From a virus, in IMG/VR virus record IMGVR_UViG_3300026533_000009, positions 1 to 42,020 of that record: a stretch of DNA of 42,020 bases. The stretch is one strand, 5' to 3'. A program made the position numbers and the translations under genes. The first letter of the stretch is position 1; every line of letters starts with the position of its first letter. This document shows positions 1 to 42,020 of the stretch, one piece after another. Below the pieces are notes generated by a model. It saw only the letters and a list, made by a program, of their open reading frames with translations, was not told the DNA's origin and did no database searches.

Positions 1-209
1 CAGGCATCAACAGAGACGGCTACACAAGCCTGCCTAGAACACACGTTAGGGACACCAACAACGTACTGTCACAGGTCGAAGAGGGTTTAAGCTACCTTTA
101 CTACTCAACCCTAAGGAACGACAATGGCCTAAAGGACCCAGCAAAAGACAAAGCAACAGCCATTGAGTTTTTCAAAGCAGCTATATCACTTTTGGAGGCA
201 CAGTCATGA
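1..209 (+). CDS. Small conserved phage protein, 5' end cut by window edge
   Basis: Only the C-terminal 68 or so residues are present; the frame opens at base 3 (GINRDGYTSL...). A complete copy with one visible synonymous change (cct/tct codon) lies at 41029-41262 and shows that about 9 residues are missing here. The product is a small soluble helical protein (ending FFKAAISLLEAQS) of unknown function. Its stop overlaps the next start (ATGA at 206-209), so the two are translationally coupled. No family recognised. Confidence 0.85.
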   Translation, partial: GINRDGYTSLPRTHVRDTNNVLSQVEEGLSYLYYSTLRNDNGLKDPAKDKATAIEFFKAAISLLEAQS

Positions 210-511
210 GCATGAAAGTAGGCAAAAGGACTAAGGCGTTCCAGGACTTCTTTACCCCTAAGGACGTAGCTAAAGATCTATTCAAACAATACAAAGGTTA
301 TTTAAAAGCACCTCCATATATCAATAAGATACTAGAGCCAGCCGTTGGTTCTGGTAATCTACTTTGGCCTTTACTTAAATCAAAGTACAAAGTTGATATA
401 ACCTGTATGGATATCCAAAAAGAGTACCTTAAATTCCTAGCTAAAAAGGCAAAGAAAAAAGGGTACAAAGTAACCACTGATAAAGATGGTTTATTACATA
501 TTTTAAACTAG
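206..511 (+). CDS. Short N6-adenine methyltransferase-like ORF (SAM-binding half only)
   Basis: 101 residues. The start FFTPKDVAKDLF and then ILEPAVGSGNLLWPLL (residues about 42-57) match the N-terminal part and SAM-binding motif I of N6-adenine DNA methyltransferases; VDITCMDIQ fits motif II. The protein stops before any NPPF/DPPY motif IV, so alone it should not methylate. It could be a remnant, a SAM-binding accessory, or a partner to the adjacent fusion protein, whose own motif I is degenerate. That last idea is inference. A near-identical copy is at 41259-41564 (A11 here is E there). Stop at 509-511 is followed at once by a promoter repeat. Confidence 0.7.
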   Translation: MSMKVGKRTKAFQDFFTPKDVAKDLFKQYKGYLKAPPYINKILEPAVGSGNLLWPLLKSKYKVDITCMDIQKEYLKFLAKKAKKKGYKVTTDKDGLLHILN

Positions 512-544
512 AACTAATATACTTTATGGTATAATATAACATAT
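512..544 (+). promoter_or_regulatory. Phage promoter repeat before the first fusion gene
   Basis: AACTAATATACTTTATGG joined to TATAAT (530-535) and ending ATAACATAT; extended -10 and dyad ATAC...GTAT. Direct repeat of 1844-1876. Confidence 0.75.
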
Positions 545-586
545 AAAGGGTTATAGAGATATAACTAGCACTTAAAGGAATTTAAA

Positions 587-1849
587 ATGGACTATAAAGA
601 ACTAAGATGGCTATACATAAACGAGGTGCGAACACAACTAGGAGTTGTTGTCGCTATAGGATTTGGTATCGCTAATGATATCAGTTCTAGATTTGAGCAA
701 CATAGAAGCTCATTAAAGAAGCATAATCAAGGTTATACACTACACTTAATAGGTGCTTACCTTGGGTACAACGATGACATAGTACAAGTTGAAGCATCAA
801 TGAAATATGACAAACTTGTACCTATAAAAAATTTGAATACAGACGGTTTTAGGACTGAAACTGTTGACCCCAAATATAGAGCAGATATATTCAATCATGT
901 TAATAAGTTTATGTCAGATAAAGACTCCGATATAATAGATAATAAATATGAGTTGAATATGCTAACTATCAGTGGTATCAGAAAACCTGCTCCAATTCTT
1001 GTAGTTAAAGATATTATATCAAATATTGATATAATACCAGAGAGCATACTTATTATAGGTAATGACGGTTATGGTGGTTTTTCAATGATGAAAGAAGCTA
1101 AAGCTAAATACCGATTTGCTAATATAACTTTTGTTATTAGCGATGATAGTGCCTATGATGATGCTAAACATCAATACGGAGATTCAACAATGGTAACACT
1201 AATACACTCAGACTTTTTAACACATGACTTCAAAGACCAAAGATTTGATCTAGTTCTTATGAACCCCCCCTTCACTAAATTTGGTCCAAAGTTTATGGAT
1301 AAAGCTATCACACTTAGCAATACCGTTGGATATATTCTTAGCATCAACAAACAAATTGAAAAGTATATAAAACGTACTAATGTAATTAAAGTGGTGAACA
1401 CACAAAAATCTATGGACTATATGGGTGTGAACGCATGCGTAGCTGTGGGTATATACAACAAAGGCTTTTCAAATCCCAATAATATCAGGGGACTTCTTCT
1501 AGAGGGTATAAATAGAAAGACCTATGCCGGTCGAGAGACATTCGGCACTGCAAACGGCACAAAAGCACTAAACAACAAAAGTCTAAAAGGTTTTGTTGTA
1601 TCATTTGCTAGACATTCTGATAAGTATGGCTCAGGCTATATTTATGTCGATGATGATACTACTCTACAAGACCTTATAGATGCCGGTCATGCAAGATTTT
1701 CTGGTATCAAGTGCTCAAAGTCAGAAGCTCAAGAGGCTTATGACCTTGCTAGACAATGCTCATTGCTAAACACAGGTAAAAGAACAGTAGGAACTTTAAC
1801 CTATGATTCTGGCTACTTTAACGGATTTATACTATTAGGCTTAAACTAA
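587..1849 (+). CDS. GIY-YIG-like nuclease fused to N6-adenine methyltransferase
   Basis: 420 residues. The N-terminal part (about 18-75) resembles GIY-YIG domains of the MUG113/T5orf172 type: IGFGIAND (24-31), R35, H39 and a likely metal-binding E69. It resembles the GIY-YIG segment of the head-region protein at 26113-27927. The C-terminal two thirds is a gamma-class-like methyltransferase: a degenerate glycine-rich motif I (GNDGYGG, 158-164) and motif IV FDLVLMNPPF (about 220-229). No target-recognition domain is recognised. Nuclease and methyltransferase on one chain recall type IIG restriction-modification or a homing element; which one is inference. Paralogues lie at 39016, 40145 and 40848. 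The gene sits between two 33-bp promoter repeats (512-544, 1844-1876), and its TAA lies inside the second. Confidence 0.7.
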   Translation: MDYKELRWLYINEVRTQLGVVVAIGFGIANDISSRFEQHRSSLKKHNQGYTLHLIGAYLGYNDDIVQVEASMKYDKLVPIKNLNTDGFRTETVDPKYRADIFNHVNKFMSDKDSDIIDNKYELNMLTISGIRKPAPILVVKDIISNIDIIPESILIIGNDGYGGFSMMKEAKAKYRFANITFVISDDSAYDDAKHQYGDSTMVTLIHSDFLTHDFKDQRFDLVLMNPPFTKFGPKFMDKAITLSNTVGYILSINKQIEKYIKRTNVIKVVNTQKSMDYMGVNACVAVGIYNKGFSNPNNIRGLLLEGINRKTYAGRETFGTANGTKALNNKSLKGFVVSFARHSDKYGSGYIYVDDDTTLQDLIDAGHARFSGIKCSKSEAQEAYDLARQCSLLNTGKRTVGTLTYDSGYFNGFILLGLN

Positions 1850-1876
1850 TATACTTTATGGTATAATATAACATAT
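1844..1876 (+). promoter_or_regulatory. Phage promoter repeat before the membrane protein gene
   Basis: Same 33 bases as 512-544; -10 at 1862-1867. The stop codon of the upstream fusion gene (1847-1849) is part of the repeat. May also drive the polymerase operon. Confidence 0.75.
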
Positions 1877-1894
1877 CAAATAAAAGGAACTAAA

Positions 1895-2119
1895 ATGAAC
1901 TTCAAACAACTTCAACTTCTCACTATGAGAAAGGCACAAAAAGTAAACCATATATTACATCTACTCCTTAGTATCATAACTGCAGGAGCATGGGTAATAG
2001 TATGGATACTACTTACAATCAACGCGGTGCTTAAAATCAATTGTATCGATGATAAGTTAAAAAAAGCAGAAACTAACCCAGCTGTACCAGCTACGATAGA
2101 CTGCTTTAGATTATGGTAA
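1895..2119 (+). CDS. Small membrane protein (possible superinfection-exclusion type)
   Basis: 74 residues. One long hydrophobic segment (about 20-48, HILHLLLSIITAGAWVIVWI) is followed by a short polar tail with KLKKAE. The LLSIITAGAWVIVWI pattern resembles small phage and bacterial membrane proteins of the superinfection-immunity kind, but that is family resemblance only. A holin-like role cannot be excluded. SD AAAGGAAC precedes the ATG. A duplicate at 41616-41840 differs by two residues within the hydrophobic stretch (T/V and V/A). Its own promoter lies at 1844-1876. Confidence 0.8.
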   Translation: MNFKQLQLLTMRKAQKVNHILHLLLSIITAGAWVIVWILLTINAVLKINCIDDKLKKAETNPAVPATIDCFRLW

Positions 2120-2129
2120 AAGGAATGAC

Positions 2130-3908
2130 ATGAAAAAGTTTAAATTACACATTAAATGGAAAGACCCCAAATTCAAAGAGAATCAACCAATTTTCTTTGA
2201 TACAGAAACATACAGAGACCCTACACTAAAGTCAAAAGCAAAGACATTGGTCTTCTACGGTAACACAAGATTGGTCCAGATGTGTCAGGGTGGTAAGGTA
2301 CATATGTACGATATTATGGCTGGTGGTCAAAAGATGCTCGATGAGCTTTATAAATATACAAAGGGTAAACATTTTGTAGCACAATATGCGATTTATGATT
2401 TCTTCTGCCCTATGACTAAAGCACCACTAACCAAGCCAGGTCTAGTTGAGGATACTATATATATGGCTCGTCATGCATATCCAGAACTAGAAGCATTTGA
2501 CTTAGGCGCATTATTTAAACATGTTGGACTAGAACCTAAAGGTGAAGAGGGTACATCAGATTGGGGTGTACCAGAACTAACTGAGGACCAGTTGTACTAC
2601 GCCGCATATGATGTATATGGACTAGAGAAACTATATCATATGAAGATGATGGCTAAAGCACGTAAAATGCCTACATATATCATTGATACAAAAGCACTAA
2701 ATTATTCTTTGAATTTTGCCTTTAATGGATTTAAGGTATGCCAGACTAGCCTAGAATCGTTCAAAAAACAAAAGATAGATGCTATATCAGAAGTGGTCAA
2801 AACACTCCCAGAATCGCTAAATGTAAACTCATCTAAACAGGTGTGTGAGTATTTAGGCACTGATGCAGCAAATGTGGGTGTACTAACTGAGTTATATCTA
2901 GATCAGCATAATGAAGATGCAGGTAATATCCTAAAGCTCCGTAAACTAATGAAACAACTATCTACACTAGAAAAAAAGTGGAGCTTTGACCGAGTGTATG
3001 CCAAGTTCAATATGTCTGGTGCTATATCAGGTAGAGCTACAGCATCAGGATTAAACCCTGATCCTAAGTTTGCTAATTGGACTAATCTACAACAGCTAGA
3101 CCGTACTATGAAACCTGTTTTTGGATATGAAGAAGACAATGATTTATACTTAGTCGATTGTGATTTTCAATCTCTAGAGATCTTTGGTATGGTAGCTACA
3201 TATAATGAGCCAATCATAGCTCAAATGATTCTTGATGGCCAAGATGTGCATACAGAGGTATCAAAATTAGTTGATCTACCTGGTAAAGATGCAAAGTTTA
3301 AAAGACAGGTTGCAAAAGGTATGAACTTCTCTATCGGTTACGGTGGAGGAGTGGAGACTGTACAGACATTCATTCAGAACTACGCTCAAGAGCTACTACC
3401 ATATCATATAGTAGAGATGCTAAGAACCAAATGGCTTGAAAAGTTTGTCAATATCAAAAAGTACCATAAAGTAATAGCAGGTAGATTTAGAAATAAGCCT
3501 CCATTTATTATGGTAGCTGATATCATGGGTAGACCTATGAGAGCAGAGGGATATAACAAAGCTATCAATACACCAGTACAAGCCTTAGGCTCCGACCAAA
3601 ATAAGATCGCTATTGATTATACATATCAGGCTTATCCTGATGCTAAGATCACAAACACAGTCCACGATAGTATCACGTTAGAAGTACGGGGTCTCGAGAA
3701 GGCCAAGAGAGTAGCATGGATAGTCAAGGAGGCTATGGATAAATCCTGGATAGATATATTGCCATACGCATCAGAAGCGGCTCAACCACTGGTAATGAAC
3801 AATGTGGCTGAAATTACGAAATTATACGGTGGTGAGGTGTTATGGTCAACAGAGAACAGAAAACCTGAAACAGGGTTAACTATTCCGTCTAAAAATAAAG
3901 GGGAATAA
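2130..3908 (+). CDS. polA: Family A DNA polymerase with 3'-5' exonuclease
   Basis: 592 residues; replicates phage DNA. Exonuclease motifs: FFDTET (D24, E26), VAQYAIYDF (D90) and YYAAYDVYGLEKLY (D161). Polymerase motifs: A, LVDCDFQSLEIF (D343/D345, E350); B, RQVAKGMNFSIGYGGG (R392, K396, F400, Y404); C, TVHDSITLEV (H502, D503). All catalytic acids are visible, so both activities look intact. It lacks the N-terminal 5' nuclease of bacterial Pol I, which is usual for phages. Motif B has F at the position that distinguishes F- from Y-type enzymes for ddNTP use. SD AAAGGAATGAC; one base separates it from the next gene. Confidence 0.95.
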   Translation: MKKFKLHIKWKDPKFKENQPIFFDTETYRDPTLKSKAKTLVFYGNTRLVQMCQGGKVHMYDIMAGGQKMLDELYKYTKGKHFVAQYAIYDFFCPMTKAPLTKPGLVEDTIYMARHAYPELEAFDLGALFKHVGLEPKGEEGTSDWGVPELTEDQLYYAAYDVYGLEKLYHMKMMAKARKMPTYIIDTKALNYSLNFAFNGFKVCQTSLESFKKQKIDAISEVVKTLPESLNVNSSKQVCEYLGTDAANVGVLTELYLDQHNEDAGNILKLRKLMKQLSTLEKKWSFDRVYAKFNMSGAISGRATASGLNPDPKFANWTNLQQLDRTMKPVFGYEEDNDLYLVDCDFQSLEIFGMVATYNEPIIAQMILDGQDVHTEVSKLVDLPGKDAKFKRQVAKGMNFSIGYGGGVETVQTFIQNYAQELLPYHIVEMLRTKWLEKFVNIKKYHKVIAGRFRNKPPFIMVADIMGRPMRAEGYNKAINTPVQALGSDQNKIAIDYTYQAYPDAKITNTVHDSITLEVRGLEKAKRVAWIVKEAMDKSWIDILPYASEAAQPLVMNNVAEITKLYGGEVLWSTENRKPETGLTIPSKNKGE

Positions 3909-3909
3909 A

Positions 3910-4590
3910 ATGGAACTGTCAATATTTAAGAACAAAGGCGTCAACAGTGTAAACACTAGAGACTTGCATAAAGAGCTAGGTGTTAGAACACCTTATAGTA
4001 AATGGATTAAAAGACTTATAAGTGACTATGGCTTTATAGAAGGTAAAGATTATAGTATAAAGGTATACAAAAACTTCCTGCTCAAATCTGAGCAGGAAGA
4101 TAAGGGCTCTAATATAAAGGCGGACAAATTTGACCACCTTTATATGGAGCCCCTTAAAGGCCAAGAGGTCAATAGAATCGATTATATAGCCCCTATAAGT
4201 GTAGCTAAAGAGATAGGCATGCTATCAAAGACACCTAAAGGTCGTGAAATAAGAAGATACTTTATAGGTATAGAAGAGCAGTATCAACTTCTTTCTAAAA
4301 GTAAACAAAAGAAGCTTAAAGCAAAGTTGGCTAAAAGTAAAGCAAAGTTAGCGGAGTTGGAAGTTGAAACCTATATACTCCAAGGTGAGTCTAATGAAGC
4401 TGGTTGGTATCTTAGAAAACAAGCTCGTGATATGTTTATGAGAGTATCAGAACAGATGACCGTACAAGAGAGTGTTGAGATGAGCAGAAGAATCAGAAGG
4501 CTTGTAAATCTACCTAAAGAAAAGGGTTGGAACCGCGCAACCGTAGATCAGACAAACAAAAGATATAAACTGCTAAAGGAGTATTTATGA
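3910..4590 (+). CDS. AntA/AntB-type anti-repressor
   Basis: 226 residues. Residues about 1-45 (VNTRDLHKELGVRTPYSKWIKRLI...GFIEGKDYS) match the AntA/AntB anti-repressor domain; residues about 85-130 (DYIAPISVAKEIGMLSKTPKGREIRRYFIGIEEQ) complete it. A lysine-rich helical stretch (KSKQKKLKAKLAKSKAKL) follows, likely coiled coil, then a basic C-terminal domain. In phages these proteins counter a repressor at the lytic switch. The obvious targets here would be whatever binds the palindrome over the early promoters, which is inference. The stop overlaps the next start (ATGA, 4587-4590). Confidence 0.8.
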   Translation: MELSIFKNKGVNSVNTRDLHKELGVRTPYSKWIKRLISDYGFIEGKDYSIKVYKNFLLKSEQEDKGSNIKADKFDHLYMEPLKGQEVNRIDYIAPISVAKEIGMLSKTPKGREIRRYFIGIEEQYQLLSKSKQKKLKAKLAKSKAKLAELEVETYILQGESNEAGWYLRKQARDMFMRVSEQMTVQESVEMSRRIRRLVNLPKEKGWNRATVDQTNKRYKLLKEYL

Positions 4591-5291
4591 GTAATCACGC
4601 AACATTAGGCCCATCAGGGGCTGAGAGATGGATGAACTGTACAGCATCGATAAGAGCTACACAGGAGTTCATAAAGAAGACTGGTTGGGTTGATGTATCA
4701 AGTGTATATGCAGATACCGGTACCTTAGCCCATTCTATGATGGAAGTGGCATTGGTACATAATCTAAACCCCGAAGTGGGGTTCAAGGATATGCAAAAGT
4801 ATATCAAGAAGTACGTGGATTATGTGAACTATATCAGAAAAGGCAAAGAAGAAGATTACAAAGTGCATATAGAGCAGAGGGTAAAACTATCCAAGGACCT
4901 ATGGGGTACCGCCGATACAGTAATGTACCATAAAGGGCACTTGCATATTATCGATTTGAAATATGGTCGATCAAAGGTAATGCCAAAAGAGAATAAACAA
5001 CTGATGATATATGCCGCGGCTACTATAAAGACTCTATATCCCAACACAAAAAAGGTGACTTTACATATAGTACAACCTCGTATCAATAACTTCAGCGAGT
5101 GGAGTGTATCAGTTAAAGATATAAAGAGGCTAAAGAAGCTAGCTGTAAAACAAGGCAAAAAAGCACTAAGTGGTAAGGGTGCAAAATACAAGTATAGCTC
5201 TAAGCACTGTTTCTTCTGTCCGGTCAAGTATGAATGCAGAGCTTACGAGGTAGGCTCAAACCCTTTTAGTGATACTACTACTAAAGATTAA
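4587..5291 (+). CDS. DUF2800-type PD-(D/E)XK exonuclease-like protein
   Basis: 234 residues. Starts HATLGPSGAERWMNCTASI, typical of DUF2800 phage proteins related to Cas4/RecB nucleases. YADTGTLAHSMMEVAL (about 38-53), WGTADTVMYHKGHLHIIDLKYGR (D and the D-x-K core), and NKQLMIYAAA (Q motif) give the nuclease core. The C-terminus has cysteines C.FCPVKYEC, which in Cas4-like enzymes bind an iron-sulphur cluster. A role in recombination or end processing next to the polymerase is likely. Catalytic residues look intact. Confidence 0.8.
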   Translation: MSNHATLGPSGAERWMNCTASIRATQEFIKKTGWVDVSSVYADTGTLAHSMMEVALVHNLNPEVGFKDMQKYIKKYVDYVNYIRKGKEEDYKVHIEQRVKLSKDLWGTADTVMYHKGHLHIIDLKYGRSKVMPKENKQLMIYAAATIKTLYPNTKKVTLHIVQPRINNFSEWSVSVKDIKRLKKLAVKQGKKALSGKGAKYKYSSKHCFFCPVKYECRAYEVGSNPFSDTTTKD

Positions 5292-5310
5292 TATAATATA
5301 TGGTATAATA
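5288..5310 (+). promoter_or_regulatory. Phage promoter, + strand
   Basis: TTAATATAATATATGG joined to TATAAT (5304-5309). The SD of the next gene begins only about 4 bases past the -10, so the transcript would start at or within the SD unless initiation is very close. Confidence 0.65.
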
Positions 5311-5323
5311 TAAGGAGTCAGTA

Positions 5324-5497
5324 ATGGCTAAGGTAAAGTATAGAAAAACTGCTGATACTCAGAATGAGTATAAGGTCAAGAGGTCATACATGATGGGTGA
5401 GTTCAGAATGTATGAGACTAAAAAGATTGGGGTTAAGCATAGCACTATGACTTATGGTAAAGTTGTGTTTAACCAATTATTTAAGGAGATTAAATGA
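5324..5497 (+). CDS. Small basic hypothetical protein (57 aa)
   Basis: Starts MAKVKYRKTADTQNEYKVKR and ends VVFNQLFKEIK; strongly basic, no cysteine, no membrane segment. Good SD (AAGGAG at about 5313) and an immediately upstream promoter (-10 at 5304-5309). Its TGA overlaps the next ATG (5494-5497), and this coupling is the main reason to accept so short a frame. Function unknown; nucleic acid binding would fit the charge but is a guess. Confidence 0.7.
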   Translation: MAKVKYRKTADTQNEYKVKRSYMMGEFRMYETKKIGVKHSTMTYGKVVFNQLFKEIK

Positions 5498-5772
5498 CCA
5501 GTGATATAAAAGGTGTACAAAAGGCCCGTACTGATGTGTACGGTGATTTTGGCGTACATGCTGTGGCTGTAGAGGAGATACTAGCCTCACTAGCCACAGT
5601 ATACGAAAAGAAAGAGAATGTAGTACCAATACCTAAAGGATTTAAAGCCTTTTTGTTTTATGCTACAACTAAATTAGTCAGACTAGCTGCTACGCCTACT
5701 CATCAGGATAGTGCGTTAGACTTGTCTAGTTATGCAGAGCTATGGTTAAAGGAGCTAAAAAATGCTAAATGA
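5494..5772 (+). CDS. DUF6378-like phage protein
   Basis: 92 residues. The pattern RTDVYGDFGVHAVAVEEI then KAFLFYATTKLVRLAATPTHQDSALDLSSYAELW is that of short helical phage proteins annotated DUF6378, often found with nucleotide-metabolism and MazG-like genes. The conserved YGDF and HQDSALD segments suggest a MazG-like four-helix fold. Activity is not known. The start overlaps the upstream stop and the 3' end overlaps thyA by 11 bases. Confidence 0.6.
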   Translation: MTSDIKGVQKARTDVYGDFGVHAVAVEEILASLATVYEKKENVVPIPKGFKAFLFYATTKLVRLAATPTHQDSALDLSSYAELWLKELKNAK

Positions 5773-6526
5773 GCTAAACTATCGGGCCCTTGTATCCGGG
5801 GTCCGAGCTATGGGTTACGAGCAAAGTAGTAGAAATGGTAAAACCACTGAACTATTTGGTACAAGCTTAGAGTTAGATGTATCTGATGATAAATTCCCCC
5901 TTATCACTGGTCGTAAGATGTTCCCAAAAGGTATCATTGGAGAAGCACTAGCGCTACTTCAAACTAACTGCACCCATGTTGATGATTTTATCAATAGAGG
6001 GTGTAACTACTGGGGCTTATGGGCAGAAAAAGATGGATCACTAAATCTAGATTATTCTATCAAAGATAAGATACAGGCTCTTATCAATGATATCAAAACT
6101 ACACCAAACAGCAGAAGACATATCATTGATAACTGGAACTCAGAAAATGTAGAAGAGCTTAGCCTACCCTGCTGTCACTATAGTTATCAGTTTAATATTC
6201 AAGGTGAATATATCGATATGATATGGACTCAAAGATCCGCAGATCTTATGGTAGGGGTGCCTAGTGATATGGTACTAGCTACTATCTATCTTCGCTTAGT
6301 TGCGGCGGCAACGGGCTACAAAGCTAGGCATATCACTATGAATTTTGGCTCTACCCATATATATAGTGAGCACTATCTGGAGGCTATGCAGTATCTTAAC
6401 GCCTCTATATCAGAGGGTCCTTGTCTCGGTATATCAGATAAACCCCTTGAAGATCTTATCAATGATGACTTTGAAATAATAGATTATAACCCCTCACCAC
6501 GCTTGATATTTGAGCTAAAAGCATGA
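5762..6526 (+). CDS. thyA: Thymidylate synthase family (possible dCMP-directed variant)
   Basis: 254 residues. The ThyA core is clear: catalytic Cys in LPCCHYSYQF (C138, H139, Q143), RSADLMVGVPSD (158-169) and STHIYSEHY (H199, Y201). In ordinary thymidylate synthase the last residue of the second block is Asn (E. coli N177, RSCDVFLGLPFN), which reads dUMP against dCMP; here it is D169. In T4 dCMP hydroxymethylase an Asp holds this place, and N-to-D thymidylate synthase mutants switch toward dCMP. So it may act on dCMP, making methyl- or hydroxymethyl-dCMP, rather than dUMP. The N-terminus is somewhat divergent (GKTTELFGTSLELDV). It overlaps genes on both sides. Confidence 0.88.
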   Translation: MLNELNYRALVSGVRAMGYEQSSRNGKTTELFGTSLELDVSDDKFPLITGRKMFPKGIIGEALALLQTNCTHVDDFINRGCNYWGLWAEKDGSLNLDYSIKDKIQALINDIKTTPNSRRHIIDNWNSENVEELSLPCCHYSYQFNIQGEYIDMIWTQRSADLMVGVPSDMVLATIYLRLVAAATGYKARHITMNFGSTHIYSEHYLEAMQYLNASISEGPCLGISDKPLEDLINDDFEIIDYNPSPRLIFELKA

Positions 6527-6861
6527 TAGTAGCTACTATTATACTGGATCCCAACGATTGCTATATTGGGGACCGAGGGCTACCAGAAAGGCCATCATTT
6601 GATAAGACTTTACTGACAGCTATATGTACGGGACACGATATATCAAAAGAGGCATATGATATGCTACCACCTAGTATCAGAGGGGTCACAACCTTTGGTG
6701 CTAATAAGGTACCAATCACTATTAAAGAGATAGATAAAAATGCGGAATTACTATTAGTAGTAAGATCAGCAGAAAAGGTTGAAAAAGGTAAACAATTTAG
6801 ACTTGATAATTTTAGTCTTATTGTTGATACAAAACAATTACAAATATACAGGAGGACATAA
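6523..6861 (+). CDS. Possible reduced dihydrofolate reductase-like protein
   Basis: 112 residues. The N-terminus (IVATIILDPNDCYIGDRGLPERPSFDK, and then ISKEAYDMLPPSIRG) follows the order of DHFR landmarks: IG..G.LP, a charged DK segment, and a YD.LP.S.R segment where DHFR has TYESIGRPLPGR. It is about 50 residues shorter than DHFR and lacks a clear NADPH-binding glycine motif. Its place right after thyA, overlapping it by 4 bases, supports a folate link. The assignment is weak; an unrelated small protein is possible. Confidence 0.4.
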   Translation: MIVATIILDPNDCYIGDRGLPERPSFDKTLLTAICTGHDISKEAYDMLPPSIRGVTTFGANKVPITIKEIDKNAELLLVVRSAEKVEKGKQFRLDNFSLIVDTKQLQIYRRT

Positions 6862-7268
6862 TGAATGTAAGAAAATATATGAAATTTGCGGAGATTTACG
6901 CGTCTCAGTCATATTGTAAAAGAAAACAAGTAGGCTGTGTTATAACTAAAGAAGGTCGTATTATATCATCCGGGTATAACGGAACTTTAATGGGTCAACC
7001 AAATAAGTGTGAAGATTCTAAAGGTGAGACACTTAATACAGTGATACATGCTGAAGCTAACGCTATTATGTTTGCAGCTAAATCATGGGCTTCAATAAAA
7101 GATACAACTCTTATTTGTACCCTAAGCCCCTGCATTGAATGTGCTAAACTTATAGCAGGATCTGGAATAATAAGAGTTATTTTTAGAACTGCACATAGTA
7201 AGCAAGATGGGGTTGAGTTTCTTAAAAAAATAGGTATACAAGTTGAACAATTAAAAGAAGAGTCATGA
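6861..7268 (+). CDS. dCMP/cytidine deaminase family enzyme (ComEB-like)
   Basis: 135 residues. Zinc-site motifs are intact: HAEANAI (H63, E65) and PCIECAK (C91, C94); VGCVITKEGRIISSGYNGT is the usual start of the fold. It should deaminate dCMP to dUMP for thymidylate synthesis. T-even dCMP deaminases also accept 5-methyl- and hydroxymethyl-dCMP, relevant given the D169 substitution in the adjacent thyA. It begins at the last base of the upstream gene and overlaps the next by 4 bases (ATGA). Confidence 0.9.
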   Translation: MNVRKYMKFAEIYASQSYCKRKQVGCVITKEGRIISSGYNGTLMGQPNKCEDSKGETLNTVIHAEANAIMFAAKSWASIKDTTLICTLSPCIECAKLIAGSGIIRVIFRTAHSKQDGVEFLKKIGIQVEQLKEES

Positions 7269-7618
7269 AAGTATATGATAGAATAAAATTGGCTATGGCA
7301 GCAGCAGAGCATAGTAATGCAAAGGACCCCGTAGGGATCACGATTATATCTGAGAACAAGGTGCTACTCATATCCACGTGTAGCACTATGGAGGAGTCAG
7401 AGGTAGACCGAGCCGTAAGACAGGCTAAATATCAGTCAAAAAAACTCACTGGGTCCACCGCTTATATAACAACATTATGTAAGCCCTCACAATGGAACAA
7501 GTTACAAAACCTAGGTGTAACCCAATTAGTATATCAACATGATAAGCATGAATACTTTAGCTTATACCGTACCGTGGTAAAAGCTCTCTATTTAAAAAAA
7601 TATATACCAGCAAATTAA
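7265..7618 (+). CDS. Deaminase-fold paralogue lacking the zinc site
   Basis: 117 residues. It lines up with the upstream deaminase: VGITIISENKVLLIST against VGCVITKEGRIISSG; TAYITTLCKPSQWNKLQNLGVTQLVYQ against TLICTLSPCIECAKLIAGSGIIRVIFR. But HAE is replaced by EVD (46-48) and PCxxC by CKPSQW, so zinc binding and catalysis should be lost. It may be a regulatory or allosteric partner of the active enzyme (dCMP deaminases form oligomers) or a decayed duplicate. Frame and SD are intact, which argues against decay. The homology is my reading by eye. Confidence 0.6.
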   Translation: MKVYDRIKLAMAAAEHSNAKDPVGITIISENKVLLISTCSTMEESEVDRAVRQAKYQSKKLTGSTAYITTLCKPSQWNKLQNLGVTQLVYQHDKHEYFSLYRTVVKALYLKKYIPAN

Positions 7619-7624
7619 TGTATA

Positions 7625-7650
7625 TTTAATATACTATATGGTATAATATA
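7625..7650 (+). promoter_or_regulatory. Phage consensus promoter, + strand
   Basis: TTTAATATACTATATGG joined to TATAAT (7642-7647), in the 54-base gap before the MazG-like gene. Confidence 0.75.
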
Positions 7651-7672
7651 CTTATCAAACAAAGGAGATAAT

Positions 7673-8221
7673 ATGAGTCAACAATTTATAGAAGGTTTTA
7701 GACCCTCAGCGGAACAGTTACAAGAAGCTACATTAAAATGGGCTTCAGATAGAGGCATCATACAGAATGGTAAGCCTATCACCCAGATGCAAAAGTTAGC
7801 ATCAGAAGTTGGAGAGCTTATGGATAACATAGCTAAAAACAGAGATATCAAAGATGATATAGGTGACTGTATCGTGGTATTGGTAAATATAGCAGGTATA
7901 ATGAAATTAGATATATCCGATTCTATAAGACATATCCATATGTACGAAGCATCAAGTTATGTAGATTTAGATAGAGGAGAAGAGTCACTAACCATACTTC
8001 TGAATATCGGTATGCTAGCACAAGATATAAAAAATAAAGACTGCTCAGCTGATATGTCAAGTGGCATTATAGATGTAGTTAGAGCGTTAGGTTGGCTTGT
8101 AAGTACGTACAAAGGTTTTGATTTGATCGACTGCTGGTTACATGCTTACAACGATATCAAAGGCCGTAAAGGTTATCTAAATGAAAATGGTAACTTCATC
8201 AAAGAAGGAGATGTAGAATGA
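7673..8221 (+). CDS. MazG-like nucleotide pyrophosphohydrolase family protein
   Basis: 182 residues. The first half has the MazG pattern: W...RGI..NG.PITQMQKLASEVGELMD (E45, E48) and DDIGDCIVVLVNIAG (D61, D62, D65). The second half (about 85-182) looks like a degenerate repeat, with SLTILLNIGMLAQDI, DVVRALGWLVSTY and YNDIKGRKGYLNENGNF, the last being typical of the end of this family. It likely removes (d)NTPs, for modified-nucleotide control or alarmone signalling. Promoter at 7625-7650; strong SD AAAGGAG. Confidence 0.8.
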   Translation: MSQQFIEGFRPSAEQLQEATLKWASDRGIIQNGKPITQMQKLASEVGELMDNIAKNRDIKDDIGDCIVVLVNIAGIMKLDISDSIRHIHMYEASSYVDLDRGEESLTILLNIGMLAQDIKNKDCSADMSSGIIDVVRALGWLVSTYKGFDLIDCWLHAYNDIKGRKGYLNENGNFIKEGDVE

Positions 8222-8622
8222 AAAATATAGAAGAGCTAAAGCATCTATTAGATATATTATCAAAAGAGGTAGTTGAGACTATAGATGGTCTCAATGAAGA
8301 GACCAGAAGACAGAGAGCTGAGATAAAAAAGCTCAAAGAGTCAACTTCTGTAGCATCAGCTATATCATTAGATGATATGAAGGCCGCTACAAAAGAGAGA
8401 GAGGATGACATGGCTCTTATGGATTGTGCAGTAGAAAAAGATATGATGGATAACCAAAGAAGCTTTACAGAGTTAGGGATAGTGTTCTCCAAAGCTATGT
8501 ATGATAGGTTAGCAGTTGAATCTGCTGTACAAGGTAAGGTATCAGCTGTATCCGTCAAAAGAAAGACCAAAAACGAGGTGCATTTTTTTCATAAAGATGT
8601 ATGGGCAGAGGTACTAAGCTAA
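8218..8622 (+). CDS. Coiled-coil hypothetical protein
   Basis: 134 residues. Residues 1-40 (IEELKHLLDILSKEVVETIDGLNEETRRQRAEIKKLKES) are a strong heptad-like helix; the centre is charged and the C-terminus (VSVKRKTKNEVHFFHKDVWAEVL) may be a small beta element. No family recognised. Coupled to the MazG-like gene by an ATGA overlap, so likely made with it. Confidence 0.75.
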   Translation: MKNIEELKHLLDILSKEVVETIDGLNEETRRQRAEIKKLKESTSVASAISLDDMKAATKEREDDMALMDCAVEKDMMDNQRSFTELGIVFSKAMYDRLAVESAVQGKVSAVSVKRKTKNEVHFFHKDVWAEVLS

Positions 8623-8628
8623 CCTACA

Positions 8629-8652
8629 TTTAATATAATATATGGTATAATA
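8629..8652 (+). promoter_or_regulatory. Phage consensus promoter, + strand
   Basis: TTTAATATAATATATGG joined to TATAAT (8646-8651). A leader of about 65 bases with a weak CCTGCC-AAAA-GGC hairpin follows before ATG 8722; it likely drives the SSB gene. Confidence 0.7.
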
Positions 8653-8721
8653 ATATCATATAACCTCCCTGCCAAAAGGCATAGGAACCCTGAACTAAAA
8701 TTGAACTTAAGGAGTTTAAAG

Positions 8722-9138
8722 ATGGCTAACGAATATAGTAAGAAAGAAATGTATGCAAAAAGAGATGTACGTGGACTATTAGCACTAGAGCTAGATGCAC
8801 TTGGAGAAACTGAAAAAGCACAAGAGGTTAGAGATTCAAGCAGATTTACAGCAGCACTTATTAGAAGAGTATGGGTTCCTGGACTAGATGCTATTTTTGA
8901 TAAAGCTACTGCAGAAACAGTGGATACAGCTGACCAAGAGCCAGATGATGTATATCCAGAAGCAGTAGAAAAGCCAGCAGAGAATGACAATAAGATATCA
9001 AATATTTTTGATAAGGTCAGAAAAGCTATCAATGCTGGTAACGCTAAAAAAGCTAAAAAAGCACTAAAAGAACTTAAAGAGATGGGCATAAAAGGCTCAG
9101 AACTAGACAAACTAAAAAAACAAGTAAAAGGACTATAA
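8722..9138 (+). CDS. Hypothetical charged helical protein
   Basis: 138 residues from the ATG at 8722, chosen because AAGGAG lies 7 bases upstream; an in-frame TTG at 8701 precedes that SD. The product has an acidic middle (EPDDVYPEAVEKPAEND) and a lysine/alanine-rich C-terminal helix (NAGNAKKAKKALKELKEMG), which may be a short DNA- or protein-binding tail. It directly precedes the ssDNA-binding protein gene by one base, suggesting a shared replication role. Function unknown. Confidence 0.75.
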   Translation: MANEYSKKEMYAKRDVRGLLALELDALGETEKAQEVRDSSRFTAALIRRVWVPGLDAIFDKATAETVDTADQEPDDVYPEAVEKPAENDNKISNIFDKVRKAINAGNAKKAKKALKELKEMGIKGSELDKLKKQVKGL

Positions 9139-9139
9139 A

Positions 9140-9712
9140 ATGATATTCAAAAACATTAGAATCAAATCGGCATCGCTCACAACACCTAACGACAATGGTA
9201 AGTACCAGATTGTCTTCGCTATCGACGACAAAAAAGAGCATAAAAAACTAGTTGATTTCATCGATGAGGCCTGGGCAGAAGAAGGTAAAGGTAAACCTCG
9301 TAATATAGCTTACTTCGAAGCAGAGTCCAATGATGAGTACCCTGATGACCAAGATACTGGTAAGGTTATCTTTATAGCTAGCCAAAATGCTACAAACAAA
9401 GAAGGTACTAAAGAGTTCTCAGTCAAACTGTTTGATGCTAAGAACCAGCCTATCAAGCATGATATATCAGTAGGTGCAGGTACAATATGTAACTTCAGTA
9501 CAAGTTGCTTTGTTTGGACCTTCAAAAAAGATATGGGCGTAAAGCTTAATCTAAATGGTCTGCAGATAGTTAAGCTTGTTGAATACTCTGGTGGTATGGG
9601 CGGTGACTCATTCGAATCTGGCGAAGGCTTCTCAGCGGATGAGTTTGCAAACGCAGATGAGGCACAAGAAGATGCACCAAAGAAGAAAAAGAAGAAAAAG
9701 TCTAAAAAGTAA
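9140..9712 (+). CDS. Phage single-stranded DNA-binding protein (DUF2815/gp2.5-like)
   Basis: 190 residues. IVFAIDDKKEHKKLVDFIDEAW, FDAKNQPIKHDISVGAGTICNFSTSC and then GVKLNLNGLQIVKLVEYSGG follow the OB-fold ssDNA-binding proteins of the DUF2815 family. The tail first becomes acidic (ADEFANADEAQEDAP), as expected for binding other replication proteins, but then ends in ten almost wholly basic residues (KKKKKKKSKK). That basic end is unusual for an SSB and resembles the end of the FN3 protein at 23307-23774. Confidence 0.75.
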   Translation: MIFKNIRIKSASLTTPNDNGKYQIVFAIDDKKEHKKLVDFIDEAWAEEGKGKPRNIAYFEAESNDEYPDDQDTGKVIFIASQNATNKEGTKEFSVKLFDAKNQPIKHDISVGAGTICNFSTSCFVWTFKKDMGVKLNLNGLQIVKLVEYSGGMGGDSFESGEGFSADEFANADEAQEDAPKKKKKKKSKK

Positions 9713-9726
9713 ATATTAGATTGGAG

Positions 9727-9758
9727 GGTGTCCACACCACCTTCTGATGTGGTATTTT
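9727..9758 (+). terminator. Small hairpin before the HTH gene (weak terminator or operator)
   Basis: ACCAC (9736-9740) pairs with GTGGT (9749-9753) and is followed by ATTTT, a weak terminator form after the SSB gene. Overlapping it is GGTGT-CC-ACACC (9727-9738), a 12-bp near-palindrome that could be an operator for the HTH protein that follows. Confidence 0.35.
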
Positions 9759-9775
9759 AAATGAAAGGAGAAATT

Positions 9776-9994
9776 ATGACAACGATTAAAGAAGTATTAG
9801 AGGATATCATATCTACTGGCGTGACTAAATACCGCTTAGCTAAAAATTTAGGGGTTGAACCCATCATGATAGATAGATGGATAAACCAAAAAGTTAAGAC
9901 AATGCGTATGGATTGTGCTATAAAGTTACAAGACCAATATGACAAAAAGATTGATATATTATTTATAAGCCAAAGAAAAAATAAAAGAGGTTAA
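9776..9994 (+). CDS. Small HTH DNA-binding protein (Cro/YdaS-like)
   Basis: 72 residues from the ATG at 9776, preferred because AAAGGAG ends 6 bases upstream; the in-frame ATG at 9761 overlaps that SD. The segment TKYRLAKNLGVEPIMIDRWINQKV (about 16-39) is a helix-turn-helix of the kind in Cro and YdaS regulators. It is the only classical HTH regulator I recognise in the window and therefore the first candidate to bind the palindrome over the early promoters; that is inference. A small hairpin precedes it. Confidence 0.7.
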   Translation: MTTIKEVLEDIISTGVTKYRLAKNLGVEPIMIDRWINQKVKTMRMDCAIKLQDQYDKKIDILFISQRKNKRG

Positions 9995-9995
9995 A

Positions 9996-10229
9996 ATGGA
10001 TGATACATTAAATTTACTATTGGTAGTTATAACTAAAGATAAAAGATATCTAAAAATAGCGTTACCTATAAAAGGTGGTATGGATAAGACTATCTATGAT
10101 AATTATAAATATTATCGAGAATTCGAAGTATTTACCCAACTGATGTCCTACTTACCCTCACACATAGTCAGGGATATTGATTATATAGTAGAAGTAACAG
10201 AGATATATAGCATAATTGAAAGGGGTTAG
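9996..10229 (+). CDS. Hypothetical protein (77 aa)
   Basis: Starts MDDTLNLLLVVITKDKRYLKIALP; a beta-rich N-terminus and a helical C-terminus (VFTQLMSYLPSHIVRDIDYIVEVTEIYSIIERG). SD AAAGAGG just upstream; one base separates it from the HTH gene. No family recognised. Position between a regulator and a helicase gives no clear clue. Confidence 0.7.
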   Translation: MDDTLNLLLVVITKDKRYLKIALPIKGGMDKTIYDNYKYYREFEVFTQLMSYLPSHIVRDIDYIVEVTEIYSIIERG

Positions 10230-10230
10230 A

Positions 10231-11439
10231 ATGGAACTATATGACTATCAAAAGAAAGTAATGTCCAAGATGCTAAAGCGCTTGATTAAATATCAGGTTG
10301 TCTTTTTAGCCGGAGAGGAACGGATAGGTAAGACACTTGTCACACTATCCACACTAGCAGAGCTCAAGGTAAAATCCGTATTATTTATCACTGTCAAGGC
10401 GGCTATAAATGATATCCAAGAGGATTATATAAAGGGGGGATTTGACTATTATATTCATGTAACTAACTATGAACAAATGAAGAATCTAACAGGAGACTAC
10501 GATGTCATCGTTTTTGATGAGAGCTCTAAATTATCTGCTTATCCTAAGCCGAATGGCCTTATTAGTGCTGGTGTTCAGCTTGTTAATAGGGTTAATCCTA
10601 GGTACAAGATTCTTCTTAACGCAACACCAGCAGTAGAAACATATTCTCAGTTCTTCCATCCACTAAGAGTGGTTGGGTTCTTTGATGGCACCTTTTATAA
10701 GTGGTGGCATACATACGGTATACCCGATTTATCCGTACGTATTGCGGGTGGTATGGTTGTTGAATCATATAAGAAGGTCAACAATAAGGCCATACTAAAA
10801 ATGGTCAAACCTATCATGATTACATTCACCCGTAAAGACGCTGGATTTAAAAGGACAAAAACAGAGATAAAGTATATTGATATCAAACCCTCTAAGAAGC
10901 TAAAGAAGGCTTATAAAGCAATGGAGAAGGATAGTTTATATAAAGATATCCCAGCAGAAACAGGTGCTGCTCGAATGGCTAAGCTTCAACAAATAACAGG
11001 TGGTTTTATATATGATGAAGATGGCGCGCCTTTAGCTATATCATATGAGAAGCAGTCTTGGCTTGTTAAGAATGTGGACCCTCAAGAAAAGACGGCTATC
11101 TATTGTAAGCATACTTATGAAATTGAGCTATTAAGAAGTACTTTTTGTAGTATGGATTACCTCGACTTTAAGAAGGCTAAGTCAGGTATATTCGTAGCTC
11201 AAGTTAAATCTGGTGCTAAAGGTATTGACTTATCTACCGCTGATAAACATTACTTTTATAGTCTAGATTACAGTGGAGAAACATTTGTCCAAGGTATAGC
11301 AAGGCAGCACAACAAAAATCGTAAGGATAAAGTGGTAGCTCATATTCTTACAGTAGGTCTTATTGATAAAGATATAGCCCGAGTGGTTACCCAAAAAAGA
11401 AAGTTTAACTTAGAAACATATAGGAGATTACAAAAATGA
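10231..11439 (+). CDS. SNF2/SF2-type phage helicase
   Basis: 402 residues from the ATG at 10231 (AAAGGGG upstream; an in-frame TTG at 10216 precedes the SD). Motifs: Q-like LYDYQ; Walker A GEERIGKT (about 27-34); DEAD-box variant DESS; motif III LLNATPA; a C-terminal lobe with QVKSGAKGIDLSTADKHYFY and SGETFVQGIARQH (motifs V and VI). It is an ATP-driven DNA translocase or helicase, likely in replication or fork restart. The second-lobe arginine is present (R in GIARQH). It overlaps the next gene by ATGA and is two genes upstream of a VRR-NUC nuclease, a common phage pairing. Confidence 0.85.
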   Translation: MELYDYQKKVMSKMLKRLIKYQVVFLAGEERIGKTLVTLSTLAELKVKSVLFITVKAAINDIQEDYIKGGFDYYIHVTNYEQMKNLTGDYDVIVFDESSKLSAYPKPNGLISAGVQLVNRVNPRYKILLNATPAVETYSQFFHPLRVVGFFDGTFYKWWHTYGIPDLSVRIAGGMVVESYKKVNNKAILKMVKPIMITFTRKDAGFKRTKTEIKYIDIKPSKKLKKAYKAMEKDSLYKDIPAETGAARMAKLQQITGGFIYDEDGAPLAISYEKQSWLVKNVDPQEKTAIYCKHTYEIELLRSTFCSMDYLDFKKAKSGIFVAQVKSGAKGIDLSTADKHYFYSLDYSGETFVQGIARQHNKNRKDKVVAHILTVGLIDKDIARVVTQKRKFNLETYRRLQK

Positions 11440-11573
11440 GAAGAAGAAGACCTATAGATGATGCGTTTAGCGTAATAGTAAGACAGTCGGCAAAGAGAGC
11501 CGTAGCAATATACCCAATGATGAAGGCATCACCGAGAATCATAGATGCTTATGTTGAGTTCATAAAGGGTTAA
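11436..11573 (+). CDS. Small basic hypothetical protein (45 aa)
   Basis: Starts MRRRRPIDDAFSVIVRQSAK, with a run of four arginines, and ends IIDAYVEFIKG. It starts inside the helicase stop (ATGA, 11436-11439) and ends one base before the VRR-NUC start, so it fills the gap exactly. That coupling and the upstream AGGAG support a real gene. Function unknown. Confidence 0.65.
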   Translation: MRRRRPIDDAFSVIVRQSAKRAVAIYPMMKASPRIIDAYVEFIKG

Positions 11574-11574
11574 T

Positions 11575-11859
11575 ATGAGTGAACAGGCGCTACAATCCAA
11601 AATCCTAAGGTACCTAAAGAAACATGGGTATAAATCGATTAAGACCATTATGGTATCGGTGAAGGGTACATCGGATATATTAGCTTGTTCTCCTACTGGT
11701 TTATATGTGGCTATAGAGGTCAAAGCTCCTGGTAAGATGAATACAGTATCACCATTACAAAAACATTTTATCAAAGAGATAAATAAAAGAGGCGGCCTAG
11801 CTTTTGCCACTGATAATTACAAAGAATTTATAAAAAGGATTAATAATGGCAAAGTTTAA
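11575..11859 (+). CDS. VRR-NUC domain nuclease
   Basis: 94 residues, the usual length for stand-alone phage VRR-NUC proteins. Core: QSKILRYLKKHGYKSIK, VKGTSDILACSPTGLYVAIEVKAPG (the D...E-x-K site) and SPLQKHFIKEINKRGGLAFATDN. PD-(D/E)XK enzymes of this type act as Holliday junction resolvases or structure-specific nucleases. All core residues are present. It overlaps the next gene by 14 bases. Confidence 0.88.
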   Translation: MSEQALQSKILRYLKKHGYKSIKTIMVSVKGTSDILACSPTGLYVAIEVKAPGKMNTVSPLQKHFIKEINKRGGLAFATDNYKEFIKRINNGKV

Positions 11860-12046
11860 GAGATGTTTACACTGTGATAAAGAGTTTGAGTACAAGCGGG
11901 ATAATAAGCTTTTCTGTGATAACAAGTGTGGATATCGATATAAAAATGCAAAAGAAAAGAATATGATACGAGGAACAGCAGCTTCTGATGCTGGTGATTT
12001 ACTCAAGAGGATAGGCCGAAGCCCATCGTACATTGATAAAATTTAA
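11846..12046 (+). CDS. Small zinc-ribbon protein
   Basis: 66 residues. CLHCDKEF...LFCDNKCGYRYKNAKEK gives C-x2-C and C-x3-C, a treble-clef or zinc-ribbon knuckle like short DUF2116-type proteins. The C-terminal half is basic. It is last in the early operon; its TAA (12044-12046) overlaps the TAA of the convergent tail gene (12043-12045 on the opposite strand), leaving no intergenic space. Confidence 0.8.
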   Translation: MAKFKRCLHCDKEFEYKRDNKLFCDNKCGYRYKNAKEKNMIRGTAASDAGDLLKRIGRSPSYIDKI

Positions 12047-12603
12047 GCTAATTTAAAATATATATTACCATCTACCCCCAGTGTATTTAGGGGGTCCGAA
12101 GTCCCGGATAGAACGATTAGCTCATCATGAACCTTAGCTTTATCATCATCAGTAAAGGCATTAGTATTATTATTAGCTTCATAGAGACTCTTTATCTGAG
12201 CACTTGATAATGTACCACCTCCACCCGTACCACCTTGCTCTATCCATACCCCTGTATCCAGTATTGCTAATTTTTCAGTATCCATAGGACCTGTTTTAAT
12301 ATAAGCATAACCCCCCGCCGATTGACTGACTGCAGGATGTGCACTCTCCAGGTCCGCTAAGCTCTTATGTACACCTTTAAATAGGCTACCTTCTAATCCA
12401 GCAAGTTTATTTTTATCTTGGGTAGTATAATCCTCTTCCGATAAGCCTTTGCCATTTACACTATTTTCTTTTTTAGCCACTTCAGTATTAGCTATATCAG
12501 CCATAAGAGCTGCATCATAAATACCTTGCTCTATCTTGTTTAGATTTAATGCGTTTATAGCAGGGGCTACTTTATTAACCCATAGTGTCTTTATGTAACT
12601 CAT
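12043..12603 (-). CDS. Tail fibre-like protein, paralogue of the main fibre
   Basis: 186 residues from the ATG at 12603, chosen for the AAAGGAGACAAA upstream. The block GKGLSEEDYTTQDKNKLAGLEGSLFKGVHKSL to IKSLYEANNNTNAFTDDDKAKV repeats, with changes, the fibre protein at 20212-21462 (GKGLSTEDFTT..., EGSLFKGIHADL, IKHLYEGNVDTNAFTDNEKQ). Both end in a DTLG/NTLG...G..YFK motif. It is thus a short second fibre or baseplate appendage sharing an attachment module. Last gene of the - strand late operon. Confidence 0.75.
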   Translation of the reverse strand: MSYIKTLWVNKVAPAINALNLNKIEQGIYDAALMADIANTEVAKKENSVNGKGLSEEDYTTQDKNKLAGLEGSLFKGVHKSLADLESAHPAVSQSAGGYAYIKTGPMDTEKLAILDTGVWIEQGGTGGGGTLSSAQIKSLYEANNNTNAFTDDDKAKVHDELIVLSGTSDPLNTLGVDGNIYFKLA

Positions 12604-12619
12604 TTTGTCTCCTTTAATT

Positions 12620-13045
12620 TTAACATGGATATATATCATCTTGGGGTGATAAAGAATCTGTGGGTACAAGTGGACATTTTTGTACTGACCCACTACTTTT
12701 ATCCTCGATAATATCTAAGCTTACACTTACTGAGTATAAACCACCTCCCAATTCTCTAACAGCCGGTACCTTATTCATTTTAACTTCATATAATCCTTTG
12801 TAGCCATACACATTAAGTTCAATCTCAAATGGATCGGAACCTCTGCTTAATGACATGTAAAGGGACCAAAAAAGGATTATCTGATGTTGGTTATAGGTAA
12901 ACCTTAGGCTAACACTTCTGAGCCCTTTTGGCACTCTTCTGACCCTAGTGCCCACAACCATCTGTACTCTACTAGTATTACTTGGTTCTTGTATAGTATG
13001 GTTTGGTAAACATTGACTAATAAAGTCAGAGTATTTTAATAACAA
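12620..13045 (-). CDS. Small tail-tip protein, tandem paralogue A
   Basis: 141 residues starting at TTG 13045, which lies 6-7 bases after AAAGGAG; upstream in-frame codons have no SD. It begins LLKYSDF, as the next gene begins LKYTDTG. They share a layout with a central LYMSLSRGSDPFEIELN, and both end in a cysteine motif CP..PT..L.P.D..YPC. It is a duplicated minor tail protein, probably at the tip below the gpJ-like protein. The cysteines suggest cross-linking or metal binding. No family recognised. Confidence 0.65.
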   Translation of the reverse strand: MLLKYSDFISQCLPNHTIQEPSNTSRVQMVVGTRVRRVPKGLRSVSLRFTYNQHQIILFWSLYMSLSRGSDPFEIELNVYGYKGLYEVKMNKVPAVRELGGGLYSVSVSLDIIEDKSSGSVQKCPLVPTDSLSPQDDIYPC

Positions 13046-13055
13046 TATATCTCCT

Positions 13056-13478
13056 TTAGCATGGATACAGTGTATCGTGTGGATATAAATTCTCAGTAGG
13101 ATAATGAGGGCATAAGTTGACCCCACTCTGTATTAATGGATTCTCTACTTCTATTGATGTACTAATTCTGAATAAATTTAGTGCTAGCGTCTCAACCCGA
13201 TGAGGTGTGTTAAACCGGGCCTTTTTATAACCGGTAATACCTGCAACACCAAAATCTATTTCAAACCACTTTATACCCTCATCGAGATTACTCCAGAAAG
13301 ACAGGAATAAACCTAGTGTATGCCTATCAACTACCAGAGTAAAGCCCTGAATAATATAGCCTTGTGAGTATGTATGTTCCTCGGGGCTAAACAGCATAGC
13401 AGTTCTTAAGAAGTCTTGTGGTAACTTGGATATCGATAAAGTTGGGCAAGGTAATCCTGTATCTGTGTACTTAAGCAT
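13056..13478 (-). CDS. Small tail-tip protein, tandem paralogue B
   Basis: 140 residues from the ATG at 13478 (GGAGG upstream; the ATG at 13490 overlaps that SD). SFWSNLDEGIKWFEIDFGVAGITGYKKARFNTPHRVETLALNLFRISTSIEVE parallels LYMSLSRGSDPFEIELNVYGYKG...NKVPAVRELGGGLYSVSVSLDIIE in copy A. It ends CPHYPTENLYPHDTLYPC. It overlaps the gpJ-like gene by 8 bases. Tail location is from context. Confidence 0.65.
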   Translation of the reverse strand: MLKYTDTGLPCPTLSISKLPQDFLRTAMLFSPEEHTYSQGYIIQGFTLVVDRHTLGLFLSFWSNLDEGIKWFEIDFGVAGITGYKKARFNTPHRVETLALNLFRISTSIEVENPLIQSGVNLCPHYPTENLYPHDTLYPC

Positions 13479-15297
13479 ATATACCTCCATTATAATTGAT
13501 ACAAGATACTTTGTACTTGTCCCCTCTTTGCTTTACACTCTCTACAATAAACTCTCTAGGATTATCCCACTTTAGGTGTTTATATACCACCGTTATCTTA
13601 TCTAGGAATTGTAGTGTAGCCCCCTCTATATCAGTATCAAAAGTTATACGAATACGCCTTGCCTTATCAGATTTATAAATATACTTCGCCATTTTCTGTG
13701 ATATTGGCTTTGATGTAACGCCAAAGAGATTAAACTTCTTTGGATATATAGAGCTTGATGGGTATATCTCTTTCTTAATATCCCATGTATCCTTTTCTCT
13801 GTATTCCGTTTCTATCCCATCATTAGGCTCTACCTCTTCATCAAAGAAAAAGTCCACACTCATAGAATTTTTAACTATATTGTCTTCGTTAAAATGACCT
13901 ACAGTAACACTTGAGGGTTCATCTTTTTTAAGTATAAGTTTTAAGCCAGTTGGAAATATGTGATATCCTTGGGCTTTGGTTACCATCATCATTTGATCAA
14001 ATAAAGTTCGGGCATTATCGAATGAACCATTCACTTTGGCTGCTGTACCTATATTAAAATCACAATCACTAGCGGGTAGTCTAGCTCCGTATATTTTATT
14101 GGTATACATATCCAATAATACACTCTTCATATCATTAGGTACATCTTTGCGGGTAGTGATAACGTTAATCTTATTAGCTGCTCCCCCTGATATAGCATTG
14201 GTAGCTTTTAATCTTATAGCTAGTATAGTTGTATCCCCATAATCTCTCACCTTGTTTTTATATAGTAGTTTTACCCTTATAACCGTTATATTACTCGGTC
14301 TCTTTGAGTTATTATGAAAGTTTGTATCTGTGGTTTTTGTTATTTGTACCCTTGTAACTTTACTACCCGTAGGGATAGTTATTCGGTAAGACTTTCTCAA
14401 GGGCGTGGGGTCAGCATGCACCTCATCATAGGAATATTTTGTTGTTCGCCCGTTTAGTACTATAGCAATAGTGAATGTCACATGGGCATTAATATAATCT
14501 CCATTGTTATTAATCCTATATATACCTCGCGGGAATAAAAGGTCAACTTCAATATATTGTATACCTGACTCATTATTAAGATTAATTATTTGGGCATTTT
14601 TAATTGTATTACCCTCTTTAGTCGCATCAAGAGGTATATTTTGAGGGGTAGCTAGTACTTTTATAACATCATTGCCACCAAAAGCGCTATCCGCTAAATT
14701 ATTCCAGTGATGTTTATTTAATACTTTATATTCTACTAGGTTACTTGCAAGGTCCTGCTTTTCTATATATAATTTATCTACACTCATTGTACCTTGACCC
14801 AACATGAGGTATTGATATACATACTGGATATTATCTATATATTTTACATAAGGGGCACACACAGCAGCAGGATACATTCTAACTGTACCGTAAGTAACAG
14901 GAATAACCGAACCTATTTTAGATGAGTTCGAACCACCATTTAAATTATATACTGCTGAGGGTTGCTTACCTTCCTCAAAGTCTATTTCTTCAGGTCCAAA
15001 TAATTTATTTGATATCCATTGTAGCGCCATTGCTATAGCTGCATTAGCCAAGGCGGTGACAAACCATCCACCGATGAGCCCTACAGGTAAATTAGGGTGG
15101 GTGAGCAGCACGATAATATCATTTGGCTTCAGGGTGTCATTAGTGGTGGTTAGTTTATTATTCACATATATTTTAGTAGGTTTGCCAAATCCATCTGGAT
15201 ACTCAACATCTAAAAAGTCACCAATAGTATTATACGATGCCTCTGTTATTATCTGTCTATTTTCAGGCTTCATAACATCGGTTTTAATAAATACCAT
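13471..15297 (-). CDS. Tail tip / host-specificity protein (gpJ-like)
   Basis: 608 residues from ATG 15297 (an adjacent GTG at 15300 is also possible). The N-terminus (ITEASYNTIGDFLDVEYPDG..., KIYVNNKLTTTNDTLKPNDIIVLLTHP) looks like the ubiquitin-like tail protein I domain; then a hydrophobic segment (GGWFVTALANAAIAMALQWISNKLFG) and the gpJ-type core (NSSKIGSVIPVTYGTVRMYPAAV..., YQYLMLGQGTMSVDKLYIE). So lambda I and J functions seem fused, although it is short for a J protein. It would form the tail tip and touch the host receptor. IYPSSSIYP near the C-terminus echoes the YP motifs of the next two genes. Confidence 0.75.
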   Translation of the reverse strand: MVFIKTDVMKPENRQIITEASYNTIGDFLDVEYPDGFGKPTKIYVNNKLTTTNDTLKPNDIIVLLTHPNLPVGLIGGWFVTALANAAIAMALQWISNKLFGPEEIDFEEGKQPSAVYNLNGGSNSSKIGSVIPVTYGTVRMYPAAVCAPYVKYIDNIQYVYQYLMLGQGTMSVDKLYIEKQDLASNLVEYKVLNKHHWNNLADSAFGGNDVIKVLATPQNIPLDATKEGNTIKNAQIINLNNESGIQYIEVDLLFPRGIYRINNNGDYINAHVTFTIAIVLNGRTTKYSYDEVHADPTPLRKSYRITIPTGSKVTRVQITKTTDTNFHNNSKRPSNITVIRVKLLYKNKVRDYGDTTILAIRLKATNAISGGAANKINVITTRKDVPNDMKSVLLDMYTNKIYGARLPASDCDFNIGTAAKVNGSFDNARTLFDQMMMVTKAQGYHIFPTGLKLILKKDEPSSVTVGHFNEDNIVKNSMSVDFFFDEEVEPNDGIETEYREKDTWDIKKEIYPSSSIYPKKFNLFGVTSKPISQKMAKYIYKSDKARRIRITFDTDIEGATLQFLDKITVVYKHLKWDNPREFIVESVKQRGDKYKVSCINYNGGIYA

Positions 15298-15649
15298 CAC
15301 TATCCTTTAAATCGTAATATTTTATTATACCATAAGTCATATTTATTTGGGCTATCCTATCCCATTTGACTCGTGGTTTGTCCGCGTGATATATCCCCCT
15401 ATTATAATATATACCTATATGTGATTCACCCATCAATGCTATACAGCCTTCTGTAGGCTCTGGTAGTTCAACATATGTTTCTATATTATCTTTGACGATA
15501 TCCTTAGCTCTGTCTAATACTACTGCTATAGTAGGTACATTAGAATAGCAAGACTCAATGAGAGTCCAACAGTTAAAAGAGCTAGGGTCAAAAGGATGAC
15601 CTACAAAATCATTGGGATGAGTCTTTAGCTTTAGCTTCAGCTTCATCAT
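15284..15649 (-). CDS. NlpC/P60-like tail peptidase (gpK-like)
   Basis: 121 residues. FNCWTLIESCY supplies the catalytic Cys and HIGIYYNRGIYHAD the His region of the NlpC/P60 fold, as in lambda tail protein K and similar cysteine peptidases. It would cut peptidoglycan during DNA entry. The start (ATGATG) overlaps the upstream stop and lacks a strong SD, so translation is probably coupled. It overlaps the gpJ-like gene. Confidence 0.75.
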   Translation of the reverse strand: MMKLKLKLKTHPNDFVGHPFDPSSFNCWTLIESCYSNVPTIAVVLDRAKDIVKDNIETYVELPEPTEGCIALMGESHIGIYYNRGIYHADKPRVKWDRIAQINMTYGIIKYYDLKDSDGIY

Positions 15650-16116
15650 ACGAATAACCCTGGGAATGACTGGTCATATATACTATCTTTGCCTGTTGGA
15701 AATTTACGAGCAAATAGGTCCGTCCTATTAGCTTTACATGTTATCTGGGTATCAGATACCTGGACACTAGTTATATATAATGTAATAGGGTGTATCTGTG
15801 ATGTAGCTTCTCCTTCAATAAATACCCGATAGGTACACTTAATAGACTCAGTAGGCTTAAGTGCTGCTTGGTTTATCTTATCAGTTACATCAGGTAATAC
15901 ATTAGCAAGCGTTATTGATATAGTCTGCTGTTTCTCACCTACTTCTGGTATCTCTAATTTGAAGGGATATGCACTATACACATTACCTTCAAATATATGG
16001 TCCTTCTCATCTCTAATAATATACAGATGACCAAATTTACTATGGTATAACTCAAGCGCATCATAGTATCGGGTGTCATCTTTATATTGATAACATTCTT
16101 TTAATTTAGGTGTCAT
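15646..16116 (-). CDS. Minor tail protein, DUF1833-like
   Basis: 156 residues. DALELYHSKFGHLYIIRDEKDHIFEGNVYSAYPFKLEIPEVG with the later ISITLANVLPDV and TCKANRTDLFARKFPTG matches DUF1833/lambda L-type minor tail proteins that sit between the tape measure and the peptidase gene. Position fits exactly. SD AAAGGATAAATATG. Confidence 0.75.
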   Translation of the reverse strand: MTPKLKECYQYKDDTRYYDALELYHSKFGHLYIIRDEKDHIFEGNVYSAYPFKLEIPEVGEKQQTISITLANVLPDVTDKINQAALKPTESIKCTYRVFIEGEATSQIHPITLYITSVQVSDTQITCKANRTDLFARKFPTGKDSIYDQSFPGLFV

Positions 16117-16118
16117 AT

Positions 16119-18026
16119 TTATCCTTTAGCTAGTGCATATCTAGATTCAAATGCTCCTGGTAATATACCAGAACCAGAAGCTATATCTGCAGCTATTTTA
16201 CCTATTATTATATCGATGGTTCCTCGCTGGTCCTGCTGTATATCAACGGATTCACTTGAGTTGTTTATAACATTCACATTCACAGGAGAGGATTCTACTT
16301 TAACACCTAAGTCACCACCTGATGTTCTGGATACCGGCATAATAGCCTCTGGTCCTCTTTCACCCATAAGTGCTGGTCTGCCTCCGTTAGAGAACATTGT
16401 AGGTGAGTTAACTATACCGCCTTGAGCAAACATACCTCCGCTAAACCCTTTAAATACACTACCTAAAAAACCATTGAATAACTGGCTCATAGCTAACTTC
16501 ATTATCATTTTAGCTACATCAGCTAACATAGACCTCATAGCCTCTTTAAATGATTTGGTCTTATCCACGATGGATAATAAAGCATCACCAAATCCCTGTT
16601 CAAGTCTACTTTGTATACCCTTGTATAATTGACCCAATTCTCGTACTGACTCACTTACTGCTTTATTGGCTGCTTTAGCTTTACCACCAGCTCCACTGGC
16701 TGCATTACCTACATCCTGTATAGCTCCAGCTAAATTCTTAGTTGGTTGTAAGGTTCTAGTAGCTGTGCTTGCTGCATCTGATGTTTTAGCTTCATAAGCC
16801 GTCATCTTAGCGACTGAAGCATCAACTGTATCGGAGAGATTACTGAGTGTTGAGTCAAACTGCATATTCTGTACGTCTAAATTGATTATAGCATCACGAG
16901 CATTTTGTACTGCAGGAACATAAAAATCTTTCATTTCTTGGGCTGTTCTTTTAAACCAAGAAGTGCCCGATGGGCGTGTATCCAGTGACCCAATAGCGGT
17001 ACCTATCATAGAGCCCATCTTAGCACCTACGCCTTTTACGGCTTGGCCTAGCATAGCTATACCATTCATAGCTTTATTAAGGACCCCTATTAATGATAAT
17101 ACGGCATTAATAACACTACCTATAGAGGATATAGCACCTTTAGCAAATGAAGCCATTCCGCCTTTGAATGCATTAGCCGCCTCAACCCCATTAATACCTA
17201 TAACATGTGATAGTTCATTCATAGCATTTTTAACTACATCGTAAGCACCACTCATTAGAGTAGAGTTCATTACGGAGAATGCCTCATTGAGGTTAGAACT
17301 AGCTACCCTCATTGTATCGGCTTGTATACCTGATTCTTTTAGTTTTTCTTTAAGGTAAGCTGCTCTATCACCAGCCGCTGCTAATCCTTCTTTAGTTATC
17401 CCTAATGACTGCATCATTCTACCAAATGCAGAGTTAGCTACCCATACACCGGAGGCTAATCCATCTATACCTGATAATAATTCGTTTGAATCCATCTGAA
17501 AGTTAGTAGCACTATTTGAAGCCAATTTCATTATTTCGACTTGGTCATTCATAGATATATTAAACTGGTCCATTGCTGGTTTAGCCATACTAAATGCAGT
17601 TACTAGTTCATTCATACCCATAGCGGTATCTGGTAATACTGCTGATATATTGGATAGCGTATCGGTGGCCATTTTGGATACTATTTCATTTCGCTCTTGG
17701 ACTGATACCATTTCACCTAATGTATCTTGATATGATACAGTGGTTCTAATCATCGCTTCAAGTGAACCTCTGGCATCTTCCATTGATGCTTTATAATTAA
17801 ACCCTGACCTGGCCATTAACCCTAATGATGAACCTACTGTCACAGCAGCAGTTTTAAATGCAAGACCAAGAGAAGCATTAATTATACTCCTCATCCCGGC
17901 GACTGTCTTCTTCATTTTAGACATTGATTGGTTTACTGCACTTTCAGCCTTCTTTAATCCAGCCTTTAATTCAGACCCATCAACTTTAAAGTCGACCTCA
18001 ATGGTTTTTTCTATATTATCAGCCAT
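16119..18026 (-). CDS. Tape measure protein
   Basis: 635 residues. The N-terminus (DFKVDGSELKAGLKKAESAVNQSMSKMKKTVAGM) is the usual tape-measure start; long alanine-rich helices and hydrophobic stretches follow (for example INAVLSLIGVLNKAMNGIAMLG). The C-terminus has the glycine-rich FAQGGIVNSPTMFSNGGRPALMGERGPEAIMPVSR. Tape length sets tail length, so the tail should be fairly short, of the order of 100 nm. It follows the tail chaperone pair by two bases, as in lambda. Confidence 0.9.
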   Translation of the reverse strand: MADNIEKTIEVDFKVDGSELKAGLKKAESAVNQSMSKMKKTVAGMRSIINASLGLAFKTAAVTVGSSLGLMARSGFNYKASMEDARGSLEAMIRTTVSYQDTLGEMVSVQERNEIVSKMATDTLSNISAVLPDTAMGMNELVTAFSMAKPAMDQFNISMNDQVEIMKLASNSATNFQMDSNELLSGIDGLASGVWVANSAFGRMMQSLGITKEGLAAAGDRAAYLKEKLKESGIQADTMRVASSNLNEAFSVMNSTLMSGAYDVVKNAMNELSHVIGINGVEAANAFKGGMASFAKGAISSIGSVINAVLSLIGVLNKAMNGIAMLGQAVKGVGAKMGSMIGTAIGSLDTRPSGTSWFKRTAQEMKDFYVPAVQNARDAIINLDVQNMQFDSTLSNLSDTVDASVAKMTAYEAKTSDAASTATRTLQPTKNLAGAIQDVGNAASGAGGKAKAANKAVSESVRELGQLYKGIQSRLEQGFGDALLSIVDKTKSFKEAMRSMLADVAKMIMKLAMSQLFNGFLGSVFKGFSGGMFAQGGIVNSPTMFSNGGRPALMGERGPEAIMPVSRTSGGDLGVKVESSPVNVNVINNSSESVDIQQDQRGTIDIIIGKIAADIASGSGILPGAFESRYALAKG

Positions 18027-18027
18027 A

Positions 18028-18225
18028 TTATCCTCCTAGTGGTGTAGCTATAGCAGCAAAGCTATCGAACATAGATTGAGCGTCATTACCAAGATTCTTA
18101 CCTTTAGACTCATTGTCTTTTTGTACAAAGTACTGTGACCATTGATGTAACTCTACCATGGTCATCGTGTTATCCAACTGTTTAACAGTCATGCCTAGTT
18201 CGAGTGCTAACCCGAATCTAAACAT
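18028..18225 (-). CDS. Tail assembly chaperone, frameshift extension (gpT-like)
   Basis: 65 residues if started at its own ATG, but probably made mainly as a C-terminal extension of the upstream ORF by -1 frameshifting at GGGAAAC (18240-18246). In the -1 frame the sequence continues K-L-T-D-T-E into MFRFGLALELGMTVKQLDN. The segment LALELGMTVKQL..TMTMVELHQWSQYF is typical of GT-type chaperones. No SD is seen at the ATG, supporting expression by frameshift. It helps load the tape measure. Confidence 0.8.
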   Translation of the reverse strand: MFRFGLALELGMTVKQLDNTMTMVELHQWSQYFVQKDNESKGKNLGNDAQSMFDSFAAIATPLGG

Positions 18226-18236
18226 TTCTGTGTCAG

Positions 18237-18497
18237 TTAGTTTCCCTGACCACCGCCCTGAATGATAGTAAACATCTCAGTGATTTCAGTCAACCTTGAT
18301 GAGGGTAAACCTTGTAACTCTTCGAAAGTCATATTAGAACCAGCCGCTACAATTTTACTTTGATACTCTACAGCCTCTTTAAAAGGTATAGACTCTATAT
18401 TCTGTATATCATAACCCTCTGATGCTTCTAAAAACTCTGCTACTGTCAACTCTCTTAATTCTCTATCTAAAAATTTATTTATTTTTTTAACTGCCAT
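18237..18497 (-). CDS. Tail assembly chaperone (gpG-like)
   Basis: 86 residues: VKKINKFLDRELRELTVAEFLEASEGY and FEELQGLPSSRLTEITEMFTIIQ, then GGGQGN and stop. The order tail tube, G, GT, tape measure is the standard siphovirus one. The last codons CAG GGA AAC TAA carry the slippery heptamer in the correct phase, just before the stop. Confidence 0.8.
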   Translation of the reverse strand: MAVKKINKFLDRELRELTVAEFLEASEGYDIQNIESIPFKEAVEYQSKIVAAGSNMTFEELQGLPSSRLTEITEMFTIIQGGGQGN

Positions 18498-18523
18498 TTT
18501 TTTATTCCTTGTAATAAAATTAT

Positions 18524-18605
18524 GGGCTCAGAATAGAACCTACCTTCAAGGCGATAGGTTCAATTCTAAGCCCTTTTGGACCATACCTATATGGTTATAT
18601 AGGTA
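18524..18605 (-). terminator. Two hairpins after the tail tube gene (attenuator or terminator)
   Basis: First hairpin: arms at 18524-18542 and 18555-18573. On the minus strand one mismatch becomes a U-G pair and one U-U remains, giving about 18 of 19 pairs. Second: 18584-18592 with 18597-18605, nine perfect pairs and loop GGTT. They fill the gap between the tail tube and chaperone genes, where siphoviruses often reduce transcription. No long U tract follows either, so attenuation or RNA-end protection is as likely as full termination. Confidence 0.5.
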
Positions 18606-18639
18606 CAGTCAACTTATGACCAAATAATGCATCCTGGGG

Positions 18640-19116
18640 CTATGTAGCGGGGCATCTTAAGTATCCACCATAAGGGCTTAGAGTTACATCATATGTAATC
18701 TTACCATTTTCTGGATATCCTACTTTATCACCACTAACGAGACACTTGGTATATATCAAGTCTCCACTCTTACCTGATGTAGCTACTTTGTTAGGACTTT
18801 CAATAGCATAAATAACTGGAGTGTTATTCTCTAGGGCATCATATAGAGCTTTTTGACCCGCTGTGTCTTTACTGTCAAGTAGAAGTTTAACTTCCAAATC
18901 ACCGTATGACATTTTACCTGCAGCCTTATCTGAGCTGTTACTATCTTGACAAGAATACTCTACAATCTCACGGGTTCTGGATAAGTCTCCAAAGCCTTGA
19001 ATACATGTAGCCTTCTTACCAGCTAGGATAGCTGTAGTAGCTGCTGTGCAGTCCGCCCAATCTGTGGCTGGTACATCTATAATATAGACTGTACTGCCTT
19101 GTACATTTACTGACAT
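18640..19116 (-). CDS. Major tail tube protein
   Basis: 158 residues from ATG 19116 (AAGGAGAATAAA upstream). The pattern WADCTAATTAILAGKKATCIQGFGDLSRTREIVEYSC, then GKMSYGDLEVKLLLDSKDTAGQKALYDALENNTPVIYAIE and KITYDVTLSPYGGYL, is that of siphovirus tail tube proteins. Position between fibre genes and chaperones fits. Forms the hexameric tail tube. Confidence 0.8.
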   Translation of the reverse strand: MSVNVQGSTVYIIDVPATDWADCTAATTAILAGKKATCIQGFGDLSRTREIVEYSCQDSNSSDKAAGKMSYGDLEVKLLLDSKDTAGQKALYDALENNTPVIYAIESPNKVATSGKSGDLIYTKCLVSGDKVGYPENGKITYDVTLSPYGGYLRCPAT

Positions 19117-19117
19117 T

Positions 19118-19429
19118 TTATTCTCCTTCTTTTGTTTCTTGGCTTTTATCGACATCCAGAAGGTCGATGTGTTTAGTTGATTGTGACCCATATACTTCTA
19201 TTTTTATAGCTTCCATTTTTGTTTCTTTAAACTTCTTATCTCTCAGAAACTGTAGTACTTCCTTTACATATACTTTGTCATTCTTCTGTATGTCTCCTGA
19301 CATTACAACTCTATATGGTTTCTTCTCTACCGTTATTGTTCTGTGTACACCTAGTTCTACACCAAAAAAACTACATCCTGTGGTTATCAATAGTGCTACT
19401 AGAAATATAAATATTATTTTATACTTCAT
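19118..19429 (-). CDS. Small predicted lipoprotein in the tail operon
   Basis: 103 residues. The N-terminus MKYKIIFIFLVALLITTGCSFFG is a lipoprotein signal with Cys at 19; the lipobox (ITTGC) is not ideal. The mature part is charged and soluble (VMSGDIQKNDKVYVKEVLQFLRDKKFKETKMEAIKIEVYG). Phage-coded lipoproteins such as T5 Llp or Cor-like proteins block receptors after infection, and being next to the fibre genes would suit that. Function is inference. It starts in a TAATG overlap with the upstream gene. Confidence 0.7.
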   Translation of the reverse strand: MKYKIIFIFLVALLITTGCSFFGVELGVHRTITVEKKPYRVVMSGDIQKNDKVYVKEVLQFLRDKKFKETKMEAIKIEVYGSQSTKHIDLLDVDKSQETKEGE

Positions 19430-20208
19430 TATGTGTGACCTCCATCTGAAATTACCCAGCCAGCATCAGTTAGTTTTTTGCGGCATGCTATTATAGCTGA
19501 AGTATTACTGTACTTGGCTGTGCCCATACCTAGTCTAACATCATGTTTAAAGTTCTGAGCTGACCATTTAGTAAGTATAGCATCATATAATGCCGTTTTT
19601 ACACTTCTGGTATTACCGAACATAAGATTTGCATCCGTTAATGATTCTATATTGAAATTTTCTATACCATAACCTGTATTAAAATCAAAACCTCTGACTC
19701 CTGAGAACATTCTACTCATATTTGTTACCTTACTAGTATCGAAATTGACTAAATTCAATTGTGTAGTTACCTTCTCCATATGTGTAAACATGCCATACAT
19801 ATTCATCGTTATGCTTGTATCAAAATGTGTTAGTACTGGTGTTCTTGTTGTGGTTTTCCAATCACCGAATAACCTATGTCCTGCCTCTACAAAACCCTCT
19901 ATTGATTCTATATCTGCCGTCCCTATCACTATTTGTATTGTCTCATATACTAATGATTTAAAGTTTACCTTCTTACCACTCACAGTCCTCGTAACATTAT
20001 TGTTTGCTGCCTTCAGTTGTACTTCACCCACTTTGGCTACATCTGATACGGTTAGTGTTAAATTCATACTCGGTGATAAATGGTCTGTATTGACCCATTT
20101 ACCATTTTCCCTTAGAAGTATATTTACTGCTTCTTTCCAGTGTCCAGCTATTTTAATATAGGTTTTCTCTATATTTTTCCAATGTCCTACTATTTTTATG
20201 CTATTCAT
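19429..20208 (-). CDS. BspA/DUF285-like surface-binding tail protein
   Basis: 259 residues. N-terminus has two short repeats (IKIVGHWKNIEKTY / IKIAGHWKEAVNIL). The middle and C-terminal half carry DUF285-type repeats: FDTSITMNMYGMFTHM, FDTSKVTNMSRMFSG, FNIESLTDANLMFGN. It ends with the usual cap (SNTSAIIACRKKLTDAGWVISDGG). Such repeats are common in surface and host-binding proteins. Following the fibre gene by 3 bases, it is probably an adhesin or fibre tip. Confidence 0.75.
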   Translation of the reverse strand: MNSIKIVGHWKNIEKTYIKIAGHWKEAVNILLRENGKWVNTDHLSPSMNLTLTVSDVAKVGEVQLKAANNNVTRTVSGKKVNFKSLVYETIQIVIGTADIESIEGFVEAGHRLFGDWKTTTRTPVLTHFDTSITMNMYGMFTHMEKVTTQLNLVNFDTSKVTNMSRMFSGVRGFDFNTGYGIENFNIESLTDANLMFGNTRSVKTALYDAILTKWSAQNFKHDVRLGMGTAKYSNTSAIIACRKKLTDAGWVISDGGHT

Positions 20209-20211
20209 GAC

Positions 20212-21462
20212 TTACACCGTTTTGAAGTACAGGTCACCGTCTTCACCTAGTGTATCTGCTGGTACTGCATCTCCATATAAATGGTGTGGTTCTGCATTAT
20301 GCCAGACTGCTGAGGAGCCTGCTTGTTTCCTGCCTTCGTATCTTCTCATTGTCGGATCCTTTAATGTTAAATCTATATTTCCAGCTGCATCTTTGTAAGC
20401 CTCTATAATTACTGCTCCCGTTACTGGTGCATTGGCTACGTTTACTCCTTCGTAGATACCACTTGTTGTTATGTTATTAACATCAGTTATTATGCCTCTA
20501 GCAAACATGACACCTGAGTCATCTAAGTCTTGCATACTTATTATTTGTTTCCCATTTACATATGCTTTCCCATCAGTTTTGATTTCAAATGTAGCTTTCT
20601 GTACCCCCGTATCTTTATCAGCTAAGCTAAATACAAAGCTACCACTAGATTTTAGCCACTCCATACTTGCTACATCATGACCCTTATATATCACTTGCAT
20701 TTGTGCTGCTAGTCCAGTGTCTGATACTGGTAGCTTCATTGTAGGGTTATCTTTATCTAAGTTCTTCATAAAGGTTTGGTCTATGAATGCTTTCAAACCT
20801 ATCTCTATAGCAAAGGCGTTTGATACTGTGATGAGTCTGTCATCTCTAGCTACTACAGTCGGGTCCTGACTTACTGTCTGAGGATGGAGCAACTTAATAT
20901 CAGTAGGTGTTGTTATGATACTGTTAGGTACATCCATAACCAAACCAAGTAAAGCAAATGCTACGATGGCTTGCTTCTCATTATCAGTGAATGCATTAGT
21001 ATCCACATTGCCTTCATATAAGTGCTTTATCTGTGCAGCTGTTAGTGGTGTCTGTGATGTAGCTGTTTGTTCAGTCCATGTAGTACCATCAAGCATAGCT
21101 ACTCTCTCGGGGTCTGTACCTTTTTTGATATAGGCATAACTACCAGCTTCTGCATTAGCTCCTGGGTGCGCCGCTTCTAATTTAACTAAATCAGCATGTA
21201 TACCTTTGAATAGTGAACCCTCCATAGTAGACAATTTAGTCTTAAGAGCAGTAGTAAAGTCCTCTGTAGATAAACCTTTACCCACTATTTTTGCTACTTT
21301 ATCTGCTAATCTATGTGTATTAGCTTCATTGTTATCAGTGTTCACTTGGAGGTCTTGTGATAACATAATGACTATGTTTCTTAGGTCCAATGCTGATATA
21401 TCACCGTTTGAATTGTCTGGCAAGAGTTTCTGTATCTCGGTTCTTCGTTCTGTATCTGTCAT
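20212..21462 (-). CDS. Tail fibre protein
   Basis: 416 residues. The N-terminus (MTDTERRTEIQKLLPDNSNGDISALDLRNIVIMLSQDLQ) looks like an attachment domain; then the module GKGLSTEDFTT...EGSLFKGIHADLVKLEAAHPG...AYIKKG shared with the gene at 12043-12603; then a beta-rich part with GSFVFSLADKDTGVQKATFEIKTDGKAYVNGKQI, typical of fibre shafts; and a C-terminus GRKQAGSSAVWHNAEP..., ending YFKTV. It overlaps the upstream gene by 4 bases. Confidence 0.75.
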   Translation of the reverse strand: MTDTERRTEIQKLLPDNSNGDISALDLRNIVIMLSQDLQVNTDNNEANTHRLADKVAKIVGKGLSTEDFTTALKTKLSTMEGSLFKGIHADLVKLEAAHPGANAEAGSYAYIKKGTDPERVAMLDGTTWTEQTATSQTPLTAAQIKHLYEGNVDTNAFTDNEKQAIVAFALLGLVMDVPNSIITTPTDIKLLHPQTVSQDPTVVARDDRLITVSNAFAIEIGLKAFIDQTFMKNLDKDNPTMKLPVSDTGLAAQMQVIYKGHDVASMEWLKSSGSFVFSLADKDTGVQKATFEIKTDGKAYVNGKQIISMQDLDDSGVMFARGIITDVNNITTSGIYEGVNVANAPVTGAVIIEAYKDAAGNIDLTLKDPTMRRYEGRKQAGSSAVWHNAEPHHLYGDAVPADTLGEDGDLYFKTV

Positions 21463-21887
21463 ATTAATCCTTTGAATGCTTTACTGGAGGCCTTACTAAA
21501 AGCCTCACCTAATATGGTTGGTACCTTACACTCATCTGTAAATGATATATTAAACAATATATCAATAGACCATAATTCAGGACTAAGCTCAATCATATCG
21601 CTATATGTTATATCATTATCAGGTGATAGTACAACCATAAATTGCTCAACCTCATCAACTAATACTGATACATCATAAGCTGTGTCGGCAAAACAAGACA
21701 CAGCAACTATTACACTCTTAGTATTAGCATCACCAGAAGCATCATAGGTTGAACCTTGTGGCTTGATAAATAGACTAATGAATGAACCAATGGGCTCTAC
21801 GGTCATAGTCTCATACTGTACAGGGTGAGCTAAAAAGTTATCATGAAAATGTCTCTCTATCTTATCTCTAATTTCATACAATAGCAT
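21459..21887 (-). CDS. Probable tail terminator protein
   Basis: 142 residues. IRDKIERHFHDNFLAHPVQYETMTVEP at the start and VIVAVSCFADTAYDVSVLVDEVEQFMVVLSP in the middle follow the alpha/beta layout of siphovirus tail terminators. Position between the gp10-like gene and the fibre supports this. SD AAAGGAG; overlaps the upstream gene by 14 bases. Confidence 0.55.
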   Translation of the reverse strand: MLLYEIRDKIERHFHDNFLAHPVQYETMTVEPIGSFISLFIKPQGSTYDASGDANTKSVIVAVSCFADTAYDVSVLVDEVEQFMVVLSPDNDITYSDMIELSPELWSIDILFNISFTDECKVPTILGEAFSKASSKAFKGLI

Positions 21888-22206
21888 TCAGTCTCCTTTG
21901 CATTCTAGCTCTAACTTTCTTATATATAGGTTCACCACCACTACCATGCCACCAAGTCAAGTTACTACCATTCTCTACATTAGGTCTATTTGCAACCCAT
22001 ACGTAAGGTGAATAGTTAACATCATTGGTAACCTCATGATGTTGAGGTGTGATCTGCTTATGTATCCAAGCTCGTCTTGATGTACCTGTATCTACAGCCC
22101 ATCTTTTCTGTATAGCTGCTTCAAATAGTATAGCTTCAGTAGCTATTATCTTCTCTACCTCATGCATCATCTTATCTCCGACTTTGCCTAAGGTATCAAA
22201 AGTCAT
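21874..22206 (-). CDS. HK97 gp10-like minor tail/connector protein
   Basis: 110 residues. The segment AIQKRWAVDTGTSRRAWIHK...VTNDVNYSPYVW (P/AVDTG..R..W, then V.N...Y..Y) is the signature of HK97 gp10/DUF-type proteins. It likely joins head completion and tail. Coupled by ATGA to the gene upstream. Confidence 0.7.
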   Translation of the reverse strand: MTFDTLGKVGDKMMHEVEKIIATEAILFEAAIQKRWAVDTGTSRRAWIHKQITPQHHEVTNDVNYSPYVWVANRPNVENGSNLTWWHGSGGEPIYKKVRARMQRRLNAIV

Positions 22207-22547
22207 TTGTCACACCGGATAAATACCTCATAAACTATAAGTTTATTTTGTATCCCTATTTTTTGAATATGTATTATAGGACAGTCATCGATGGTGTAGT
22301 CTTTATTGATACTGTCAATTGCTGTATACATTGTAACTTTCATATCAGTGATATTAATAACCCCTGCTACTAACTCCGAGGTATCCACGGCATCAACAAC
22401 ACCTTTACAATTTATTACTTTCTCATCCGATACATTCTTGTGTTTATCTATATCGTAGTGAGTGTTTGTCTTCGACTTTAGTACCTTATCATCACCAAAT
22501 TGATTGATGAGGGTGATAGCTAGCTTAGCTAAGTCATCAGCTAACAT
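22203..22547 (-). CDS. Probable head closure (stopper) protein
   Basis: 114 residues: LADDLAKLAITLINQFGDDKVLKSKTN...NCKGVVDAVDTSELVAGVINITDMKVTMYT...PIIHIQKIGIQNKLIVYEVFIRC. The beta-barrel-like pattern and position between the adaptor-like gene and gp10-like gene suggest the stopper; sequence similarity alone is not decisive. Confidence 0.5.
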   Translation of the reverse strand: MLADDLAKLAITLINQFGDDKVLKSKTNTHYDIDKHKNVSDEKVINCKGVVDAVDTSELVAGVINITDMKVTMYTAIDSINKDYTIDDCPIIHIQKIGIQNKLIVYEVFIRCDK

Positions 22548-22948
22548 TATGCCCTACCTATTTTACACTGTCGTATGCCACAGGATTTTGAATAACCATA
22601 CTTAGATAAACACCAACTAACATCTTCAGGGACTCTTGAGACTTTAGCTTTATTCGTACCTTCTGCATATGTTACACTTATAGATGCTACTTTAGCCGCT
22701 ATAATTTCTCCACCTGATGTAGTACCTATAGTGATACTATTCTCAACATCATGTGCAGCCATAATAGCTATAGCGTTAATAACACAATCAGGTGTAGGTG
22801 TAGGTATATCTAGAGCCAGTGATGATAGATAATCATATGACATATCTAAGTATGCTTGTTGTTTTGCTGGGTCTAGTGCTATATATTTATCGGTGTTAAG
22901 TCGAGGAGTTAGTATAGCTAAGGCCTCTGATAGTGTAGGTTTAGTCAT
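22547..22948 (-). CDS. Probable head-tail adaptor
   Basis: 133 residues. LNTDKYIALDPAKQQAYLDMSYDYLSSLALD is the helical start seen in phage adaptor proteins (often misnamed DnaT-like). A middle part with INAIAIMAAHDVENSITIG and EIIAAKVASISVTYAEG follows. Three cysteines near the C-terminus (SWCLSKYGYSKSCGIRQCKIG) are unusual. Overlaps its neighbours by one base each. Confidence 0.5.
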   Translation of the reverse strand: MTKPTLSEALAILTPRLNTDKYIALDPAKQQAYLDMSYDYLSSLALDIPTPTPDCVINAIAIMAAHDVENSITIGTTSGGEIIAAKVASISVTYAEGTNKAKVSRVPEDVSWCLSKYGYSKSCGIRQCKIGRA

Positions 22949-23307
22949 TATTCAAATCCTCCATCAAATGCTTTGCCAAATGATTTACCAGTATGTACTG
23001 GTGGCTTCTTTTTGACTGGTGCAAATGAACCTCTGTGTAAGCTCTTACCGTATAGTATCTTTAATGTTTGATACGTAGAACCTTGCCCATCAGGTTTAGC
23101 ACTTACAAATCCTATTGATATATCCTGGATAGGTAGGCTCTTTAAAAGGTATGCCCTTAGTGCAGAAGCATCAGTATTATAAACCCTAACATCAAAACCT
23201 TGGATTGTACCACTTTGTGTCTGTGATACATTGTACCAGTTGTCTTTTTGGTATCCGTCAACGCTATGCTTTATGACTGGGTTTCTTGTTAGAGTTTTAA
23301 GTAGCAT
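22948..23307 (-). CDS. Hypothetical head-region protein
   Basis: 119 residues. N-terminal half looks beta-rich (WYNVSQTQSGTIQGFDVRVYNTDASALRAYL); the C-terminus is basic and glycine-rich (KKKPPVHTGKSFGKAFDGGFE). No family recognised. It lies between the FN3 protein and the adaptor-like gene, so a minor capsid or connector part is likely. Confidence 0.65.
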   Translation of the reverse strand: MLLKTLTRNPVIKHSVDGYQKDNWYNVSQTQSGTIQGFDVRVYNTDASALRAYLLKSLPIQDISIGFVSAKPDGQGSTYQTLKILYGKSLHRGSFAPVKKKPPVHTGKSFGKAFDGGFE

Positions 23308-23774
23308 TACTTATTCTTTTTCTTTTTCTTTTTCTTAGGCTCTTGCTCTGGTTCATCACCGGGCTCATCCGATGCTGCCGTTGTTAGCTTCTTAGAATCA
23401 GGAGCAGAGCAGCCAGTAGTATTACAAGCTTTGACCGTCACTGTATATTCAGTAGCAGCTGTAAGGCCTACAAATGTTTCAGTTAGAGTTGTTACATCTT
23501 TAGGATAACCTGTAACTGCTGGTGATATATCAACAGAATATCTATTGGCTTTATCAACCTTAACCCATGTGGCTTTTAATCCAGTAGCTGTAGCATCAGA
23601 TAGTGTTACTGTAGTTTTACTTGGCTTAGTGGCTGGTGGTGTAGCTGGTGCTCCACTTATAGTATGTATAGCTTCTGTACCAGTTTGACCTGGTTTTCTG
23701 ACTCTAGCTATTGCTTGTGTCATTGTCTCTCCAGGCTTCTGGATGCTGTGAACTTTCTCTGTCATTGTTGGCAT
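23307..23774 (-). CDS. Fibronectin type III capsid decoration-like protein
   Basis: 155 residues. Residues about 50-130 form an FN3 domain (PSKTTVTLSDATATGLKATWVKVDKANRYSVDIS... TFVGLTAATEYTVTVKACNTTGCSAPDSKKLTT). The N-terminal part is short and repetitive (IQKPGETMTQAIARVRKPGQTGTEAIH). After an acidic linker it ends EPKKKKKKKNK. FN3/Ig-like domains on phage heads bind loosely to surfaces or glycans. It directly follows the capsid gene. Confidence 0.75.
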   Translation of the reverse strand: MPTMTEKVHSIQKPGETMTQAIARVRKPGQTGTEAIHTISGAPATPPATKPSKTTVTLSDATATGLKATWVKVDKANRYSVDISPAVTGYPKDVTTLTETFVGLTAATEYTVTVKACNTTGCSAPDSKKLTTAASDEPGDEPEQEPKKKKKKKNK

Positions 23775-23795
23775 ATTAATCCTTTATAATAGACT

Positions 23796-23822
23796 TAACC
23801 AGACTCTCATAAAGAGTCTGAT
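23796..23822 (-). terminator. Hairpin between capsid and FN3 genes
   Basis: CAGACTCT and AGAGTCTG (arms at about 23801-23808 and 23814-23821) form eight perfect pairs around a 5-base loop in the 52-base gap after the capsid gene. No U tract follows on the minus strand. It may lower read-through after the capsid gene or protect its mRNA end. Confidence 0.45.
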
Positions 23823-23826
23823 AAAC

Positions 23827-24804
23827 CTACTTTTTGGTTTCTATAACTACAGCACCAGTATTCTTTGCAGATGATACTGTTTTACTCCAGTTAGTGCCTT
23901 TAACGATTTCAGTTCTTGTGATAGTCTTTGTCTTATCATAACCATAACCCATAAGCTTGAGTCCGTACTGACTCTCACCTTGCCATGTGATTGTGATGTT
24001 TTCTTTAAGGAGGCCTTCCTTAGTCGTGATATACACACCATCATCAGCGATACATGTAATAGCGCCTTTTGCTAGTGCAAGAACCACGCCACCATCTTTA
24101 GCAACATTTGTTAGAGTATCATTATCCATTATTAGGACTGGTTTACCCATTGTTGCTACTGAACCTTCTCTTAGCGTCTGACCAGCGATTGTATCGATAG
24201 TAGCTGCTGTGATGTTGTCTCTCATTAGGTTGAAGTAGTCTGTGCTTCTCATAACGAATACCGCTATGTTATCAAGCTTATCACCAAATGCTGCCATACC
24301 ATCAATGAAGCCATTGTATGTCATACCTTTAGTCTTGTCACCAACGACATAAGCTGCATTGTTAGAAGTAACTGCACCGATCGTAGCAGCAAATGATGTA
24401 TCCAGCATATCTTTCATAACTGCATCAGCTAGGGCTTGACCGAGCAAACTTGAAAACTCTTCAGGAGTTTTACCTATATCTAGGAACGCACTTCTTGTTG
24501 TTTCATATGGACCATATCTAGATGGTAAGTATGGAACTACTTCTTCGGTTGCTTCCATCTTAGCTGCTGTTACTGTAGCTGTAGAGTTCTTATCTCTATC
24601 ATGGATAAGGTCTGCTTGAGCCAGTTCTTTGAAGAATGCTGTCTCTTTATAGTTACCTAATAGAGCTGCTGTTGTAAGAACGATACCACCGTTTGAGTTG
24701 GCGTTAAATCCATTTACATTTTCAGATAGCTTCTCTAGATAACCTGATTGTACCCACTCGTTATATATAACGAAGTCATTAGGAGTTGTTATTCCTGCTG
24801 CCAT
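23827..24804 (-). CDS. Major capsid protein (gp10-like)
   Basis: 325 residues. FVIYNEWVQSGYLEKLSENVNGFNANSNGGIVLTT, the VPYLPSRYGPYETTRSAFLDIGKTPEEFSSLLGQALADAVMKDML segment and the C-terminal TWQGESQYGLKLMGYGYD follow major capsid proteins of the gp10-like group often found with DUF4055 portals. Gene order scaffold, capsid, then connectors supports it. SD ACAAGGAAATACA. Its own minus-strand promoter may lie at 24906-24930. Confidence 0.8.
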   Translation of the reverse strand: MAAGITTPNDFVIYNEWVQSGYLEKLSENVNGFNANSNGGIVLTTAALLGNYKETAFFKELAQADLIHDRDKNSTATVTAAKMEATEEVVPYLPSRYGPYETTRSAFLDIGKTPEEFSSLLGQALADAVMKDMLDTSFAATIGAVTSNNAAYVVGDKTKGMTYNGFIDGMAAFGDKLDNIAVFVMRSTDYFNLMRDNITAATIDTIAGQTLREGSVATMGKPVLIMDNDTLTNVAKDGGVVLALAKGAITCIADDGVYITTKEGLLKENITITWQGESQYGLKLMGYGYDKTKTITRTEIVKGTNWSKTVSSAKNTGAVVIETKK

Positions 24805-24905
24805 TGTATTTCCTTGTATTGTTAAGTTGATTGAAGATTATCTCCGATAGTCTAAATAGCTTGTTGTAAGCCTTCATCCATCCAGATTGAAGTATTTTAT
24901 GAATA

Positions 24906-24930
24906 ATTATATAATAGATAGTATTAAATA
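24906..24930 (-). promoter_or_regulatory. Candidate minus-strand promoter before the capsid gene
   Basis: Read on the minus strand, TTTAATACTATCTAT is followed by TATATAAT, resembling the phage promoter block; -10 TATAAT at 24911-24906. It is divergent from the + promoter at 24945-24970, and the two share a 10-bp inverted repeat (24922-24931 with 24942-24951). Confidence 0.45.
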
Positions 24931-24944
24931 CGCTTTAAGCTGTA

Positions 24945-24970
24945 TTTAATATACTATATGGTATAATACA
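24945..24970 (+). promoter_or_regulatory. Phage consensus promoter, + strand
   Basis: TTTAATATACTATATGG directly joined to TATAAT (24962-24967), with the ATACTATATGGTAT near-palindrome over the -10. It serves the isolated gene at 24998 and would read into the 3' end of the scaffold gene from the opposite side. Confidence 0.75.
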
Positions 24971-24997
24971 CTATATCAAATAAAAAGGAGGTAATAG

Positions 24998-25207
24998 ATG
25001 AGTAGTAGAATGAGACTTAGAAAGGTAAAGACACTAGAGGATATGATAGTATGTGGTATCATTATGAATAAAGATGGAGAGCCTTATGGATTGAGTATAA
25101 CTGAGGGATGGAGAGGTTTACTAGGTAGAGAATGGATGACTGATGGGACAATCATCCGTATAGGTGATAGAGAATATCACCTAATTGAGGAGATGTTCTA
25201 TACCTAA
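24998..25207 (+). CDS. Isolated small + strand gene inside the late operon
   Basis: 69 residues: KVKTLEDMIVCGIIMNKDGEPYGLSITEGWRGLLGREWMTDGTIIRIGDREYHLIEE. Strong SD (AAAAAGGAGG) and a consensus promoter 30 bases upstream. It runs against all its neighbours and its stop overlaps that of the scaffold gene (CTAA at 25204-25207). The fold looks like a small beta barrel and it resembles the protein at 32779-32973 weakly. This is a moron-like gene of unknown function. Confidence 0.75.
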   Translation: MSSRMRLRKVKTLEDMIVCGIIMNKDGEPYGLSITEGWRGLLGREWMTDGTIIRIGDREYHLIEEMFYT

Positions 25208-25986
25208 ATCATAGGAAGCTGGTTGTAAGCCTCTTCACCATACTTAGTTCTATAGGCTACTTTGTCCTCATGGGTCATAGTAGTTCTAGTAAGCTTAGCA
25301 CCTGCACCACCACTAAATCCTGCTGGAGCTGTACCTGTAGTAGGTGCTGTAGTAGGTGCTCCACCACCGTTCAAGTGTCTAGGTAGGAACAAGAAGTCAT
25401 ACTCTTTTGATTCCTTTATTTGATTGATACGGGCTTCTAGTGTAAGGTTGTTACCTTGAGCATCTAGCTTAGTCTCACCAGCAGCACCAACATAACGAAT
25501 CGTACCATCCTCATTGAAGTCAGCATCTTGTGCTAGTAAACCTTGAATTATCTCACCAGCTTTTGAACCCTGTACTTGACCCATTATATCAGTTGTTGAT
25601 ATAGCGTTCTGTAGTTTAAGGCTATGGATATTAGACTCATACTCCGCTATCTTAGCGTTGAGGTCATTTATCTGCTTACCCGATGCGTCTTTGACTTCTC
25701 GTAGTTGTGCATCAAACTGGGTCTTTAGTTCTGGTGACCCCATACTTGATAGCTTAGCCATGATGTTCTCTTTGGACACTTCTTCGATACCTAGCGTGTC
25801 TCTAATCAAACCCTTTAGATTATCTCTCTTGCCAACTACATCAGCATTGACACCCTTAAGTGTATTGACCTCCGTCTCAAATGACTGTAGTCTGGCTACA
25901 TTTGATGTAGCTTGTTCTTGTAATCCGTTAAAGACCTCAAGAGCCTGTGGGTTGTCGCCGATAAACGGCATTAGTGCATCTAACAT
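25204..25986 (-). CDS. Scaffolding protein
   Basis: 260 residues. Long coiled-coil helices (VARLQSFETEVNTLKGVNADVVGKRDNLKGLI..., QLREVKDASGKQINDLNAKIAEYESNIHSLKLQNAI) followed by a flexible glycine/threonine/proline-rich linker (GGGAPTTAPTTGTAPAGFSGGAG) and a short C-terminal helix. That layout and the position before the capsid gene mark a scaffold. SD CCGGAGG; promoter-like TGATATAAT at 26025-26017. Confidence 0.75.
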   Translation of the reverse strand: MLDALMPFIGDNPQALEVFNGLQEQATSNVARLQSFETEVNTLKGVNADVVGKRDNLKGLIRDTLGIEEVSKENIMAKLSSMGSPELKTQFDAQLREVKDASGKQINDLNAKIAEYESNIHSLKLQNAISTTDIMGQVQGSKAGEIIQGLLAQDADFNEDGTIRYVGAAGETKLDAQGNNLTLEARINQIKESKEYDFLFLPRHLNGGGAPTTAPTTGTAPAGFSGGAGAKLTRTTMTHEDKVAYRTKYGEEAYNQLPMI

Positions 25987-26016
25987 ATTTACCTCCGGTA
26001 ATTTTATTTGTATTAT

Positions 26017-26025
26017 ATTATATCA
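26017..26025 (-). promoter_or_regulatory. Extended -10 promoter candidate before the scaffold gene
   Basis: TGATATAAT on the minus strand, about 30 bases before the scaffold start. The same nonamer occurs at 30899-30891 before the portal gene and at 34078-34070 before the possible small terminase gene. Confidence 0.45.
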
Positions 26026-26047
26026 CATTTTATATTATAAGTTTGGT

Positions 26048-26113
26048 TTAACCCTGTTCATCTATAGTATCCTCTATATCCATTGTTTCGTCAGATGGTG
26101 TATAATCTTCCAT
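26048..26113 (-). CDS. 21-residue acidic peptide gene
   Basis: Starts MEDYTPSDETMDIEDTIDEQ; nine or so acidic residues and no basic ones. It has one of the better SDs of the operon (TTGGAGG, 9 bases before ATG) and starts in a TAATG overlap with the preceding gene. It could be a real acidic micropeptide, or only a translation re-start site serving coupling. No family recognised. Confidence 0.45.
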   Translation of the reverse strand: MEDYTPSDETMDIEDTIDEQG

Positions 26114-27927
26114 TATTGAGCCTCCAATACATAATATTTTTTATATCCATTATAATCATCCCTAATCTCTACTATTTTTAATGCTGCTTTTGGTCTCATC
26201 AATACTTCTTTCTCAAATGCCACAGTAGAGTATTTGTGTATATCATACCCGTCAGAGGTCACCTTCCGTACTTCTAGCATTATCTTATTGGGTTCCAGGT
26301 TATCCGTGAACCCTACCGCTACGGATTTAGCTGCCGACCATGATGCTGGTGCCGTAGTATCCCAGTAATCACCAACTTTTATATTATCTAGTTTCTTGGT
26401 ATCATAATACTTATCATCAAGAGCAAAGCCCCTATATAGTGGTTTACCTGACCAGTCACCTTTGTATCTTTTAAACATAGCTTCTAGTTCACCATATACC
26501 TTTCTATTTGCTTCCATTATGTTCTTCTTACCCTTGTATGCCTTCCTCACATCTACATACGCTGTAGAGGCCCATCGTTCTACTGCATCCTTAGTAGACT
26601 TATCTAAATCTACAAACTCATCCATCATGGATAATAGCTTCTCTGCACCAAAGTTCTTTGGCATGACCTTTTTGAACCCTCTTGCTTTAGCTTCATCATC
26701 GATATATGTAATAAACCAATCAGGTAATGACTCAGTAGCAAATCCAGGTAGCTGTGTGGGTTTTAATACCCCTTGCTTTACTAGTTCTTTCCCCTTCTTC
26801 TTTAACATACTTTCAAACTTCCTAATCTCTTTACCATCACCTGTATACAAAGCATTTACCATATAATCTAAGCCCGCATCGTTGAGGGTGTCTCTGTGTG
26901 TCTTGATACGCCCTTTAGGCACATTAGTTATCCCATATCCTACATTGCCATCTTCAAATAGGTAGGAGTAGAAATAACCAGGCTTTGAATTGCTATATCC
27001 CCCACCTCTTTTGAGCATATCTCCGATACTTTGTTGTATGTGTTCCGGATCCCAAACCCCTACAGCTTTACCATCAAACTTATCTAACTTCCTTTGCCTT
27101 TTAAGAGCTTTTATATTCTCATCTATTTGGGCTATAGTCAGTTTTCTTTTTCTATAGTTGGTGTTTAATTTTAGCGCTACTTCTTTAACAAATAAATCGG
27201 TGTCACCAGACTTGGACATGCTGCCACTTAATCTGTCTATCTGCTTATCAGTGAATAAACTATTTATACCCTTTTGTTTGGACATCCATTTAGCTACTGA
27301 CCGATTCTTCATGGTCAGTCCAGACTCTTGGTCTATTATATGGGGTATAAAATTACCCGGAGCCGTTATATCTTTGAATAGAGATATGGTTATTTCTTTA
27401 CCATCAGCTTTCATCTTGGTGACATATGATGGTTCAAAATGTTCTAATGCAAAGCCTAATCTTCTTGCATCATATGTATCCCTAAATAACTGGGTTTTCT
27501 CAGGGTCTGTTGACCGTCTCCTAAATAAGTCCTCTAAATATTCCTTTTCAACTTCTAATTCTAGCTTTGATGGCTTTTTACCTTTTTGCCATATGTATTC
27601 TGAGTCTTTCACATTATTTGTATATGGTGAGGTAGTCTCATATGAGGGGTTCACTTTACCCTCTTCTATCATAACCCCTATGAGTTCTACCTTTTCATAT
27701 ACTCTTGTATTACCCACTTTATAGTATTTCTCCAATACAGTCTTTGGTTCAACGGAGGTGAACGCCCCTGTTGCTGCACCAACTGCTAAACCCCCTAGTA
27801 CTGCACCACCAACCATAAATGATGTACCACCTGTAGGAAATGCCATAGCCATTGCAACGGCTCCTGCAAAGCTACCCGCTAGCATTGGAAACTTCTTGGC
27901 TAATCGCATAGCCCCTTTTGTTGTCAT
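26113..27927 (-). CDS. Head-region protein with GIY-YIG and ADP-ribosyltransferase domains
   Basis: 604 residues. N-terminus: glycine/alanine-rich hydrophobic segment (about 16-55, LAGSFAGAVAMAMAFPTGG...VLGGLAVGAATGAF), perhaps membrane-inserting. Middle (about 316-380): GIY-YIG-like domain, YFYSYLFEDGNVGYGIT with R340, H344 and E372, similar to the domain at the start of the 587-1849 protein. C-terminus (about 480-604): R-S-E ADP-ribosyltransferase, LYRG (R499), ASWS (S529), EKE (E572, E574). T4 Alt is a precedent for a virion-injected transferase. Between minor head and scaffold genes, it is probably packaged and injected; that is inference. Targets unknown. Coupled by ATGA to the gene upstream. 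Confidence 0.72.
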   Translation of the reverse strand: MTTKGAMRLAKKFPMLAGSFAGAVAMAMAFPTGGTSFMVGGAVLGGLAVGAATGAFTSVEPKTVLEKYYKVGNTRVYEKVELIGVMIEEGKVNPSYETTSPYTNNVKDSEYIWQKGKKPSKLELEVEKEYLEDLFRRRSTDPEKTQLFRDTYDARRLGFALEHFEPSYVTKMKADGKEITISLFKDITAPGNFIPHIIDQESGLTMKNRSVAKWMSKQKGINSLFTDKQIDRLSGSMSKSGDTDLFVKEVALKLNTNYRKRKLTIAQIDENIKALKRQRKLDKFDGKAVGVWDPEHIQQSIGDMLKRGGGYSNSKPGYFYSYLFEDGNVGYGITNVPKGRIKTHRDTLNDAGLDYMVNALYTGDGKEIRKFESMLKKKGKELVKQGVLKPTQLPGFATESLPDWFITYIDDEAKARGFKKVMPKNFGAEKLLSMMDEFVDLDKSTKDAVERWASTAYVDVRKAYKGKKNIMEANRKVYGELEAMFKRYKGDWSGKPLYRGFALDDKYYDTKKLDNIKVGDYWDTTAPASWSAAKSVAVGFTDNLEPNKIMLEVRKVTSDGYDIHKYSTVAFEKEVLMRPKAALKIVEIRDDYNGYKKYYVLEAQ

Positions 27928-29447
27928 CTTATCTCCTTATTCCATATGGATTTTAAATATTTCTTATCACCTTTTACTATTTCTTTTTGTGATATCAACT
28001 TCCACTCTTCATTATGCTTGTATGGTATAGCTATATGAATAGACCTACAATTAAAGTGTCTAGGCACCATAGCATCGGGGGGTATGGTTTCTTCTTTAGT
28101 AGAGTGAGGACCTTTCTTCATAAACTTATGACCCTCTAAATCCTTACATCCCGTAGTAGTACGGTTATCCATATGGGCATCAAATTCCCAACCCGATATA
28201 TACTGGCTATACGCCTTCTCGGCTTCGCCCCTTTGCGTTTCCCTTACCAGTGATAAAGAAGTGTTAAAAAAGGCCCTTGCACGCGCCCTAATAGCCTTGT
28301 TAGATAATCCATCCTCATCAGTAGATAATCCGAACCCTTCGGCTATAGCTACGGATATATCCTTTGATGTCTTACCATCCATATATAGTTCAGACACCTT
28401 TTGTCTTGCCCTGGTACTTATACCGTTAGCTAAGGATTTATACATCTGGTCGATAGACTTATCATTAAATTTTAGATTAGGTTTATTATAGTTGTTGTAT
28501 CTAAGCCTATTACCTATAGTACTACTAGGGTTAGTAAATGTAGCCCCTCCATAATTAACTTTAGGTTTAAGGGTTATTTCTGTTATACCATTTGATTTGT
28601 TGATAGCCTCTATCTCAAAAGATTCTCCGTCCCTCAATAGTATCTCTGACTCACCTTTATATGCCGATATACCGGATATATCATATCCTAAACCTTTAGC
28701 ATCATTGATAGTGAGTACTATACTGCGCTTCCTACCCGGGTCTTTAGAGAAGTCTACTGCTGTGCCATGCATATCGGACCATGATGATGGCCTTTTACCC
28801 GGTGAGTATGTGCCCCCAACTTTTAACTTCTTCATGAACTCATCATAGTTTGCGTCGTCCATGTTGAGCCCTCTATATAAAACTGATTCTTTATTATCAT
28901 AGGCATATTCATTGAATAAAGCTTTTATACCTTTTGTAGCCTCTAGTATATCCCTCACATGTTTCTTATATAATGGGTGGTCCAAATCAGTACTAGTAAA
29001 CGTATCACTGATATAACCATATAACCTATCAGTCCATCCTTTAGTACCCGCTAATATACTCTCGGTTAATGACTCCTCATCTGGTAAGAAGGCCTTTAAT
29101 CCTTTATATGTATAATCATCTTCGTCTTCATCCTCTTCAATGTTTAATTGTGATACCAAAATATCGGAGTACTTCTCAGCGTCATGAGCAGCTATAGATG
29201 ATATTTCGTTTTTGAGTAAGTAAGAGTGGTTGGAGAATGTTTGATTAATAAGTGATTGTATAGAAGAAGCATAACGTCTAAAAGAAGCCCGACTCATCGG
29301 GTCTTTAGGTTTAGGTAACTTGAGTAGCTTCTCTCTGGCAGCACTAAATATCTGTTTCATTACCACGCTATCTGTATATGCTATAGCCTCATTTAGTTTA
29401 TGCATTTCTTGTAGGTATAGTTTATTCGAATGTTGATTCTGACTCAT
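27924..29447 (-). CDS. Mu F-like minor head protein with embedded ADP-ribosyltransferase
   Basis: 507 residues. C-terminal part (about 335-475) is a Mu gpF/SPP1 gp7 head morphogenesis domain: RAFFNTSLSLVRETQRGEAE, GWEFDAHMDNRTTTGC (D427, C434) and VPRHFNCRS (H464, C467). Residues about 130-295 form an ADP-ribosyltransferase: LYRG (R192), SSWS (221-224) and KGESE (E266, E268), followed by FEIEAINKSNGITEITL. All three signature elements (R, S-x-S, E-x-E) are present, so activity is likely. It overlaps the portal gene by 26 bases, the normal place for this head protein. Confidence 0.78.
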   Translation of the reverse strand: MSQNQHSNKLYLQEMHKLNEAIAYTDSVVMKQIFSAAREKLLKLPKPKDPMSRASFRRYASSIQSLINQTFSNHSYLLKNEISSIAAHDAEKYSDILVSQLNIEEDEDEDDYTYKGLKAFLPDEESLTESILAGTKGWTDRLYGYISDTFTSTDLDHPLYKKHVRDILEATKGIKALFNEYAYDNKESVLYRGLNMDDANYDEFMKKLKVGGTYSPGKRPSSWSDMHGTAVDFSKDPGRKRSIVLTINDAKGLGYDISGISAYKGESEILLRDGESFEIEAINKSNGITEITLKPKVNYGGATFTNPSSTIGNRLRYNNYNKPNLKFNDKSIDQMYKSLANGISTRARQKVSELYMDGKTSKDISVAIAEGFGLSTDEDGLSNKAIRARARAFFNTSLSLVRETQRGEAEKAYSQYISGWEFDAHMDNRTTTGCKDLEGHKFMKKGPHSTKEETIPPDAMVPRHFNCRSIHIAIPYKHNEEWKLISQKEIVKGDKKYLKSIWNKEIR

Positions 29448-30873
29448 CTTCCATATTCTCCTGCTTTATAAGCTCTTCAGCATCTATAAGCTTTCGCTCT
29501 TCTTCTAGGTCATCAATAGTTACTATCTCCGAGGCTTGCATACCTTGGATAAATGTCTCCCATGATATAGCACCTTGTGTCCAGGCATTAAGTAGTGTAG
29601 GAATAGAAGCACCATCTATAACTGGTTGGAAATCTTTGTTAACTGCTAATATAGCACCAGGCTTATCACCTAATATCTTTGATAGGTTATCTAGTGATGT
29701 CTGCATAGCCTCTTGTACTATCTCTGCGATATTGGATAATACAGCTGAGCTACTTTTGTTCTTGATTACCGATGTAGTAGCTGCTTCATTACCTATGCCT
29801 TTACCTGTAGCGTCTTCAGCTGATCGTTCAAAGGCCTCTAACATATCCTGTTCTAATGTTGCTATATGATTCTTTAGTAACTCAACAGATGTACCTGATA
29901 GTTCACGCCATTCAAAGTCTGCCTCTGTCTTAGGTCCACTAAAGAACATAGCTTGGTCTACCCCTAAAATCATAGCGGGTTTACCAGGGTTAGGATTACC
30001 ATCATCATCTACGTCTGCACCCCATACAAGCGGTATAGGTAAGGCAGCCATAGTTAGATATCTATCAAGACTAGATACAAAGTTCATATGGCGTATATTG
30101 ATTTTAGCCACATCAGCCATTATAGGTACCTCTGATAGATAACATTGTTCTACAGGCATAAAGTCAAAGTCAGTTCGTACTGTCTCTTCTTGGTTAAACG
30201 CGTTAGTAGTCTGCTCAGCGTTGTTACGGGTATATCTTGTTATCTCACATAATCCATTAACCATACGATATGCTGTATATACCTCTACTTCTTGTAGACC
30301 AAATAGCCCATTCTCCTGGCTTAGTGATTCATATACCACACACATAACAAGATTACGTAGGTCATCAAATCTCCAGTTGATTACTTGGTATCTATCGAGT
30401 ATAGTAATATAAGGCTTACCATCTTCACCTTCTCTTGGTGCGTCTGTTCTAATCCAACATATACCATCACGAGAAGTTTTATATATAGCTTCTTTGATTA
30501 CCTCTTCATATGGTCTTTGTCCATCAAGGGCTTCTAATACTTCTTTAAGTCTAGCAGACTCTTCTGTGATTTGTGAAGGTTTTCTGGATATCATGCCTGT
30601 TATACCGGTAGATAATCTAGTGACATAGTTCTTAAGGGTCAGTAGCTTCTGCCTAGCACTGTATGTACTTTGGTCCTCATTTGGGTACTTAGCTAGATAC
30701 TCTTGTAAGTAATCTAGACCTAATTCAAATCTAGTTGTTAAAGCAAACTTATCATAGTGCTTAACATAGTCAGGGTGTACAAAGTCAGGTTGGTCAGAAT
30801 GTTGTGAGTTAAATCTGGCACCTAAGAAACGGTTACCTACGATTATATTAGTAGGGACTGAGAAGATATTCAT
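29422..30873 (-). CDS. Portal protein (DUF4055-like)
   Basis: 483 residues. FVHPDYVKHYDKFALTTRFELG..., QKLLTLKNYVTRLSTGITGMISRKP, SRDGICWIRTDAP and YITILDRYQVINWRFDD match DUF4055 portals. A long C-terminal helix region (LKNHIATLEQDMLEAFERSAEDATG... SAVLSNIAEIVQEAMQTSLDNLSKILG) would form the crown. It makes the dodecameric DNA gate. SD AAAAGGACC; promoter-like TGATATAAT upstream. Confidence 0.85.
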   Translation of the reverse strand: MNIFSVPTNIIVGNRFLGARFNSQHSDQPDFVHPDYVKHYDKFALTTRFELGLDYLQEYLAKYPNEDQSTYSARQKLLTLKNYVTRLSTGITGMISRKPSQITEESARLKEVLEALDGQRPYEEVIKEAIYKTSRDGICWIRTDAPREGEDGKPYITILDRYQVINWRFDDLRNLVMCVVYESLSQENGLFGLQEVEVYTAYRMVNGLCEITRYTRNNAEQTTNAFNQEETVRTDFDFMPVEQCYLSEVPIMADVAKINIRHMNFVSSLDRYLTMAALPIPLVWGADVDDDGNPNPGKPAMILGVDQAMFFSGPKTEADFEWRELSGTSVELLKNHIATLEQDMLEAFERSAEDATGKGIGNEAATTSVIKNKSSSAVLSNIAEIVQEAMQTSLDNLSKILGDKPGAILAVNKDFQPVIDGASIPTLLNAWTQGAISWETFIQGMQASEIVTIDDLEEERKLIDAEELIKQENMEDESESTFE

Positions 30874-30890
30874 ATTGGTCCTTTTAGTTA

Positions 30891-30899
30891 ATTATATCA
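30891..30899 (-). promoter_or_regulatory. Extended -10 promoter candidate before the portal gene
   Basis: TGATATAAT on the minus strand, 18 bases before the portal start codon, in the 34-base gap after the terminase gene. With so short a leader the SD would be near the 5' end. It would allow portal and head genes to be expressed independently of the terminase. Confidence 0.45.
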
Positions 30900-30907
30900 T
30901 ATCTATA

Positions 30908-32164
30908 TTATATCTTATGCGTAGCCACTGTTACCATCTTCTTAGCTATACCATACTTCTTATGACAGAAATAAGTACATGCATCGGTGAAGTCATCTAT
31001 AGACGGGTGTAAGTCCATCTTCTCTGGTACACCTTTATCTGTATACGCATGCTGTTCTAAAGCCTCACACATCTTAGGGGCTCTGTCTATATCAATGAAC
31101 CATTTATTATGGTCTAACAAGCCATTAAAACTATTTATTCTATTCTGTATTCTAGGGTTCTTTTTGTCCACTCGTACAGTAAATCCGGCTTGTCTAAGTA
31201 GTGCTATATCGGTAGTAGAGGCCGATGTCTTCTGGCTATCCCCGGAGGCGTCTGGATAGACAAATATCATGTAGCTTGAGTATTTATCTTTGATAGCAGT
31301 AATGGTCTTAAATGTATCATGTGCAATCATCTCATCAATGCATATTGGTATACCGTCGATAATGATATGTACTATAGATACACAACCACCTACGTTGAAG
31401 TCCATCCCTATATGGACAGCTCCTATATTCGCTATTACTTTTTTCTTAATTTTCTTATGATGCTTAGCCCTATCAAAGTATGGGTACACGTTACCAGTGT
31501 TTAGGTTAACAAACTCACCATTAAGATAAGCCTTTATTAGGTTAGCCGGATACTGTGACTCAAGCTCCTCTATATACTGTTTAGGCAAATAGGGGTTAGA
31601 ATATGTAGATGCCCGTACAAGCAGATCCGTTGCTGGTCGGAAATCTTTAACATATCGCTTATAAAAGAACTTAAATCCCTCCGGCGTAGATGTTATATCC
31701 AATCTATTGGGCTCACCATTAGGTAACCTTTGCCTATTACGAGCTAATATCTTGTTATATGCTATAGTCATCTTCTCCATAGTGAGCAAGTCGGCCTCAT
31801 CAATAATGGCGTAGGCCGTTTCATATCCTACTATCATTGCGGGATTATCCATAGACCTAAATATTATTTTACCCTTCATGCCATCGATAGATATTTCTGC
31901 GGCACTGCGGTTTAATCTATATTTAAGGCCCATCTGTTCTAGCATATCTGGGAACTTATCAAAAGCTATATCTCGTACAAGTCCGTAGTTAGGAAAGTAC
32001 ATAGCACTTGTTAGGTCCGGATATTCAATCTTAAATCGTATCATTTTGAGTGTACCAATAAACGATTTGCCACTTCCAAAACCGGCGACAAAACCTGTAT
32101 TAATGGCTTTGGATTCTAAGAATTCCATCTGTGGTTTAGTTACCTTTAAGTTAACAGTAGCCAA
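30908..32164 (-). CDS. terL: Terminase large subunit
   Basis: 418 residues starting at TTG 32164, chosen because GGAGG lies 8 bases upstream; the in-frame TTG at 32179 overlaps that SD. ATPase: GFGSGKS (28-34), AIIDEAD (D122, E123), a coupling motif near ITSTPEG. Nuclease: HIGMDFNVGG, VYPDASGDS and a final acidic DDFTDACTYF. Packages DNA into the head. It overlaps the HNH gene by 14 bases. Confidence 0.9.
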   Translation of the reverse strand: MATVNLKVTKPQMEFLESKAINTGFVAGFGSGKSFIGTLKMIRFKIEYPDLTSAMYFPNYGLVRDIAFDKFPDMLEQMGLKYRLNRSAAEISIDGMKGKIIFRSMDNPAMIVGYETAYAIIDEADLLTMEKMTIAYNKILARNRQRLPNGEPNRLDITSTPEGFKFFYKRYVKDFRPATDLLVRASTYSNPYLPKQYIEELESQYPANLIKAYLNGEFVNLNTGNVYPYFDRAKHHKKIKKKVIANIGAVHIGMDFNVGGCVSIVHIIIDGIPICIDEMIAHDTFKTITAIKDKYSSYMIFVYPDASGDSQKTSASTTDIALLRQAGFTVRVDKKNPRIQNRINSFNGLLDHNKWFIDIDRAPKMCEALEQHAYTDKGVPEKMDLHPSIDDFTDACTYFCHKKYGIAKKMVTVATHKI

Positions 32165-32672
32165 AAGTATACCCTCCAAAATAGCCCCTACTTAATGTGT
32201 GATTCTCTCGGCACCAGCGTTTGACATTAGAATAATTCTTTTCTTGATTATGTCTATTACAAAAGTCATTGATTGTCTCATCATATACATCTACACGCTG
32301 GCCCTCTACAATATAGTACCATGGTTTAAACATTGGGTTATCTATACCTTTAACTTTATTTAGGCCTACCTTATCTGCATGGGCTTGATTCTCTGCTTGT
32401 GTTAGCCATTCTAAGTTGCTCATATGATTATTGGTCTTTATACCGTCCTTATGGTTAACTGTTGACTTATCTAATGGATTAGGTATATAAGTTAATGCCA
32501 CTAATCTGTGTATAAGTAGGGTCTTTCTCTGTTTGTCATCATCGAATAATGTAACCATATCATACCTATCAGTATGTTTAGTACGCATAACTTTAGGATT
32601 ACCACTTATTAATGAATATACAACACCACATTTAGTTATCATATATCTTGAATAACCAGGGATCTGCTTCAT
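32151..32672 (-). CDS. HNH endonuclease with NUMOD4-like start
   Basis: 173 residues. Begins IPGYSRYMITKCGVVYSLISG (NUMOD4-like), then the HNH core LIHRLVALTYIPNPLDKSTVNHKDGIKTNNHMSNLEWLTQAENQAHA, with the usual NHKDGxKxNN and NLEWxT elements. This is the form of free-standing homing endonucleases, here placed before and overlapping terL. It may be a homing element or assist packaging as HK97-type HNH proteins do; the NUMOD4 type favours homing. Confidence 0.85.
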   Translation of the reverse strand: MKQIPGYSRYMITKCGVVYSLISGNPKVMRTKHTDRYDMVTLFDDDKQRKTLLIHRLVALTYIPNPLDKSTVNHKDGIKTNNHMSNLEWLTQAENQAHADKVGLNKVKGIDNPMFKPWYYIVEGQRVDVYDETINDFCNRHNQEKNYSNVKRWCRENHTLSRGYFGGYTFGYC

Positions 32673-32699
32673 ACTAACTCCTTTGTGTATTAAAACCTT

Positions 32700-32720
32700 A
32701 TTATACTATATATTATATTT
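32700..32720 (-). promoter_or_regulatory. Minus-strand phage promoter for the late operon
   Basis: Minus strand reads AATATAATATATAGTATAAT; -10 TATAAT at 32705-32700, 28 bases before the HNH start. It is divergent from the + promoter at 32729-32753. The HNH-terL-portal-head series is the likely transcript. Confidence 0.65.
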
Positions 32721-32728
32721 AAACTTAA

Positions 32729-32753
32729 TTTAATATACTATACGGTATAATAC
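32729..32753 (+). promoter_or_regulatory. Phage consensus promoter, + strand
   Basis: TTTAATATACTATACGG joined to TATAAT (32746-32751). Serves the four-gene block 32779-33608. The variant C in TATACGG keeps the ATAC...GTAT dyad. Confidence 0.75.
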
Positions 32754-32778
32754 ACTATATCAAATAAAAGGAGATGTT

Positions 32779-32973
32779 ATGAAATTTAAAGACAAGACTG
32801 TAGGTGGGCATCGGGTGAGAAATATAGAATGCCTGGACCCTATTAAGTTATACTGTGTTAGTGCAGAGGTATTTATACATACAGAATGGCTTACATTAAC
32901 ATTCATGGCTAATGGGATATTAAACATCAATAACCCCGATAGTAAATTTAACTTAGTAGAGGATGAATCATGA
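32779..32973 (+). CDS. Small accessory protein
   Basis: 64 residues: KDKTVGGHRVRNIECLDPIKLYCVSAEVFIHTEWLTLTFMANGILNINNPDSKFNLVEDE. A small beta-barrel pattern common among short phage proteins (KTVGG..V......L.....G.......L). Weakly like the product of 24998-25207. AAAGGAG precedes it; the stop overlaps the next start (ATGA). Function unknown. Confidence 0.75.
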   Translation: MKFKDKTVGGHRVRNIECLDPIKLYCVSAEVFIHTEWLTLTFMANGILNINNPDSKFNLVEDES

Positions 32974-33173
32974 TAGATAGTAAATTAGAGAAGAAATTAG
33001 TAATAGAAATAACAGGCAAAGACGTCGAGGATATTTTGGCTGGGTTAAGAGCGGGTAGACGTAACTTATCTGGCTTAGATAAAGGCATTAGGGACTCCAT
33101 GGATGCTCTAATAACTACTATAGAGCTTGCACTGGACAGACCAATATCAAGTAGGGAGGAAGATAATGTTTAA
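32970..33173 (+). CDS. Small accessory protein
   Basis: 67 residues, helical: KLEKKLVIEITGKDVEDILAGLRAGRRNLSGLDKGIRDSMDALITTIELALD. No family recognised. Coupled to genes on both sides by short overlaps. Confidence 0.7.
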   Translation: MIDSKLEKKLVIEITGKDVEDILAGLRAGRRNLSGLDKGIRDSMDALITTIELALDRPISSREEDNV

Positions 33174-33414
33174 AAAACTATTTGAAAGTCAACCATACTA
33201 CACTGAGTGGTTAGAAGAGCTAAAGAATCAGTACCCATTGAGTAAGGAGTCTAAAATCAATTATAAAGACCAGCTATATTTTATACGCAAGAACGGCTAT
33301 AATGAACTAACTGTAATATACTCTTTTATATTCGCTGATACAGTAGCAGGCTCTGATGTATGGATGAAAAGAGATATGGAGTGGAGAAGCACTATAAAGG
33401 AGTATCAGTCATGA
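33166..33414 (+). CDS. Small accessory protein, paralogue of 38114-38368
   Basis: 82 residues from ATG 33166 (GGGAGGAAGATA upstream). LFESQPYYTEWLEEL...TVIYSFIFADTVAGSDVWMKRDMEWRSTIKE lines up with LFKQQHYFNKWVEEM...DYISDFFSW...VDFWDKYNDEWQDIVGE at 38114, suggesting an old duplication. Function unknown. Confidence 0.65.
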   Translation: MFKKLFESQPYYTEWLEELKNQYPLSKESKINYKDQLYFIRKNGYNELTVIYSFIFADTVAGSDVWMKRDMEWRSTIKEYQS

Positions 33415-33608
33415 ACTTCTATGAGTTGTATTTGTTTATGCTTATTGAATATGAGAACCTCAACTTCGGGCAACTGTCAGAAGCTATCATGGATAGCCTT
33501 GGATTCTATGGATTTGATGAAATTGCGTTCACATCCAAAGACCCAGACAGATTGAGTAAATATATTGACTCACAAGACTGGTTTAAAGATACCCTGGTCG
33601 CGAAATAA
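33411..33608 (+). CDS. Small acidic accessory protein
   Basis: 65 residues from ATG 33411 (AAAGGAGTATCAGTC upstream). MNFYELYLFMLIEYENLNFGQLSEAIMDSLGF...; acidic and aromatic-rich, no family recognised. Last gene of its block, followed by a strong hairpin. Confidence 0.7.
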   Translation: MNFYELYLFMLIEYENLNFGQLSEAIMDSLGFYGFDEIAFTSKDPDRLSKYIDSQDWFKDTLVAK

Positions 33609-33621
33609 GGCCAAAACTAAG

Positions 33622-33649
33622 GCTAAGGTATATGTTGATATACCTTAGC
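33622..33649. terminator. Bidirectional terminator-like hairpin between convergent genes
   Basis: GCTAAGGTATAT and ATATACCTTAGC form 12 perfect pairs around GTTG, 13 bases after the + strand block and overlapping the last codons of the convergent gene. U tracts are lacking, so release efficiency is uncertain. Confidence 0.55.
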
Positions 33650-34052
33650 TACTAATAACGCTTATTTCAAGCTTTTTAATATTCTCCTCAATCTTCTCAT
33701 CTTGCTCATCATATTTAAAGAACTTATCGGCATACCACTTACCAGGGTCTTTAGATGTTAAGAATACTTGTTCAACAGCCCATACTTTAAGCCGTAGTTC
33801 AGCTTCATTAAACAAAGCTAATATAGCATCATTGCCTTTAGCGTTCTTTATACCGGCTTTTAAAGATACACCTATAGCTAATTCTAAATGAGGCTTAGTC
33901 TTCATCGGTTGATCATCATCATTAAAGAACTTCTTTAAAGCTTTACTTAAGACTTTAGGTTGTACATAGCATCTACCCCATGTATAATCTCTATATCCAT
34001 CTTTAGTAATCTTCTCAGCCATGTGCTTGTAATCAATTTGTGGTTTAAACAT
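33645..34052 (-). CDS. Possible terminase small subunit
   Basis: 135 residues. MAEKITKDGYRDYTWGRCYVQPKVL...HLELAIGVSLKAGIKNAKGNDAILALFNEAELRLKVWAVEQVFLTSKDPGKWYADKFFKY. The ending (helical pair, then FLTSKDPGKWYADK) resembles small terminase subunits, in which a ...K..P.kW.dK segment is common. No other small terminase candidate is seen. It is separated from terL by a + strand block, which is unusual. SD AAAGGAG; TGATATAAT promoter candidate upstream. Confidence 0.4.
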   Translation of the reverse strand: MFKPQIDYKHMAEKITKDGYRDYTWGRCYVQPKVLSKALKKFFNDDDQPMKTKPHLELAIGVSLKAGIKNAKGNDAILALFNEAELRLKVWAVEQVFLTSKDPGKWYADKFFKYDEQDEKIEENIKKLEISVISS

Positions 34053-34069
34053 TTTGTCTCCTTTGTTTA

Positions 34070-34078
34070 ATTATATCA
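34070..34078 (-). promoter_or_regulatory. Extended -10 promoter candidate
   Basis: TGATATAAT on the minus strand, 18 bases before the start of the possible small terminase gene. Confidence 0.45.
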
Positions 34079-34416
34079 TAACATCAATTATGATTAAAGG
34101 CGTCTTAATTTAGTGGCGTCTTAATTCTTGGGCTTCTATTTAAGCCGTCTATATAACGCTGTCTATATCATCGTTTTAACAAAAAGTACTAGTTACCGTA
34201 ACTTTGGCCCTATATATACTTATATTAAAAATATACTACTATTATAACTTTTAATTATATTACTTTACTTATTTACTTTATTTAATATATAAATAAATAA
34301 GTAACTAAGTAACAATATATCAAAAGCTATAGCCACAGCGCACTATCAGCAGTTACATGGCTAAGTAATCCCAGTTACATAGTTACTCAGCCTTTTTTTA
34401 AAGCATGTCCTATAGT

Positions 34417-34481
34417 GGCGCTTTAATTTAAGCGCCCTTCGTCTGGTACCTGCCAAGTAACCCCGTTACTGCCCAGGTACC
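34417..34481 (-). terminator. Two hairpins after the primase gene
   Basis: 34445-34452 pairs with 34474-34481 (GGTACCTG/CAGGTACC), enclosing AGTAAC (34456-34461) and GTTACT (34465-34470), which pair in turn. 34417-34423 pairs with 34430-34436 (GGCGCTT/AAGCGCC). Placed just past the primase stop. They could end transcription, but no U tract follows; an origin function is an alternative. Confidence 0.4.
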
Positions 34482-34484
34482 TCA

Positions 34485-36932
34485 TCAACTTATGTTTAAA
34501 ATATAAGCCTTCTTTTTATTACCACCATCCATATACTTTAAATAAGCCTCTGTTACATTTATATTCTTTGCTGTTCCTACTATTCCAAATAAGTCTTTAG
34601 CAGGTGCTCTTTTAATATCACCCATCTTTAAACCTTCATCTTGATAGTCAAAGCTTTTCATATATTCATCTTTAAGCTCACCTAATCTAACCCCGTGTAT
34701 AACATAACCATACTTGTTACTATGATATATACCTGCTTCAGCTAATTTATTTATCTCACTTTCCTTGATAAAGTTTGTTAGCCATTCTATACCTTCATGT
34801 TCTATTACATTATTTTTACTCACAGTACTATTCTTGATAGTATGCTTCTTAGTGTATGCTACTGCTATCTTACTTAATTTTTTATCAGCCCTCTTTCTAC
34901 CCATTTTAAAGTACTTATCAATCCCTTTATGTAAATACTGATAGATATATCTTGTCACATGTTCTATATAGTCAATATTCTTCTTGCGGACTTTTCTATC
35001 TTTTAGTACTCCGCTCTTCTCAAGCTTACTAAATCTATTAGCAAATTGACTCTCTACCCCTGATGTACCACCACCACTACCTAATCCAGCTACATCATCA
35101 TAGCTAGTGAATATCTTCATATATATAGGTACAGTAACGCGCATACTACCTTTTGGTGTCACATTGATATCACTAATGATATTCTTGAGTCCTTTGTGTA
35201 GTTTATTAAACTCATCAAAAAATAGAAACCATGAACCATTAATATTCTCGGGCTCAACACCTGATGGTTTACCATCTAATGCAAGTTTCAGCTCCTCCAT
35301 CTCCATGTTATAACCTATACCTAAGTTATCTGATAGTATATCCTTGAACAAGAACGTTTTACCAAACCCTGATGTTGCTTGTACCCAGTAGAACGCTTCT
35401 CTAAGTCCATGACCAAATCTGTGAGCTAGCATAACGTCTAAGAACGCCTCAAAGTCACCTTTTTTACCAAAGTGTTTTTTATAATCCTTAATGACCTCCT
35501 CATCATAAGCCTCCTCATACTTTTTCTTAACTGGCATAATCTCAGTGGTCCTAAATATAGCTGCGCCTCTGTCTATGTCAATACCATTCTTCTTACTCCA
35601 TATATCATTCTTAAATACAGTATTACTAATTTGCTTATGCTTCACCAGAAATGCAATCATCTTCTTATACATAATATCCTTATGCTTACCTATTATATTG
35701 CTTCTTTGCGTAGTAGTGTAGTCACCCTCGCCGTAGTACTGCATTAACAGTGATTCTTTCATAGCGCCTTTCTCATCCGGAGTCAAGTCCCTCTCTACTT
35801 TATCCCAGATAGCAGATACATCACTTTTATCAACATATCTCCTACCTCCACTTGATGATACCCATACTACTTGCTTTGTTTTGTAATTCCATATACTATT
35901 ATCGATGTACGCTAATACAGCATTAACCTCAAATAATAAATCATTCTCAAATTTATCAACTATCACTGGGTATTTGTTCCGTAGCTTAGCTACTTCTGTA
36001 GGGTCAATCGTTCTCTCATCACTCTTCATGATGTATATACCCTCACCGCATCCATTACAGTAATAAAAGTAATTACCACTGTCTGTTTTGTTACAAAAGG
36101 CTCCTCCATCATTGTTACCATGGCTCTTGCTATTATGACATCCACACCTAACATAACCCTCACTCTCTATTATGTCAATCATCTCATCACCGCTCAGCTT
36201 CTCATCTGAATCTTCACGGTGCAAGAAGTGAATCTCTTCATCATATCTATCATGGCTCCCAGATTCAATCTGAGCGTCCACACTCTCTAGACTAGTATTA
36301 TCGTTACCAACATCTTTGAATGCCTTCAGGTCAATCCTCGAGCCTTTAACAATACTAATAATCTTATTAGTTTTCTTATTGAGGTTTGGCGACATATTAT
36401 TGACTGAGCTATGCATTGCTATATCTAAAGCTAAGCTTTTTAGTGGCCCACTTATGATGCTTTTGTATACAGTAGCAAATTCTTTCTGGGTGCCAGGTGG
36501 TCCATCAATAAATGCACCTATATGAAACTTTTCCCAGCTTTGTTTGCTACTCTTTGAAGCTAAGATAACACAACCCCAGCCAAGCTCTTTAAATATGCCT
36601 TCTATCTCACTGAGATTAACTGGGCCTTCAATACATCTCTCTATTTTCTCACCATGCCTATCAATGATAGCCTCTTTGTTATCAACATCAAAAAAGATAC
36701 AACCCTTACCGTCAAAAGTTTCTATATTATCTATAGCTCTACGGTAATTGACCATCTGGCCACCATTAGTCTTTGTTTTAGGCTCTTTGAATTGTTGAGT
36801 GCAGACTGCGTGAGTCCTCATGAGTTTACCTAGCTTTTTAAGGTTTTTTACCTCAACAGGTTTAAAATCCTGATAATAACCTTTACTGTCACCTTGTTTA
36901 GGGTGCGTTTTTGACGCGCTTAATTTAAACAT
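34485..36932 (-). CDS. Primase-helicase (AEP-like primase, zinc knuckle, SF3 helicase)
   Basis: 815 residues. N-terminal third: FFDVDNKEAI, ILASKSSKQSWEKFHIGAFIDG and LDIAMHSSVNNMSPNLNK, the layout of archaeo-eukaryotic-type phage primases. Centre: zinc-binding C.CHNSKSHGN...C...YYCNGCGEG. C-terminal: SF3-type ATPase with Walker A SGFGKT (about 520) and Walker B WFLFFDEFNK, then sensor segment KIFTSYDDV and an arginine-rich NRFSKLE. It would prime and unwind DNA at the origin. The 5' leader upstream is very long and structured if transcription starts at 37494. Confidence 0.85.
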   Translation of the reverse strand: MFKLSASKTHPKQGDSKGYYQDFKPVEVKNLKKLGKLMRTHAVCTQQFKEPKTKTNGGQMVNYRRAIDNIETFDGKGCIFFDVDNKEAIIDRHGEKIERCIEGPVNLSEIEGIFKELGWGCVILASKSSKQSWEKFHIGAFIDGPPGTQKEFATVYKSIISGPLKSLALDIAMHSSVNNMSPNLNKKTNKIISIVKGSRIDLKAFKDVGNDNTSLESVDAQIESGSHDRYDEEIHFLHREDSDEKLSGDEMIDIIESEGYVRCGCHNSKSHGNNDGGAFCNKTDSGNYFYYCNGCGEGIYIMKSDERTIDPTEVAKLRNKYPVIVDKFENDLLFEVNAVLAYIDNSIWNYKTKQVVWVSSSGGRRYVDKSDVSAIWDKVERDLTPDEKGAMKESLLMQYYGEGDYTTTQRSNIIGKHKDIMYKKMIAFLVKHKQISNTVFKNDIWSKKNGIDIDRGAAIFRTTEIMPVKKKYEEAYDEEVIKDYKKHFGKKGDFEAFLDVMLAHRFGHGLREAFYWVQATSGFGKTFLFKDILSDNLGIGYNMEMEELKLALDGKPSGVEPENINGSWFLFFDEFNKLHKGLKNIISDINVTPKGSMRVTVPIYMKIFTSYDDVAGLGSGGGTSGVESQFANRFSKLEKSGVLKDRKVRKKNIDYIEHVTRYIYQYLHKGIDKYFKMGRKRADKKLSKIAVAYTKKHTIKNSTVSKNNVIEHEGIEWLTNFIKESEINKLAEAGIYHSNKYGYVIHGVRLGELKDEYMKSFDYQDEGLKMGDIKRAPAKDLFGIVGTAKNINVTEAYLKYMDGGNKKKAYILNIS

Positions 36933-36949
36933 AGTTATCCTTATAGCAT

Positions 36950-37495
36950 AAAATTTTATGGGGTTTATGGTGAGGCTGCGAAGCTCTACTTATATGATGC
37001 ACACCGGAGCTTCGCGGGTCGTATGTGCATCATATAAATAACCCATAAACAAGAGCCGGAACAAGGACTCTTGCTTATAGGTTATGAAATAAGCCAAGTG
37101 ATAAAATATCGATTTTTATTTGATTTCCTTATTAGTCTAATAAAAATATTGGCTTATACCAAAGAGTTCCATAGAACCCTTCAGAATAAGAATAATTTGA
37201 TTAGGTACCGCTTATAGTACCATATATGAGGATAGCGAGAGTGGGTGCGGCTGGATAACCAGGGATAACTATCCTCATATATAATACAAATTATAGAGGT
37301 GACATACACTAAAGGGTCATAGCCAATAGTGCACTTACCCTCTGATGAACCTTGAAGCGGTAACTAAAAGGCTCATAAGAAGATAAGATGATGGTCTGTG
37401 GCACTGAACCATCATCTAAGTACATAAAGGAGGTATCCAGAATATACGAACTATATCAATAATCATAAGAAAGAACGGTACGTGTCGGTTAGACA
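36950..37495 (-). ncRNA. Candidate large structured non-coding RNA (about 545 nt)
   Basis: A gene-free stretch packed with stems. In + coordinates: 37386-37395/37408-37417; 37347-37353/37368-37374; 37307-37311/37327-37331 inside 37295-37299/37339-37343; 37222-37235/37269-37282 enclosing 37251-37254/37259-37262; 37204-37208/37217-37221; 37159-37169/37174-37184; 37112-37120/37139-37147 inside 37089-37097/37149-37157; 37038-37057/37066-37085; and an interleaved pair 36990-37003/37024-37037 with 36978-36986/37007-37015. In three stems, seven imperfect pairs are all G-U on the minus strand but A-C on the plus strand, so the RNA is probably minus. A minus-strand promoter lies at 37520-37501. Size and setting recall ROOL/GOLLD-like phage RNAs; membership is untested. 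The 3' end is not defined, and it may also be the primase leader. Confidence 0.65.
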
Positions 37496-37500
37496 AGAGA

Positions 37501-37520
37501 ATTATACTATATATTATATT
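37501..37520 (-). promoter_or_regulatory. Minus-strand phage promoter for the structured RNA/primase
   Basis: Minus strand reads AATATAATATATAGTATAAT, the same block as at 32720-32700; -10 TATAAT at 37506-37501, start expected near 37494. Divergent from the + promoter at 37552-37575. Confidence 0.65.
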
Positions 37521-37551
37521 AAACTAATATTAAAGACTCATTTAAACTTAC

Positions 37552-37575
37552 TTTAATATACTATATGGTATAATA
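37552..37575 (+). promoter_or_regulatory. Phage consensus promoter, + strand
   Basis: TTTAATATACTATATGG joined to TATAAT (37569-37574); serves the small-gene block from 37602. Confidence 0.75.
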
Positions 37576-37601
37576 CATTGTCTAAATATAAAGGAGGCAG
37601 T

Positions 37602-37802
37602 ATGAAAAAGCAATCAGGAGAAGAGTTTATAACTACATCACCAGCAGGAGGTATAGCATCGTACACACCATCAACAGATACATTCTATATGGATTATGAT
37701 AGACATACTAGAATCTACACAAACAGAGCAGAGGAATGGATAGGTCACGAAGACCCTAGACCTTGGATGTATGAGAATCAGGAGGTAATAGATCATGATT
37801 AG
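37602..37802 (+). CDS. Small hypothetical protein (66 aa)
   Basis: From ATG 37602 (AAAGGAGGCAGT upstream; the in-frame TTG at 37578 precedes the SD). KKQSGEEFITTSPAGGIASYTPSTDTFYMDYDRHTRIYTNRAEEWIGHEDPRPWMYE: rich in aromatic and acidic residues, no family recognised. Overlaps the next gene by 8 bases. Confidence 0.7.
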   Translation: MKKQSGEEFITTSPAGGIASYTPSTDTFYMDYDRHTRIYTNRAEEWIGHEDPRPWMYENQEVIDHD

Positions 37803-37887
37803 TTTTTGGATAATAGTACTATTTATAGGTACAGTATCGGTAGTAATAAGTGACGAACGGGCCCAACGAAAAGGAGAAAGACAATGA
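37795..37887 (+). CDS. 30-residue single-span membrane peptide
   Basis: MISFWIIVLFIGTVSVVISDERAQRKGERQ-type layout: one hydrophobic span (about 3-18) then a charged basic tail, so N-out/C-in is expected. SD GGAGG 9 bases upstream; the stop overlaps the next ATG (37884-37887). Such micropeptides can act as holin helpers or exclusion factors; the role here is unknown. Confidence 0.6.
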   Translation: MISFWIIVLFIGTVSVVISDERAQRKGERQ

Positions 37888-38117
37888 TATATACAGTAGA
37901 AAAACTAGATGACCACCCTGAGCTAGTAGGTAATATATTTGAGTTTGTAAGAGTACAGCAAATATGCCATACTATACCACTTAACATCGGTGATAGAGTA
38001 GTATTTGTATCACTTACAGGTATGGGCTTCGCTACATTCAAAAAGCTTAACACAAAAGGACCTATATTTCATATATACCTAGAGGAAGAACTAAAACTAA
38101 TAAAGGAGCAACAATGA
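37884..38117 (+). CDS. Small accessory protein, paralogue of 41850
   Basis: 77 residues. MIYTVEKLDDHPELVGNIFEFVRVQQ...LNIGDRVVFVSLTGMGFATFKKL lines up with ILYTVSMMDNHVHLEGRYFRLVKRK...TQVGDIVKLHRFDKNGYAVL at 41850. The GD.V.......G.A core suggests a small beta barrel (KOW/SH3-like). SD AAAGGAG; coupled to both neighbours. Confidence 0.7.
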   Translation: MIYTVEKLDDHPELVGNIFEFVRVQQICHTIPLNIGDRVVFVSLTGMGFATFKKLNTKGPIFHIYLEEELKLIKEQQ

Positions 38118-38368
38118 TTGAGCTATTTAAACAACAACACTACTTTAATAAATGGGTTGAAGAGATGATGATGTTCGACAAGAACATCCAGGAGAGTATG
38201 GACCCTGTAAAATATATGGATGGTATACTAAAGAACATGGACCCAATTGACTATATAAGTGATTTTTTCTCTTGGAATGATTCTATTTATAATGTGGATT
38301 TTTGGGATAAGTATAATGATGAGTGGCAGGATATAGTGGGAGAGGATAAACAATGGATAATCAAATAA
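38114..38368 (+). CDS. Small acidic accessory protein, paralogue of 33166-33414
   Basis: 84 residues. MIELFKQQHYFNKWVEEMMMFDKNIQESMDPVKYMDGIL...FWDKYNDEWQDIVGED. Very acidic and aromatic. Shares the LF..Q.Y...W.EE start and DVW/DFW...D.EW end with the 33166 gene. Overlaps the next gene by 16 bases. Function unknown. Confidence 0.65.
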   Translation: MIELFKQQHYFNKWVEEMMMFDKNIQESMDPVKYMDGILKNMDPIDYISDFFSWNDSIYNVDFWDKYNDEWQDIVGEDKQWIIK

Positions 38369-38907
38369 AGTTAGTAATCTGGTCAATATTAACAAGTACA
38401 CTAAGAAGTTCGGGGTTACTGGATAAACAAAACAAACCTATACCCAGAAGGAAATTAAAGCCAGAACAGTATGACAAAGTGGATGCTGATATAATGGACT
38501 TCTATAAGTATTTAGATTTAGTCACGTTTCACGGCACGCATGAACTCAAGAAAGCTAAAGCTCCAGTTGATGCATTACCGGAGAATGAGAAGAAAGGCAA
38601 CTTTATATTAGTAGCCCTACAAGTGGCAATGATTGGACTTGCCGAAACTAAAGTGATATCGAACAAAAAGGTATACCTACATGCTACCCGGCTTGTGGAT
38701 ATCATCACAGAGGAGATCAGAGAATATGCTGCCATGGGGTTAGTAGAAAATGGAACCTTAACTAAAGACCAGATACAAGATTATACCCGTAACACTATTA
38801 GGAGCTCGCACCGTATCGCTGATAACCTAGTACGGTTTATAGAAGGTAGACCCGTGCTAGATAAAGAGCTTCGTGATAAACAAAGACATATTCGTAAGCA
38901 CGTTTAG
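38353..38907 (+). CDS. Hypothetical helical protein (184 aa)
   Basis: IKLVIWSILTSTLRSSGLLDKQNKPIPRRKLKPEQYDKVDADIMDFYKYLDLVTF, then AKAPVDALPENEKKGNFILVALQVAMIGLAETKV and a basic end (IRSSHRIADNLVRFIEGRPVLDKELRDKQRHIRKH). Mostly alpha-helical, no family recognised. Last gene before the methyltransferase block. Confidence 0.75.
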   Translation: MDNQIKLVIWSILTSTLRSSGLLDKQNKPIPRRKLKPEQYDKVDADIMDFYKYLDLVTFHGTHELKKAKAPVDALPENEKKGNFILVALQVAMIGLAETKVISNKKVYLHATRLVDIITEEIREYAAMGLVENGTLTKDQIQDYTRNTIRSSHRIADNLVRFIEGRPVLDKELRDKQRHIRKHV

Positions 38908-38912
38908 ACTAG

Positions 38913-38945
38913 AACTAATATACTATATGGTATAATATAACATAT
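38913..38945 (+). promoter_or_regulatory. Phage promoter repeat before the second fusion gene
   Basis: The 33-bp promoter form also at 512-544, 1844-1876 and 41565-41597, here with ACTATATGG in place of ACTTTATGG; -10 at 38931-38936. A leader of about 70 bases follows before the ATG at 39016. Confidence 0.75.
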
Positions 38946-39015
38946 AAAGAGTTAGAGAGTTTAATCCTTTATAATCAAAGCTAGCCTAACGGCGGTATTA
39001 CTAAAAGGAACTAAA

Positions 39016-40182
39016 ATGAAAAAATATTATGTATATACATTCACTCTACTAGGTATTGTGATATATGTAGGTAAAGGTATAGGTGATCGTATAGATCTAG
39101 AAGAAAGAAATGACTGGTATAACCTTCTACGCGGATTCTTTTCACAAGGTGAAATTCGTGAGAAAGTTGCAAAGCATCTTACAGAGAGAGAGGCCCTTAC
39201 TTTAGAGGCGCAACTAATCAAGAAGTATAACCCTATGTTTAACAAAACACAAGGACTTACTCCTCAAAAATGGGTTGAGCTTACTAAAAAAGGTAGAAAA
39301 GAACTATTAAAAGATCAAGTATCTACATCTATAGGTGTAGAGGGCCTTGAGCCTTTTGATGTAGCTCAAGAGATTGTATCTAACTTAAAGCCAATACTGT
39401 ATAATAAAGTATTAATTGTTGGTAATGACGGTTTTGGTGGAGTAAATCTATTAAAAGCTTATCAAAAGAGATATGGAACGCTTAGCAATATCACTTTTAT
39501 TACTAACGAAAAAGGTGGAGCATATATAATGAATGAAAATATAAAAGGCATCAGCGTGATAAATACAGACTTTTTAGAGTATGATTTCAAAGACCAAAGA
39601 TTTGATCTAGTTCTTATGAATCCGCCTTTTGGTAACCAGAGTAGTCTAGCTAATAAATTTGTTGAGCATGCTTTGACTATCACTGATATAGTAGGGGCTA
39701 TTATACCAACGGGCATCAATAGTAATATAAGATCTCAAATAGAGACATATAATATCTATGATAAAAAAGTTATGAATATAGCAACTCATATTTATGGGTG
39801 TATAGTAAAAAAAGGTTATACACACGCAGAGCGTATGCCTGTAGACCCAAACCTTGTTAATGAAAAGTACCTAGCAGGTCCGCTACTTCATGCGGCATAC
39901 CAGGAGGTTACTGAAACAGGTTTGTACAGAGGTAAAGGCCTAAACACTGATACATTAGCCAAAAAGTATCCGAAGTCTAGTTATCTTGTTATTACTTCAC
40001 AGGGGTTTAAGGGTCTTGTTACAGATATGCCTACTTTTATACAAAGTATACAGACCCTTTCTATTGTACATATTCACGCTATAGAAGCAACCCAAGATAC
40101 TTTTGAAGATATACTAAAAGCTACAAAGGATAGTCGTATATCTTATGGCACGCCTATTTTTAACAGACTACAGGGCAAATGA
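39016..40182 (+). CDS. GIY-YIG nuclease fused to N6-adenine methyltransferase (second copy)
   Basis: 388 residues. N-terminus is a clear GIY-YIG domain: YYVYTF (4-9), IVIYVGKG (14-21), R25 and LTLEAQLIKKYNPMFNKTQG with catalytic E64. This is a different GIY-YIG subtype from that at 587. From about 110 the methyltransferase part matches it: KVLIVGNDGFGG (131-142) and VINTDFLEYDFKDQRFDLVLMNPPFGNQ (NPPF 202-205). Its last codons run into a second methyltransferase copy: the stop TGA arises inside the duplicated AATGAAAATATAAAAGG word, so the native C-terminus may be altered. SD AAAGGAACTAAA. Confidence 0.72.
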   Translation: MKKYYVYTFTLLGIVIYVGKGIGDRIDLEERNDWYNLLRGFFSQGEIREKVAKHLTEREALTLEAQLIKKYNPMFNKTQGLTPQKWVELTKKGRKELLKDQVSTSIGVEGLEPFDVAQEIVSNLKPILYNKVLIVGNDGFGGVNLLKAYQKRYGTLSNITFITNEKGGAYIMNENIKGISVINTDFLEYDFKDQRFDLVLMNPPFGNQSSLANKFVEHALTITDIVGAIIPTGINSNIRSQIETYNIYDKKVMNIATHIYGCIVKKGYTHAERMPVDPNLVNEKYLAGPLLHAAYQEVTETGLYRGKGLNTDTLAKKYPKSSYLVITSQGFKGLVTDMPTFIQSIQTLSIVHIHAIEATQDTFEDILKATKDSRISYGTPIFNRLQGK

Positions 40183-40837
40183 AAATATAAAAGGTATCAA
40201 CATGATAAATACAGACTTTTTAGAGTATGATTTCAAAGACCAGAAATTTGATTTGGTTCTTATGAACCCACCTTTTAAAAAGCAGGGTAAATTTATGGAT
40301 AAAGTAACTACACTTAGCACTACTATTGGTTATATAATGTCCGCAACAAGATTCATGGATAAGTTTATGGCCCATAGCACAGTTATACGGACTTTTAAAA
40401 AGGGAGAATTTACTGGTGTTAATGTTAAAGTATTCGCGGGTATATATAATAAAGATATTCTAGGTAAATTTACAACTATTCGAGAGGCATACTATACACC
40501 TACAACTTTTAATTCCTATAAGACCGTATGTGATAAAGCGCAGGGTGGTATAGTAAGCCGAAAGAAATTCCCTAACTCTGTTGTAAATTGCTTAATTAGT
40601 TTTAGTGGTACATCACAGAAGTATGGCAGTAAGTGGTTTTACGCTAAAGAGCCCATAGATATTTTTGATATGGCAAAAGAGGGGCATAAATGGTTTGCTA
40701 CTGTAGAATGTTCTGAGCTAGAGGCTTCGGCTATTTACGAACAAGCGCTAAATCTTTCACATGATATAGCAGGCGATGGGGGTTTAAATTTTGACCCCGG
40801 ATACTGGAATGGCTTTAACATACTAACAGGTAGTTAA
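40145..40837 (+). CDS. 5'-truncated methyltransferase copy
   Basis: Open frame of 230 residues that begins inside the end of the previous gene in another frame. After about 11 unrelated residues it joins the family at NENIKGINMINTDFLEYDFKDQKFDLVLMNPPFKKQGKFMDKVTTLSTTIGYIM, then continues to a full C-terminus (ECSELEASAIYEQAL...FDPGYWNGFNILTGS) like that of 587-1849. The GIY-YIG and motif I parts are missing, so it cannot bind SAM in the usual way alone. Translation could instead start at ATG 40202 after AAAGG. It is probably a recombination remnant with an intact frame. Confidence 0.55.
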   Translation: MARLFLTDYRANENIKGINMINTDFLEYDFKDQKFDLVLMNPPFKKQGKFMDKVTTLSTTIGYIMSATRFMDKFMAHSTVIRTFKKGEFTGVNVKVFAGIYNKDILGKFTTIREAYYTPTTFNSYKTVCDKAQGGIVSRKKFPNSVVNCLISFSGTSQKYGSKWFYAKEPIDIFDMAKEGHKWFATVECSELEASAIYEQALNLSHDIAGDGGLNFDPGYWNGFNILTGS

Positions 40838-40847
40838 AGTGATAGCC

Positions 40848-40995
40848 CTTTTATTACTAACGAAAAAGGTGGAGCCTATGATGATGCTAAACATCAATTT
40901 GGAGATTCAACACAGGTAAAAGAACAGTAGGAACTTTAACCTATGATTCTGGCTACTTTAACGGATTTATACTATTAGGCTTAAACTAATATACT
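40848..40995 (+). pseudogene. Decayed fourth methyltransferase copy with internal deletion
   Basis: 40848-40875 equals 39494-39521; 40874-40912 matches 1151-1189 with two changes; 40911-40995 is identical to 1771-1855. So a copy resembling the 587 gene has lost about 580 internal bases, joined at a short ACA word. No reading frame survives. The 3' end includes the normal gene end and runs into the promoter at 40986. Confidence 0.8.
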
Positions 40996-41010
40996 ATACA
41001 ATATAATACA
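40986..41010 (+). promoter_or_regulatory. Variant phage promoter
   Basis: CTAATATACTATACAATATAAT; -10 TATAAT at 41002-41007. The GG before the -10 is changed to AA, which removes the extended -10 TG and weakens the dyad. It serves the gene at 41029. Confidence 0.6.
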
Positions 41011-41028
41011 CTTATCAAAGGAGATAAA

Positions 41029-41262
41029 ATGAGAAGACAAACACTAAACTCTACAGGCATCAACAGAGACGGCTACACAAGCCTGCCTAGAACACACGTT
41101 AGGGACACCAACAACGTACTGTCACAGGTCGAAGAGGGTTTAAGCTACCTTTACTACTCAACCCTAAGGAACGACAATGGTCTAAAGGACCCAGCAAAAG
41201 ACAAAGCAACAGCCATTGAGTTTTTCAAAGCAGCTATATCACTTTTGGAGGCACAGTCATGA
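41029..41262 (+). CDS. Small conserved phage protein (complete copy)
   Basis: 77 residues, MRRQTLNSTGINRDGYTSLPRTHVRDTNNVLSQVEEGLSYLYYSTLRND...; complete version of the gene cut at the window start, same protein over the shared part. Basic, helical, unknown function. SD AAAGGAGATAAA; ATGA overlap with the next gene. Confidence 0.8.
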   Translation: MRRQTLNSTGINRDGYTSLPRTHVRDTNNVLSQVEEGLSYLYYSTLRNDNGLKDPAKDKATAIEFFKAAISLLEAQS

Positions 41263-41564
41263 GCATGAAAGTAGGCAAAAGGACTAAGGAGTTCCAGGAC
41301 TTCTTTACCCCTAAGGATGTAGCTAAAGATCTATTCAAACAATACAAAGGTTATTTAAAAGCACCTCCATATATCAATAAGATACTAGAGCCCGCTGTTG
41401 GTTCTGGTAATCTACTTTGGCCTTTACTTAAATCAAAGTACAAAGTTGATATAACCTGTATGGATATCCAAAAAGAGTACCTTAAATTCCTAGCTAAAAA
41501 GGCAAAGAAAAAAGGGTACAAAGTAACCACTGATAAAGATGGTTTATTACATATTTTAAACTAG
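41259..41564 (+). CDS. Short methyltransferase-like ORF, second copy
   Basis: 101 residues, identical to the 206-511 product but for E11 in place of A11; other differences are silent. Motif I EPAVGSGNL is kept. Here it is followed directly by the promoter and membrane protein gene with no fusion gene between, i.e. the empty form of the site at 512-1876. Confidence 0.7.
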   Translation: MSMKVGKRTKEFQDFFTPKDVAKDLFKQYKGYLKAPPYINKILEPAVGSGNLLWPLLKSKYKVDITCMDIQKEYLKFLAKKAKKKGYKVTTDKDGLLHILN

Positions 41565-41597
41565 AACTAATATACTTTATGGTATAATATAACATAT
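41565..41597 (+). promoter_or_regulatory. Phage promoter repeat (empty-site copy)
   Basis: Left flank (CTAGAACTAATAT) equals the copy at 512-544, right flank (ACATATCAAATAAAAGG) equals the copy at 1844-1876. -10 at 41583-41588. Confidence 0.75.
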
Positions 41598-41615
41598 CAA
41601 ATAAAAGGAACTAAA

Positions 41616-41840
41616 ATGAACTTCAAACAACTTCAACTTCTCACTATGAGAAAGGCACAAAAAGTAAATCACATATTACATCTACTTCTCAGTATCATTA
41701 CTGCAGGAGCATGGGTAATAGTATGGATACTACTAGTAATCAACGCGGCGCTTAAAATCAATTGTATCGATGATAAGTTAAAAAAAGCAGAAACTAACCC
41801 AGCTGTACCAGCTACGATAGACTGCTTTAGATTATGGTAA
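41616..41840 (+). CDS. Small membrane protein, second copy
   Basis: 74 residues, differing from the 1895-2119 product by two residues (ILLVINAAL against ILLTINAVL). Same single hydrophobic span and C-terminal PAVPATIDCFRLW. Keeping two near-identical copies may raise dosage or reflect a recent duplication. Confidence 0.8.
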   Translation: MNFKQLQLLTMRKAQKVNHILHLLLSIITAGAWVIVWILLVINAALKINCIDDKLKKAETNPAVPATIDCFRLW

Positions 41841-41849
41841 AGGAACAAT

Positions 41850-42020
41850 ATGAAAATACTATACACAGTCTCCATGATGGATAATCACGTACATCTGGAG
41901 GGTAGATACTTCAGATTAGTAAAGAGAAAGGCTGGGGTTAATAAGAGCCCTAAAACTCAGGTGGGTGATATAGTCAAACTACATCGCTTTGATAAAAATG
42001 GCTATGCAGTGTTACTCACA
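41850..42020 (+). CDS. Small accessory protein, paralogue of 37884, 3' end cut by window edge
   Basis: 57 codons visible: ILYTVSMMDNHVHLEGRYFRLVKRKAGVNKSPKTQVGDIVKLHRFDKNGYAVLLT. SD AAAGGAACAAT. Similar to the 37884 gene. In the first copy of this module the same place holds the DNA polymerase gene, so the duplicated module ends between 41840 and here. Confidence 0.75.
   Translation, partial: MKILYTVSMMDNHVHLEGRYFRLVKRKAGVNKSPKTQVGDIVKLHRFDKNGYAVLLT

Follow-up and report, generated by a model that had tools for sequence, protein, structure and literature searches.

The gap between the two divergent gene blocks of the virus record IMGVR_UViG_3300026533_000009 holds a real and, judged by its predicted fold, statistically extraordinary stretch of minus-strand structure with a putative promoter of its own. 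We consider it most likely that the minus-strand transcript from this promoter, a member of a phage promoter family (37536-37501), forms a multi-domain structured 5' leader of about 560 nt on the primase messenger, a reading that we hold with about as much confidence as doubt; a free-standing new RNA seems less likely. A structured RNA this large, fixed before a replication gene, would have a function (primase control) that can be tested directly, and, should the RNA turn out to be stable, it could represent another class of large phage RNA. Large phage RNAs like GOLLD and ROOL are widespread, and we know of no function established for them.

Genomic setting and strength of the fold

The record, all 42,020 bases of which formed the window analysed here, is organised in two divergent gene blocks. 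The plus-strand block consists of replication and nucleotide genes (DNA polymerase A, exonuclease, thymidylate synthase, dCMP deaminase, MazG and helicase) and spans the right-hand end from 37602 as well as the left-hand end up to about 12 kb, while the minus-strand block comprises the primase, terminase, portal, head and tail genes. Between them lies a gap of 645 bases (36933-37577), and the record has no longer gene-free stretch. That the region holds no gene, as the first-pass annotation had claimed, is borne out, the longest open reading frame within the structured part being 48 aa.

Folded as RNA, the minus strand of 36933-37510 has a predicted energy of -182.8 kcal/mol (z -9.58), equalled by none of 100 shuffles, against -156.4 kcal/mol (z -4.56) for the plus strand of the same interval. 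The outermost pairing in this fold (37510-37502/36951-36943) involves promoter bases and is to be ignored. For the modelled transcript (37494-36870), in which the leader part alone was shuffled, the energy of -192.3 kcal/mol compares with -133.4 +/- 5.6 kcal/mol for the shuffles (z about -10.5), and 0 of 120 were as good. When a stem finder was applied to the whole genome, five of the strongest local stems in 42 kb fell within 36990-37387.

A second line of evidence concerns the strand. The first-pass annotation had reported that seven of seven imperfect positions in its stems are G-U on the minus strand, which is correct for the stems chosen but slightly selective; with a stem finder that handles both strands alike, the imperfect positions are G-U on the minus strand in 11 cases and on the plus strand in 2 (binomial P 0.011). 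This asymmetry is a modest, independent sign for the minus strand as RNA. Folding, strand asymmetry and the promoter together lend good support to the general claim of a large structured RNA on the minus strand.

That promoter, with its -10 TATAAT at 37506-37501 on the minus strand, had also been correctly placed, and it belongs to a repeated family of the extended -10 type, TTTAATATACTATATGGTATAAT and near variants, with about a dozen sites in the genome. The copy assigned to the structured RNA occupies 37501-37536 (minus strand) and is aimed at the region, while repeat comparison revealed a divergent copy at 37541-37577 (plus strand) that would drive the plus-strand block; the two face apart across 37501-37574 as an inverted repeat of 85% identity. 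Across the record, these two copies included, the TATAAT of the family occurs on the plus strand at about 530, 1862, 5304, 7642, 8646, 24962, 37569, 38931 and 41583 and on the minus strand at 37506 and 32705, and there is a further divergent pair at 32699-32752. Starting at about 37494, the predicted transcript would span all of the stems and arrive at the start codon of primase (36932) after about 560 nt. A scan of the minus strand between promoter and primase recognised no intrinsic terminator.

Architecture of the predicted RNA

The structured part, about 550 nt in length (36945-37494, minus strand), lies 5' of the primase ribosome site and is predicted to fold into several domains. The three stems named in the first-pass annotation are all present. 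Folding and the stem finder both return a 20-bp stem with an 8-nt loop (37038-37057/37066-37085) and an 11-bp stem with a 4-nt loop (37159-37169/37174-37184), each with three minus-strand G-U pairs; the third (37347-37353/37368-37374) belongs, as its inner section, to a stem that extends over 37336-37353/37368-37385 and is folded with 17 bp around the loop UUAGUUACCGCUUC.

In the 5' half, a long-range closing helix of 8 bp (37474-37481/37205-37212, P 0.94) would enclose a multibranched domain (37205-37481). In order, this contains two small hairpins, the second of which bears an anti-Shine-Dalgarno sequence, and then stems of 11 bp (37386-37396/37407-37417), 17 bp, 8 bp and 20 bp, the last of these (37217-37236/37268-37287) being predicted with P 1.00 around a 31-nt loop. 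The 3' part consists of the other 11-bp stem (37159-37184), a 9-bp stem (37089-37097/37149-37157) around smaller ones, a stem of 17-20 bp, and a 17-bp stem that is interlocked with a 9-bp stem.

At two points the model suggests alternative folds. The loop segment 37355-37367 is complementary at 12 of 13 positions to 37201-37213, a pairing that would form a possible pseudoknot and compete with the closing helix. At the 3' end (36978-37040, minus strand), dyad A (36987-37003/37024-37040, 17 bp) and dyad B (36978-36986/37007-37015, 9 bp) would give hairpins of near-equal energy, -26.0 vs -23.0 kcal/mol, or 3 kcal/mol apart. An H-type pseudoknot of these two dyads was considered and rejected on geometric reasoning, since no linker is left to span the 17-bp stem; for the same reason we take A and B to be mutually exclusive hairpins.

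A proposed structured leader of the primase messenger

The primase gene (34485-36932, minus strand; 815 aa) begins directly 3' of the structured RNA, with AAGGA 5 nt ahead of its AUG. Given this position and the lack of a terminator, the region is most simply read as a primase leader, and its sequence has the arrangement of a structured 5' leader: a promoter upstream, a gene on the same strand downstream and no terminator between them. The first-pass annotation had offered either an RNA of the GOLLD/ROOL type or a long primase leader, and of these the leader fits the anatomy better.

Under this reading, transcription of the minus strand would proceed from the promoter at 37536-37501 through the leader and into primase, and folding of the leader would set the timing or amount of primase; both steps are inferred from the sequence. 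The simplest mode of control would be a ribosome site that is switched between a hidden and a free state, and a processed, stable RNA might arise from the leader as a by-product. Several features are consistent with such a switch. The Shine-Dalgarno region of primase, AUAAGGAUA (36936-36944, minus strand), is predicted to pair with 37186-37194, and the ribosome site with 37186-37195, at P about 0.9-0.95. However, pairing was as high in 14 of 120 shuffled leaders and so is not significantly above shuffles, for which reason we rejected sequestration as stand-alone proof of a switch. Another segment, 37263-37272 (AUAGUUAUCC), is complementary over all 10 nt to the ribosome site and start (36931-36940), with equally long complements in 35 of 2000 shuffles, but this pairing is absent from the predicted ensemble, and the two proposed partners are not the same. 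The ribosome-site complement, the two 3' hairpins of near-equal energy and the anti-Shine-Dalgarno hairpin are weak mechanistic hints, suggestive only, and none of them is decisive.

Leaders that hide a ribosome site, like riboswitches or thermosensors, are similar in adjoining their gene, in having a site predicted to be paired and in forming alternative hairpins. The present region differs in that it matches no ligand domain in Rfam, in that its pairing is no better than that of shuffles, and in being much larger. The amount of structure in these 550 nt goes far beyond the needs of a simple leader, which is a point against the leader reading.

Search for relatives

Searches of phage, plasmid, viral-contig and genome collections yielded no homologue of the region, which counts against the leader reading. 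Comparison with phages and plasmids by blastn gave only chance-level matches of 30-40 nt. Searches of IMG/VR with the primase and terminase reached no homologue of the structured region, nor did a search for relatives with the DNA polymerase, a search of genome contigs, or a primase search of 395 genomes of one order, while a DNA search of 369 genomes of one class produced short matches only. The loop motifs and the promoter, used as exact patterns, led to no relative either; the one hit to the promoter pattern, in L049, was discarded, as L049 has no convincing gene in common with this phage, and the matching stretch there sits where a gene that looks to be of HNH type begins. The absence of relatives is a statement limited to the collections searched, which may lack records of identical or closely similar genomes, and within them the region is at present a single, well-supported fold.

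The primase itself belongs to a divergent family, with at most 36% identity, found in phages (of Thiohalocapsa, Pseudoalteromonas and Vibrio) and in the genomes of largely aquatic bacteria (Hydrogenovibrio, Moritella and Colwellia). Where these relatives could be read, primase nearly always lies close behind a small open frame and has no 550-nt leader, a further point against the leader reading.

Comparison with known RNAs and alternative explanations

The foremost alternative is that the region encodes a large ornate RNA that stands on its own and belongs to a new class. It would resemble ROOL in size, be made from its own promoter, be set free when the primase messenger is processed or terminated, and act as a structural RNA or RNA complex. 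We regard this as unlikely, though it is the alternative that survives best. Its length of about 550 nt, the many stems, the long-range closing helix and the possible pseudoknot would all suit such an RNA, as would its promoter and a GC-content of 0.376, compared with 0.320 in the remaining intergenic DNA. Against it stand the lack of a terminator before primase, of an Rfam match and of a tRNA neighbourhood, and the fact that no second example came to light in any collection searched. A narrower proposal joins it to the leader, namely a new class of multi-domain phage RNA of about 550 nt with alternative or pseudoknotted folds, produced from the primase leader, stable, and acting in replication; this we think rather improbable.

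Membership of a known class was addressed with the Rfam covariance models, as the first-pass annotation had proposed. None matches the region at the gathering score or up to E 5, the GOLLD, ROOL, OLE and C4 models (the last of these also being part of the library) included, and the hits returned are chance hits, for example rli52, whose 22.6 bits fall short of the cut-off of 70. The region resembles GOLLD and ROOL in being phage-encoded, hundreds of nucleotides long, rich in stems and placed in a gene-free stretch of its own. ROOL forms a homo-octameric cage. GOLLD, ROOL and OLE have Rfam models, and many GOLLD members exceed 800 nt and are often found near tRNA islands (PMC12286853). Here the RNA would be about 550 nt and a tRNA search of the 42,020-base window found none, although proximity to tRNAs is described as frequent and not as absolute. 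Because there is no Rfam match, no tRNA in the window and no terminator before primase, the GOLLD/ROOL part of the original suggestion is unsupported.

A precedent for a free-standing RNA is phage ICP1, which lacks tRNAs and produces an abundant large non-coding transcript of about 800 nt from ORF-less space (PMC7567579). The two cases share a large ORF-less stretch in a tRNA-less phage; the ICP1 transcript, however, was measured by RNA-seq and lies beside the lysis cluster, whereas the present region is likened to it by description.

It is more doubtful still that the region is an antisense or immunity-type leader, similar to P4 CI or the C4 RNAs of P1 and N15, from which a processed piece would pair with its own leader or with the messenger of the divergent operon. 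RNAs of the P4 CI and C4 type form a leader before a replication or antirepressor operon and contain internally complementary stretches. Our region likewise precedes a replication operon, and its loop 37355-37367, in rivalling 37474-37481 for 37201-37213, would provide internal complementarity; the genome also has an AntA antirepressor-like gene. In P1, P7, N15 and P4, RNAs complementary to gene leaders are reported to be in use (PMC7567579). The corresponding candidate here is the hairpin at 37420-37447 (minus strand), identified by folding and repeat comparison, which bears GGAUACCUCCUUU, a strong Shine-Dalgarno sequence in reverse complement, and over 10 nt is complementary to 37588-37597, the ribosome site ahead of the divergent operon's first gene. 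The leader of that gene ranked top of all genes for complementarity, initially with z -4.2; part of the match lay in untranscribed promoter DNA, and removing those bases weakened it to z -2.5 on the transcribed part alone, where 6 of 500 shuffles form as good a duplex; it is not significant once the roughly 60 leaders tried are counted. Moreover, the region has no match to the Rfam C4 model, its complementarity is near chance, it is longer and far more structured than the C4-type RNAs, and a non-exhaustive scan of the genes showed no integrase or repressor. The C4 and CI RNAs serve only as a functional analogy.

There is little to recommend a DNA element, such as a replication origin rich in palindromes, in which the RNA fold would be incidental. 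The region coincides with the GC-skew minimum between the divergent blocks, beside primase, and the adjoining 37495-37601 is very AT-rich (GC 0.196). Yet gene direction explains the switch in skew equally well, both the fold and the G-U pairs are strand-asymmetric, and there are no iterons, nor any direct repeats besides the promoter copies. Least probable of all is an accumulation of unrelated hairpins, from mobile palindromes or degraded genes and with no common function: other strongly folded spots do exist in the genome (34053-34484, 18498-18639 and 4001-4200), but the stems share no sequence among themselves or with any other part of the genome, are densely packed and show a consistent minus-strand bias.

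Other features of the genome

The second-longest gene-free stretch (34053-34484, minus strand) lies on the other, downstream side of primase and contains several hairpins, with a strong minus-strand fold (z -6.4 vs -4.4 for the plus strand). Next to it, at 33645-34052 (minus strand), is a gene for a protein of 135 aa that matches HigB-like toxins below threshold (E 0.003; 18.4 bits, with the cut-off at 27). Between tail genes, 18498-18639 (minus strand) contains two strong hairpins, with stems of 21 bp and 14 bp and a minus-strand z of about -6, which lie below the major tail protein gene and could be a terminator, a processing site or an attenuation site. The very strong fold at 4001-4200 (minus-strand z -8.2) falls within the gene resembling AntA antirepressors (3910-4590). 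Its match to Pfam AntA extends over 95 residues, while the model has 68 positions, and for this reason the hairpins may occupy an in-frame insertion. Finally, near-identical repeats are found near the ends of the record, 1-547/41054-41600 (98.9%) and 1844-2136/41565-41856 (95.6%), and contain duplicated small genes and methyltransferase-like fragments.
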